Shown here: in pieces, positions 1 to 38,520 of the stretch
Numbering within the stretch: the first letter of the stretch is position 1
Layout: each line of letters starts with the position of its first letter
From: a virus
Virus record (IMG/VR): IMGVR_UViG_3300013132_000105
Location: 1-38,520 of that record
Strand: one strand, 5' to 3'
DNA length: 38,520 nucleotides
The notes under the pieces: generated by a model
Told to the model about the DNA's origin: nothing
The model's database searches: none
The model's input: the letters and a program-made list of their open reading frames with translations, nothing else
Position numbers and translations under genes: made by a program

Positions 1-2372
1 GGGTATGCCGTCAATGTCAACGCACCCCCGCCTTGGCCTGTAACCGTAGGTGTCCAAGTCCCCTCCTCATAGTCATCCAGCGTGTTGGCGTTGGACGATG
101 CGTTTTGGGTGGCGGGGAAGGTGATGCCTGCGCCGTCATTGGACGCCGCAGTGTTTAGACCAACACAGCCGTTTTGGTTGACCTCAAACAGGTTGGGTGC
201 GGCGTAAATTGTCCCGCCAGCCGCCTGACGACCAACAGAGAATTTGTCTTGCGTAGATGTGGGGCGAGTAGAGCCATCACCAGCGCGACCACCAATGTCA
301 ATGAACCAAGATGGCAAAGCGGTGTTTGATTGACTCGTTAAGTTGACCTTGTTTGCGCCAATAAGCGTTCCGTTGTAAGAGGTGCTGTTGCCGCCACCGT
401 TGCTAAACAAAGTCCAATACCCGTTACCCGACCGCATCAGCCACTCAGTTTCAGAAGGCGAAGCAATGACAGGATTCCCATCCCCATCCGACAGCACGAT
501 GTAGTTGCTGGCAGTGCGGATGTCGAGGCCACCTTGGTTGCCGTTGTATGGGCCGAGGATGGTGTTTTTGGAGCCGGTGGTGATGAGATAGCCGGAATTG
601 CTACCAATCAGTGTGTTTGAATTTCCCGTGCTTACATCCGCACCAGCATACCGCCCCAAGAATGTATTGGAAGCACCCGTAGAGTTGTATCCGGCATACC
701 AACCAACAAATGTGCCTTCGTTGGAAACGGTGTTGGAATACCCGGCCTGCGAGCCGATAAACACATTCTGCGCTCCAGTCGTGTTTTGGTACCCGGCCTG
801 ATACCCAACGGCAGTGTTGTTAGAGGCTGTGGTGTTGTATGCAAGAGCAAAAGTTCCTACTGCCACATTAGATGAGCCTGACATTCCAGCACCCTCAGAA
901 CCCATATTGGTTGAGCCGACAGAAGTATTATAAGAACCAGTAACAGAATATCCAGATTGATAACCTAGTAAAGTATTTCTTATTCCTGAGTTACTGTTTC
1001 TACCAGCCTGATAACCTAGGAATGTGATGTCTGCACCTGTAGTGTTGCTATACCCTGCCTGATACCCTACCGCTGTGTTGGCAGAGGCGGTGGTGTTGCT
1101 GTTAAGAGCCTGTTGTCCTATGGCTACATTGTATGAGCCCGATGTATTGCTTAGTAAAGCGTTTGTCCCGACAGCAACAGTTTGACCTCCTGTTGTTCCA
1201 GATAAATAAGCATTATCACCAATCGCTACCACGTTTGTTGCGGTAGTAACTGCAAAAGCAGCTTTGTATCCAACTGCGGTATTCTGTCCACTTGTTGCCG
1301 TGTAAAGCGATTGATAACCTACAGCAGTGTTGTTAGAGGCTGTGGAGTTGGTGAAACTTGCAAGGCGACCAATAGCCGTGTTATACGAGCCTGTGGAATT
1401 ATAAAAGGCTGCTGCTACACCCAAAAATACATTCTCTATGCCAGTTGTATTACTATAGCCAGATGCATTACCAATTGACGCATTATTATACCCTGTAGTA
1501 TTAGAGTATAGCGCTTGTCTACCGACAGCCACATTGGCGTAACCAGAGGTATTTGAATATAAAGCCAAAGTACCAAAAGCATCAAGTGCAGTCCCTGTCG
1601 TATTACTATACCCAGCTTGATAACCTACAGCTGTGTTGTATGAAGCTGTGGTGTTACTGTAGAGGGCAGAAGTTCCTACAGCAGTATTGTATGAGCCTGT
1701 TGTATTGTATCTAAATGTAAGGACACCAACACCAGTATTGTTTGAACCTGTGGTATTCAAGAACATTGATGCAGACCCAATAGCAGTATTTAAACCACCA
1801 CTTGTTACTGCATTCAAAGCATTAGCGCCAAAAGCAGAATTATTATCACCAGTGGCTGATGCAACCATTGCAGTTAAACCAACCGCAGTATTCGTACTTA
1901 CCGCACCACCACCCTTACCAACAGTCAAGCCATTGATAGAAGCATCGTTAGCTGTGGTTAAAGTCGTGCCGTTAAAAGTCAAATTAGCACTATCAGCTAA
2001 TAACCCACCTGTAGAGGCAAAGGTAATGCGACCTGATGTTAGGGCAGAGGATGTGATAGCACCGGCACTAAGTGTACCGACACCGGCCATGTTTCCGGTT
2101 GAGTCGGCAATCGTTACCACGGAGTTTTGAATTAATTTGCCAGACGTTGAATCAAACCGAACAATAGCATTGTCGGTGGCAGAAGCTGGGCCAGTTACAT
2201 CACCACCATTGCTGGCAATTAAAATAACATTGCCTCCGCTGTCTTTAGAGTAAAGTTTTTTGTCTGTCACGTTAATGGCAAGCTCGCCTTGTGAAAGATT
2301 GGCAGCCGACGGCACTTGCGATGCAGTTGCGCTGTTGTAAATAATTATTGGCGTGCTTCCGGGCTGTGGCAT
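1..2372 (-). CDS. Tail fibre with YadA-like repeats, C-terminus cut by window edge
   Basis: Reading the minus strand from the ATG at 2372, the frame stays open to base 1, giving about 790 residues without the true C-terminus. The N-terminus (MPQPGSTPIIIYNSAT) leads into a segment around residues 50-80 with RFDSTSGKLIQNSVVTIAD that is nearly repeated in the upstream fibre gene. Residues about 155-610 are 25-30 degenerate repeats of roughly 16 residues, typified by NTAVGYQAGYSNTTG, resembling the beta-roll head of trimeric autotransporters and many phage fibres. Near the edge comes the phage-fibre signature ITFPATQNASSNANTLDDYE followed by EGTWTPTVTG. The start overlaps the upstream stop as TAATG, suggesting coupled translation. 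The product is probably a trimeric receptor-binding or tail-spike protein; a C-terminal chaperone domain could lie beyond the edge. The fibre assignment is firm, the receptor unknown. Confidence 0.85.
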   Translation of the reverse strand, partial: MPQPGSTPIIIYNSATASQVPSAANLSQGELAINVTDKKLYSKDSGGNVILIASNGGDVTGPASATDNAIVRFDSTSGKLIQNSVVTIADSTGNMAGVGTLSAGAITSSALTSGRITFASTGGLLADSANLTFNGTTLTTANDASINGLTVGKGGGAVSTNTAVGLTAMVASATGDNNSAFGANALNAVTSGGLNTAIGSASMFLNTTGSNNTGVGVLTFRYNTTGSYNTAVGTSALYSNTTASYNTAVGYQAGYSNTTGTALDAFGTLALYSNTSGYANVAVGRQALYSNTTGYNNASIGNASGYSNTTGIENVFLGVAAAFYNSTGSYNTAIGRLASFTNSTASNNTAVGYQSLYTATSGQNTAVGYKAAFAVTTATNVVAIGDNAYLSGTTGGQTVAVGTNALLSNTSGSYNVAIGQQALNSNTTASANTAVGYQAGYSNTTGADITFLGYQAGRNSNSGIRNTLLGYQSGYSVTGSYNTSVGSTNMGSEGAGMSGSSNVAVGTFALAYNTTASNNTAVGYQAGYQNTTGAQNVFIGSQAGYSNTVSNEGTFVGWYAGYNSTGASNTFLGRYAGADVSTGNSNTLIGSNSGYLITTGSKNTILGPYNGNQGGLDIRTASNYIVLSDGDGNPVIASPSETEWLMRSGNGYWTLFSNGGGNSTSYNGTLIGANKVNLTSQSNTALPSWFIDIGGRAGDGSTRPTSTQDKFSVGRQAAGGTIYAAPNLFEVNQNGCVGLNTAASNDGAGITFPATQNASSNANTLDDYEEGTWTPTVTGQGGGALTLTAY

Positions 2373-4579
2373 TAGAATGTTCCTCCATTAATACCACTAA
2401 ACGAAGTGGCAGTACAAGTTGTAAATGTTCCTGCGGCAGCAGTTGAACCGCCGATTGTCATATTATTAATTGTTCCAATGCTGGTTGGATTAATTTCTAT
2501 TGAACCAGAGCCTGTAGGATTAATATGGACATGCCCAGTTCCTGTTGGACTAATGTCAATCTGTGCGTTAGTACCGTTCATGTTGGTAGAAACATCTAAT
2601 GTTAGATTGTTACCACCACCTGAACCCCACTGAAGTTGATTAGTGCCACTTGCATTTCTTAATGCACCACCAGCACTACTAACAGCATCAAAATATGGGC
2701 TAACTACTTTTGTAGAAGCGTTTAAACTTGTTACGCCTGTAACTGCACCCGTATCACTTACAGTCACTACGCTGTTTTGTATTAGCTTGCCTGTTGTTGT
2801 ATCAAATCGAGCAATAGCATCGTCAGTAGCGCTAGATGGTCCTACAACATCACCACCTAAACCAGTTGATGTTAATGTGCCACCAGCAAAAGATAAGCCA
2901 GAGCCTACCGTTACATTGCTTGTACCGCCTGTGCCATTGCCGTATAGAATAGATGTGCCTGACGTTGCTGGCGTAGCACCTACATCACTAGCAGTTAAAA
3001 CTACCGTGCCTGTATAACCGTTTACAGAGGTTACAGCGTCAGTGTTGTCGATTTTTTGCCATGCAGTACCGCTGTAAATAGCCCAGTCACCTACCGCCCA
3101 AGATGCAATACCATCTAAGTCAGTAGTACCCGCCACGCTGACTACATAATAATAACCTTGTGTGCCTACGCCACTTGCCAAGGTTGGTGTGTTGGTTGAT
3201 GCATTCCATGTGCCTTGGTACTTCAATGCGCCTAGCACAGCAGCTGGTAATTGGCTTGTGGGAACTGTACCGCCACCATCCAAGGTAGCCACACCGCCGG
3301 CAGCGCCAGCAGTTAGCAATGCAGCAGAACCTAAGCCAGAGACTTGCGTGTTTGAAATAGCAATGTTGGTGTCAGCTAACGCAGTCAACTGACCTTGTGC
3401 GTTGACGGTAGCTGTCAAGGTTTTGCTGGCAGACCCAACAGACGCAGCTGTGACACCAGTGTTAGCAATAGCAACGGTAACAGCAGAAGAGCCGTCATAG
3501 CTTGTGCCTGACAGCCCTGTGCCAATTGTCAAAGCGTTGGTGGCGGTAGCTGTTACAGTGGCAGATCCGCCTAAGCTAACAGTGCTGCCGTTGATTGTTA
3601 TTGCGCTATTAGCTAAGTTAGCGTTACCAATTGCAATTGTTGTATTTGTTACACTTGTTACAACGCCTTTAGAGTTAACTACAAACACCGGAACGCTAGA
3701 GGCTGAACCGTATGTATTGGCTGACACGCCAGACGCAGGCAAATCGGCGTTAACCATTGCACGGAATGTTGTTGGTGCATCAGGACCAGCAGTTGGGCCA
3801 GCATAAAAATAATTAGCCGGTTGGTCGGACACAATTAAAGCAGAGCCCCAGCCTGGTGCACTTGCACCTGCAGAGACCAATACTTGACCCAACGTGCCAA
3901 CGGTAGACAGCTGAATGCCTGATCCATCAGAGTAAGCAATAGCGCCAGCGGCAGGGGAAGTATGCGCAACCCCTGTCCCCCCACTGACCATACCCAGCAC
4001 ACCCGTTGTCTCTATCGCGCTAGCTAAGTTGACAGCAGGGTGAACGTGATCGCCACGGGCAGCTGCAGTCGCAACGCCAGCCGTAGCAGCACCTAACGCC
4101 AATGGCGTAGAGCTTGAGAATACTGCGCTTAATGTGACGTTGGCATTTAATGCACCGCCACCCGTTAAGCCAGTCCCTGCAATAACTTGTCTTGTTACAG
4201 GTACGTAACCTGAAACTGAGAAAGACGTTGTCGTTGCTGCAGTCACGCGACCGTTAGCATCGACAGTCAATATCGGCAATTCTGACGCGCTACCATACAC
4301 ACCTGGTGTCACGCCAGTGTTGTCTAATTGTGTTGAGCCAATGCCGCCTACGGCAACTGAAATGGTGATGTTGGATGCCAATGCCCCACCGCCAGTTAAG
4401 CCTGTGCCGGCAATAACTTGACGTGTGGTTGGGACACCAGACACATCTAAAACAGAATTGACTTGAACTTTATACGTTACGCCATTATTGACGTACATCA
4501 TCCAGCCTGTATCGGATGGAGATGGGTCTTCCGGTAGCTGCAGAATGGACGTTGGGACTAAATTGCTTGGGATGCTCAT
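2372..4579 (-). CDS. Tail fibre / tail structural protein, 735 aa
   Basis: A Gly/Ser/Thr/Val-rich, low-complexity protein with no membrane segment. The repeat TRQVIAGTGLTGGGAL occurs twice near residues 50 and 130, and related SVSGYVP and ALTIGTGLSG stretches follow; such repeats are typical of elongated phage fibre shafts. A segment about 150 residues from the C-terminus (DDAIARFDTTTGKLIQNSVV) is a paralogue of the N-terminal part of the next fibre. Its middle contains ALKYQGTWNAST and GYYYVVSVAGTTDLDGI, a pattern of carbohydrate-interaction or host-range modules in phage fibres. The start forms an ATGA overlap with the upstream zinc-binding gene and the end forms TAATG with the downstream fibre. 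By order it could be the virion-proximal fibre that carries the distal repeat fibre; that is inference. Confidence 0.8.
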   Translation of the reverse strand: MSIPSNLVPTSILQLPEDPSPSDTGWMMYVNNGVTYKVQVNSVLDVSGVPTTRQVIAGTGLTGGGALASNITISVAVGGIGSTQLDNTGVTPGVYGSASELPILTVDANGRVTAATTTSFSVSGYVPVTRQVIAGTGLTGGGALNANVTLSAVFSSSTPLALGAATAGVATAAARGDHVHPAVNLASAIETTGVLGMVSGGTGVAHTSPAAGAIAYSDGSGIQLSTVGTLGQVLVSAGASAPGWGSALIVSDQPANYFYAGPTAGPDAPTTFRAMVNADLPASGVSANTYGSASSVPVFVVNSKGVVTSVTNTTIAIGNANLANSAITINGSTVSLGGSATVTATATNALTIGTGLSGTSYDGSSAVTVAIANTGVTAASVGSASKTLTATVNAQGQLTALADTNIAISNTQVSGLGSAALLTAGAAGGVATLDGGGTVPTSQLPAAVLGALKYQGTWNASTNTPTLASGVGTQGYYYVVSVAGTTDLDGIASWAVGDWAIYSGTAWQKIDNTDAVTSVNGYTGTVVLTASDVGATPATSGTSILYGNGTGGTSNVTVGSGLSFAGGTLTSTGLGGDVVGPSSATDDAIARFDTTTGKLIQNSVVTVSDTGAVTGVTSLNASTKVVSPYFDAVSSAGGALRNASGTNQLQWGSGGGNNLTLDVSTNMNGTNAQIDISPTGTGHVHINPTGSGSIEINPTSIGTINNMTIGGSTAAAGTFTTCTATSFSGINGGTF

Positions 4580-4878
4580 GGCACGAGGTATCCTTCATTG
4601 TTTTCTGTGATAATAAACATGTTGTCTAGCTCGTTAACAACACCTGCAGGACTCGTATTTAATGGCAAATCAGGGCGAACAAACGGCAACACAATTTGAT
4701 CTGGCGCTCTTGGCGCTAATCGATATGGATCGTACTGATCGCTATCAGCCTTGCAAACCATTAAATTTGGGTAGTTTGGGTCTGGATGCAGCTCAGCAAG
4801 TGGGAACTTGCGACTGCACCTAGCACATATACCTATGCCAAGTGTAGGATTACCACGAGTGTCTAAAAAGTGTCCCAT
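4576..4878 (-). CDS. Small zinc-binding phage protein, 100 aa
   Basis: This 100-residue protein has CARC at residues 18-21 and VCKADSD starting near residue 41. The spacing (C-x2-C, about 20 residues, C-x3-D) recalls a rubredoxin/zinc-ribbon-like phage family commonly found beside adaptor and fibre genes. A Pro-rich middle (RAPDQIVLPFVRPDLP) and an acidic C-terminus follow. Both ends overlap neighbours: TAATG with the adaptor gene upstream and ATGA with the fibre gene downstream, so it is translated with the tail module. A structural or assembly role in the tail is likely from position only. The metal is inferred from the cysteines; one ligand may be Asp or His rather than a fourth Cys. Confidence 0.7.
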   Translation of the reverse strand: MGHFLDTRGNPTLGIGICARCSRKFPLAELHPDPNYPNLMVCKADSDQYDPYRLAPRAPDQIVLPFVRPDLPLNTSPAGVVNELDNMFIITENNEGYLVP

Positions 4879-5861
4879 TATCGTGTATACACCCCAATAT
4901 TAGGCGTGATGGTTGTTGGACTGCCATCGTTGTCGCCGTCCCAAGCCGTGCGCAATGCAGTTTCTGCTTTAGCATCTAGAATTGGAATTAAATTCATGTC
5001 TACGGAGTCTGTCTCCATGGCAAGTTTTGAAGCCAATTTGGCCACAATCGCCTCGTACCAACGCTGCGGTATCTCCAACTCTTGCTGCAATGTACCAACG
5101 TCCATGATTTGTCTATGACGCCAAACAATCAATTGTGCAGCCTCAGAAGCCAAGTTTGGTGATGGCCATAGGTGCAAAATAGGCTGATTGATGTCGCGTT
5201 GAAACCAATATGTTGTAGGACGACCTGCAAAAATTTGATTTGACTGCGCTACGTATGAGTCACGGTTAAGCACGCCAAACGGTATTTCGTTAGGTGTATT
5301 GCCCAATGTGATGGTCGTGTAGTTTAACGTGCCTGACGTTGCGGTAATCTTAAAGTATGAATACGCAAGCGCTGGGAATATATCAAACCAAGTTATGGTG
5401 CCTGCAGATCCAACTGGCGTAACGGTATCAACCACCGTCCATGTACTGCCATCGTTTGAAACTGAAAAAGTTAACGGCACTGCAGCCGCACTCCACTCAA
5501 GTCCAACGGTGCTGACAATGGTGCTTGATGAAAAGTTAACTTGGTACGTGGTGGATGTGGTTACTGTTGAGCCAGTAACAGCTTGAAGGTAACGGTAATT
5601 CGCATTCAAAACTTCAACCGTGCCCAACGGCAATGTCACATTGGGTTGACCTTCATAAAATGGGAGGATTAGTTTTTCGATGCACCAAGACGGTGTTTTA
5701 ACGCTTGAAAGCTCAGACAGAAGAAGATACAAAGCATCAGTAGCAATACTTTGCATCTCTGCCGTTACACGCTGGGCAGTCACACGGCAGCGACGATAAG
5801 CGTGGTCAACCACCTTATTTGTGTTAAATACCGTTGTACTTACTGTTCCAGAAAATGCCAT
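4878..5861 (-). CDS. Head-tail adaptor (gp4/gp11-like) with inserted beta domain
   Basis: A 327-residue protein. The start is ATG 5861, five bases after AGGAG (5871-5867); a TTG at 5864 in frame is too close to that site. The N-terminal helical part (residues about 15-65) and the C-terminal part, with LHLWPSPN and the WRHRQIMDVGTLQQELEIPQ region followed by RWYEAIVAKLASKLA, resemble podovirus adaptor proteins that bind the portal and close the packaged head (P22 gp4 / T7 gp11 type). Between them, about residues 95-190, is a beta-rich insert with FSVSNDGSTWTVVDTVTP and YSYFKITATSG that reads like a discoidin (F5/8 type C) carbohydrate-binding fold. That insert is unusual for a plain adaptor. 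Downstream genes are the tail fibres, consistent with a portal-adaptor-fibre order. Confidence 0.7.
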   Translation of the reverse strand: MAFSGTVSTTVFNTNKVVDHAYRRCRVTAQRVTAEMQSIATDALYLLLSELSSVKTPSWCIEKLILPFYEGQPNVTLPLGTVEVLNANYRYLQAVTGSTVTTSTTYQVNFSSSTIVSTVGLEWSAAAVPLTFSVSNDGSTWTVVDTVTPVGSAGTITWFDIFPALAYSYFKITATSGTLNYTTITLGNTPNEIPFGVLNRDSYVAQSNQIFAGRPTTYWFQRDINQPILHLWPSPNLASEAAQLIVWRHRQIMDVGTLQQELEIPQRWYEAIVAKLASKLAMETDSVDMNLIPILDAKAETALRTAWDGDNDGSPTTITPNIGVYTR

Positions 5862-5912
5862 CAAAACTCCTAATCATTGATGGCAGCTGTTTCAGCGTGC
5901 CCATTTTTGTTA

Positions 5913-5941
5913 ATTATGCCTTAAAATCTTTGTATTGAAAA
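5913..5941 (-). promoter_or_regulatory. Putative sigma70-like promoter for adaptor-fibre operon
   Basis: On the minus strand a -35-like TTTTCA (5941-5936) is followed after 17 bases by CATAAT (5918-5913) in the context AAGGCATAAT, the same -10 context as the other promoters in this window. It lies about 50 bases upstream of the adaptor start in the only sizeable gap of this gene group. An inverted repeat AAAACAG / CTGTTTT (5938-5962) overlaps the -35 and the end of the upstream gene, and could be a weak A+T-rich terminator or an operator. The -35 is poorer than at the other sites. Confidence 0.45.
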
Positions 5942-5944
5942 CAG

Positions 5945-6091
5945 TTATTTTTTGGCTGTTTTGGCTGCATCCGCAAAATCTTTTTTTGTAGGTGCGCCTT
6001 TAGATCCAGGCTTTTTCATTTTTTCGCCAGAACCCTCTTCGATTCTTTTACGCTTGGCGTGAATATTGTCGTATAAACCTTGTTTAGCCAT
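5945..6091 (-). CDS. Conserved small basic phage protein, 48 aa
   Basis: The ATG at 6091 gives a 48-residue, Lys-rich protein that begins MAKQGLYDNIHAKRKRIEEG and continues SGEKMKKPGSKGAPTKKDF. I recognise this as a very widespread small phage protein of unknown function, commonly encoded near head genes. An upstream in-frame extension exists, but it would run through the preceding gene and lacks the conserved start, so I reject it. The start overlaps the preceding gene by 8 bases. The composition (about one third Lys/Arg) suggests nucleic-acid or acidic-protein binding, perhaps inside the virion; this is inference. Confidence 0.8.
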   Translation of the reverse strand: MAKQGLYDNIHAKRKRIEEGSGEKMKKPGSKGAPTKKDFADAAKTAKK

Positions 6092-6761
6092 TTTTAACCT
6101 TGCCGCCGCACATAAGCATTGGAATGCGTGGATCACGACCTGCTGCCATCGCTGGACCACGAACAACACGCTTTTGAACCATTTCTTCACGTTGCATGCG
6201 TGGAGTTTCTGTTTTTTCGTGTTTAACCATTGCTGACTTGCTAGGATAACGCTCGCCTGTGGCCTTTTCCATCACACCGCCACCTTTTTTAAGTTTGGTA
6301 AGGGGTTTGCCTGGGTGCTGTGTTTTTTCGTGTTTATGCAGTGATTCTGCAATGAGTTTTTTGTCTTGTTTTAAATCAGCTTTGACGTCTCCACCTTTTG
6401 CATAACCTTTTTTCATGCATCCGCCTTTTTTGAACCCCATTTCGCGTTTAGCAGCATCAGAAGTAGCTTTATCTTCGCGCATGTATTCACGAGCTTCTCG
6501 CATTTTTTGCATTTCTTCTGGAGTCGGAACTGAATCGTCGTATTCACGAGCTCGTTTTTCAGAAGGAGTTTGAGAAGCGCCAGTGATTGTTTTTCTAACA
6601 GCATTTGGAGGAATTTTTGAAACAGCATTTTTTGCAGGAACACGTGCAGCAGGGGTGACAACTTTTATAAGTTGTTTGCGCTCAAACTCTGTAGGACCAG
6701 AAGATCCTGTATAACCAAATGATTTATCAAAACTAAAATCTTTTACATATTTAACTGCCAT
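6084..6761 (-). CDS. Lys/Gly-rich KGG-motif phage protein, 225 aa
   Basis: A strongly basic, poorly structured protein. Its C-terminal half carries repeated Lys-Gly-Gly patches (FKKGGCMKKGYAKGGDVKAD) and a motif block KQDKKLIAESLHKHEKTQ followed by HPGKPLTKLKKGG. A second HEKTETPRMQREE block echoes the first, suggesting internal duplication. Many aquatic phages encode such KGG proteins next to the 48-residue protein that follows here; function unknown. No membrane segment or catalytic motif is visible. The ATG at 6761 has AGGGG upstream (CTAGGGGTATATC). Possible roles are a virion-internal DNA-binding protein or an ejected protein; both are inference. Confidence 0.7.
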   Translation of the reverse strand: MAVKYVKDFSFDKSFGYTGSSGPTEFERKQLIKVVTPAARVPAKNAVSKIPPNAVRKTITGASQTPSEKRAREYDDSVPTPEEMQKMREAREYMREDKATSDAAKREMGFKKGGCMKKGYAKGGDVKADLKQDKKLIAESLHKHEKTQHPGKPLTKLKKGGGVMEKATGERYPSKSAMVKHEKTETPRMQREEMVQKRVVRGPAMAAGRDPRIPMLMCGGKVKNG

Positions 6762-6770
6762 GATATACCC

Positions 6771-7190
6771 CTAGTAAGTAGTTGGGTTAGCGTAAGTTTT
6801 GATGCACTCTAAGATGATTGTGTAGCGATCACCTGAAGAAGCACCTACGGTTGTGAACAACACATCGCCGGTTTTACCTGTGCTTGAGTTGTTTGGAATA
6901 CCGCCAAAGTCTGAAAAGCACATCTTGTACATAACATCAGCAGGAATGGTATCAGCAATCACGTTTGTGTCTGCATCCCATAGAATGTCTACGGCCATGC
7001 CGTATGTTTGTGCCCAGATTTTATTGATTTTTACGCCATTGCAAGCGTGGCCATATGTGTCAGCAGACAATGCTGATACGTCGACTTTAACAACGGCAGA
7101 TTCACCTGTGCCGTCTGAGATATTTGTGAATTTTTGAATGACGAGTCTTTCGCCGTCAAGGATTGTTTGTGTTGTTACTGCATCTGCCAT
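6771..7190 (-). CDS. Virion structural protein, 139 aa
   Basis: A 139-residue protein with N-terminal MADAVTTQTILDGERLVIQK and FTNISDGTGES, then KVDVSAL, NGVKINKIWA and DILWDADTNV. I recognise this pattern as a conserved phage virion protein family usually encoded near capsid genes; it is predicted mostly beta and has no signal peptide. AGGAG stands eight bases before ATG 7190 (TTTAGGAGAACAAAATG). The last 35 bases of the small coiled-coil gene upstream overlap its start, suggesting coupled expression. Head completion, neck or decoration protein are all possible; I cannot decide between them. Confidence 0.65.
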   Translation of the reverse strand: MADAVTTQTILDGERLVIQKFTNISDGTGESAVVKVDVSALSADTYGHACNGVKINKIWAQTYGMAVDILWDADTNVIADTIPADVMYKMCFSDFGGIPNNSSTGKTGDVLFTTVGASSGDRYTIILECIKTYANPTTY

Positions 7191-7350
7191 TTTGTTCTCC
7201 TAAATCAGTAGAGGGTGTTTCTAATCGGTTGATTAACATTTGGTACGCCACGATAGTCGCTTGAGCTTGAATAACAAAGTTATTAGCATTGGTTAATTCT
7301 TGCTCAAGTGACTTAATCTCGGCCACCAAAAAGTCTTTGGTGATTTCCAT
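7156..7350 (-). CDS. Small coiled-coil phage protein, 64 aa
   Basis: A 64-residue protein beginning MEITKDFLVAEIKSLEQELT with a heptad-like Leu/Ile/Val pattern across residues 5-45, so one long helix or coiled coil is likely. Similar small proteins occur in the same place in many phages. No Shine-Dalgarno site is visible; the ATG sits right after the upstream stop (TAATAATG), so reinitiation is the likely way it is translated. Its last 35 bases overlap the next gene. The Asn-rich C-terminus is not conserved-looking. Function unknown. Confidence 0.6.
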   Translation of the reverse strand: MEITKDFLVAEIKSLEQELTNANNFVIQAQATIVAYQMLINRLETPSTDLGEQNGRCSNNTNNP

Positions 7351-7352
7351 TA

Positions 7353-7931
7353 TTACAATGCGGCTGAGCAGAGAATGAAAAAGTCATTACCTGCATCGTC
7401 AACAATTTTAATACCTTTTGTTGCAGTTGCTGTTGTAGTTTGCAACATGGCTGCTGGAAGGTTGATTAAAGTGCCAAGGGTAGTTGCACCAGAGTCTGTC
7501 ACGCGTAAGAACGCAGCAGTGCCTGGAACAGTTACACCTGAGGCAATGTCAGAATCAACTTGGATTGCAGCTAAAGTACCACCTGGAGTTACACCAGAAG
7601 CTACGCCTAAAGTTGCACGCAATGCGTTAGCAGCGCCAGAGATAGTACCGCCGGTGATAACAGACATAGAAATGTGCGCACCATTGATGGTACCTGCGGC
7701 TGCAGCGCCAGCTCCTGATACTTGTGAGAACGCACGTAGTGTTTCACCTGAACCAGTAGATGTGAATATCAAACGATCGTAAACTAAACGAGTGTCGCCT
7801 GAGGCAGCAGAAGTAGTAGCGTACGCTGAGTTAATGTTGCCTGCAGTAGTTACTGCTACAGGCGCTGAAGAAGTACCAGATGTAAAGCCATTTAAGCTAG
7901 TGACTGGACCTGAAAATGTGGTTTGTGACAT
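7353..7931 (-). CDS. Virion structural protein of MSQTTFSGPV type, 192 aa
   Basis: The start is ATG 7931 (MSQTTFSGPVTSLNGF), six bases after AAGGA; an upstream start (MQKGKI) would sit inside the ribosome-binding region. The protein is rich in Ala, Gly and Thr with alternating beta patterns and ends DDAGNDFFILCSAAL, a C-terminal pattern I know from phage head-associated proteins. It has no transmembrane segment. It is the first gene after the capsid terminator and has its own structured leader (7944-7997), so its level is probably set separately from the capsid. A decoration or fibre-like surface protein is likely; the exact role is unproven. Confidence 0.65.
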   Translation of the reverse strand: MSQTTFSGPVTSLNGFTSGTSSAPVAVTTAGNINSAYATTSAASGDTRLVYDRLIFTSTGSGETLRAFSQVSGAGAAAAGTINGAHISMSVITGGTISGAANALRATLGVASGVTPGGTLAAIQVDSDIASGVTVPGTAAFLRVTDSGATTLGTLINLPAAMLQTTTATATKGIKIVDDAGNDFFILCSAAL

Positions 7932-7943
7932 GATTTTTCCTTT

Positions 7944-7997
7944 TTGCACAAGTCGCTTATTAGTCTGTGCAACGTCCGCTGGAACGGTCTAATAAGC
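7944..7997 (-). promoter_or_regulatory. Structured leader with two mutually exclusive hairpins
   Basis: On the minus-strand RNA, arm A1 GCTTATTAG (7997-7989) pairs perfectly with A2 CTAATAAGC (7963-7955). Arm B1 TTGCACA (7972-7966) pairs perfectly with B2 TGTGCAA (7950-7944). The order A1-B1-A2-B2 means the helices cross. The 4-base link between A2 and B2 is short for spanning nine base pairs, so two alternative folds are more likely than one pseudoknot. B2 directly abuts the AAAGGA ribosome-binding site of the gene starting at 7931, so helix B could limit ribosome access and helix A release it. This is direct sequence evidence for the pairings; the regulatory role is inferred. Confidence 0.5.
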
Positions 7998-8022
7998 TAA
8001 ATAATAATTCCAGAATTAAGAA

Positions 8023-8040
8023 GGGAGACCGAAGTCTCCC
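8023..8040 (-). terminator. UUCG hairpin terminator after major capsid gene
   Basis: On the minus strand GGGAGAC pairs with GTCTCCC around the tetraloop TTCG, giving a 7-bp perfect stem with the very stable C(UUCG)G closing arrangement, followed by TTCTTAATT. It lies 14 bases after the capsid stop codon. It can end or reduce transcription after the capsid gene, or protect the capsid mRNA 3' end. The U-tract is short, so partial read-through into the next gene is likely. Confidence 0.8.
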
Positions 8041-8053
8041 AACTTTTTACAAC

Positions 8054-8968
8054 TTAGATACCGGCTGTACCGTAAGCAGCACGTGGATCTGTCCAGCCTA
8101 ATGAGTAACGCTCTGTCGCTTTGTAGCGCATTGAGTCAGTCTCAAAATCACCTTCCATAGATTTCTCTAAACCACGACGCATAACGATTTTCAAACCTTC
8201 TGGAGCGTCTGTTTTCACCCACCATGCGGTGTTTGAAGTCAAACGAGACATGTTGGCTTGACCACCAGCTAATAGACCCATTGATTTGATTGGGTTCAAG
8301 TCGTTGTCTGCTGTACCAGCTTTTAATACGCTGTTCAACAATACTTCGCCTTGGAACACATTAGATGGGCTCAATACTAGTTTTTGTGGCACTAAACGGA
8401 TACGTTTACCGTTGTTGTCCACAGCCTGACGGATTTGAATCAACATTTGTTCCAATGATGTTTGTGACAATGCAGCTGCAGTAGTTAACTGGTTGCTGAA
8501 TGTACCATTCACGATTGGGTGAGCAGTGTTGATCAATGAAACACCGTCGCCACCTTGGTAAGCGCTGTTGAATGAGTTATTCAACACGTTAGCAGCCAAG
8601 GTCTCTTTTGTCTCAACCAAAGATTGAGCTAAGTGACGAGCGTATGTTTGACCGATACGGATATGGTCACCGTCTTCTACCAAGACTTTAGTCAAGGCAA
8701 AAGCTAGGCCATATACTTTGTACCAGTAGCGTTGTGCGAATAACACACCACCAGATTGGTAAGTAACAGCCATGCCATCAGGCAACTCAGGAGCTGCGCC
8801 GAAGCCGTATAATACAGGCTCTTCATGGTAGTTACGTTTGATACCTTGAACTTCGTCGAAGACACCTTTCCATTCGTCAGCACGTTGGTCATAGATGCCA
8901 TCGAAGCTTTCGTTCAAGATTGGTTCTACAATACTACGGAAGTCCGTACTTCTCATTGGGGTAGCCAT
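8054..8968 (-). CDS. Major capsid protein, 304 aa
   Basis: A 304-residue protein starting MATPMRSTDFRSIVEPILNE. It reads as a Mu gpT/HK97-fold-like capsid protein: an N-terminal region (IVEPILNESFDGIYDQ), a long central helix-rich part with ARHLAQSLVETKETLAANVL, and C-terminal beta elements (APEGLKIVMRRGLE, YKATERYSLGWTDPRA). Its place after scaffold and decoration-like genes fits. ATG 8968 follows the strongest Shine-Dalgarno site in the window, TAAGGAGGT, as expected for the most abundant virion protein. A UUCG hairpin terminator follows the stop. The capsid call rests on gene order, size and sequence style; no protease gene or cleavage site is evident. Confidence 0.8.
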   Translation of the reverse strand: MATPMRSTDFRSIVEPILNESFDGIYDQRADEWKGVFDEVQGIKRNYHEEPVLYGFGAAPELPDGMAVTYQSGGVLFAQRYWYKVYGLAFALTKVLVEDGDHIRIGQTYARHLAQSLVETKETLAANVLNNSFNSAYQGGDGVSLINTAHPIVNGTFSNQLTTAAALSQTSLEQMLIQIRQAVDNNGKRIRLVPQKLVLSPSNVFQGEVLLNSVLKAGTADNDLNPIKSMGLLAGGQANMSRLTSNTAWWVKTDAPEGLKIVMRRGLEKSMEGDFETDSMRYKATERYSLGWTDPRAAYGTAGI

Positions 8969-8981
8969 TTGTCAGACCTCC

Positions 8982-9587
8982 TTAGATTGATGCTGTTGGA
9001 TACTTGTAAGCGTGTTCGTTGAATCGAACGTACGCAACTACGTAAGCATCTGTTAGCGATTGATTAATGTTAGTAGCAAAGCCAGTGATTTGGAACTGAC
9101 CAGTACCTGCACCTTCAATAGCACCTAAATAAGCGCTTGAAAGACCTGTACGAGTAGAACCACCTGGAGCTGTAAAACCAGTCCAGTCACATTGCTCGCC
9201 TACGGATGTTTGAACTGAATCAGTACCAGCTGTGCCTGGATTTGTGTATTGAGTTTCAAACAATGTTTCTGGATCATCAAATACGTACGCAGTGATCTCA
9301 GTAGCAGTCGTGCCACCAATCCAGTATGGAGAGATAGACGGTTTGCCAGTTGAGTCACGGTATTCAACACCAGCTAATGTACCTAATAAGGTAACACCAG
9401 CAACAGTGCCTGTACGCGTACCATCTGAGGTACCTAGTTGAACTGTACCAGCGTCTACTAATTTCACGGGATCATTTGAGAAAATGTTCGTGGCGTAGGT
9501 GCTAGCAATTGTATAAGCTTTCGGACGGATCTGACCACTATTGTGGAAAGAAGGGCGGAAGCCAAAAGGTGCGCTTGTTGAAGGCAT
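8982..9587 (-). CDS. Capsid decoration-like protein, 201 aa
   Basis: A 201-residue protein with the N-terminus MPSTSAPFGFRPSFHNSGQI and the internal motifs AGVEYRDSTGKPSISPYW and AYVFDDPETLFETQY. This is a conserved phage family generally encoded next to the capsid gene, mostly beta by composition. It sits 13 bases upstream of the capsid gene, within the same transcript, behind AAGGAG (CTAAGGAGTAATTAAG, then ATG). Decoration of the outer capsid or a head-fibre base is the usual proposal; the sequence alone cannot decide. Confidence 0.65.
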   Translation of the reverse strand: MPSTSAPFGFRPSFHNSGQIRPKAYTIASTYATNIFSNDPVKLVDAGTVQLGTSDGTRTGTVAGVTLLGTLAGVEYRDSTGKPSISPYWIGGTTATEITAYVFDDPETLFETQYTNPGTAGTDSVQTSVGEQCDWTGFTAPGGSTRTGLSSAYLGAIEGAGTGQFQITGFATNINQSLTDAYVVAYVRFNEHAYKYPTASI

Positions 9588-9616
9588 CTTAATTACTCCT
9601 TAGAAAAAATATATAA

Positions 9617-10159
9617 TTAGGTCAAGTCAAATTGAGCTCGACCAACATTTTTCCTCAAGTCCTGCGTACCATCACCTTCAAATAAACGACTGCCAGTAGT
9701 TTCTGCATCGCGTTTAAGGAACTCGGAAGTATCCGTCAACTTTTCTAGCTCACGCAAAGGTGCATCGTGGTGCGCCTCTTGCATGTACTTCTCATATAGA
9801 GAAAGTGGTAGCTTGAATGCAAGCATTTCATTAACCCCAATAAAGCCAACCCATTCACCTGTCTTAACAGATGTTGATTCCCAGCCAGGAATGTCTTCTG
9901 GCTTAATGGCTTCGTAACCCAGCCGCATACGCATATTGATCGTATCTCGTGGGTTTGTAGTGGTCAACCAGCATACGTGGTATCCAGGTATTTTTGGTAG
10001 ATCAGGAAGTGAAGATTGAAAGAACTGTTGCCGAAATATATCTAGACGGTCTGCGTCCGAGATTTCACGACTCTCCGTGACAGCACGATTTTCCATCGCG
10101 CGATCTCCACGACCATCACCTACACTTTTCTTTAAACGTTCATCATTTGTATTTGTCAT
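9617..10159 (-). CDS. Conserved head-module protein, 180 aa
   Basis: I choose ATG 10159 (MTNTNDERLKK) because GGAG stands six bases before it; an in-frame ATG at 10171 overlaps that ribosome-binding site. The first 45 residues are charged and likely disordered. The core has IPGYHVCWLTTTNPRDT, RLGYEAIKPEDIPGW and EWVGFIGVNEMLAFKLP, then LYEKYMQEAHHDAPLREL. I recognise this arrangement from many phages, always between scaffold and capsid genes. Function unknown; assembly or capsid-vertex roles are plausible. It may have a local promoter in the A+T-rich gap upstream. Confidence 0.65.
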   Translation of the reverse strand: MTNTNDERLKKSVGDGRGDRAMENRAVTESREISDADRLDIFRQQFFQSSLPDLPKIPGYHVCWLTTTNPRDTINMRMRLGYEAIKPEDIPGWESTSVKTGEWVGFIGVNEMLAFKLPLSLYEKYMQEAHHDAPLRELEKLTDTSEFLKRDAETTGSRLFEGDGTQDLRKNVGRAQFDLT

Positions 10160-10181
10160 TACTTGCTCCATTCAGCAATTG

Positions 10182-10216
10182 ATTAGAATTATGTTCTAAT
10201 TTTTTAAAAAAGAAAA
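10182..10216 (-). promoter_or_regulatory. Possible weak promoter overlapping a dyad
   Basis: In the 54-base gap after the scaffold gene, minus-strand TTTTCT (10216-10211) precedes CATAAT (10193-10188) by 17 bases. The -10 is half embedded in the perfect dyad ATTAGAA-ttatg-TTCTAAT (10182-10200). The spacer is an A/T run TTTTT-AAAAAA. The dyad could be an operator or, on the plus strand, a hairpin followed by T residues. The weak -35 keeps this tentative. Confidence 0.35.
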
Positions 10217-10225
10217 CTACTATTT

Positions 10226-11155
10226 TTAACTTTTGTTCGCACGGTCATACTCTGCGTAGCGTTTTATGTAACGTTGACGCAAAACAGGATCGTCCCAAAC
10301 CCCTGCTTCAATCAAAGCAGCCTTGCGGTCTGGATTGATATAAATCTCTTTGCGCGTTGACGCTGGTGCATGCTCACGACCAGAGCCTATAGCAGGACCA
10401 CCAGTTGGTTTGCGTGCAGTTTTAAACTTCTCTGGCAGACGACGTTTAACGCGCTCATGCAACTCGTCCCAATACTCTTCAGAACGAGGATCAAAACCTT
10501 CTTGTGCCAACTTATTGTCAATTGCCAACACAATGGCTGAGTCTTCGTCGTTGCCTTTTGGGTCATACCACTTGTGCTCATCCATAAACTCTTTAGCATA
10601 ATGCACAATTTCGTTGTCAATTTGAGGCTGATTTGGAATTTGAACTTTTTGCGCTTGCTGTTTGTGTTGAGAAAGCTGTTGTGCTTTAAGAATTGCTTGA
10701 TCGCGATAGCGCATTGCTTTGGCGACATCGTCACCGTTGCCTGCTTCAACAGCTTTTGCAATTATACGCTCTGCCGTGCTAACTTCTTCAACAGCCTGTT
10801 GGATTTGCTGATCGAGTTGGCTCAAGTTTGTTTGTTGTGCGTGTGTTTCAACAGCCCCAATGCGACGTTCTAGCTCATCGTTGCGACTGCGCAAGAAATT
10901 TAACTCTATCTTGTCGCGACCGATAGCCTTATCACGGCGCTCTTTGCGTTCTTTTTTCTCTAATCGACGACGTTCACGGATTGCCTCTCGGTCTTCTTCG
11001 CTACTAGCTTCACCCTCTTCTTCAGACGATTTTAAAGTGTTTTCTTCTTCATCATCATTTTCATCAAGTGGATTGTCAACGGCTACGTACTCCGCATCCT
11101 TTGACTCGTCCTCATCGTCTTCAATGAGTGTCTCTACTTCTTTTTCTTTTGCCAT
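10226..11155 (-). CDS. Capsid scaffolding protein, 309 aa
   Basis: The protein is highly acidic over residues 1-55 (runs of Asp and Glu such as EDDEDESKDAE). A basic, helical stretch (REAIRERRRLEKKERKERRD) follows, and a long coiled coil rich in Gln/Glu covers about residues 85-175. The C-terminal third has HAKEF-like and WYDPKGNDEDSAIVLAID elements and ends in a basic tail. This acidic-coiled-coil layout, the size and the place between portal and capsid genes match internal scaffolds of podoviruses. ATG 11155 has AAAGGAG six bases upstream. No protease motif is visible, so the scaffold probably leaves intact as in P22. Confidence 0.75.
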   Translation of the reverse strand: MAKEKEVETLIEDDEDESKDAEYVAVDNPLDENDDEEENTLKSSEEEGEASSEEDREAIRERRRLEKKERKERRDKAIGRDKIELNFLRSRNDELERRIGAVETHAQQTNLSQLDQQIQQAVEEVSTAERIIAKAVEAGNGDDVAKAMRYRDQAILKAQQLSQHKQQAQKVQIPNQPQIDNEIVHYAKEFMDEHKWYDPKGNDEDSAIVLAIDNKLAQEGFDPRSEEYWDELHERVKRRLPEKFKTARKPTGGPAIGSGREHAPASTRKEIYINPDRKAALIEAGVWDDPVLRQRYIKRYAEYDRANKS

Positions 11156-11171
11156 GCCTAGCTCCTTTCAG

Positions 11172-11573
11172 CTAAATGAAAGCACGAATGGCTAATGGGT
11201 CGGCTGTTACTTTGCCTATTAGATCCGTGTCTTTAAAAATTACGAACATTGCGGTTGTGTCTTTGTCAATGCGCACTTCCCAACGATCACCACCATACTT
11301 AGCGACTCGAACAAAATCGCCCTTTTCGCACCAAGAACCTTCTGGCCATAACTCCATCGTGTTACGGTTTCTAAAGGCCAATGGTCCAACTGTTATTACC
11401 CTGCCTACTTGCGTGTTCCACTTTTCTGTCTCTGTGGTTTCAGCTTGTAAGATAATACCGCCTGCTGTTTTTAGCTTAGGCGCCCTAATTTGTACCAATA
11501 CATAACTCCCAAAAGGTGTTATTCCTGGGTCTGCATTTGGAAACGCATCATCCAGCGTTTGATCAGACATCAT
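11172..11573 (-). CDS. GroES-like co-chaperonin, 133 aa
   Basis: This protein aligns by eye with GroES (Cpn10): PFGSYVLVQIRAPKLKTAGG (residues 20-39), then the hallmark GGIIL (38-42). A mobile-loop-like stretch ETTETEKWNTQ (45-55) follows, then GRVITVGP, a region WPEGSWCEKGDFVRVAKYGG that matches the GD-V-x-F strand, and FKDTDLIGKV near the end. It is longer than the usual 95-100 residues because of an N-terminal acidic extension and a C-terminal tail. Phage GroES homologues such as T4 gp31 replace host GroES to fold the capsid protein; the position between portal and scaffold fits. It overlaps the upstream gene as ATGATGTCTGA. Confidence 0.8.
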   Translation of the reverse strand: MMSDQTLDDAFPNADPGITPFGSYVLVQIRAPKLKTAGGIILQAETTETEKWNTQVGRVITVGPLAFRNRNTMELWPEGSWCEKGDFVRVAKYGGDRWEVRIDKDTTAMFVIFKDTDLIGKVTADPLAIRAFI

Positions 11574-11748
11574 CGTTATCCTCTTTAATTGTTGACAAAA
11601 TTACTTCTATAGCACGCTCAATTCCAGCGTACATCCCCACCATGCGTCCGTATTCAAACGCATCATGCGAATTTGGTGAACGAAGCGCAGATATTGCCAA
11701 CTCTTGCTGCGCTGTCGTTAATAAATTTAAAACTCTGTCAATCTGCAT
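11563..11748 (-). CDS. Small helical phage protein, 61 aa
   Basis: A 61-residue, probably all-helical protein (MQIDRVLNLLTTAQQELAIS; YGRMVGMYAGIERAIEVILS). Similar small proteins with the EYGR-x-x-G-x-YAG pattern occur beside portal genes of other phages. The ATG shares bases with the upstream stop (TAATG) and the end overlaps the GroES-like start, making this part of a coupled portal-chaperonin cassette. Function unknown. Confidence 0.65.
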   Translation of the reverse strand: MQIDRVLNLLTTAQQELAISALRSPNSHDAFEYGRMVGMYAGIERAIEVILSTIKEDNDDV

Positions 11749-11879
11749 TATTTAGGTGTAGATTGCGTTTTTACTGGTGTACCAGTTTGAGTTTTGCCAT
11801 TCACATTGCCGCCCATCGCCATGCGATGATGTTGCTTAACACCTTGTGAATTCTTTTGCTCGTTATCTGATGTTGCCAT
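11748..11879 (-). CDS. Very small conserved-looking phage protein, 43 aa
   Basis: Reading the minus strand from ATG 11879 gives a 43-residue product, MATSDNEQKNSQGVKQHHRM and then AMGGNVNGKTQTGTPVKTQ, ending TPK. AAGGAG sits seven bases before the ATG, as strong as its neighbours, and the stop overlaps the next start as TAATG. These signals support a real gene. The protein is polar, Gln/Thr-rich and likely unstructured; no function can be assigned. Confidence 0.7.
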   Translation of the reverse strand: MATSDNEQKNSQGVKQHHRMAMGGNVNGKTQTGTPVKTQSTPK

Positions 11880-11891
11880 TTTGTTGCTCCT

Positions 11892-14390
11892 TTATGGGTT
11901 AGGGTTAATTCCTGTGCCTGTCGTCATTGAAGTTCTTTCTCCACTTGCAACTTCTACAGCTGTCAATTCTTTAGCTGTCTCATTGTCTTCACGATTCATC
12001 GCCAATCTTGTGGCTAATTCAGCCTGTTTGCGTGCATCCTCACGGTCTTGTCTTAGCAATTCTGTTTGCAATGCTAGTTCGTCTTGACGTTTTTGCAAAT
12101 CTGCTTGAACGGCATCGCGTTGAGCTTGTGTTTGAGCTTGAATTTGATCTCGTTGAGCTTGCGCTTGCAGACGCATCTGATCAGACTGAGCACGCTGTGC
12201 GATTGATTGTTTTTGCACTTCTGCCGCGATCTGTGTAGGATCTTGAGGCATTGGTGGTTGTAATGCTTGCGCTTGCTCAAATGTTTTGGTCATTATTTGC
12301 AAGAATTCTGCCGGTATCGCTTGCTCAATCGCCTGTTGAATTTCAACGGCTGCTTGTGCTTCTTCCATAGCGTCTTCTTTCAACATGCCATTTTGAGTTG
12401 CAGCAGTCAAACCTTTTCTGCTTATTTTCATGTAATGCATTAACAAGTGGTCTTTGATGTGAGCCACGATAGCCGGCACGAACATCGGTGCGATAATTGG
12501 ATTTTGACCAAACAACGGGGACTGTAAGAACGCCAAGTGTACGCGTAGATGTGCGATGTGCTCTTGGTCGTATAATGCGCCAATAGGCTTGCCGACTGAA
12601 GCTGCAAAGTTTTCTTGTATTGGGTCGATGTCTTTAGGCTCAGGTTTTGGTATTAATAACTCTTCGCCTTCTGGTATTTTTAGCTGTTTTAAGAACAATT
12701 CTTCAACTTTACGCACGTCATACAGTTGTGGCAACGCCATTGCTCTCTGTTGAACAGCTTGAACCTGTGCAAATCGCTGCGTTTCACTGAATATATTCGG
12801 ATCTGAAACAGGTATGACATCTAATGGACCATCGAAATCAGACGGATCAACCATCTTCTCGCCGAATTCGTCAATAACCATCTCTTCTGTCAGATATGCA
12901 GAGTTTAAACGGTGCATAACCTTCAATACTTGCGCCATTGAATTGTGCAAACGAGAATGGATTGATGAAAACACCACCATTCCTTGCTCGATCAACGCCA
13001 ATGTTGTGCCGACTGGTTGATTTGGATTTTGATCTGAAAGTTTTTCGAACGAAGTTTGAACTACGCCTTTGCCGGCATCAACCAAAAAGCCCAAAAGAGA
13101 CATAAGCACGGAGCTTGGTGGGTTAAACGGCATCGGCATTGCAATCTTACGCACGTCATCGACGTTGATTCCACCCTCTAACTCGATAACCTCTGTCGGT
13201 TGTGGGTTGACGTTCTGGCCACCAGGACCACCTTTTAACTTAAGTAGTGTTGGAATGTTAGAGATGTGCGCAGAATCAAGCAGTGCACGCAGTGCACCCG
13301 TCGCAGCTCCAGACAAACCGCCAATCATATGCGTTAAACCGATCGGATAAGCACCGCGCCAAGGTACGAAAGGAAATTCAACGATTGAAACTAGTGGTTC
13401 TTTGAAACTTTCATCGCGTGGATCCCAGTTTCTGTAGACAGCCAAACATTTGCCTGTGGCTTTGTCAACTGTGATGACATAAGGCAAAAATTCATCGCCC
13501 TCAAGGTCTGCTGCAGTAGTTATCTCAAATATAGTTCGCAAACCGTCTTCATTATATGAATTGTCTTCACGACCTTCAATTTTGTCATTGGCTTTGGTTG
13601 CTTTTGAATAATCAATGTCGTCTGGCATGCCAATGTCGACTTCGCGATACATTCCTGCACGGACACGCTTCTCATATTCGTATTTAGTTATGTACTGAAC
13701 GTGTGTTTTGCGCTCGGCTGTGTGGAAGTTTGATGCTGCGAACGGCAAATAAATATCGTCGACAGGAATAAATTCAGAAGTTATACGGCCAAGATCTTTG
13801 TTCCAATACATTTTCATGTACTGAACACCGCCTAATGGAAGCTGCGTAGTCAATTGTTCCAACTCTGAGCGGAACTCCAACATCTGCTCTGTCAATTGCC
13901 AATTCATGTATTTCGACTTGCGCTCAGCTTTCTCCACTTTGGCTTTGTCTTGTTTGCCTATGATCTTGCTGCGCACAGGACCATTGGGAGGGAAAAGCTC
14001 TTTCATGGCTCGAGCCGAGAAGTCAACACAAGCCTCTGTCATCAACGGGTGAACAACCTTGTTTGCGCCGGTAAATTGCGCACCGCCTGGAGCGTCATCG
14101 CCAAGACCAGTACGACGAATGCCCTCTTCGTATTGCTCATCGCGTTTCTTGCGTGCGTCTTTGTCACGACCAATCTTAGCTATCAAATCCTCAACAATCG
14201 TGTTAAGAACTTTTGGATCAATGTCATCAACAATGTTGGCAAAGTGCTCTGTCTGAAGTTGATGATTCTCTTCATTCTCAAGTGTAACCATTGCACCGCC
14301 GTCTTCTGTGTCGCGTACGCCAGTGTCCTCTTCTTCTAATTCAACGGTCTCGCCTTGCAACTCTTCGTCTTCCATCATGTCTTTAGCCAT
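11892..14390 (-). CDS. Portal protein, P22-like, 832 aa
   Basis: The large size, acidic N-terminus and core match P22-type portals: KVVHPLMTEACVDFSARAM with KELFPPNGPV near residues 110-140, then PLGGVQYMKMYWNKDLG and PFVPWRGAYPIGLTHMIGG. An amphipathic wing/stem segment and a Gln-rich helix follow over about residues 690-800 (QAQAQRDQIQAQTQAQRDAV), which would form the coiled barrel at the portal crown. The portal is the DNA entry and exit ring at one capsid vertex and docks the terminase; TerL is encoded upstream. ATG 14390 follows AAGGAATATAA. The long barrel is typical of podoviruses rather than of lambda-like siphoviruses. Confidence 0.85.
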   Translation of the reverse strand: MAKDMMEDEELQGETVELEEEDTGVRDTEDGGAMVTLENEENHQLQTEHFANIVDDIDPKVLNTIVEDLIAKIGRDKDARKKRDEQYEEGIRRTGLGDDAPGGAQFTGANKVVHPLMTEACVDFSARAMKELFPPNGPVRSKIIGKQDKAKVEKAERKSKYMNWQLTEQMLEFRSELEQLTTQLPLGGVQYMKMYWNKDLGRITSEFIPVDDIYLPFAASNFHTAERKTHVQYITKYEYEKRVRAGMYREVDIGMPDDIDYSKATKANDKIEGREDNSYNEDGLRTIFEITTAADLEGDEFLPYVITVDKATGKCLAVYRNWDPRDESFKEPLVSIVEFPFVPWRGAYPIGLTHMIGGLSGAATGALRALLDSAHISNIPTLLKLKGGPGGQNVNPQPTEVIELEGGINVDDVRKIAMPMPFNPPSSVLMSLLGFLVDAGKGVVQTSFEKLSDQNPNQPVGTTLALIEQGMVVFSSIHSRLHNSMAQVLKVMHRLNSAYLTEEMVIDEFGEKMVDPSDFDGPLDVIPVSDPNIFSETQRFAQVQAVQQRAMALPQLYDVRKVEELFLKQLKIPEGEELLIPKPEPKDIDPIQENFAASVGKPIGALYDQEHIAHLRVHLAFLQSPLFGQNPIIAPMFVPAIVAHIKDHLLMHYMKISRKGLTAATQNGMLKEDAMEEAQAAVEIQQAIEQAIPAEFLQIMTKTFEQAQALQPPMPQDPTQIAAEVQKQSIAQRAQSDQMRLQAQAQRDQIQAQTQAQRDAVQADLQKRQDELALQTELLRQDREDARKQAELATRLAMNREDNETAKELTAVEVASGERTSMTTGTGINPNP

Positions 14391-14399
14391 TTATATTCC

Positions 14400-17300
14400 T
14401 TAACAATTCCAACGTTTTAGTGACGCAGCTTTCCGAGTAGGATTGCCATTCTCGTCTTTCATAGGACCAGGCATGCCGGACATACGAGCACAGAATGATT
14501 TGCGTCTGTTTGCATCTTTTTCAGTTTTGGGGTGTGGAGCCGGTGCTTTTAAATTAGAGCCTGTAGCTCTATTGTATTTTGCTCTGCCTTTTGCAGTCAG
14601 TCCAGCACCTTGCGACACTGGTAGCTTTTCACCACGACCGACAGACAATACTGGACCACCTTTTGCAAAGTTCATTGAATTCAACAATTCATCTGCCATT
14701 CTTGAAACAGCGTCATGATCGTAAACAGCACCACCATTTGCGAAGTTTTTTGTATAGCTTATGCCTTTGTAATCAGGAGAAATGTCTACAGACACAGAAG
14801 ATTGATTGCGTGGCTCGCTACGACGAACAGACCAAGTTCTGTCTAAAGGTCTGCGCACGACTGAATATTGAGACCCGTCATCTGTTGCGTAACGTGCTCG
14901 CAGCTCGCTGATGTCTGATTGTTTGATCTTGTCGTTGTGCATTTTAACAACAGAACCTTGCTTGGTCGCGCCTACGCCGTATTTGTTAAAAAGATCTACG
15001 TCCGTTCCAATCTCGTGCCATTTTACATCAGCATCGCTGTATTTGCGATTGCCATAGTTCAAACTGTGACGAGAATGAACTGGTGAATCTTCTTGCTGTT
15101 GGTAGTAATTTGGAGACTCGCCCATTGGTGCACCATAGCCTTCCCACAATCCGCCTTCTGCCATGCGAACAACGCCACCCTCTGCGAGTCCATTTTCACG
15201 ACGTCTGTCTAATTCATGCTCAATAACTGTGATAGCTTCTACAGCTTGGTCGTCTGTAAGCCCTAGTCCTCTAGGATCATTTTCTAAATCCATTTGATAA
15301 GAAATTAGCTCTGGTGTTGAGCGAAATCCAATGTCGTCCAAAAACATTCTGACATCGTCTGGCCATGAAGGAATTAAAGGCTCTTGCACGCCAATGTGTG
15401 TTCCTGGAAGACCTCGTCTGCCTATCTCGTATTCAATTGCCGTTACAGCTTCACGAGTTTGCTCTTCGTTGAGTCGATGCCATACTGTGTTTGGAGAGTT
15501 GCTCTCTGCTTGACCAAGCCAATTTATCAATGCTTCGTCCGATATGTTTTCGATATTATTTAATCTCTCAACGACTGCATCTGGCAGATTTTCTGTTGTA
15601 GCTCTAGATCTCAATTCCCTGCTTCTGTCTCGAGCAGCGTCTATCAACATCTGGGTTTCCGTTGTAGAGAAATTACCAGCTCTGCGTTCCATTCTTAGAT
15701 CATCAAGCTGCTCAATGGTTGCAGCTTCGTTGATTCGTTGATATAGATCTTGTGCTGATTCATTTCTGTCACGAAGGCTCTGTCTATTCCTGAGAGCATC
15801 GACAGCTGCTTGTATAAGTTCATCACTTCCGAGATCTCGAACCCCCAGCATTGTTTCAGCAGCAATCCTATTGCTTATCAGCTCCGCCAACACAGCAGGA
15901 GGCACATCTGGATTAGATTCCATAATTGCTGAGGCAACTAATCCAGGAGGAGTGTCTGGTGTAAATCGCATTGCTGGAGGCTGCAATTCATCAACAATCT
16001 GTCTTGAGAGCTCCGTCCTTCTATTTTCGCTTTCTATGGTTGGAGTTCTGGTGGCAGACAATTGTTGATATTCTTGTGCGATAGATTGAGTTGTTGGTGC
16101 AGGCAACGCGACTTGTTGCTCCGGAGTTGGTGCAGGCAACGTCATTGGAGGCTCTGGCTCCCAACCGCCATCATCAGCAGCCTCTCTCATCATCTCTAAA
16201 ATGTCTGGATTCTCAATAAGATGTGTGTAAACAATGGCTCCTAATTCTTGGCTTTCGTAAACTGACTGAATGTCTTCTCCAAACCAATCTAAAACTTCTT
16301 GCTCGTCCATCCCAGAGGCAACCAATGCTTGAAGAACGTCGTCTTCATCCATGGTGTTGATGTATTCTTCAATCTCTTCTCCCGTCGGAGCTCTTTCTGC
16401 AACTGGAACAGCTGGAATGGTCTGTCTTTGCAATGGTTGAGCTAGCGCTCTAATTGTGTCTGGGTGCGAATTCAAACGACTGTCTATGTCTGCTATGGCA
16501 GAGCGTAGATCATTTAAAACTTCATCAGGCTCGCCTGCGTGCATTGCTGTTGCAAACTCCAACTCGGCTTCGTCTCTCATTTCAAGCAGTTGGTCTAAAG
16601 AATTATTGCGCAAGGCAACTGCTGTGCCTGGTGATCTTATCATGTCTCTGACATCGTCTGCCGTGGCGAAACGAGGTGTGTCAGGATTGGCAGCCAAATA
16701 ATCTTGCAGGGCTGTGACATTTTCTTGTCTTGTTCCGCCACCAACTTTGGCAGCAGCGCGACCCCTTTGGTCGTCATCTTTCAAGTCATAAACATCGGCA
16801 TTTTCCATGAGATCGTGACTTGCATTGTTTATTTCATCAGCACGACTGTTTAAGTAATCTCTAGTTGCGTAATTCGTCGTTAAGTCTATCTTTCCGTTGC
16901 GCTCACCACTTACATAGCTAAGATTGAATTTGCCTTTATGGTTTGGAGACGGTCTTAATTTTATTGTTGTCACTGGCAAACCAGTTCTGCGATCGCGAAT
17001 ACTTGTTACAGACATGCCATCTTCTGTTATTTCTCGCATCTCTGAGCTTATTTCACTTCTCATTCCGTCGCGCACTTTGCCTGTGGCTGGATCCCATATG
17101 CCAATGTGTCTGCCATTTTGTCTGTCTCCAGAAGCAACACAGTGGTTAAGCACATCAGTGTCTATGCTTAGACCTTTGCCTAACTCTTCTCGAGACATGG
17201 CTGGTGTAAACTCAATGGCTGCATAACCGCCAAAAATTTTGTCAGCAGGAGCAGCATCTACATAACTCATGTAGTTTTGTTTGGTCAACTCTTCACGTTT

Positions 17301-19304
17301 GGCTTCCAAAGCAGCTTTTTCTTCTCGCTCTTTGCCTTTTGCTTGTGCTTCTCTAAGGTAGTATTGCTCAGGGGATTTATCTGTCCTGCCTGTTTGTACA
17401 TCTTTGATGTACTTATTCATCAAGTCTCTGAATCCTGCAGACCAACGAGTGTGAGGCATATATATGTCTTCGGTCTCTGGCGTTACGAGTTCTGGTTTCA
17501 ATGCACCCTGTTCGTCTGTGCGAAGTAAATATGCGCCTGTCTCTGGATCTTTTTTGTATTGCAATTGTGGGAAAAATTGAATGTCTTGCTTATCAATCAA
17601 ATCTTTCAGAGCAGACGGTTTTTCTGCTCCAAGCGCCATGGACAAATCATGGAATGCTTCCAATGCTGGTGCTGCTTCCATCGCTCTAGCGCGTTTTTGA
17701 AGACGTTTCTTTTCTTCCGTCAGCTTGGTCTCGCGTTTTTGCAGCTCTTTGTAACCTTCAGGGGCAGGCTGATTGGCTCTGTCTGTCCATTGCTCTTCCA
17801 TCGCCCACTTGGTCTTTGTCAGCTCTGCAAGTTCATCGTCGATAGCTTTAAGATTTTTAGTTGTCTCATTTAGAGTTTTTTGCGCAATGCCTTCTGGAGG
17901 CAAACCAGCTTTGACACGCGCAGCTTCAAGTGCGCTTTTCCTTGAAGCTGGCAATTCATTGTATCTTTGTATCAATTCTGCTGGGTCTTCTATGTTAAGA
18001 CCTTCCATGGAAAACTTAACAGGAAAATCTTTGTCTTCTTGGCCGATCATAGAAGCATACATGTTTGGAAGCGTTTGCTGAGCGATTTTCATCGCTTTGT
18101 CTTGGTTTTCCTTCAGTACGCTTAGTGGTGGTAAACCTAACTCATTTGTGTTTGAGAATTCTTCTAACCAACCCAACTCTATATTGCTTTTGGCAGAAGG
18201 GTTGTTTTGATATTTTTGATTGAAAGCACGAATGGCATTGTCTTTTGAAAGGTCTGGATATAACTCTTGAGCTTTCGTCCGATAGAATCCGCTCCAAGCA
18301 TCTCTTACATCGTATTCATTGACTCCATAAAGCTCTGCCAATTCGCCTTGAGTGTATAAGGACAATGTATCGTCAGGCTCTTCTCTGATGATTGTATTTA
18401 TGTTTTTGAACCAAGGATTGAAATCCGATCTTGCAACTTTGATGTCATAAGGCTTCAATACATTTCGTTTAGGAGCACCTTTAGGGAATACGGCATAGCT
18501 CTTGCCTGCCTCTGCCATGCTTGGGAATAATGAATAGTTCTGTCTGAACTCACGCTCGTTGGCTTGTCTTTCTGCGACGATGTCACCAAGACGTTGGGCT
18601 TTGCGCTGTAAAGATGCACCAAGGGTTGGTCTGTCGCGTGTAATGCCTGACTGTGCGTTTAAATAATCTTCTTTGAGATTGCGAATGTCTTCTGCCAGCT
18701 CTAATCTTTTGCCACCAATGGCTCGTACATCGTCGGGCATCAAATGGCGCATGCCTTGCAACCCTGCCAACTCAGGGATGATCGGTGGCAGTTTTGAAGC
18801 TTCAAATAGATCGCCTAAACCCTCAACAGATTGTTGTCCTGCCTTTGTGCGAGGAATGTAGGTCATAGCCTCTGCCGCTTTTGCAGCCTCTTCGTCAGCT
18901 AATCGTGCTCCCTCTGCAGTTCCGTATTTGCCGCTTAATAAGTTGCTGCCTATGCCGTATGCTGCGCCTAACGGATAAGCCAAAGCACCTGAGCCGAGAG
19001 TCATCAAAGCTTCGATGCCTGCAGCACCTAAGCGAGGTAAAGAGTATTCGTATGGAAGATTGTAGGCTTTTGGTTCGTTGAGCTTAATGCCTGTGCCAGG
19101 GATGCTGGGCGGAGCAAACTCGTTTGGGATGATTAGGTTGCCGTTCTCGTCGTGCGTTCTGAAATACTCGGCACGTTCTGCCTCTGTCGGCATCGGGGCA
19201 GTTACATCAATCTGGTTCAAACCTCCAACATCGAAGCGTGGAATGCCTTTCGACGAATGTCGTGCAAGCACTCCTCGAATAGGTTTTCTGTTTTTGTCAG
19301 CCAC
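14400..19304 (-). CDS. Giant internal/ejection-type virion protein with DUF6321 tail, 1634 aa
   Basis: The start is GTG 19304, preceded by AAGGGG. Residues about 90-127 are Gly/Ala-rich and hydrophobic (LGSGALAYPLGAAYGIG), a possible membrane-inserting segment. A helical charged middle follows. Around residues 710-860 lies a region with DVLNHCVASGDRQNG and SIRDRRTGLPVTTIKLRP that resembles PcfJ-like domains of mobile elements. Residues about 1568-1634 (AKGRAKYNRATGSNLKAP, KSFCARMSGM, LKRWNC) match DUF6321, a short phage C-terminal domain. Gly-rich AEGG repeats lie near residue 1375. The place between terminase and portal, the size and the single-copy look suggest a protein ejected with the DNA, like podovirus internal virion proteins; no catalytic domain is certain. 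It has its own promoter just upstream. Confidence 0.75.
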   Translation of the reverse strand: MADKNRKPIRGVLARHSSKGIPRFDVGGLNQIDVTAPMPTEAERAEYFRTHDENGNLIIPNEFAPPSIPGTGIKLNEPKAYNLPYEYSLPRLGAAGIEALMTLGSGALAYPLGAAYGIGSNLLSGKYGTAEGARLADEEAAKAAEAMTYIPRTKAGQQSVEGLGDLFEASKLPPIIPELAGLQGMRHLMPDDVRAIGGKRLELAEDIRNLKEDYLNAQSGITRDRPTLGASLQRKAQRLGDIVAERQANEREFRQNYSLFPSMAEAGKSYAVFPKGAPKRNVLKPYDIKVARSDFNPWFKNINTIIREEPDDTLSLYTQGELAELYGVNEYDVRDAWSGFYRTKAQELYPDLSKDNAIRAFNQKYQNNPSAKSNIELGWLEEFSNTNELGLPPLSVLKENQDKAMKIAQQTLPNMYASMIGQEDKDFPVKFSMEGLNIEDPAELIQRYNELPASRKSALEAARVKAGLPPEGIAQKTLNETTKNLKAIDDELAELTKTKWAMEEQWTDRANQPAPEGYKELQKRETKLTEEKKRLQKRARAMEAAPALEAFHDLSMALGAEKPSALKDLIDKQDIQFFPQLQYKKDPETGAYLLRTDEQGALKPELVTPETEDIYMPHTRWSAGFRDLMNKYIKDVQTGRTDKSPEQYYLREAQAKGKEREEKAALEAKREELTKQNYMSYVDAAPADKIFGGYAAIEFTPAMSREELGKGLSIDTDVLNHCVASGDRQNGRHIGIWDPATGKVRDGMRSEISSEMREITEDGMSVTSIRDRRTGLPVTTIKLRPSPNHKGKFNLSYVSGERNGKIDLTTNYATRDYLNSRADEINNASHDLMENADVYDLKDDDQRGRAAAKVGGGTRQENVTALQDYLAANPDTPRFATADDVRDMIRSPGTAVALRNNSLDQLLEMRDEAELEFATAMHAGEPDEVLNDLRSAIADIDSRLNSHPDTIRALAQPLQRQTIPAVPVAERAPTGEEIEEYINTMDEDDVLQALVASGMDEQEVLDWFGEDIQSVYESQELGAIVYTHLIENPDILEMMREAADDGGWEPEPPMTLPAPTPEQQVALPAPTTQSIAQEYQQLSATRTPTIESENRRTELSRQIVDELQPPAMRFTPDTPPGLVASAIMESNPDVPPAVLAELISNRIAAETMLGVRDLGSDELIQAAVDALRNRQSLRDRNESAQDLYQRINEAATIEQLDDLRMERRAGNFSTTETQMLIDAARDRSRELRSRATTENLPDAVVERLNNIENISDEALINWLGQAESNSPNTVWHRLNEEQTREAVTAIEYEIGRRGLPGTHIGVQEPLIPSWPDDVRMFLDDIGFRSTPELISYQMDLENDPRGLGLTDDQAVEAITVIEHELDRRRENGLAEGGVVRMAEGGLWEGYGAPMGESPNYYQQQEDSPVHSRHSLNYGNRKYSDADVKWHEIGTDVDLFNKYGVGATKQGSVVKMHNDKIKQSDISELRARYATDDGSQYSVVRRPLDRTWSVRRSEPRNQSSVSVDISPDYKGISYTKNFANGGAVYDHDAVSRMADELLNSMNFAKGGPVLSVGRGEKLPVSQGAGLTAKGRAKYNRATGSNLKAPAPHPKTEKDANRRKSFCARMSGMPGPMKDENGNPTRKAASLKRWNC

Positions 19305-19326
19305 ATTGACCCCTTGTGTTTTGGTT

Positions 19327-19355
19327 ATTATGCACCAACATTAGATAAAAAGCAA
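19327..19355 (-). promoter_or_regulatory. Sigma70-like promoter for the giant virion protein and head operon
   Basis: Minus-strand TTGCTT (19355-19350) is followed after 17 bases by CATAAT (19332-19327) in the context GGTGCATAAT. The expected start site lies near 19320, giving a leader of about 16 bases to the GTG at 19304. The spacer and -10 context match the TerS promoter almost base for base, so this is a member of the phage promoter set. Confidence 0.75.
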
Positions 19356-19358
19356 CAA

Positions 19359-20915
19359 TTATGCAGCGTAAGGATTAATTCTTTCTTTCGGTGGTGCGTA
19401 GTCCTCAACAAACTTGCCTTCGTCTATCGTTAGCATGCCTGAGTCTCTGAAGTATATCATGGCTTGCGTCAGCGTGTCGACCAAGTCGTCATGCTCGCCG
19501 TTTGGGAATACCAAAAGCTGCGACATAAGCTGATCTGCCCATTGAGGGAACTGCCCTGGACGCTTTTTACTTTCTGGGAAATATACAAACCCAGCCTCAA
19601 GCAACGGTGCAACAGAATGCAATCGCGTTATCTTGTCGGCACGACCAGGATTGTATGTGCGAACGGGAACGCCAGCCCTGCGCAGATCTTGCGACAGCGA
19701 TATGCCACTGCCCTTCTCCTCGATCAACACAACGTCAACGCCTTTGTCTTTATCGCCGTACTTGGACTTGTAATCTTCGTAGGCTTTCTTGCGCAACTCA
19801 GGGTATCCAAGATGCTCCTGCCAGCAATCTAATAGCACGACCCGTTTGCCTTCTTGGTGGTTGAATATGCCCCAGCACGTGTGCGCTGTAGGATCGCCAG
19901 AGGTCTTTTCCGTGAACGCCGTGTCGTAAGACTGCAATATGAACCTGATGATAGGCAATGGCTGATCTGCAGGCAACATTCTGAACCAGTTCCTCTTTAT
20001 GATGCCACCTTCCATAGGACTTGGTCGTTGCTGCAATTGTCCTGATGCGCCGTATTGTCCGAGAGAAGTTTTCAGCTCTTGTATCTCTTTTTGGCCGAAA
20101 CGTTGCTCCCACAACAGCTCTCCTTCGACAGTCCTTGGATCTTTGAACCCTATCGATGTGAATACCTTCCTTGAAGACTCGTACTCTGCTGGCAAGCACA
20201 AATGCTCCCAACCACCCTGAGCAAGCAGATGGCCAGACAGATCCTTCTCATGCAACCTTTGCATAACGACGACTCGTGCACCGGTTTTTGCGTTATTCAG
20301 ACGTGTCGACATCGCTTGGTCCCACCACTCAAGGGTGGACTCGCGCATATTGTCAGACTGTGCTTCAAGTGCGTTGTGCGGGTCATCAACAACGATAGCG
20401 TCACCACCATGGCCAGTGGTCGATGCACCAACGGATGTCGCAAACCGATAACCAGACTGATCGTTCTCAAAGAATGTCTTGGCGTTCTGATCGCCTGTTA
20501 GTTTGAATCTATCTCCCCAACGCTCTTTGAACCATTCAGACTCGATAAGACGTCTGCACTTCAACGAGTCGCGAACGGACAGTGAACCGGCGTAAGACGC
20601 GAACAACCATCTGAACTCGGGACGGAATGTCCACACCCATACTGGCCACATCACAGCAACCTGTATGGACTTCATGTGTCGTGGTGGAATGTTTATGATC
20701 AGCTTGCTTATCTTGCCGTTCGTTACAGCCTCAAGGTGCTCGCTGATAACTTCAAGATGCCAATTGTGCATGAACGGCGTTCCAGGCTCGATGACGTGCC
20801 ATGCTTGCTTGGTAAACTCGTACAGGCTCTTCTCTGCAGCGCGTCGCTCCCTCTCTTTCTGAAGGACGATGATCATTGATTTGGGGGTTAAGATGTCACT
20901 CATGTTCGACAACAT
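19359..20915 (-). CDS. terL: Terminase large subunit, 518 aa
   Basis: This is the packaging motor. The ATPase part has a Walker A variant PPRHMKS (residues 77-83) and Walker B AIVVDDPH (173-180). The C-terminal RNase H-like nuclease shows SYDTAF (Asp 331), LIEEKGSG (near 399) and HDDLVD (475-480). The length of 518 fits the Terminase_6 class of podoviruses. It overlaps the TerS gene: the first in-frame ATG (20915) gives a 20-base overlap and ATG 20903 (MSDIL) an 8-base overlap. Neither has a clear Shine-Dalgarno site, so coupling to TerS is likely and the exact start is uncertain by four residues. A promoter for the next gene starts just past its stop. Confidence 0.92.
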   Translation of the reverse strand: MLSNMSDILTPKSMIIVLQKERERRAAEKSLYEFTKQAWHVIEPGTPFMHNWHLEVISEHLEAVTNGKISKLIINIPPRHMKSIQVAVMWPVWVWTFRPEFRWLFASYAGSLSVRDSLKCRRLIESEWFKERWGDRFKLTGDQNAKTFFENDQSGYRFATSVGASTTGHGGDAIVVDDPHNALEAQSDNMRESTLEWWDQAMSTRLNNAKTGARVVVMQRLHEKDLSGHLLAQGGWEHLCLPAEYESSRKVFTSIGFKDPRTVEGELLWEQRFGQKEIQELKTSLGQYGASGQLQQRPSPMEGGIIKRNWFRMLPADQPLPIIRFILQSYDTAFTEKTSGDPTAHTCWGIFNHQEGKRVVLLDCWQEHLGYPELRKKAYEDYKSKYGDKDKGVDVVLIEEKGSGISLSQDLRRAGVPVRTYNPGRADKITRLHSVAPLLEAGFVYFPESKKRPGQFPQWADQLMSQLLVFPNGEHDDLVDTLTQAMIYFRDSGMLTIDEGKFVEDYAPPKERINPYAA

Positions 20916-21342
20916 TAAAGTCAGAAACGTCTATCGTCGCTATGTTGATGTCTTTCATCTTCGAGAACATGCCTAACATCGACTCAACTTCTTCGTCAGA
21001 CAACTGCTTAACGTCTTCCGATGTTATGCCAACCGTAACTGCTGTTGAAGTAGAATCTATATCGATATGCTGCGCCTGCTTCTTGTGCACGTAAGGGGCT
21101 GCTGCCTTTGCCGCGTCTAAGCGCAAGTCCTTCGGTATATTCTCATTGTTTATTATCTGAAGCATGTAGTCCAGAGGAGTTATCTCGTAATGAGAACATA
21201 TTTCCTGAGCCAGCATGAACGCCCTGTGTTTTGGTATCGTTACATTGTTTATGTTCTGCATCCTCGCTTTTGTCCTTAACAATGGACCATGGGATGCACC
21301 AACCATTATGCTTGCTCTTTCTGTCTCTGTCGGCTGTTTCAT
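20896..21342 (-). CDS. terS: Probable terminase small subunit, 148 aa
   Basis: The gene lies directly upstream of TerL and overlaps it. The protein has a positively charged N-terminal region, a central stretch TPLDYMLQIINNENIPKDLR followed by LDAAKAAAPYVHKK that is characteristic of a phage small-terminase-like family, and an acidic, Val/Ile-rich C-terminus. Small subunits bind the packaging start site on the DNA and pass it to TerL. ATG 21342 follows AAAGGGAAG. A strong sigma70-like promoter stands upstream. The family call rests mostly on position plus the central motif, since these proteins diverge quickly. Confidence 0.75.
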   Translation of the reverse strand: MKQPTETERASIMVGASHGPLLRTKARMQNINNVTIPKHRAFMLAQEICSHYEITPLDYMLQIINNENIPKDLRLDAAKAAAPYVHKKQAQHIDIDSTSTAVTVGITSEDVKQLSDEEVESMLGMFSKMKDINIATIDVSDFNVVEHE

Positions 21343-21372
21343 TTCTTCCCTTTCCTAATGTAGCCTCGTATA

Positions 21373-21401
21373 ATTATGCACCAAAGTTTGTTTTAAAGCA
21401 A
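21373..21401 (-). promoter_or_regulatory. Sigma70-like promoter for terminase operon
   Basis: Minus-strand TTGCTT (21401-21396), a 17-base spacer, then CATAAT (21378-21373) in the context TTTGGTGCATAATTAT. The expected start is near 21366, with a leader of about 25 bases to TerS. The sequence GGTGCATAAT is identical to that of the promoter at 19327-19355. Confidence 0.75.
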
Positions 21402-21430
21402 ATCAACGTGAAAAATTGCGTTTTAAAAAT

Positions 21431-21452
21431 GAGCTCGTCGCTGATGCACGCC
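21431..21452 (+). repeat. Long inverted repeat, left copy
   Basis: The sequence GAGCTCGTCGC then TGATGCAC then GCC is matched in reverse complement at 21623-21646 with only two one-base insertions. It is the longest copy of the AGCTCGTCG box family, and the two copies lie about 170 bases apart in opposite orientation. Confidence 0.8.
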
Positions 21453-21585
21453 AACGATCTCCGAGCGAATTTGACCCCAAAACGTGCTGTGTGAAACTAG
21501 TGTATAACTCTCTCCCGGCAATAAATAAAATAAATAAAGTATATATCATTATTATTAAACATTAAGTCCTTAACTCTGTTAGTCA

Positions 21586-21629
21586 CACCGCCTCAAAAGT
21601 TCGTCTATCAGCCTCAAACGCAGGCGGTG
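21586..21629. repeat. Inverted repeat CACCGCCT / AGGCGGTG
   Basis: CACCGCCT (21586-21593) pairs perfectly with AGGCGGTG (21622-21629). The 28-base loop contains the second GCCTCAAA copy, and the right arm overlaps the long inverted repeat copy at 21623. It is a possible hairpin or protein-binding dyad in the origin-like region. Confidence 0.55.
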
Positions 21630-21646
21630 CATCATGCGACGAGCTC
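21623..21646 (-). repeat. Long inverted repeat, right copy
   Basis: Read on the minus strand this is GAGCTCGTCGCA, TGATGCAC, CGCC, matching 21431-21452. It overlaps the small hairpin arm AGGCGGTG, so the hairpin and the long-range pairing would compete. Confidence 0.8.
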
Positions 21647-21761
21647 AAAAGACACATGCTTTTTTGACCAAAAACGACCGTGCAAAAAATACACATGACC
21701 CCATTTATTTCGGATTTTAATTTTAATTACACACGTCGCACTTGATTTCGTACATCTTCGA

Positions 21762-21781
21762 AGTCACACCGCAGCTCGTCG
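21762..21781 (+). repeat. Direct repeat AGTCACACCGC fused to AGCTCGTCG box
   Basis: AGTCACACCGC (second copy of 21581-21591) is directly followed by AGCTCGTCG (21773-21781). At the first copy the following bases are CTCAAAAGTTCGTCT, a looser form of the same box, so the two elements appear to form one composite unit present twice. Confidence 0.65.
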
Positions 21782-21898
21782 ATTGTCGTGCACAAAAACA
21801 CTTTTTGCGACGGACGAGCCGATATGCGCTTCAAAGGGAAATTATTCGCAGAAAATCCATCCACTATAAAAAACAATTTCCCTAAGAACGTATCAATT

Positions 21899-21908
21899 AG
21901 CTCGTCGC
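21899..21908 (+). repeat. AGCTCGTCGC box, copy nearest the primase gene
   Basis: A ten-base box AGCTCGTCGC followed by AAAAC. A looser copy, GCTCGTC-CGTCGCAAAA, is seen in reverse at about 21804-21820. Both lie within 150 bases of the primase-helicase stop. Confidence 0.6.
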
Positions 21909-21940
21909 AAAACAACTTTCCCTTTTAAAACAAAGACTTA

Positions 21941-24118
21941 CTAGAATTTATCGTCGTTGAGTGCTCCACCCTCAATTTGATCCTTAACCCATTGCACCGT
22001 AACGGTTTCAAGATGATAGATCGTATGTAATTTATCGCCGATCCGAGTTCGTCCGTCTTTCCTATCAGACCTGAAGAATCTATAGCCCATTCGCCCCATA
22101 GAGTGCGACAATTTAGCTTTAATTTCCCCAAGTTTCATGTCCGTATTTCGTGCAGCAATATTGATCAACCAGTCTGCTCGGACAATTTTAGGATCACCAA
22201 GTTCCAGCAATGCATCTGCGCACCAATGGTCTGTAGTCAGTCCAGAGACCACGACAGCCTTGTGTGCATCCGTCTTGCGTTGAGAGTTTGCCGCAGAGAA
22301 CTGAGAGATGTCCCTAGAGCGCAGATAAGCAGCCACGTGCCTGTCCCCTCCACCTTCCAGGAACCACTGCCACAGCTCAGAGAAATACTCTCTACGAACG
22401 TCGTCATCTTCCAGACCCATCTCCCACTTGTTTGCACTCTCAATGACGTCATAACGCCTATCGTCCTGCGGTATGTATATCCCAGAAAGCATATGATTGG
22501 TAGTGATGATGACACCGCAATGCATACGCACAGAATACTTTTGCCCATACTTAGGATTGATCATTACATAGTCAGGTTGGCCAGCGATGAGCACCTTCAT
22601 AGACTCGTTGAACGCCCAGCGACTCATGTCGTGCAAGTTTGCAGCTTCAGAGATGCGCACAAGAACATAGGAAGCATATTCATTAAAGCCAGAGTCGATG
22701 GCAGAGGGTTCAACATTGGATACATTCCAAGCACCAATAGCAGGGCAGCAGAATTCAACAGCCGTATCCTTACCAACCCCTTGATCGCCAGCGATTAACA
22801 AAGCGAAGCGAGGTTTTTCCCAAGGCTTTTGCACGCGGTGCGCCATGTAGTCTAGAAATTGATCGGCATCGCCCTTATGTTGAAAGATTTTGCGAACGTG
22901 GTCGAGGAATGGACCAGCGAGCCTATTGTCACCAGCCTCTATGGTCGGAGGTCTATAAGCGTTAAACACGGCAGCACCGACAGCTTCCACAAGCGTTCCG
23001 TCCAGCGAGTCGTAGCCACGTATTAGGTCGCCATCGATGCCTGGATCTTTGGTCATGGACGTAGTAAGAGCATTGGATCGAAGCCAGTCGGACGGCTTGA
23101 TTAGTTTGCCTTCGTCGTTGACGGGAGACACAGCCGAGTTGACAGCTTCAGACACCCAGAACGCTATTGTCGGTCGGTATATGAAGTTATTGCCTGGACC
23201 ATAGAACAGGAATGAGTCGATTGGTACTTCTCCAGCCTTTGGCGACCATCCGCCGTCGATTGCTAACCGCACTAGCGTGCCTAGCGTTAGCTCTTTCTCC
23301 GCGTCTTTCTGAGAGATGTCATAGAAAGCCTCGTGCATAATTGCAGCGTGGTTTCTGCCCTCTTTGCCGCCCCATTGCGCAGCCCATTCGACATAGACAT
23401 CCCAAGCTTCTTCAACCATCAAGAATTGGCGACCGAGGATAATACCTACACTTCTCCAAACGTCCCTGTCTTCTGCACTGACGAACTCGAGCATGCTTTT
23501 GACTTGCTCTATCGTATACTTCTGACGGAAGTAAGAGTCTTCCTTCTTAGGTCTGCCTCGCTTGTCGTCTTTCTTCTTGGTTAAGTACCTTGGAAGGTCT
23601 ATCACAGGCACGGCATTCACCCAAGAGTAAATTCCACCAGACCTGTGGCGAGCTGGAGTTGCCACGATGTAACCGCCGTCATTACGGCAATCTACACCTG
23701 GACCAAGCGTGTTACTGCTCGTTCGCATTACGGAGTTATACTTGAAGACGTAGTGCATACCGCCAGACCCAGTCTTAGCGATCAAGGTCTCTGGTTCGCC
23801 TTCCTCTTTAGTTAACTCTGCCCATGTCTCGGCACCAAGTTTGCCTTCTCCAATGTCAATGTCGATGACGGTTATGCCAGAGATGGCACCCGTTACGACT
23901 CCGATATTAGACAAAGGTGCACCAACTCCGAACCATTCCTCAATCTGAGCCGGATCTTTCGATGCTTCTTTTAGACCTCTCCTGACTCGTGGGTGCTTGC
24001 CGGCATCGCCGCAATCCTTCTTGCCGCAAGTGCAGCATCCATTCGAATCTATGGAATGTATGGGAAATATAGCCCATCCTAGCTCAATGTACTTTTTTGC
24101 CCATTGATATGTATTCAT
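21941..24118 (-). CDS. Primase-polymerase / SF3-type helicase, 725 aa
   Basis: A two-part replication protein. Residues 1-180 form a bifunctional primase-polymerase (Prim-Pol) domain with a Cys-rich loop (CCTCGKKDCG, about 28-37), catalytic DIDIG (Asp 86 and 88) and SGGMHYVF (His 122). A PriCT-like linker follows at about residues 205-275 (DRDVWRSVGIILGRQF). The C-terminal ATPase of the VirE/DUF5906 type has Walker A AGDQGVGKDT near residue 445 and the sensor-like GVIITTNHMLSGIYIP. Such proteins make primers and unwind DNA at phage and plasmid origins. ATG 24118 follows AAGGAG (ATAAGGAGTTGTA). The terminator just upstream suggests lower expression than the SSB-like gene before it. The repeat region lies directly downstream. 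Confidence 0.85.
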   Translation of the reverse strand: MNTYQWAKKYIELGWAIFPIHSIDSNGCCTCGKKDCGDAGKHPRVRRGLKEASKDPAQIEEWFGVGAPLSNIGVVTGAISGITVIDIDIGEGKLGAETWAELTKEEGEPETLIAKTGSGGMHYVFKYNSVMRTSSNTLGPGVDCRNDGGYIVATPARHRSGGIYSWVNAVPVIDLPRYLTKKKDDKRGRPKKEDSYFRQKYTIEQVKSMLEFVSAEDRDVWRSVGIILGRQFLMVEEAWDVYVEWAAQWGGKEGRNHAAIMHEAFYDISQKDAEKELTLGTLVRLAIDGGWSPKAGEVPIDSFLFYGPGNNFIYRPTIAFWVSEAVNSAVSPVNDEGKLIKPSDWLRSNALTTSMTKDPGIDGDLIRGYDSLDGTLVEAVGAAVFNAYRPPTIEAGDNRLAGPFLDHVRKIFQHKGDADQFLDYMAHRVQKPWEKPRFALLIAGDQGVGKDTAVEFCCPAIGAWNVSNVEPSAIDSGFNEYASYVLVRISEAANLHDMSRWAFNESMKVLIAGQPDYVMINPKYGQKYSVRMHCGVIITTNHMLSGIYIPQDDRRYDVIESANKWEMGLEDDDVRREYFSELWQWFLEGGGDRHVAAYLRSRDISQFSAANSQRKTDAHKAVVVSGLTTDHWCADALLELGDPKIVRADWLINIAARNTDMKLGEIKAKLSHSMGRMGYRFFRSDRKDGRTRIGDKLHTIYHLETVTVQWVKDQIEGGALNDDKF

Positions 24119-24130
24119 TACAACTCCTTA

Positions 24131-24157
24131 TGAAAAAGAAAAGGGCATTGCTGCCCT
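24131..24157 (-). terminator. GNRA-loop rho-independent terminator upstream of primase
   Basis: On the minus strand AGGGCA pairs with TGCCCT around the GNRA tetraloop GCAA (24157-24142), and the tract TTTTCTTTTT follows directly. It starts six bases after the SSB-like stop codon and ends just before the primase ribosome-binding site. It should cut transcription between the two genes, leaving only read-through for the primase. Confidence 0.8.
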
Positions 24158-24162
24158 ATAAA

Positions 24163-24903
24163 CTAAAACTTTTCTTCTTCAACAGGCGTTGCAACTTCTA
24201 CCTTGCCAGAAACGATTTGGTCGTGGAACGCACGAGCAGCAGCGTAAAGATCTGCGTCTGCAACTGGTCCAACCATATCAACCTCAACGCCGTACCATGA
24301 ACCTTTGTCGTTCGACTCTTTTATGGAACGAACTTCGTAAACGTGAGAGAAGCTAGGAGGATTGAACGTACGACCATTAGCATCTTTCATTTGCACGCCT
24401 TGGATGCGTGACAGCCAACGTTTACTTTTCTTGATTTGAGTGCTGCTTAAAGAGAACAAGGCTGGTTGAAAGCCATTCTCTGTAACAATCATCACGAAGT
24501 GATTGCGAGTGTCGCGTAGTTCATCGCCTTCGTAAAGCAAACGACCTTCATCGTTGCGCTCAATTTTAAGAGCCTCGACCTGTGCAGCGGTATACTCGCC
24601 ACGATAGCCACCGCCATTCTCGCGCAAAGCCCAACGTAAGAAACGACGTTGGAATGCAACAGGAACTACCTTCACAGTTTTAAATAGTTCGTTGGTGATG
24701 GAATTGATTAACAATCCTGCTTTTGCACCTTCAACTACTTCGTCAACAACTTGTGGAGACATTGGTTGTAAGATGGACAAGAACGGTATTGCTAAAGAGT
24801 CCTTGTCAGCGCCTTCAAGACCTAAGCCAGCATCTGCGGCAAAGTTAAGAGGAGCACCGACGGCTGTAGTTTTGGCTTCCGCCACTTCATTTTTTGTAGT
24901 CAT
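24163..24903 (-). CDS. Putative single-stranded DNA-binding protein, 246 aa
   Basis: A conserved phage replication-module protein. A disordered Ala-rich N-terminus (residues 1-35) is followed by IPFLSILQPMSPQV, VKVVPVAFQRRFLRW and PALFSLSSTQIKKSKRWLSR, then a basic patch and strand-rich sequence. The last residues are VEEEKF: an acidic tail ending in Phe, the hallmark of SSB-type proteins such as T7 gp2.5 and E. coli SSB, which bind partner proteins through the tail. No OB-fold can be proved by eye. ATG 24903 follows AAAGGTG. A strong terminator follows the stop, so this protein is probably made in excess over the primase, as an SSB should be. Confidence 0.55.
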   Translation of the reverse strand: MTTKNEVAEAKTTAVGAPLNFAADAGLGLEGADKDSLAIPFLSILQPMSPQVVDEVVEGAKAGLLINSITNELFKTVKVVPVAFQRRFLRWALRENGGGYRGEYTAAQVEALKIERNDEGRLLYEGDELRDTRNHFVMIVTENGFQPALFSLSSTQIKKSKRWLSRIQGVQMKDANGRTFNPPSFSHVYEVRSIKESNDKGSWYGVEVDMVGPVADADLYAAARAFHDQIVSGKVEVATPVEEEKF

Positions 24904-24923
24904 TTTGTTTCACCTTTCTAAGT

Positions 24924-25421
24924 TTAAGATATTTTTGCTTTTGAAATTGGTCGAGCATTGAACAATTCAAGAGGAATGTTTGAACCGTTAGCTAGCTGCT
25001 CCCTCAAAAATGCTTTCAATGTCTGAGCATGCACGTCTCTCCCGAGAGAAACAGGCAAACCACGAGACTGAAGGTCTTCCGCTAATGACTCGGCTCCCTC
25101 AATCTGACCTTTTCCAAATTCTACACTTACATTTGTCTTAATCAATCCTCCGAAGCCATGTGCTTCCAGCCAATCATACGCTGCTGGTTTGCTTTCCGAC
25201 GTCAAAGATGCATAAACATCATGCTTGATTGAGACTTTCTCGCCTGTTACCAACTTCAACTCATCGACTCCAAGCTCTTGCATGGCTAGGGGAATGTCTT
25301 CCTCTTCCAACCGCCTTACAAATTCTTTCACAGTCGATAATTCTTCTTCAATTTCATCTACCTTGCGTCGTTGCTCTGTTAAAGCTGAACACAAACTAGA
25401 CACTTCTGCTAAAGTAATCAT
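24924..25421 (-). CDS. Conserved replication-module phage protein, 165 aa
   Basis: The N-terminal 45 residues form a coiled coil (EQRRKVDEIEEELSTVKEFV). The rest has GEKVSIKHDVYASL, WLEAHGFGGLIKTNVSVEFG and VHAQTLKAFLREQLANGS. I recognise this family from many aquatic phages, where it sits beside SSB-like genes; its function is not known to me. Nothing catalytic stands out. ATG 25421 overlaps the upstream stop as ATGA, so the two are coupled. A structural partner of the SSB-like protein, or a Gam-like DNA-end protector because of the coiled coil, are possibilities without proof. Confidence 0.6.
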   Translation of the reverse strand: MITLAEVSSLCSALTEQRRKVDEIEEELSTVKEFVRRLEEEDIPLAMQELGVDELKLVTGEKVSIKHDVYASLTSESKPAAYDWLEAHGFGGLIKTNVSVEFGKGQIEGAESLAEDLQSRGLPVSLGRDVHAQTLKAFLREQLANGSNIPLELFNARPISKAKIS

Positions 25422-25756
25422 AGTACAATCCTAGTTTGAATATAAATCCCCTCATGACGATCCCACTTCAACAATATGAATTTGCCGAACTTGGCTCCTA
25501 ATATCGCTGATGCTGCAGAAATTATAGCAGGATCTCCTGTCGCTAGCAATGAATCGCCAGCAGCATAATCATACAATGCAAGTTTTTGCTTCAACTGGTC
25601 CACCAAGTCTGCCGTTGCATAAAATGACACTTGCGGTGGCATCATAACAACAACATCCCCGTGCTTAGACGCTGGACCGACATTGATAGTTGGCACCAGT
25701 GAATCTGTTTCTCTGTCCCGTCTATGAGGAATTTGACAGACATAGACTTTAGGCAT
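25418..25756 (-). CDS. Conserved phage protein of the replication module, 112 aa
   Basis: I choose ATG 25756 (MPKVYVCQIPHRRDRET) because AAAGGAG lies six bases upstream and the family begins this way. The frame continues upstream to a GTG at 25798 behind another AAGGAG, so a 14-residue longer form is possible. Motifs are GPASKHGDVVVMMPPQVSFY and YDYAAGDSLLATGDPAII, then FILLKWDRHEGIY. It is common in phages beside the two genes that follow here, but of unknown role. It is the first gene of the leftward replication transcript, read from the promoter at 25827-25855. Confidence 0.65.
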   Translation of the reverse strand: MPKVYVCQIPHRRDRETDSLVPTINVGPASKHGDVVVMMPPQVSFYATADLVDQLKQKLALYDYAAGDSLLATGDPAIISAASAILGAKFGKFILLKWDRHEGIYIQTRIVL

Positions 25757-25826
25757 TCCACTCTCCTTTAATAAGGTTTTCATGCTGGTGTTGTTCACAA
25801 TTCTCCTTTCTAAGTTTTGAAAAGCA

Positions 25827-25855
25827 ATTATCCTCCAAAAAATAATTTTAGGCAA
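25827..25855 (-). promoter_or_regulatory. Leftward early promoter (replication genes)
   Basis: Minus-strand TTGCCT (25855-25850), a 17-base spacer ending TTGGAG, then GATAAT (25832-25827). The leader holds ACTTAGAAAGGAG before the first possible start. It is back to back with the rightward promoter at 25868-25897, forming a divergent control region. Confidence 0.65.
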
Positions 25856-25867
25856 ATTAAATTTTAC

Positions 25868-25897
25868 TTGCCTTTTTATTTAAAAAGAGCGCATACT
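25868..25897 (+). promoter_or_regulatory. Rightward promoter for the FAD protein gene
   Basis: TTGCCT (25868-25873), an 18-base spacer, then CATACT (25892-25897) in the context GAGCGCATACT. It is weaker than its siblings in both boxes. The leader contains TTAGAGCGGAGAA, a motif shared with two other rightward leaders. Confidence 0.55.
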
Positions 25898-25931
25898 TAG
25901 CGAGTGTTAATTATTTAGAGCGGAGAACAGT

Positions 25932-26819
25932 ATGACAACAATCGTAGGTGCAGGTCTTGCAGGTTTAATAGCAGGCTCAATATTCCCAAGGGCACAGTTA
26001 TTTGAGGCAGGGGATGAGTCTCAGTCAATACACAAAGCAGTTTTAAGATTCAGAACCAGTGCGGTTGGCGATGCAACTGGCGTTGAGTTTAAAAAGGTCA
26101 ATGTTAAAAAAGGTTTGTGGTACGAGAACAAATTCGTGCAACCCGACATACGCCTAGCCAATTGGTATTCTGGCAAGGTGGTTGGCAAATTAGCCGACAG
26201 AAGCATATGGAATTTAGACCCTGTTGAACGGTTTATAGCGCCTGAAGATCTAATAGGTCAATTAGTTGACAGATGTTCTGGTCGTATAAGCTGGAACACT
26301 AAGATGGACGAAATACCGTTCGGTGCAATCAGCACCGTTCCGATGCCAATCATGGCAAAGCTAATGGGGATAGAACATAATCAAGAGTTCAAGCATGCTC
26401 CGATTCATGTCGAGCGTTGGCACATACCTGGAGCAGACGTTTATCAAACGATTTATTACCCAGACCTAGAATTAAATGTTTATCGAGCCAGTATAACCAA
26501 AGATTTGCTGATCGTAGAAGCAATTGACAAGTTAAATCAAAACGATATTGACACTGTATTCAAATCTTTCGGGATAAATGCAGCTGCATGCTCTGCTTTT
26601 GACAAAGTTTCTCAGCGTTATGGCAAGATAAGTGCGATCGACGAAGGATTTAGACGTAATTTCATTTATAGATTGACGCAAGACTATGGAATTTACAGTC
26701 TCGGGCGTTTTGCCACGTGGCGCAACATTCTACTTGATGATGTCGTCAAAGATGCACAGGTTATTAAACGAATAATGAAGTCAGATAATTATGATTCTGT
26801 GAAAGTATTTTCAAAATAA
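25932..26819 (+). CDS. FAD-dependent oxidoreductase-like protein, 295 aa
   Basis: An N-terminal Rossmann nucleotide-binding motif VGAGLAGLIAG (residues 5-15, G-x-G-x-x-G) is followed after the next strand by LFEAGDES, the acidic end that holds an adenine ribose. Near residues 253-265 YSLGRFATWRNILLDD matches the FAD-contacting C-terminal motif of UDP-galactopyranose mutase and amine-oxidase-type flavoproteins. The protein is shorter than typical cellular members (350-400 residues). The substrate is unknown; modification of a sugar, nucleotide or host metabolite is possible. GGAGAA precedes ATG 25932. It is the first gene of the right arm, alone on its transcript before another promoter, so it may be made early. 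Confidence 0.65.
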   Translation: MTTIVGAGLAGLIAGSIFPRAQLFEAGDESQSIHKAVLRFRTSAVGDATGVEFKKVNVKKGLWYENKFVQPDIRLANWYSGKVVGKLADRSIWNLDPVERFIAPEDLIGQLVDRCSGRISWNTKMDEIPFGAISTVPMPIMAKLMGIEHNQEFKHAPIHVERWHIPGADVYQTIYYPDLELNVYRASITKDLLIVEAIDKLNQNDIDTVFKSFGINAAACSAFDKVSQRYGKISAIDEGFRRNFIYRLTQDYGIYSLGRFATWRNILLDDVVKDAQVIKRIMKSDNYDSVKVFSK

Positions 26820-26831
26820 TGAAAATAATTG

Positions 26832-26860
26832 TTGCTTTTTGTATCTAACAAGAGGATAAT
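26832..26860 (+). promoter_or_regulatory. Rightward promoter for the main replication operon
   Basis: TTGCTT (26832-26837), a 17-base spacer, then GATAAT (26855-26860), with AGAG before the -10. The expected start is near 26867; a leader of about 40 bases contains ACTTAGAGCGAGG. This promoter should drive the operon from 26908 to 35744. Confidence 0.7.
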
Positions 26861-26907
26861 AGTCTTACGGTCGCGATTGACCGATATAACTTAGAGCGAG
26901 GTTTAAG

Positions 26908-27282
26908 ATGGAAAATTTGAGTTTGACTTGCGTTAGTACTTTGAGTGGCAAGGATCTTGTTGAGAAATACAACGAGTTGACAGGCAAAAAAATAACCAGA
27001 TTCAGCAGTCTTCTTGAAGGACGCAGACGTGTTTATGAAGCATTGGGAGTTCCTAGTTGCAGCGATATTCATGCAGAGCCTATCATTGCGGAGTTTCAAG
27101 CCGAGCACGGCGTGGCTCCCCAAACAAAAAGAACGTCTGTCACAGTTGACGGCGTTACTTACAAAAGCACTGCAGCAGCATTCAAAGCACTTGGTCTTCC
27201 TATGGGGGTTCACATTCGTTTCAGAATGAAATTGAAAGCAGAGGGCAGCGCAGAAATAAATGGCAAGAAATTCATAATTTAG
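26908..27282 (+). CDS. Hypothetical protein with two small motifs, 124 aa
   Basis: The N-terminal half (LSGKDLVEKYNELTGKKITR, then FSSLLEGRRRV) has a pattern I have seen in phage proteins and may form a small helical DNA-binding unit. The C-terminal half (SVTVDGVTYKSTAAAFKALG, GVHIRFRMKLKAEG, GKKFII) resembles the short DNA-binding repeats that accompany homing or restriction-type phage proteins (the NUMOD/IENR style), and is basic. It is the first gene of the large operon, so an early regulatory role is possible. No catalytic residues are seen. It starts at ATG 26908 behind GCGAGG in the leader. Confidence 0.55.
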   Translation: MENLSLTCVSTLSGKDLVEKYNELTGKKITRFSSLLEGRRRVYEALGVPSCSDIHAEPIIAEFQAEHGVAPQTKRTSVTVDGVTYKSTAAAFKALGLPMGVHIRFRMKLKAEGSAEINGKKFII

Positions 27283-27296
27283 AAAGGGGTATCATC

Positions 27297-27593
27297 ATGG
27301 CATCAGTACAAAGATTATTCAAACCAGAAGCTGTAGCGCAAAGGTTGGTTGAGTTGCACACTAAAAAGGCTGTCATTGAAGCTCAGTATGAGCAAGCCAA
27401 AAAGCAATTGTTGGAGATGGGAGTTGAAGAGGTTTTGCTTCCAGAGGCAACAGTTAAAGTTTCTGAGGGCATTCGATTCACATTGGACAACAAGGCTGTT
27501 TTATTGAAGCTTGGTCAAAATTGGGTTGATGACCACACCAACTTAACGCAATACAAACAAGTTCGCGTTACTTACAAAGGGGTTTCAAAATGA
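27297..27593 (+). CDS. Hypothetical protein, 98 aa, N-terminal coiled coil
   Basis: A 98-residue protein. Residues 8-40 are strongly helical (AVAQRLVELHTKKAVIEAQY EQAKKQL in two parts), followed by LLPEATVKVSEGIRF and QYKQVRVTYKG, likely beta strands. The helical-then-beta layout loosely echoes the 165-residue protein at 24924-25421, which also has a coiled coil followed by a GEKVSIK-like strand. AGAAAGGGG stands eight bases upstream of the ATG. The end overlaps the next gene as ATGA. Function unknown. Confidence 0.6.
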   Translation: MASVQRLFKPEAVAQRLVELHTKKAVIEAQYEQAKKQLLEMGVEEVLLPEATVKVSEGIRFTLDNKAVLLKLGQNWVDDHTNLTQYKQVRVTYKGVSK

Positions 27594-27847
27594 ATATAAT
27601 GCTTGCTAGGGGTGGTCACAGCTACATGCTTGTTAAACAAGGCAACAAATACAACCATGTAATACCATTGGATGCCGGCGGTTTGTCCGTGGTCAAATTG
27701 ACAGACGAAGCCATGCATGAGTTGGAAATGAAAGAGTTAAAAGGTTATCCAATTCAAAAAGCATTAGAGATTTTCCGCAGGTCTGTCATCAATTTCGGTG
27801 CAACAGAAGAAGCCAAGCGCTATCTATTAGGAGAAGGAAATGATTAA
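27590..27847 (+). CDS. Hypothetical phage protein, 85 aa
   Basis: A short alpha/beta protein (MLARGGHSYMLVKQGNKYNH, then VIPLDAGGLSVVKLTDEAM). The overlap at both ends (ATGA before, 8 bases after) shows that it belongs to the operon. No motif or family recognised with confidence; no membrane segment. Confidence 0.55.
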   Translation: MNIMLARGGHSYMLVKQGNKYNHVIPLDAGGLSVVKLTDEAMHELEMKELKGYPIQKALEIFRRSVINFGATEEAKRYLLGEGND

Positions 27848-27965
27848 AGCAGAATTGTTGAAACGCTTGCCAAAAACATTGGAAGAGTACGTAAGAATGT
27901 ACTGCTCACGCAAGCATTTGAAACCATCGAATTTTTTGATTAACGGTAAAGTGAAGGAACTATAA
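27840..27965 (+). CDS. Small basic hypothetical protein, 41 aa
   Basis: ATG 27840 behind GGAGAAGGAA opens a 41-residue frame (MIKAELLKRLPKTLEEYVRM and then YCSRKHLKPSNFLINGKV). It overlaps the gene before by 8 bases and the DUF932 gene after as TAATG. Good ribosome-binding and coupling signals support it. Net charge is strongly positive; the role is unknown. Confidence 0.65.
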   Translation: MIKAELLKRLPKTLEEYVRMYCSRKHLKPSNFLINGKVKEL

Positions 27966-28948
27966 TGGCACACGAATTAGATATGAGCAATGGCAGGGCA
28001 AATATGGCTTACGCAGGCACTATGCCTTGGCATGGTCTTGGCAATGAGATCTCTCCAGACGAAGACATCGACACCTGGAAAGTTCAGGCAGGAATGAACT
28101 GGAATGTTAACCCTGCTGATTTGATTTACAAAGACGAAGACGACAATCAGTTGATATTCCCTCAGAAGCAAGTTTTGTTCCGTTCTGACACCAAAGCACC
28201 ACTCAGCGTTGTCAGCGATGCATACCGCGTAGTGCAGCCAGGAGAAGTTTTGGAGTTCTTCAGGGATCTTATCTCTGGTCAAGGCTTCAAGATGGAGACC
28301 GCAGGCTGTTTGTTCGGTGGCAAGAAGTTTTGGGCATTGGCAAGCACAGGGGACAGCGTTCGCATTATGGGTCAGGACGAAGTTAAGCCTTACTTGCTTA
28401 TGGCTTCCTCGTGTGATGGCAGCATGTCTACGGTTGCGCATTTCACTTCAGTTCGCGTGGTTTGCAATAATACTTTGCGTATGTCTGTTGGCGACTCAGG
28501 CCAGTTGGCAAGAATAAGAATACCGCACTCAGCGACATTCGTGCCAGAGCAAGTTAAAGAGCAGATGGGCGTTGCCAAAGAGGTTTGGTCAAACTTTGTT
28601 GGAAGCATGGAGATTTTAGCAAGCATGAAGCTTGATCGTGACGAAGCAATACAGATCGTTGCTGACGAGTTGAAATCAGAATGGACTGGTGAAAATCCAG
28701 AACAGTTGATGGAAGAATCAACGGTGTTGCGACGCATCATTCGTCTTTATGACGGAGAAGGTCTCGGTGCACAATACAAGTCTTCCAACGGCACAGCTTG
28801 GGGTTTGGTTAACGCTGTCACTCAATTCTTTGACCATGAGACAGGAACTGGCCAAGACAAAAGCAGGGCATTTGAGCGAGCTCATTTGACAGACCGAGCC
28901 AAACTGAAGGTTGCAGTAGCAGATCAATTATTAAGGAGAGCAGCATGA
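27965..28948 (+). CDS. DUF932 / phage-plasmid-like protein, 327 aa
   Basis: The full-length DUF932 pattern is present: N-terminal HELDMSNGRANMAYAGTMPW with HGLGNEI, then FRSDTKAPLSVVSDAYRVVQ, FGGKKFWALAST, SSCDGSMSTVAHFTSVRVVC and NNTLRMS. The C-terminus GTAWGLVNAVTQFFDHETGT completes the family (phage/plasmid-like protein TIGR03299). The biochemical role is unknown. Such genes are common in phage replication regions, and a DNA-protection or anti-host role has been proposed only loosely. It overlaps the following thyX as ATGA. Confidence 0.85.
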   Translation: MAHELDMSNGRANMAYAGTMPWHGLGNEISPDEDIDTWKVQAGMNWNVNPADLIYKDEDDNQLIFPQKQVLFRSDTKAPLSVVSDAYRVVQPGEVLEFFRDLISGQGFKMETAGCLFGGKKFWALASTGDSVRIMGQDEVKPYLLMASSCDGSMSTVAHFTSVRVVCNNTLRMSVGDSGQLARIRIPHSATFVPEQVKEQMGVAKEVWSNFVGSMEILASMKLDRDEAIQIVADELKSEWTGENPEQLMEESTVLRRIIRLYDGEGLGAQYKSSNGTAWGLVNAVTQFFDHETGTGQDKSRAFERAHLTDRAKLKVAVADQLLRRAA

Positions 28949-29658
28949 AAGTAACACTGATCAACCACACACAGGACGCAATGAATCTATTGCTGTTCAC
29001 CAAGGCAACGAGGTTAACCATGACACCAGGATTGTTGGAGGAGATCAGCAATCTTCCTGAGGAGGAAAAGTTGGAGCAGCTAGATTACATGGCCAATACA
29101 ATTCCTTCCAGCTGGGAGTTCGTTGACTACGTGTTTTTGGTTGAAGGAGTCAGCCGTGCTTACACTCACCAACAGGTGCGCACGAGGAATGCTAGCTACG
29201 CTCAGCAAACCATGCGCGTTCTTGAGATGGGCGAGTTCGATTACGTTTACACAGACAAGAACAAGGAGAGCGATGAAGCAACCAGCGTGATCGATGATCT
29301 TTTGGCGCACACCAAGTCTGTTTACAATCATTTGCTTTCAATAGGTCAACCTGCTGAAGATGCACGAGGCATTCTTCCAACCAACATCAGCACTAACATT
29401 GTCTGTAAATTCAATCTGCGCACTATGGTTGATCTTGCCAAGTCTCGTACAGGCGGCAGAACGCAAAGCGAATATCAAAAGGTTGTCAATGCTATGGTCG
29501 ATGAGATCTTTAGAGTTCATCCTTGGGCTGAGAAGTTTTTCTTCAAGCATGGCAGAGATTACTTCGCAGAAATTGAGGAATTCGCCAAGAAAAAATTCCC
29601 TGATCTAAAAGAGCGAGGTGAGTTGCTCAAGATAGTCGATGGGATGCGTAAATCATGA
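28945..29658 (+). CDS. thyX: Flavin-dependent thymidylate synthase, variant motif, 237 aa
   Basis: ThyX makes dTMP from dUMP with methylenetetrahydrofolate, FAD and NADPH. The signature region is HQQVRTRNASYAQQTMR (residues 75-91). The canonical R-H-R-x7-S is here R79-T80-R81-x7-T89, so the His and last Ser are replaced. NLRTMVDLAKSRTGGRTQSE near residues 157-176 keeps the C-terminal substrate-binding Asn/Arg pattern. Length is normal for the family. The enzyme is likely active, since RTR forms occur in other phage ThyX-like proteins I know, but this is unproven. ATGA overlaps bind it to DUF932 before and a small gene after. It would supply thymine for the phage polymerase encoded downstream. 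Confidence 0.8.
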   Translation: MKVTLINHTQDAMNLLLFTKATRLTMTPGLLEEISNLPEEEKLEQLDYMANTIPSSWEFVDYVFLVEGVSRAYTHQQVRTRNASYAQQTMRVLEMGEFDYVYTDKNKESDEATSVIDDLLAHTKSVYNHLLSIGQPAEDARGILPTNISTNIVCKFNLRTMVDLAKSRTGGRTQSEYQKVVNAMVDEIFRVHPWAEKFFFKHGRDYFAEIEEFAKKKFPDLKERGELLKIVDGMRKS

Positions 29659-29831
29659 ACATCCCTCAAACTGGAGTGAACGCGCAAAAGGCAAAATTCT
29701 TTAAAGAGATTGCCTCTGCTTTTGATTTTCTTTCTCTGTTTCATTCTCTTCCTGCTGATGATCAGGCTTCATTGATGAATGATTTAACTGCTCTCCAAGC
29801 AAAGGCGGTGCAAAATGTACGCAGTGTTTGA
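29655..29831 (+). CDS. Small hypothetical protein between thyX and HAD gene, 58 aa
   Basis: The ATGA overlap with thyX starts a 58-residue frame (MNIPQTGVNAQKAKFFKEIA, then SAFDFLSLFHSLPADDQASL, ending QNVRSV). It is helical with an amphipathic middle. The last 17 bases overlap the HAD gene. Operon overlaps on both sides suggest a real gene; nothing known about it. Confidence 0.6.
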   Translation: MNIPQTGVNAQKAKFFKEIASAFDFLSLFHSLPADDQASLMNDLTALQAKAVQNVRSV

Positions 29832-30285
29832 TTTAGATAATTGTCTTGCTGATGACGGATGGAGAGTTGACATCATACATCATGATTGCGAAAATGTGTT
29901 CAACAAGTACAATGCATACCATCTTATGTCAGAGTTTGACAAGGCTGCAAATTTGCACAAACTTAAAGAGCATAGCACAGATGAGATTGTGATTCTTACA
30001 GCAAGACCAGACCACTATCGCAAGATAACTCAAAGATGGCTTGTCAAGCATGGCATTGCCTATTCCAAACTGTTGATGCGACCAAATAGATCTCGTGAGC
30101 ACAGCGCCTCTTTGAAGTTGAAATTGATGAAGACACACAAGATAGCTCCTGAAGAAATATCTTGCGCTTACGATGACAGACAAGACGTTGTCGATGCTTA
30201 CAAAAGCATAGGCATCAATGCTTATGTCCTCAAAATTAATGATGTTGACTACTACGGAGAAAAGAAACATGAAAATGCAGCCTGA
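29815..30285 (+). CDS. HAD-superfamily phosphatase, 156 aa
   Basis: All four HAD motifs are visible: motif I VFDLDNCLADD (nucleophile Asp 6, acid Asp 8), motif II ILTARP (Thr 62), a Lys-rich motif III (SLKLKLMK, about 99-106) and motif IV YDDRQDVVDAY (Asp 120-121 and 124). It resembles the phosphatase half of T4-type polynucleotide kinase (PNKP) and could clean 3'-phosphates or handle nucleotides. No cap domain of usable size is visible, so large substrates are possible. Its place between thyX and DUF6378 suggests nucleotide metabolism or nucleic-acid repair. Confidence 0.75.
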   Translation: MYAVFDLDNCLADDGWRVDIIHHDCENVFNKYNAYHLMSEFDKAANLHKLKEHSTDEIVILTARPDHYRKITQRWLVKHGIAYSKLLMRPNRSREHSASLKLKLMKTHKIAPEEISCAYDDRQDVVDAYKSIGINAYVLKINDVDYYGEKKHENAA

Positions 30286-30577
30286 TGAAATCCTTGCAGC
30301 TATGGCAGATACCTATCGCGAACGAAGCAAACAGTACGGCAATAACTGGCGCAAGATTGGTGCTGTGATGGTGGCTCTTTATCCAACGGGGTTAACGCTT
30401 GAGACAGAAGACGACTTCAACAAGTTTCACCTGTTCTTGCTGTCTATGGTAAAACTAACAAGGTTGTCAGAGAGCGGATTGTCGCACCAAGACTCTGCCC
30501 ATGACAACGCAGTCTATAGCGCCATGCTTGAGTCTCTTATAATTGAAGGGGACAATGATGATATCCATAGTATTTGA
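30269..30577 (+). CDS. DUF6378 phage protein, 102 aa
   Basis: I start at ATG 30269 (MKMQPDEILAAMADTYRER): CGGAGA lies eight bases before it, and longer forms have no support. DEILAAMADTYRERSKQYGN, ALYPTGLTLETEDDFNKFHL and KLTRLSESGLSHQDSAHDNA match the DUF6378 pattern. I know these as phage proteins of about 100 residues and unknown function, possibly all-helical and related in style to nucleotide-pyrophosphatase (MazG-like) helices. The 3' end overlaps the exonuclease start by 20 bases. Confidence 0.7.
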   Translation: MKMQPDEILAAMADTYRERSKQYGNNWRKIGAVMVALYPTGLTLETEDDFNKFHLFLLSMVKLTRLSESGLSHQDSAHDNAVYSAMLESLIIEGDNDDIHSI

Positions 30578-31082
30578 CACAGAGACGACAGGTCTTCCCT
30601 TGCCAAGCATTGCTCCTGTAGAGAAACAACCAAAGATCATTGAACTTGCTCTGCAAAGGTTTGAAGACGGACAACTGGTCAGCAAGCACGAATGGCTCAT
30701 CAATCCTGGTGAGTCTTTGACTCCAGAGATCGTAAAGATAACTGGAATCACAGATGCAGACTTAGAAGGCAAGCCGTCTTTCAAAGAATTGCTTGAAGAG
30801 ATAAAGCAGGCATTCTCTGGAGCGGATTTTCTTTACGCACACAATGCTTGGTTCGACACGTCACTTATGAATTTTGAATTGGAGAGGACTGAGTGCACTG
30901 ACTTTCCTTGGCCAAAAGAAACTGTCTGCACGGTTGCTGCATTCGAACATCTGTTCGGTAGACGAGCAAAGTTGATAGAGTTGTATCACAAAATCCTGGA
31001 CAAAGAGCTGTTCCAAAAGCACAGAGCTCAGAGTGATGTTGATGCATTGGTTGAAATATTATTACACGAAGGATTGCTATGA
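30558..31082 (+). CDS. DnaQ-type 3'-5' exonuclease (proofreader), 174 aa
   Basis: A DEDDh exonuclease. ExoI is VFDTETTG (Asp 7, Glu 9), ExoII HNAWFD (about 95-100) and ExoIII HRAQSDVDA (about 155-163, His and last Asp). I choose ATG 30558 since AAGGGG lies six bases before it; ATG 30555 is also in frame. The gene overlaps the polymerase gene by ATGA (stop TGA 31080-31082, start 31079), a common way to keep equal amounts of proofreader and polymerase. Since the polymerase has lost its PHP metal ligands, this subunit probably provides the proofreading. Confidence 0.88.
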   Translation: MISIVFDTETTGLPLPSIAPVEKQPKIIELALQRFEDGQLVSKHEWLINPGESLTPEIVKITGITDADLEGKPSFKELLEEIKQAFSGADFLYAHNAWFDTSLMNFELERTECTDFPWPKETVCTVAAFEHLFGRRAKLIELYHKILDKELFQKHRAQSDVDALVEILLHEGLL

Positions 31083-33823
31083 TACAGCTTAGGGTTAGGA
31101 GTGAATATTCATTCGGGGAAACATTTTCTCCTATCAAGCGCATAGTCGATCGATTGAAAGAGCAAGGCTGCACGGCTGCTGCCATAGTTGACAATGCTAG
31201 TTCTTGGGGACACGTTAAGTTCTTTGAGGCTTGCAAAGAGGCTGGCATTCAGCCTATGCTCGGTCTTGAGCTATGCGTTTCTGACGATGAAACTACAACC
31301 AGCATGTGGTTCATAGCAAAGAATAAAGCAGGATTGTCAGAACTATACAGAGCTTCATCAAAAGCCTACCGCAATCCGTTGGCAACAAAGGTTGGAAAGA
31401 TACCACGCCTCTACAAAGATGACGTGCGAGAGATGTCTGACGACATAATCAAGTTTGCCGGCGAGGTGACAGACGGTGAATTCTTGAAGTCAATAGGAGC
31501 GTACATAGATTTAAATCCAGCAAGTCGCGTGCTTAACATGCGCAAGCAGCAGATAGCCAAAGAGAAAGGCATTGAAATAGTTACGACCAGTGACAATGCT
31601 TTCGCCTTTGAAGAAGACAAAGAGACATTTGAGTTGGTAACAAGCAGAAGTATAAAGCCGTCTCCCCAGCACCTGATTGATGACTGTGGAGAAGAGCAGG
31701 CTGCAATCGACATCGCAGCTATGTGTGAAGGTCTTGAGTTGCCTGTCGCACCGATGATCCATTACGATGGAGACCTCGAAGCATTGTGCAGAGAAGGCAT
31801 CGCATTCAGAGGTCTGGAATGGAATGAAACTTACGAACAACGCCTGATGTATGAATTGGCACTTATCCGCGAAAAGAATTTTGACTCCTACTTCTTGGTC
31901 GTGTCTGACATGGTTAAATACGCCAAACAACACATGCTTGTTGGACCAAGTCGTGGCTCTGCAGCCGGATCGCTTGTGTGCTATCTTTGCAGGATTACAG
32001 AGGTTGATCCTATCCCTCCTAATTTATATTTCGAGCGTTTCATCGATTCGACTCGCGCCGACTTGCCAGACATTGACTTGGACTTTCCAGACGCTAAGCG
32101 TCATATGGTTTTCGAATACATGGCAGGGAAGTACGGACAGAACAACACGGCTCATATTGGCACCATATCTACGTTCAAACCTAAGAGCGCATTGGTGCAG
32201 GTCTGCAAGGCTCTGAAGATACCGGCAGCAGCAACGGCAGCTGTCAAAGCTTCGATGATCGAAAGGTCATTGGCAGACTCTCGAGCAAACAATTGTTTGG
32301 AAGACACACTGAACACAACAGAGCCTGGAAAGCTATTGATGCAGATGTATCCTCAAGTTGCAAAGGCAGCCATAATAGAAGGTCACGCATCGCACACGGG
32401 TGTTCATGCTGCTGGTCTTTTGGTTTGTAACGACAGGATTGATAACTATGCGACTGTGGATGGCAATGGGATTGCGCACGTTGAAAAAGGGGCTGCAGAG
32501 AAGCTTGGTCTACTCAAGATTGACGTTCTTGGTCTGAGAACGCTTGGTGTCATCGAGGACAGCGGTGTTGACGTTGACTGGTACAATATGAAGTTTGACG
32601 ATCAGAAAACATTCGATGTATTCAATGAAGGGCGTATGTGCGGAATATTTCAGTTTGAAGGCAATGCTCTTAGGTCTATTTCCAAAGATGTTAAGTTCAA
32701 GTCTATCGTTGAGATTGATGCTGTTACAGCCTTGGCACGGCCAGGTCCATTCTCTAGCGGAGTTACGGAGAAGTATGTTAAGCGCATGAACGGCGAAAAG
32801 TACGAGTCAATCCATCCTCTTGTTGAGAAGCAGATGATAGAGACTTACGGTCTTCCAGTTTACCAAGAGCAGACAATGGCTATCGTTCGAGAGATTGGCA
32901 AATTCGACTGGAAGCAAACCAGCTTTATTCGAAAAGCCGTTTCCAAACGTCTTGGCAAAGAATATTTTGACTCTTTCTGGGAGATATTCAAGAAAGGGGC
33001 TGCAGAGCAGGGCATTCCAGAAGAAAAGGCTCAGCAGACTTGGGACTTGATCAATGCGCTGGGTGCTTGGCAGATGAATAAGGCGCACACTTACAGCTAT
33101 GCAGTTATTAGTTATTGGACAGCCTATCTAAAAGCTCACCATTTGTTGCAATTTGCTGCTGCAAACCTGCGAAATGCTAAGGATGATGACTCTGCCTTAG
33201 AGCTGCTCAGAGAAATGGCTAGAGAGGGCGTAGAATACGTTCCATTCGACATGCAATTGTCAGAAATGAATTGGTCTGTCAAGGGAGAGAAGTTGATTGG
33301 TGGTTTCATGTCCTTGAAAGGTTTTGGAGAAGCAAAAGCCAAAAGGTTCATGGAAGCAAGGGCTGAGGGCAAGCTTACCGAGAAAATGATTCAACAAGTT
33401 GAAGAGGCAGAGAATATATTCTCAAACATATTCCCGTTCAGCACGGAATTTGGTGCTTACTACGACAATCCTGAGTCTGTGGGTGTGGTTGGTAAAGTCA
33501 TGAAGATAGTTGATCTTGACGGCTCACAAACTGGTTCAGAATGTTTCATGGGAGAGATAATCTACCGAAACAGTCGCGACGCAAATGAGGAGTTGAATGT
33601 CAAGAAAAGAAATGGACAGCTGGTTGCTGGACCAACGGAGTTCGTTGACATACGTTTGCGGGACGACACAGGAATGATAGGTGCTAGGGTTGGCAGATAT
33701 GACTTTGAAAAGATGGGCAGGAAGATATTGCAGGAATGTCCAGAGGGAACCAAATTGCTTGTAAGAGCAAAGTTCATGAAGGGGATACGCTTCGGCTTCA
33801 TTCAAAAATTCAAGGTGCTGTAA
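31079..33823 (+). CDS. dnaE: DNA polymerase III alpha-type replicase (C family), 914 aa
   Basis: The family-C replicative DNA polymerase of the phage. The N-terminal PHP domain (1-about 250) begins LRVRSEYSFG; the metal-binding His pair (H-x-R-x-H or H-x-H) is replaced by Arg 5 and Arg 7, so the PHP part is probably inactive. The catalytic part has GPSRGSAAGSLVCY (about 288-301), the catalytic Asp motif PDIDLDFPD (about 329-337) and the ALARPGPFSSG and YQEQTM elements near 550-600. The C-terminus (VGVVGKVMKIVDLDG, LLVRAKFMKGIRFGF) looks like an OB-fold. At 914 residues it is shorter than E. coli DnaE (1160), lacking most of the C-terminal tau-binding region. It joins the exonuclease and nuclease genes by ATGA and TAATG. 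Confidence 0.9.
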   Translation: MIQLRVRSEYSFGETFSPIKRIVDRLKEQGCTAAAIVDNASSWGHVKFFEACKEAGIQPMLGLELCVSDDETTTSMWFIAKNKAGLSELYRASSKAYRNPLATKVGKIPRLYKDDVREMSDDIIKFAGEVTDGEFLKSIGAYIDLNPASRVLNMRKQQIAKEKGIEIVTTSDNAFAFEEDKETFELVTSRSIKPSPQHLIDDCGEEQAAIDIAAMCEGLELPVAPMIHYDGDLEALCREGIAFRGLEWNETYEQRLMYELALIREKNFDSYFLVVSDMVKYAKQHMLVGPSRGSAAGSLVCYLCRITEVDPIPPNLYFERFIDSTRADLPDIDLDFPDAKRHMVFEYMAGKYGQNNTAHIGTISTFKPKSALVQVCKALKIPAAATAAVKASMIERSLADSRANNCLEDTLNTTEPGKLLMQMYPQVAKAAIIEGHASHTGVHAAGLLVCNDRIDNYATVDGNGIAHVEKGAAEKLGLLKIDVLGLRTLGVIEDSGVDVDWYNMKFDDQKTFDVFNEGRMCGIFQFEGNALRSISKDVKFKSIVEIDAVTALARPGPFSSGVTEKYVKRMNGEKYESIHPLVEKQMIETYGLPVYQEQTMAIVREIGKFDWKQTSFIRKAVSKRLGKEYFDSFWEIFKKGAAEQGIPEEKAQQTWDLINALGAWQMNKAHTYSYAVISYWTAYLKAHHLLQFAAANLRNAKDDDSALELLREMAREGVEYVPFDMQLSEMNWSVKGEKLIGGFMSLKGFGEAKAKRFMEARAEGKLTEKMIQQVEEAENIFSNIFPFSTEFGAYYDNPESVGVVGKVMKIVDLDGSQTGSECFMGEIIYRNSRDANEELNVKKRNGQLVAGPTEFVDIRLRDDTGMIGARVGRYDFEKMGRKILQECPEGTKLLVRAKFMKGIRFGFIQKFKVL

Positions 33824-34248
33824 TGTCTGAGAAAAATGCTTATTCAATATTGCGCACAGGTATCGCTGGCAAAAGAACAAGGATAGACAGGATAGAAAAC
33901 CTTTGTGTGCTTGGCATGCCAGATGTAAATCTTTGCATCGAAGGCAATGAAGTTTGGATAGAGATAAAGTCTCCAAAAGAGCCTAAAAAGAGCACCACAC
34001 CCCTGTTTGGTTCTAATCATAAGCTAGAGTTAGAACAGCGCAATTGGATAAAAAGGCAAATAGACTCTGGAGGCAAAGCATTCGTGCTGATAAGGTCAGA
34101 CAAACGATGCATGTTGATTTGCGGAAGCCACGCAGACTCAATAAATGAAAAAACAGTTGAAGAGTTGATAGCCATAGCTTTGTGGCATGCCCCTGTTCCT
34201 ACCAAAAAAGAGCATTGGGCGAAATTAAGGGAGAAATTATCATGTTAA
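33823..34248 (+). CDS. VRR-NUC family nuclease, 141 aa
   Basis: ATG 33823 is inside the stop of the polymerase gene (TAATG) with AAGGTG just before. Residues 23-50 contain the PD-(D/E)XK core: GMPDVNLCIEG (Asp 34) then VWIEIKSP (Glu 47, Lys 49), followed by the helix KLELEQRNWIKRQIDSGGKA and FVLIRSD. Stand-alone VRR-NUC domains in phages cut branched DNA or act in repair; they often sit next to SNF2 helicases, as here. It overlaps the helicase by seven bases. An in-frame longer start would lie inside the polymerase gene and has no ribosome-binding site. Confidence 0.85.
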   Translation: MSEKNAYSILRTGIAGKRTRIDRIENLCVLGMPDVNLCIEGNEVWIEIKSPKEPKKSTTPLFGSNHKLELEQRNWIKRQIDSGGKAFVLIRSDKRCMLICGSHADSINEKTVEELIAIALWHAPVPTKKEHWAKLREKLSC

Positions 34249-35744
34249 GTAAATTCAAAACACAACCTCTCAAGCACCAACTTGATTGTTTGCGAAAGTT
34301 TGGCAGATCAGAGTATTTTGCACTTAACGGCGAGCAAGGGACAGGCAAAACTTGGATAGCCATCAACGACATGGCAGACCTTTGGTCAACACACGATTTA
34401 GACACAGTTCTTGTATTTGCACCGAACGGGGTGCATTCGAACTGGGTTGTAAAAGAAATACCTCAGCACATGCCTGATTGGGTAAGGGTTAAATATGCAG
34501 CTTGGTATTCAAATCCGAACAAAAAAGAAAGAGAGGCTTTAGAAAATGTAATGAAAAGCACAGACTCTTCAGAATTGAAAATAATCGTTATGAACTGGGA
34601 ATCTTTGCAACATAAAAAAGGTGTGGATTTTGCAACCAAGTTTGCAGCCATCAGCAGGAGTCTTATGATAGTCGCAGACGAGAGCCAGCGAGTCAAAGAG
34701 CCGTCAGCAGCACGCACAAAGAATTTGATGAAGCTTAAAAAATACAGCAAATATCGCAGGACAATGTCTGGAACGCCAATAACCAATGGACCATTTGGTG
34801 CGTTTAGCCAATATGCATTCCTGGACGACAGCATACTTGGCACCACGTCTTATTTCGCATTCAAAGCCGAATATGCAGAGATGCTTTCTGCAGACAGCTA
34901 TCAAATGCAAGGTCTGATGCGCAAAAATGGTTTAAGGAGAGCACCACAAATTGTGCAGAGGGGAGTCGACGGAAGACCTAAATATAGAAATCTTGATCAG
35001 CTGCAAAAAATTATCGAGCCATACACATTCCGAGTGTTGAAAAAAGACTGTCTTGATCTTCCAGACAAGATTTACAAATGCGCTTGGTTCGACATGACAG
35101 CTGAACAAAAACGTGTATACGAAAAGGTAAAAGAAGAAAGTCGCATATCTCTGAATGGAAATGACTCTGTCATCAACCATCTTACTGTTCTTGGCAAACT
35201 TTGCCAGATAACTTCAGGATATTATCTCCATCCAGACGCAGAAGAGCCTGTTCGAATTGAAGGGGACAATCCAAAAATGGATTTATTATGCGAAAGAGTG
35301 TCTAATACAGTAGAGGATGGCCATAGCGTGATTATATGGGCTAGGTATAGGGCGCAGCTAAGGGACATCGCAGAACGCATGCGTGTAATTGACAAGAACT
35401 GTGTAGAATATCACGGTGGAGTGTCAAAACAGGACAGAATAGAGGCAATCGACAAATTTCAGTCTGGAGAAGCTAAGATTTTTATAGCACAACAACAGTC
35501 TGGAGGGACAGGGATAACTTTAACCAAGGCAAGTCAGGTTATTTACTTCAGCGATACATTCTCTTTAGAGGACAGATTGCAGTCCGAGGACAGAGCGCAC
35601 AGGATTGGTCAGGACAAAAGTGTTGTGTATACAAATATATTGGCAAGGAACACGATCGATGAAGTAATATTGAACGTGCTAAAGACAAAACAAACAGTGA
35701 GCGACATAGTCACTGGAGACGCGTTGAAAAAATATTTTTTGTAA
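34242..35744 (+). CDS. SNF2/RapA-type DEAD-box ATPase helicase, 500 aa
   Basis: ATG 34242 (MLSKFKTQPLKHQLDCL) follows AAGGGAGAAATTATC. Superfamily 2 motifs appear in order: Walker A GEQGTGKT (30-37), DESQ box VADESQRVK near residue 145, motif III MSGTPITN, and the C-terminal lobe with VIIWARYRAQLRDI, IAQQQSGGTGITLTKAS and LQSEDRAHRIGQDKSVVY (motif VI). Members translocate on double-stranded DNA. With the VRR-NUC gene before it, the pair probably handles stalled forks or recombination intermediates. The protein is short, with no extra domain. It ends the main operon just before a new promoter. Confidence 0.9.
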   Translation: MLSKFKTQPLKHQLDCLRKFGRSEYFALNGEQGTGKTWIAINDMADLWSTHDLDTVLVFAPNGVHSNWVVKEIPQHMPDWVRVKYAAWYSNPNKKEREALENVMKSTDSSELKIIVMNWESLQHKKGVDFATKFAAISRSLMIVADESQRVKEPSAARTKNLMKLKKYSKYRRTMSGTPITNGPFGAFSQYAFLDDSILGTTSYFAFKAEYAEMLSADSYQMQGLMRKNGLRRAPQIVQRGVDGRPKYRNLDQLQKIIEPYTFRVLKKDCLDLPDKIYKCAWFDMTAEQKRVYEKVKEESRISLNGNDSVINHLTVLGKLCQITSGYYLHPDAEEPVRIEGDNPKMDLLCERVSNTVEDGHSVIIWARYRAQLRDIAERMRVIDKNCVEYHGGVSKQDRIEAIDKFQSGEAKIFIAQQQSGGTGITLTKASQVIYFSDTFSLEDRLQSEDRAHRIGQDKSVVYTNILARNTIDEVILNVLKTKQTVSDIVTGDALKKYFL

Positions 35745-35788
35745 TTAACAAAAAAACACTTTGCTTTTTAAAAAACTTGGCGCATAAT
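35735..35788 (+). promoter_or_regulatory. A+T hairpin followed by rightward promoter
   Basis: An 8-bp A/T-rich hairpin TTTTTTGT-aatta-ACAAAAAA (35735-35755) covers the helicase stop and may weakly terminate in either direction. Next TTGCTT (35761-35766), a 16-base spacer and CATAAT (35783-35788) in the context CTTGGCGCATAAT form a promoter of the phage set. It opens the third right-arm block. The leader contains ACAGAGCGGATAATTTAGAA before the AAAGGG site. Confidence 0.65.
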
Positions 35789-35833
35789 AGCTTTACGCTT
35801 GACACAGAGCGGATAATTTAGAAAGGGTATAAA

Positions 35834-35947
35834 ATGTTAAATTTCATTATCGGATTGATTGTTGGTGCCATTGTTATGGATTTTGCGTGGGCTTATAAAT
35901 TAGGTTACGCTCAGCGCGTTTGGGCTCGTATCAGGGGTTCAAAATGA
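35834..35947 (+). CDS. Small single-pass membrane protein, 37 aa
   Basis: The first gene after the promoter is short: ATG 35834 begins MLNFIIGLIVGAIVMDFAWA and ends RVWARIRGSK. Residues 3-21 form one transmembrane helix and the C-terminus is basic, so the tail is likely cytoplasmic by the positive-inside rule. TAGAAAGGG is upstream. The stop overlaps the next start by four bases (ATGA). The role is unknown; a small early membrane protein could disturb the host envelope or act as a holin-like factor, but at 37 residues with one helix this is only a guess. Confidence 0.65.
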   Translation: MLNFIIGLIVGAIVMDFAWAYKLGYAQRVWARIRGSK

Positions 35948-36414
35948 ATATATTCGTTTTAGACACCGATCCCGCTACGGCAGCTCGTATGCATCTCGAC
36001 AAGCACGTTGTCAAAATGCCACTTGAGACAGCCCAGATGCTTTGCACCATCAATGCCGGTTACGACATCCCCGTTCCATACAAGCCTACACACAAAAATC
36101 ATCCATGCACAGTTTGGGCGAATGCTTCCCGTGCAAATTACCAGTGGCTTGTTGAGCTCGGTCTTAACTTGTGCAAAGAATACACTTACCGTTACAAAAA
36201 AGTTCATGCTTGCCAAAAAATCATCGAGTCTTTAGCTGCATGTCCGTCGCAAATAACTTGCGACACTCCGACTGCTTTCGCTCAGGCTATGCCTGTTGAC
36301 TGCCACAAAGACGATGCAGTTCAAGCCTATCATCATTACTACAAACAATACAAAAGCCACATTGCCAAATGGACTGGTCGCCCAGTTCCTGCATTCATGG
36401 GAGTTGCAGCATGA
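35944..36414 (+). CDS. Conserved phage protein, pyrimidine-dimer-glycosylase-like, 156 aa
   Basis: ATG 35944 (MNIFVLDTDPATAARMHLD) follows AGGGG at six bases. The N-terminus with KHVVKMPLETAQMLCT, then YKPTHKNHPCTVWANASRAN, WLVELGLNLCKEYTYRYKKV and the C-terminal KWTGRPVPAFM are a recurrent phage family. Some databases tie these proteins to pyrimidine-dimer DNA glycosylases (Pyr_excise) and I follow that weakly; I cannot verify the catalytic Thr/Glu pair. Conserved His (38, 55) and Cys residues suggest metal binding. Confidence 0.55.
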   Translation: MNIFVLDTDPATAARMHLDKHVVKMPLETAQMLCTINAGYDIPVPYKPTHKNHPCTVWANASRANYQWLVELGLNLCKEYTYRYKKVHACQKIIESLAACPSQITCDTPTAFAQAMPVDCHKDDAVQAYHHYYKQYKSHIAKWTGRPVPAFMGVAA

Positions 36415-36644
36415 AACAATCATATTGGGTTAGCGCTTCAGGTTACGACGAAAACGACAACGAGATCGACATTGAGTGCTACGTGAGAGTAGAAAAGACT
36501 GAAGACGGATTTGGCACAGGGGACAGTCCCACAATGTACGAGATCGACATTCAACACGCCAGAGACATGAGTGGCAGACCTTACAAATTGTCTGCCTTCG
36601 AAATTGAAAGAATTGAAGAGGGAATCATAGATGACCTACGATGA
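36411..36644 (+). CDS. Hypothetical acidic protein, 77 aa
   Basis: ATG 36411 overlaps the gene before by ATGA. The protein is acidic and mainly beta (MKQSYWVSASGYDENDNEID, then IECYVRVEKTEDGFGTGD). A C-terminal helix (SAFEIERIEEGIIDDLR) follows. The acidic surface could mimic DNA, as small phage anti-restriction proteins do, but nothing else supports that. Confidence 0.55.
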   Translation: MKQSYWVSASGYDENDNEIDIECYVRVEKTEDGFGTGDSPTMYEIDIQHARDMSGRPYKLSAFEIERIEEGIIDDLR

Positions 36645-36735
36645 ACAGTTAGCTGAGATTGCTCGCATATTGAAAGAAATACACGAAGAATTTAAAGAAT
36701 TGGAAGCCAAAATGGCTGAAAGGGAAGAAAAATGA
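36631..36735 (+). CDS. Very small helical protein, 34 aa
   Basis: ATG 36631 begins MTYDEQLAEIARILKEIHEE and ends MAEREEK, one amphipathic helix. It overlaps the genes on both sides (14 and 4 bases). Only position, overlap and frame support it, so it is tentative. Confidence 0.5.
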   Translation: MTYDEQLAEIARILKEIHEEFKELEAKMAEREEK

Positions 36736-37118
36736 ATCCATTTATCGACATTGCCAAGTTGCACAACATCATTTGTGCTAAAATACAACACTCACAATTG
36801 CCTGTGACTGTGCGTGAACTCAATGAAATGACAGAGCTGGCTGATGAAAAGCCTCTTCGTATTAGAGATGCACTAAAACAATTGCACAAAATTGGAAGGA
36901 TAATTAAGGTGCCAGTTAGCTCTTTGATAGATAAGCGTGAACGGGTTGGCTACCAATGGAATAACAAAACACATTTGCCGGCAGGATTAGTTGCGGCAGC
37001 GCAAAATTTTGCCAAACAAAAAGAGGTGGCTGACGACATTCGCATCAAAGTGAATGAAGACCATTCCATCACCATCATAACCAAAGCAATACGCATAACC
37101 GTGGAGGCACCACAATGA
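36732..37118 (+). CDS. Winged-helix-like hypothetical protein, 128 aa
   Basis: An ATGA overlap starts MNPFIDIAKLHNIICAKIQH. Residues about 22-60 (PVTVRELNEMTELADEKPLR, then IRDALKQLHKIGRI) have the helix-turn-helix/wing layout of small DNA-binding proteins, followed by a charged middle (DKRERVGYQW) and an Ile-rich C-terminus (SITIITKAIRITVEA). It may regulate the late or early genes. The 122-residue protein at 37442-37810 has a similar arrangement. Confidence 0.5.
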   Translation: MNPFIDIAKLHNIICAKIQHSQLPVTVRELNEMTELADEKPLRIRDALKQLHKIGRIIKVPVSSLIDKRERVGYQWNNKTHLPAGLVAAAQNFAKQKEVADDIRIKVNEDHSITIITKAIRITVEAPQ

Positions 37119-37288
37119 TTGATTACGCAGAACACCTAAAGCACTTAGGTGCTGGCATGACCGAGCAAGAAAAACAAGACGCCATTATGAATGGCATACA
37201 CAATAACATAGGGTTTATATTTACTTTACTTGACCAATTGCAGCAACGCATCATTGTGCTAGAGGGGAAAATAAATGAATTATCGTGA
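37115..37288 (+). CDS. Small hypothetical protein, 57 aa
   Basis: The frame opens as ATGA at 37115: MIDYAEHLKHLGAGMTEQEK, then QDAIMNGIHNNIGFIFTLLD and the tail QLQQRIIVLEGKINELS. Two helices are likely, the second coiled-coil-like; the hydrophobic GFIFTLL is too short to span a membrane. It overlaps the next gene by 14 bases. Confidence 0.55.
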   Translation: MIDYAEHLKHLGAGMTEQEKQDAIMNGIHNNIGFIFTLLDQLQQRIIVLEGKINELS

Positions 37289-37454
37289 GCCGTGGGATAA
37301 AAGCAATTACCACTTTAACCGTCAGGATGAGTGGACTGGCGCTGCGTTCGAAGAACAAGAAGACTTGTGGGATGCTGAGCACTTACGCCTTTATACAGGT
37401 CGCTGGATTATGGTTTGCTTAGTGGCATTAGGTGCATTGCTGTGGACAATGTAG
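37275..37454 (+). CDS. Small tail-anchored membrane protein, 59 aa
   Basis: ATG 37275 lies behind AGGGG (AGAGGGGAAAATAA). The 59-residue protein is hydrophilic to residue 42 (MNYREPWDKSNYHF) and ends in a hydrophobic stretch WIMVCLVALGALLWTM, a C-terminal transmembrane anchor. Most of it would stay in the cytoplasm. With the 37-residue protein at 35834 it is one of two small membrane proteins of this block. Role unknown. Confidence 0.6.
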   Translation: MNYREPWDKSNYHFNRQDEWTGAAFEEQEDLWDAEHLRLYTGRWIMVCLVALGALLWTM

Positions 37455-37810
37455 CAACACTCATCAAGTCCAAAACAACAGACGAAATAGCAAAGGTTCG
37501 CATGGAATTGTACACGGAGCTGTGCGTAGCTAATCGCACGGGAAAGAGCTTGATGGACCAAGGCTTTAGCAGGTCTGACATCCAATACAGCATGGCAGCC
37601 TTAATCAAAGCAGGCTTAGTATTTAAGTATGGTGTTGGCAGGAACACTTACTATTCCGTGACCAAAGACGAGAGCCAAGAGTGTCCTGTTGACATTATTG
37701 TTATACCAGAACAATACGTTGGCAACTTACAGTTAGGCTTTCGCATGGGGTACACAAACATTGAGCCTAAAAAAGGCAGAATAATAAAGGGGATACTAAA
37801 TGGCCACTAA
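37442..37810 (+). CDS. Winged-helix-like hypothetical protein, 122 aa
   Basis: The best start is GTG 37442 (VDNVATLIKSKTTDEIAKVR) with AGGTG seven bases before; a TTG farther up would be deep inside the previous gene, and an ATG giving MELYTELCVA is possible. Residues about 20-72 (MELYTELCVANRTGKSL, then SRSDIQYSMAALIKAGLVFK) look like a winged helix-turn-helix ending in the wing YGVGRNTYYSV. The C-terminal half is Ile/Gly-rich. It may be a regulator. Confidence 0.5.
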   Translation: MDNVATLIKSKTTDEIAKVRMELYTELCVANRTGKSLMDQGFSRSDIQYSMAALIKAGLVFKYGVGRNTYYSVTKDESQECPVDIIVIPEQYVGNLQLGFRMGYTNIEPKKGRIIKGILNGH

Positions 37811-37976
37811 CCGCAACCCAATAACCGGCGACAAGATAATTACCAAGCAGAAGTCAAAAAGCTTCGATGATAATTTTGATGCCATATTCCGCAAGCCAAA
37901 AGAGCCAACATGGATTGACGTGCTTGAGATGACAGACGACGAGCTAAACGAGGTAAATGATGCAGATCCGTCGTAG
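37800..37976 (+). CDS. Small hypothetical protein, 58 aa
   Basis: ATG 37800 behind AAAGGGGATACTAA opens MATNRNPITGDKIITKQKSK, then SFDDNFDAIFRKPKEPTWID. The N-terminus is basic and the C-terminus acidic (MTDDELNEVNDADPS). No family recognised; good ribosome-binding signal. Confidence 0.6.
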   Translation: MATNRNPITGDKIITKQKSKSFDDNFDAIFRKPKEPTWIDVLEMTDDELNEVNDADPS

Positions 37977-38121
37977 GTACGCCAAGACACGCATGGCTAG
38001 CATGCGCAGGGATCACCTACCGCACAATATTAAATTTTTAGCTTACGTTGCCATTAGAACTCGCATGAAATACGGAAGAAGGGCGTGCAAATATCGTTGG
38101 CACTTTAGGAAAGCACGATGA
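37957..38121 (+). CDS. Highly basic small protein, 54 aa
   Basis: Two adjacent ATGs (37957, 37960) follow ACGAGGTAA; the second has better spacing. The protein (MMQIRRRYAKTRMASMRRDH, then LPHNIKFLAYVAIRTRMKYG, ending RRACKYRWHFRKAR) has more than a quarter Arg/Lys, so nucleic-acid binding is plausible. It overlaps the gene before by 20 bases and the next by ATGA. Confidence 0.5.
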   Translation: MMQIRRRYAKTRMASMRRDHLPHNIKFLAYVAIRTRMKYGRRACKYRWHFRKAR

Positions 38122-38309
38122 AATATACATTTGACACAGACTTATTGTCTGACCTTTATAAAGATGCCTATGGTTTTCGTCCAGACAGCGAGTATTTTAA
38201 AGCCTGGAATAGCTACCCAGACCACTTCAAGCAAACTATTTGGGACAGGTTATTGGTTGATTTAAATCTTGCTATTGAAGAGGAAAAACAAAATGACCAC
38301 ACAAACTGA
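38118..38309 (+). CDS. Conserved small phage protein, 63 aa
   Basis: The frame starts inside the previous stop (ATGA). MKYTFDTDLLSDLYKDAYGF with RPDSEYFKAWNSYPDHFKQT is a small phage family I have met several times (FDTDLxSDLYKDAYGFRP core), of unknown role. It is acidic and helical, and overlaps the following gene. Confidence 0.6.
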   Translation: MKYTFDTDLLSDLYKDAYGFRPDSEYFKAWNSYPDHFKQTIWDRLLVDLNLAIEEEKQNDHTN

Positions 38310-38520
38310 AGCGTTAAAGATGGCGATTGAAGCGATGAAAACGGTTACGGTATTTCACAATCCTGACTTCTTAATAAAAGCAATCAACACTTGCAAAGAA
38401 GCCTTACAAAGCCAAGAGCCACAGTATTTGTATGCTTGGGCATGTAAAGAAGATGATAGTGTATATTTGTTTTATGATAAACCGTCAGGTGTATTGGAAG
38501 ATGAAGTTCATAAATACATA
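38293..38520 (+). CDS. Hypothetical protein, C-terminus cut by window edge
   Basis: ATG 38293 opens MTTQTEALKMAIEAMKTVTV and stays open for 76 codons to the edge. The N-terminal ALKMAIEAMK / INTCKEALQS repeat pattern is typical of small phage proteins that start with helical heptads. GAGGAAAAACAAA lies before it. The product is incomplete here. Confidence 0.5.
   Translation, partial: MTTQTEALKMAIEAMKTVTVFHNPDFLIKAINTCKEALQSQEPQYLYAWACKEDDSVYLFYDKPSGVLEDEVHKYI

Follow-up and report, generated by a model that had tools for sequence, protein, structure and literature searches.

The longest gap between called genes in the window, a linear IMG/VR virus fragment of 38.5 kb in which end repeats were not found, is on sequence evidence the likely replication origin of the phage, at a probability of roughly 80%. 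This reading rests on a dyad and boxes that exceed chance, on their conservation, on the recurrence of comparable elements with the same primase, and on the independence of these elements from the terminase. The origin would probably be a variant of an already known stem-loop origin type.

A gene-free region between terS and the primase-helicase gene

The gap (21343-21940, 598 bp) lies within a block of minus-strand genes, in the order primase-helicase (21941-24118), terS (20896-21342; phrog_641) and terL (19359-20915). The terminase small subunit gene is a neighbour outside the proposed origin, and the primase-helicase is the proposed initiator. An earlier note, made from the letters of the window, had described the region as the longest gene-free stretch, bordering the primase-helicase gene, and the gene calls bear this out. 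Homologues of Pam3 gp34 and gp33 are found upstream of the primase-helicase gene, and past a switch in gene orientation at 25.9 kb the plus strand encodes ThyX, Pol III alpha and an SNF2-type helicase. Bases 1-2372 are a single open frame on the minus strand. A DNA search of a phage collection with 19300-24200 matched only a short TerL stretch of CRP-902, and a search among phages with the primase gave remote matches only.

The box AGCTCGTCG occurs exactly four times in the gap, three times on the plus strand and once on the minus strand, compared to an expectation of 0.13 for the whole window; the only further copy is at 37937. This agrees with the four or more copies in both orientations reported in the earlier note. 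Two of the boxes (21432-21440, plus; 21637-21645, minus) lie within the arms of an outer inverted repeat formed by TGAGCTCGTCGCTGATGCACGCC (21430-21452, plus) and GGCGGTGCATCATGCGACGAGCTCA (21623-21647, plus). The left arm pairs over all of its 23 nt, the 25-nt right arm has two single-base bulges, and the loop is 170 nt. This repeat, previously noted as 22/24 bases, scores 36 compared to 19.0±2.3 in dinucleotide shuffles, none of which (0 of 40) reach it. As single-stranded DNA, the stretch 21425-21652 folds with z = -6.3.

Inside the outer arms is a shorter pair, GCTGTGTGA (21486-21494, plus) and TCACACCGC (21583-21591, plus), with 8 of 9 bp matched and an 88-bp spacer that is inside the range of spacers seen in relatives. 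The spacer surrounds an A+T-rich tract (21520-21565, plus) that includes the lowest-GC 40-mer of the gap and is proposed as a candidate duplex-unwinding element. The tract had been called a 46-base A+T tract; its position and length stand, but 43 of the 46 bases are A or T, so it is not pure. The sequence AAACGTGC (21480-21487), which adjoins inner arm 1, is identified by motif scan as a match of the arm motif common to relatives (see below).

Closer to the primase gene, the gap holds two further boxes. The duplicated composite unit described in the earlier note is present, as AGTCACACCGC is found exactly at 21581, where it supplies the right-hand partner of the inner pair, and again at 21762. 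The second copy is joined to AGCTCGTCG (from 21773) to form box 2 (21762-21781, plus). Box 1, AGCTCGTCGC (21899-21908, plus), is nearest the primase stop codon and contains an exact AGCTCGTCG at 21899. The window boxes are few, irregularly spaced and in both orientations, and differ in this from the regularly spaced tandem direct repeats of iterons; several relatives do have boxes of ~10 bp in tandem.

Conservation of the gap among close relatives

In three near relatives, the gap is 93, 91 and ~80-81% identical to that of the window, and the alignment of close relatives is nearly indel-free. In the most distant of them (L008), identity is 80% across the gap compared to 61% (249/407) at fourfold-degenerate sites of the primase and TerL genes. 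Conservation of the boxes in relatives, a check that the earlier note had called for, is complete for boxes 1 and 2: box 1 (11/11) and the box part of box 2 (14/14) are identical in all relatives. In L008, the stretches between boxes fall to 53-72% identity, while the inner and outer arm together retain 64 of 66 positions and the A+T tract 40 of 45. A small shared gene, which the earlier note had named as evidence against an origin, was considered and rejected, since no frame remains open throughout the four close relatives and no conserved ORF was found in the gap. Because the gap is conserved beyond fourfold-degenerate sites without a kept reading frame, it appears to be functional non-coding DNA, and the alignments point to purifying selection. 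A scan of viral contigs for the box pattern returned only close relatives and probable chance matches.

The primase-helicase protein

The protein combines a Prim-Pol domain (PF09250), a weak PriCT-2 match, a DUF5906/VapE SF3-like helicase and a C-terminal winged-helix-like fold. Its helicase part matches the helicase of NrS-1 polymerase (6k9c/6k9e, E 5.8e-7), the sole significant match to a solved structure. The C-terminal 90 residues are modelled confidently by AlphaFold as a winged-helix-like fold, with the winged-helix order of elements and a pLDDT of 89-95 over model residues 41-120. Compared with the PDB, the top matches of this model are mostly winged-helix proteins, although they are weak and none reaches E 0.001. 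The full-length primase model (pLDDT 43) is unusable.

In one relative, a small gene directly after the primase (L110:5777-6193) encodes a stand-alone relative of the primase C-terminal winged-helix-like domain (hhalign 97.8%, E 1.3e-12), and L111 has a comparable ORF after its primase with the same likeness by eye. The product of this small gene is possibly a second origin-binding protein.

Comparable elements in relatives sharing the primase

Using a primase profile, we gathered ~40 relatives. Many carry inverted arms of 18-35 nt, different in sequence, around an A+T-rich spacer of 40-98 bp. Example scores are 47 (L101/L146, L192 and L137), 40 (L113/L133 and L142) and 58 (L144, a perfect 29-nt repeat), and five elements of this kind fold as single strands with z of -6.0 to -10.9. 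About twenty environmental phage contigs show such an element, in most cases once per contig; several primase-bearing relatives (e.g. G022-G025 and G034) gave none in the scan. Arm pairing is kept in many relatives despite widely differing arm sequences. A by-eye comparison of the L124 and L146 arms shows two changes, each matched on both sides.

Within the same loci, ~12 elements lie within ~1.5 kb of the primase compared to 2 elsewhere; this is a rough contrast, as counts across relatives are not independent and thresholds were picked while inspecting the data. Control loci hold 6 long A+T-spaced repeats in 268 kb, which are possibly the origins of other phages. Since control loci also contain some, such a repeat alone is no proof of an origin.

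The arms of 19 relatives outside the window group share the motif [GA]N[CA]CGTGN, with a log-likelihood of 76.8 compared to 32.8±3.3 in shuffled arms. Their common core is CCGTG, and several relatives have two such boxes per arm, 9-10 bp apart. The window shows this motif weakly and without enrichment, since 5 of its 200 best matches fall in the gap where 3.1 are expected; two of the window matches sit at the inner arms.

Several other repeats were observed. One contig (G021) has two dyad copies with a common CTGCCTTGTGTAT, 7.5 kb apart (L164:16958-17111 and G021 24440-24554). Behind the primase on a Bacteroidetes MAG contig (L152:6856-7290) is a 145-bp near-perfect inverted repeat with a score of 270, possibly an assembly artefact. 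After a different DUF5906 primase of 819-830 aa, CGCNCCCCTA repeats flank an A+T tract (L022:2961-3301, L024:4385-4660 and L026:2821-3121), perhaps an origin of the same layout built from direct repeats. Two relatives of the window TerL that do not have this primase carry a 28-nt inverted repeat with a score of 46 and a 29% GC spacer (L012:3691-3893 and L013:3869-4071).

Linkage of the element to replication and packaging genes

The main alternative is that the gap is a cos/pac packaging site: TerS would bind the repeats ahead of its gene, and TerL would cut there. In the window, as in nearly all relatives, the element immediately precedes terS. "Element follows primase" was therefore dropped as an argument for an origin. 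In L135/L137 the element lies on the upstream side of the primase and the terminase genes point away from the primase, yet terS still follows the element, so adjacency alone does not decide between the two readings. It also fits packaging that relatives with a TerL 71-78% identical to that of the window have neither terS nor the gap.

The wider family separates the two sets of genes. The element accompanies TerL proteins 51-55% identical to that of the window and also a TerL of an unrelated type (25-28%). For eight relatives in which the primase has no terminase next to it, we read the complete contigs. Two of these (G018 and G019) have a single element with arms of the same kind (GGCCGTGTGCGGCCGTGT and GGTCCGTGTGGGTCCGTGCT, respectively), placed immediately after the SNF2-helicase gene in the Pol III operon; the primase is 23 kb and 14 kb away, respectively. 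None of the genes tested around either element was recognisable as a terminase; the terminase-like gene of G018 lies at a distance of 20 kb, and G019 yielded no terminase gene. Furthermore, among loci of one terminase type that extend far enough upstream, the element is present in 6 of 8 with the primase compared to 6 of 49 without it (Fisher p 0.0006). L208:2153-2324 is a notable exception: upstream of a terminase it has a dyad with a score of 76, CCGTGT boxes and a spacer of 18% GC, and no primase was detected in the locus.

Thus the terminase linkage of a cos/pac site, although present in the window itself, does not extend across the family: it is broken in G018 and G019, and within one terminase type the element is mostly missing where the primase is absent. 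The unrelated TerL types, the placement in G018 and G019 and the 6/8 versus 6/49 contrast favor an origin over a packaging site, as the earlier note had preferred, and suggest that the element follows replication genes rather than packaging genes. We consider it unlikely that the gap is primarily a packaging site.

GC skew does not mark the gap. The earlier note had looked to a skew turning point there, but the cumulative minimum of the window is at 25.9 kb, 4 kb from the gap, at the gene-orientation switch; no turning point was found at the element. This switch (25855-25932) coincides with a sign change of both GC and AT skew. Across 13 element-bearing contigs, the element is nearer to a skew extreme than random (combined p 0.0045), a signal driven by G028, G020, G019 and G043 that lends weak support, because skew follows gene orientation.

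A regulatory region, with terS-terL operators and a promoter and with a repressor or late activator on the boxes, would fit boxes in both orientations. A promoter-like stretch upstream of terS (21351-21401, minus), TTGCTT-N17-CATAAT by eye, is conserved (31/33 identical in L008) and is probably the terS-terL promoter, although the pattern was not among the reports of a promoter scan. However, regulation leaves unexplained an A+T tract centred between long arms, an extent of ~0.5 kb and recurrence behind helicase genes, making it a very improbable account of the whole gap. Least credible of all is a structured non-coding RNA transcribed across the gap: single-strand folding is strong, but there is no Rfam or tRNA match, covariation in the alignment of close relatives speaks against it (term +3.5), and in several relatives the arms act as inverted ~10-bp boxes. 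Packaging or promoter function may nevertheless share the gap with the proposed origin.

Comparison with known origins

The closest known system is the archaeal plasmid pRN1, which needs for its replication a 100-bp stem-loop located 54 bp downstream of orf904, a Prim-Pol–SF3–winged-helix gene (PMC4234260, PMC3869888). The stem-loop is functional when moved, its sequence varies among plasmids while pairing is kept, and ORF904 primes at GTG (PMC4234260, PMC3869888); specific binding of the protein to its stem-loop was not seen in vitro (PMC4234260). The window gene can be counted as the Prim-Pol–SF3 type because its helicase domain matches that of NrS-1, which is described as an SF3 helicase (PMC7102993). 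As in pRN1, the window gap is non-coding, is directly 3' of the primase stop codon and has inverted arms around a loop. Arm sequences likewise vary among relatives with pairing kept, the displaced elements of G018 and G019 recall the movable stem-loop, and GTG, the ORF904 priming motif, is within the common core of the arms. The pRN1 type has a ~20-nt stem and ~60-nt loop, and the arms and spacers of the relatives (18-35 and 40-98 nt) are of comparable layout.

The window element departs from pRN1 in its outer loop (170 nt versus 58), its short inner pair, its extra AGCTCGTCG boxes and its composite repeat. It also belongs to a dsDNA phage that encodes a Pol III alpha of its own, and its origin function is predicted. 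By anatomy, the window element resembles the pRN1 origin and the one proposed for phage BIP-1 but is only partly of the pRN1 type.

A literature search for stem-loop origins of Prim-Pol–helicase proteins returned only pRN1 (PMC4234260, PMC3869888) and one phage proposal by folding alone. A pRN1-like stem-loop origin has been proposed for Bordetella phage BIP-1 (PMC4234260). Our scan of BPP-1 found, between the primase and terS genes, a perfect dyad of 22 bp (26607-26710) whose A+T-rich spacer is 60 bp long, with two ~9-bp tandem boxes per arm, a candidate counterpart of the stem-loop proposed for BIP-1/BPP-1. These phages share with the window an architecture of Prim-Pol, PriCT-2, SF3 helicase and winged helix (PMC4234260), the last being a predicted fold in the window protein, and the gene order primase-gap-terS-terL. 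The box sequences of BPP-1 are unrelated to those of the window, and its dyad is separated from terS by an endonuclease gene.

The window primase domain is a Prim-Pol (PF09250), which separates it from the P4 alpha type. P4 alpha has a Toprim primase, and descriptions of the P4 ori speak of repeats, not of a large dyad. The likeness is that a single protein with primase, helicase and winged-helix domains acts at origin repeats (PMC4234260). Priming by NrS-1 depends on an 8-nt recognition sequence, and the passages of that report consulted here describe no dyad comparable to that of the window (PMC7102993).

A model for initiation

We infer binding of the initiator/helicase, melting, priming and direction at the gap. 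Through the winged-helix-like domain at its C terminus, the primase-helicase would recognise the inverted boxes, and it would form two rings that face each other across the A+T-rich tract. The rings would melt the tract, possibly with help from a stem-loop extruded by the dyad; primers would be laid at GTG-containing sites and then extended by the Pol III alpha-type polymerase of the phage.

More speculatively, these elements could represent a widespread class of phage origin in which the inverted boxes bound by the initiator themselves contain its preferred priming trinucleotide, GTG (CCGTG core, with the two boxes of an arm spaced by roughly one turn of the helix in several relatives), a proposal that we regard as tentative. 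If true, one protein binds, melts and primes at the same short dyad; the two arms change box specificity in step, and the entire element can move freely around the genome. The element offers a short, movable piece of DNA for testing how primase-helicase proteins find their origin, and would permit origin annotation in many uncultured phages.
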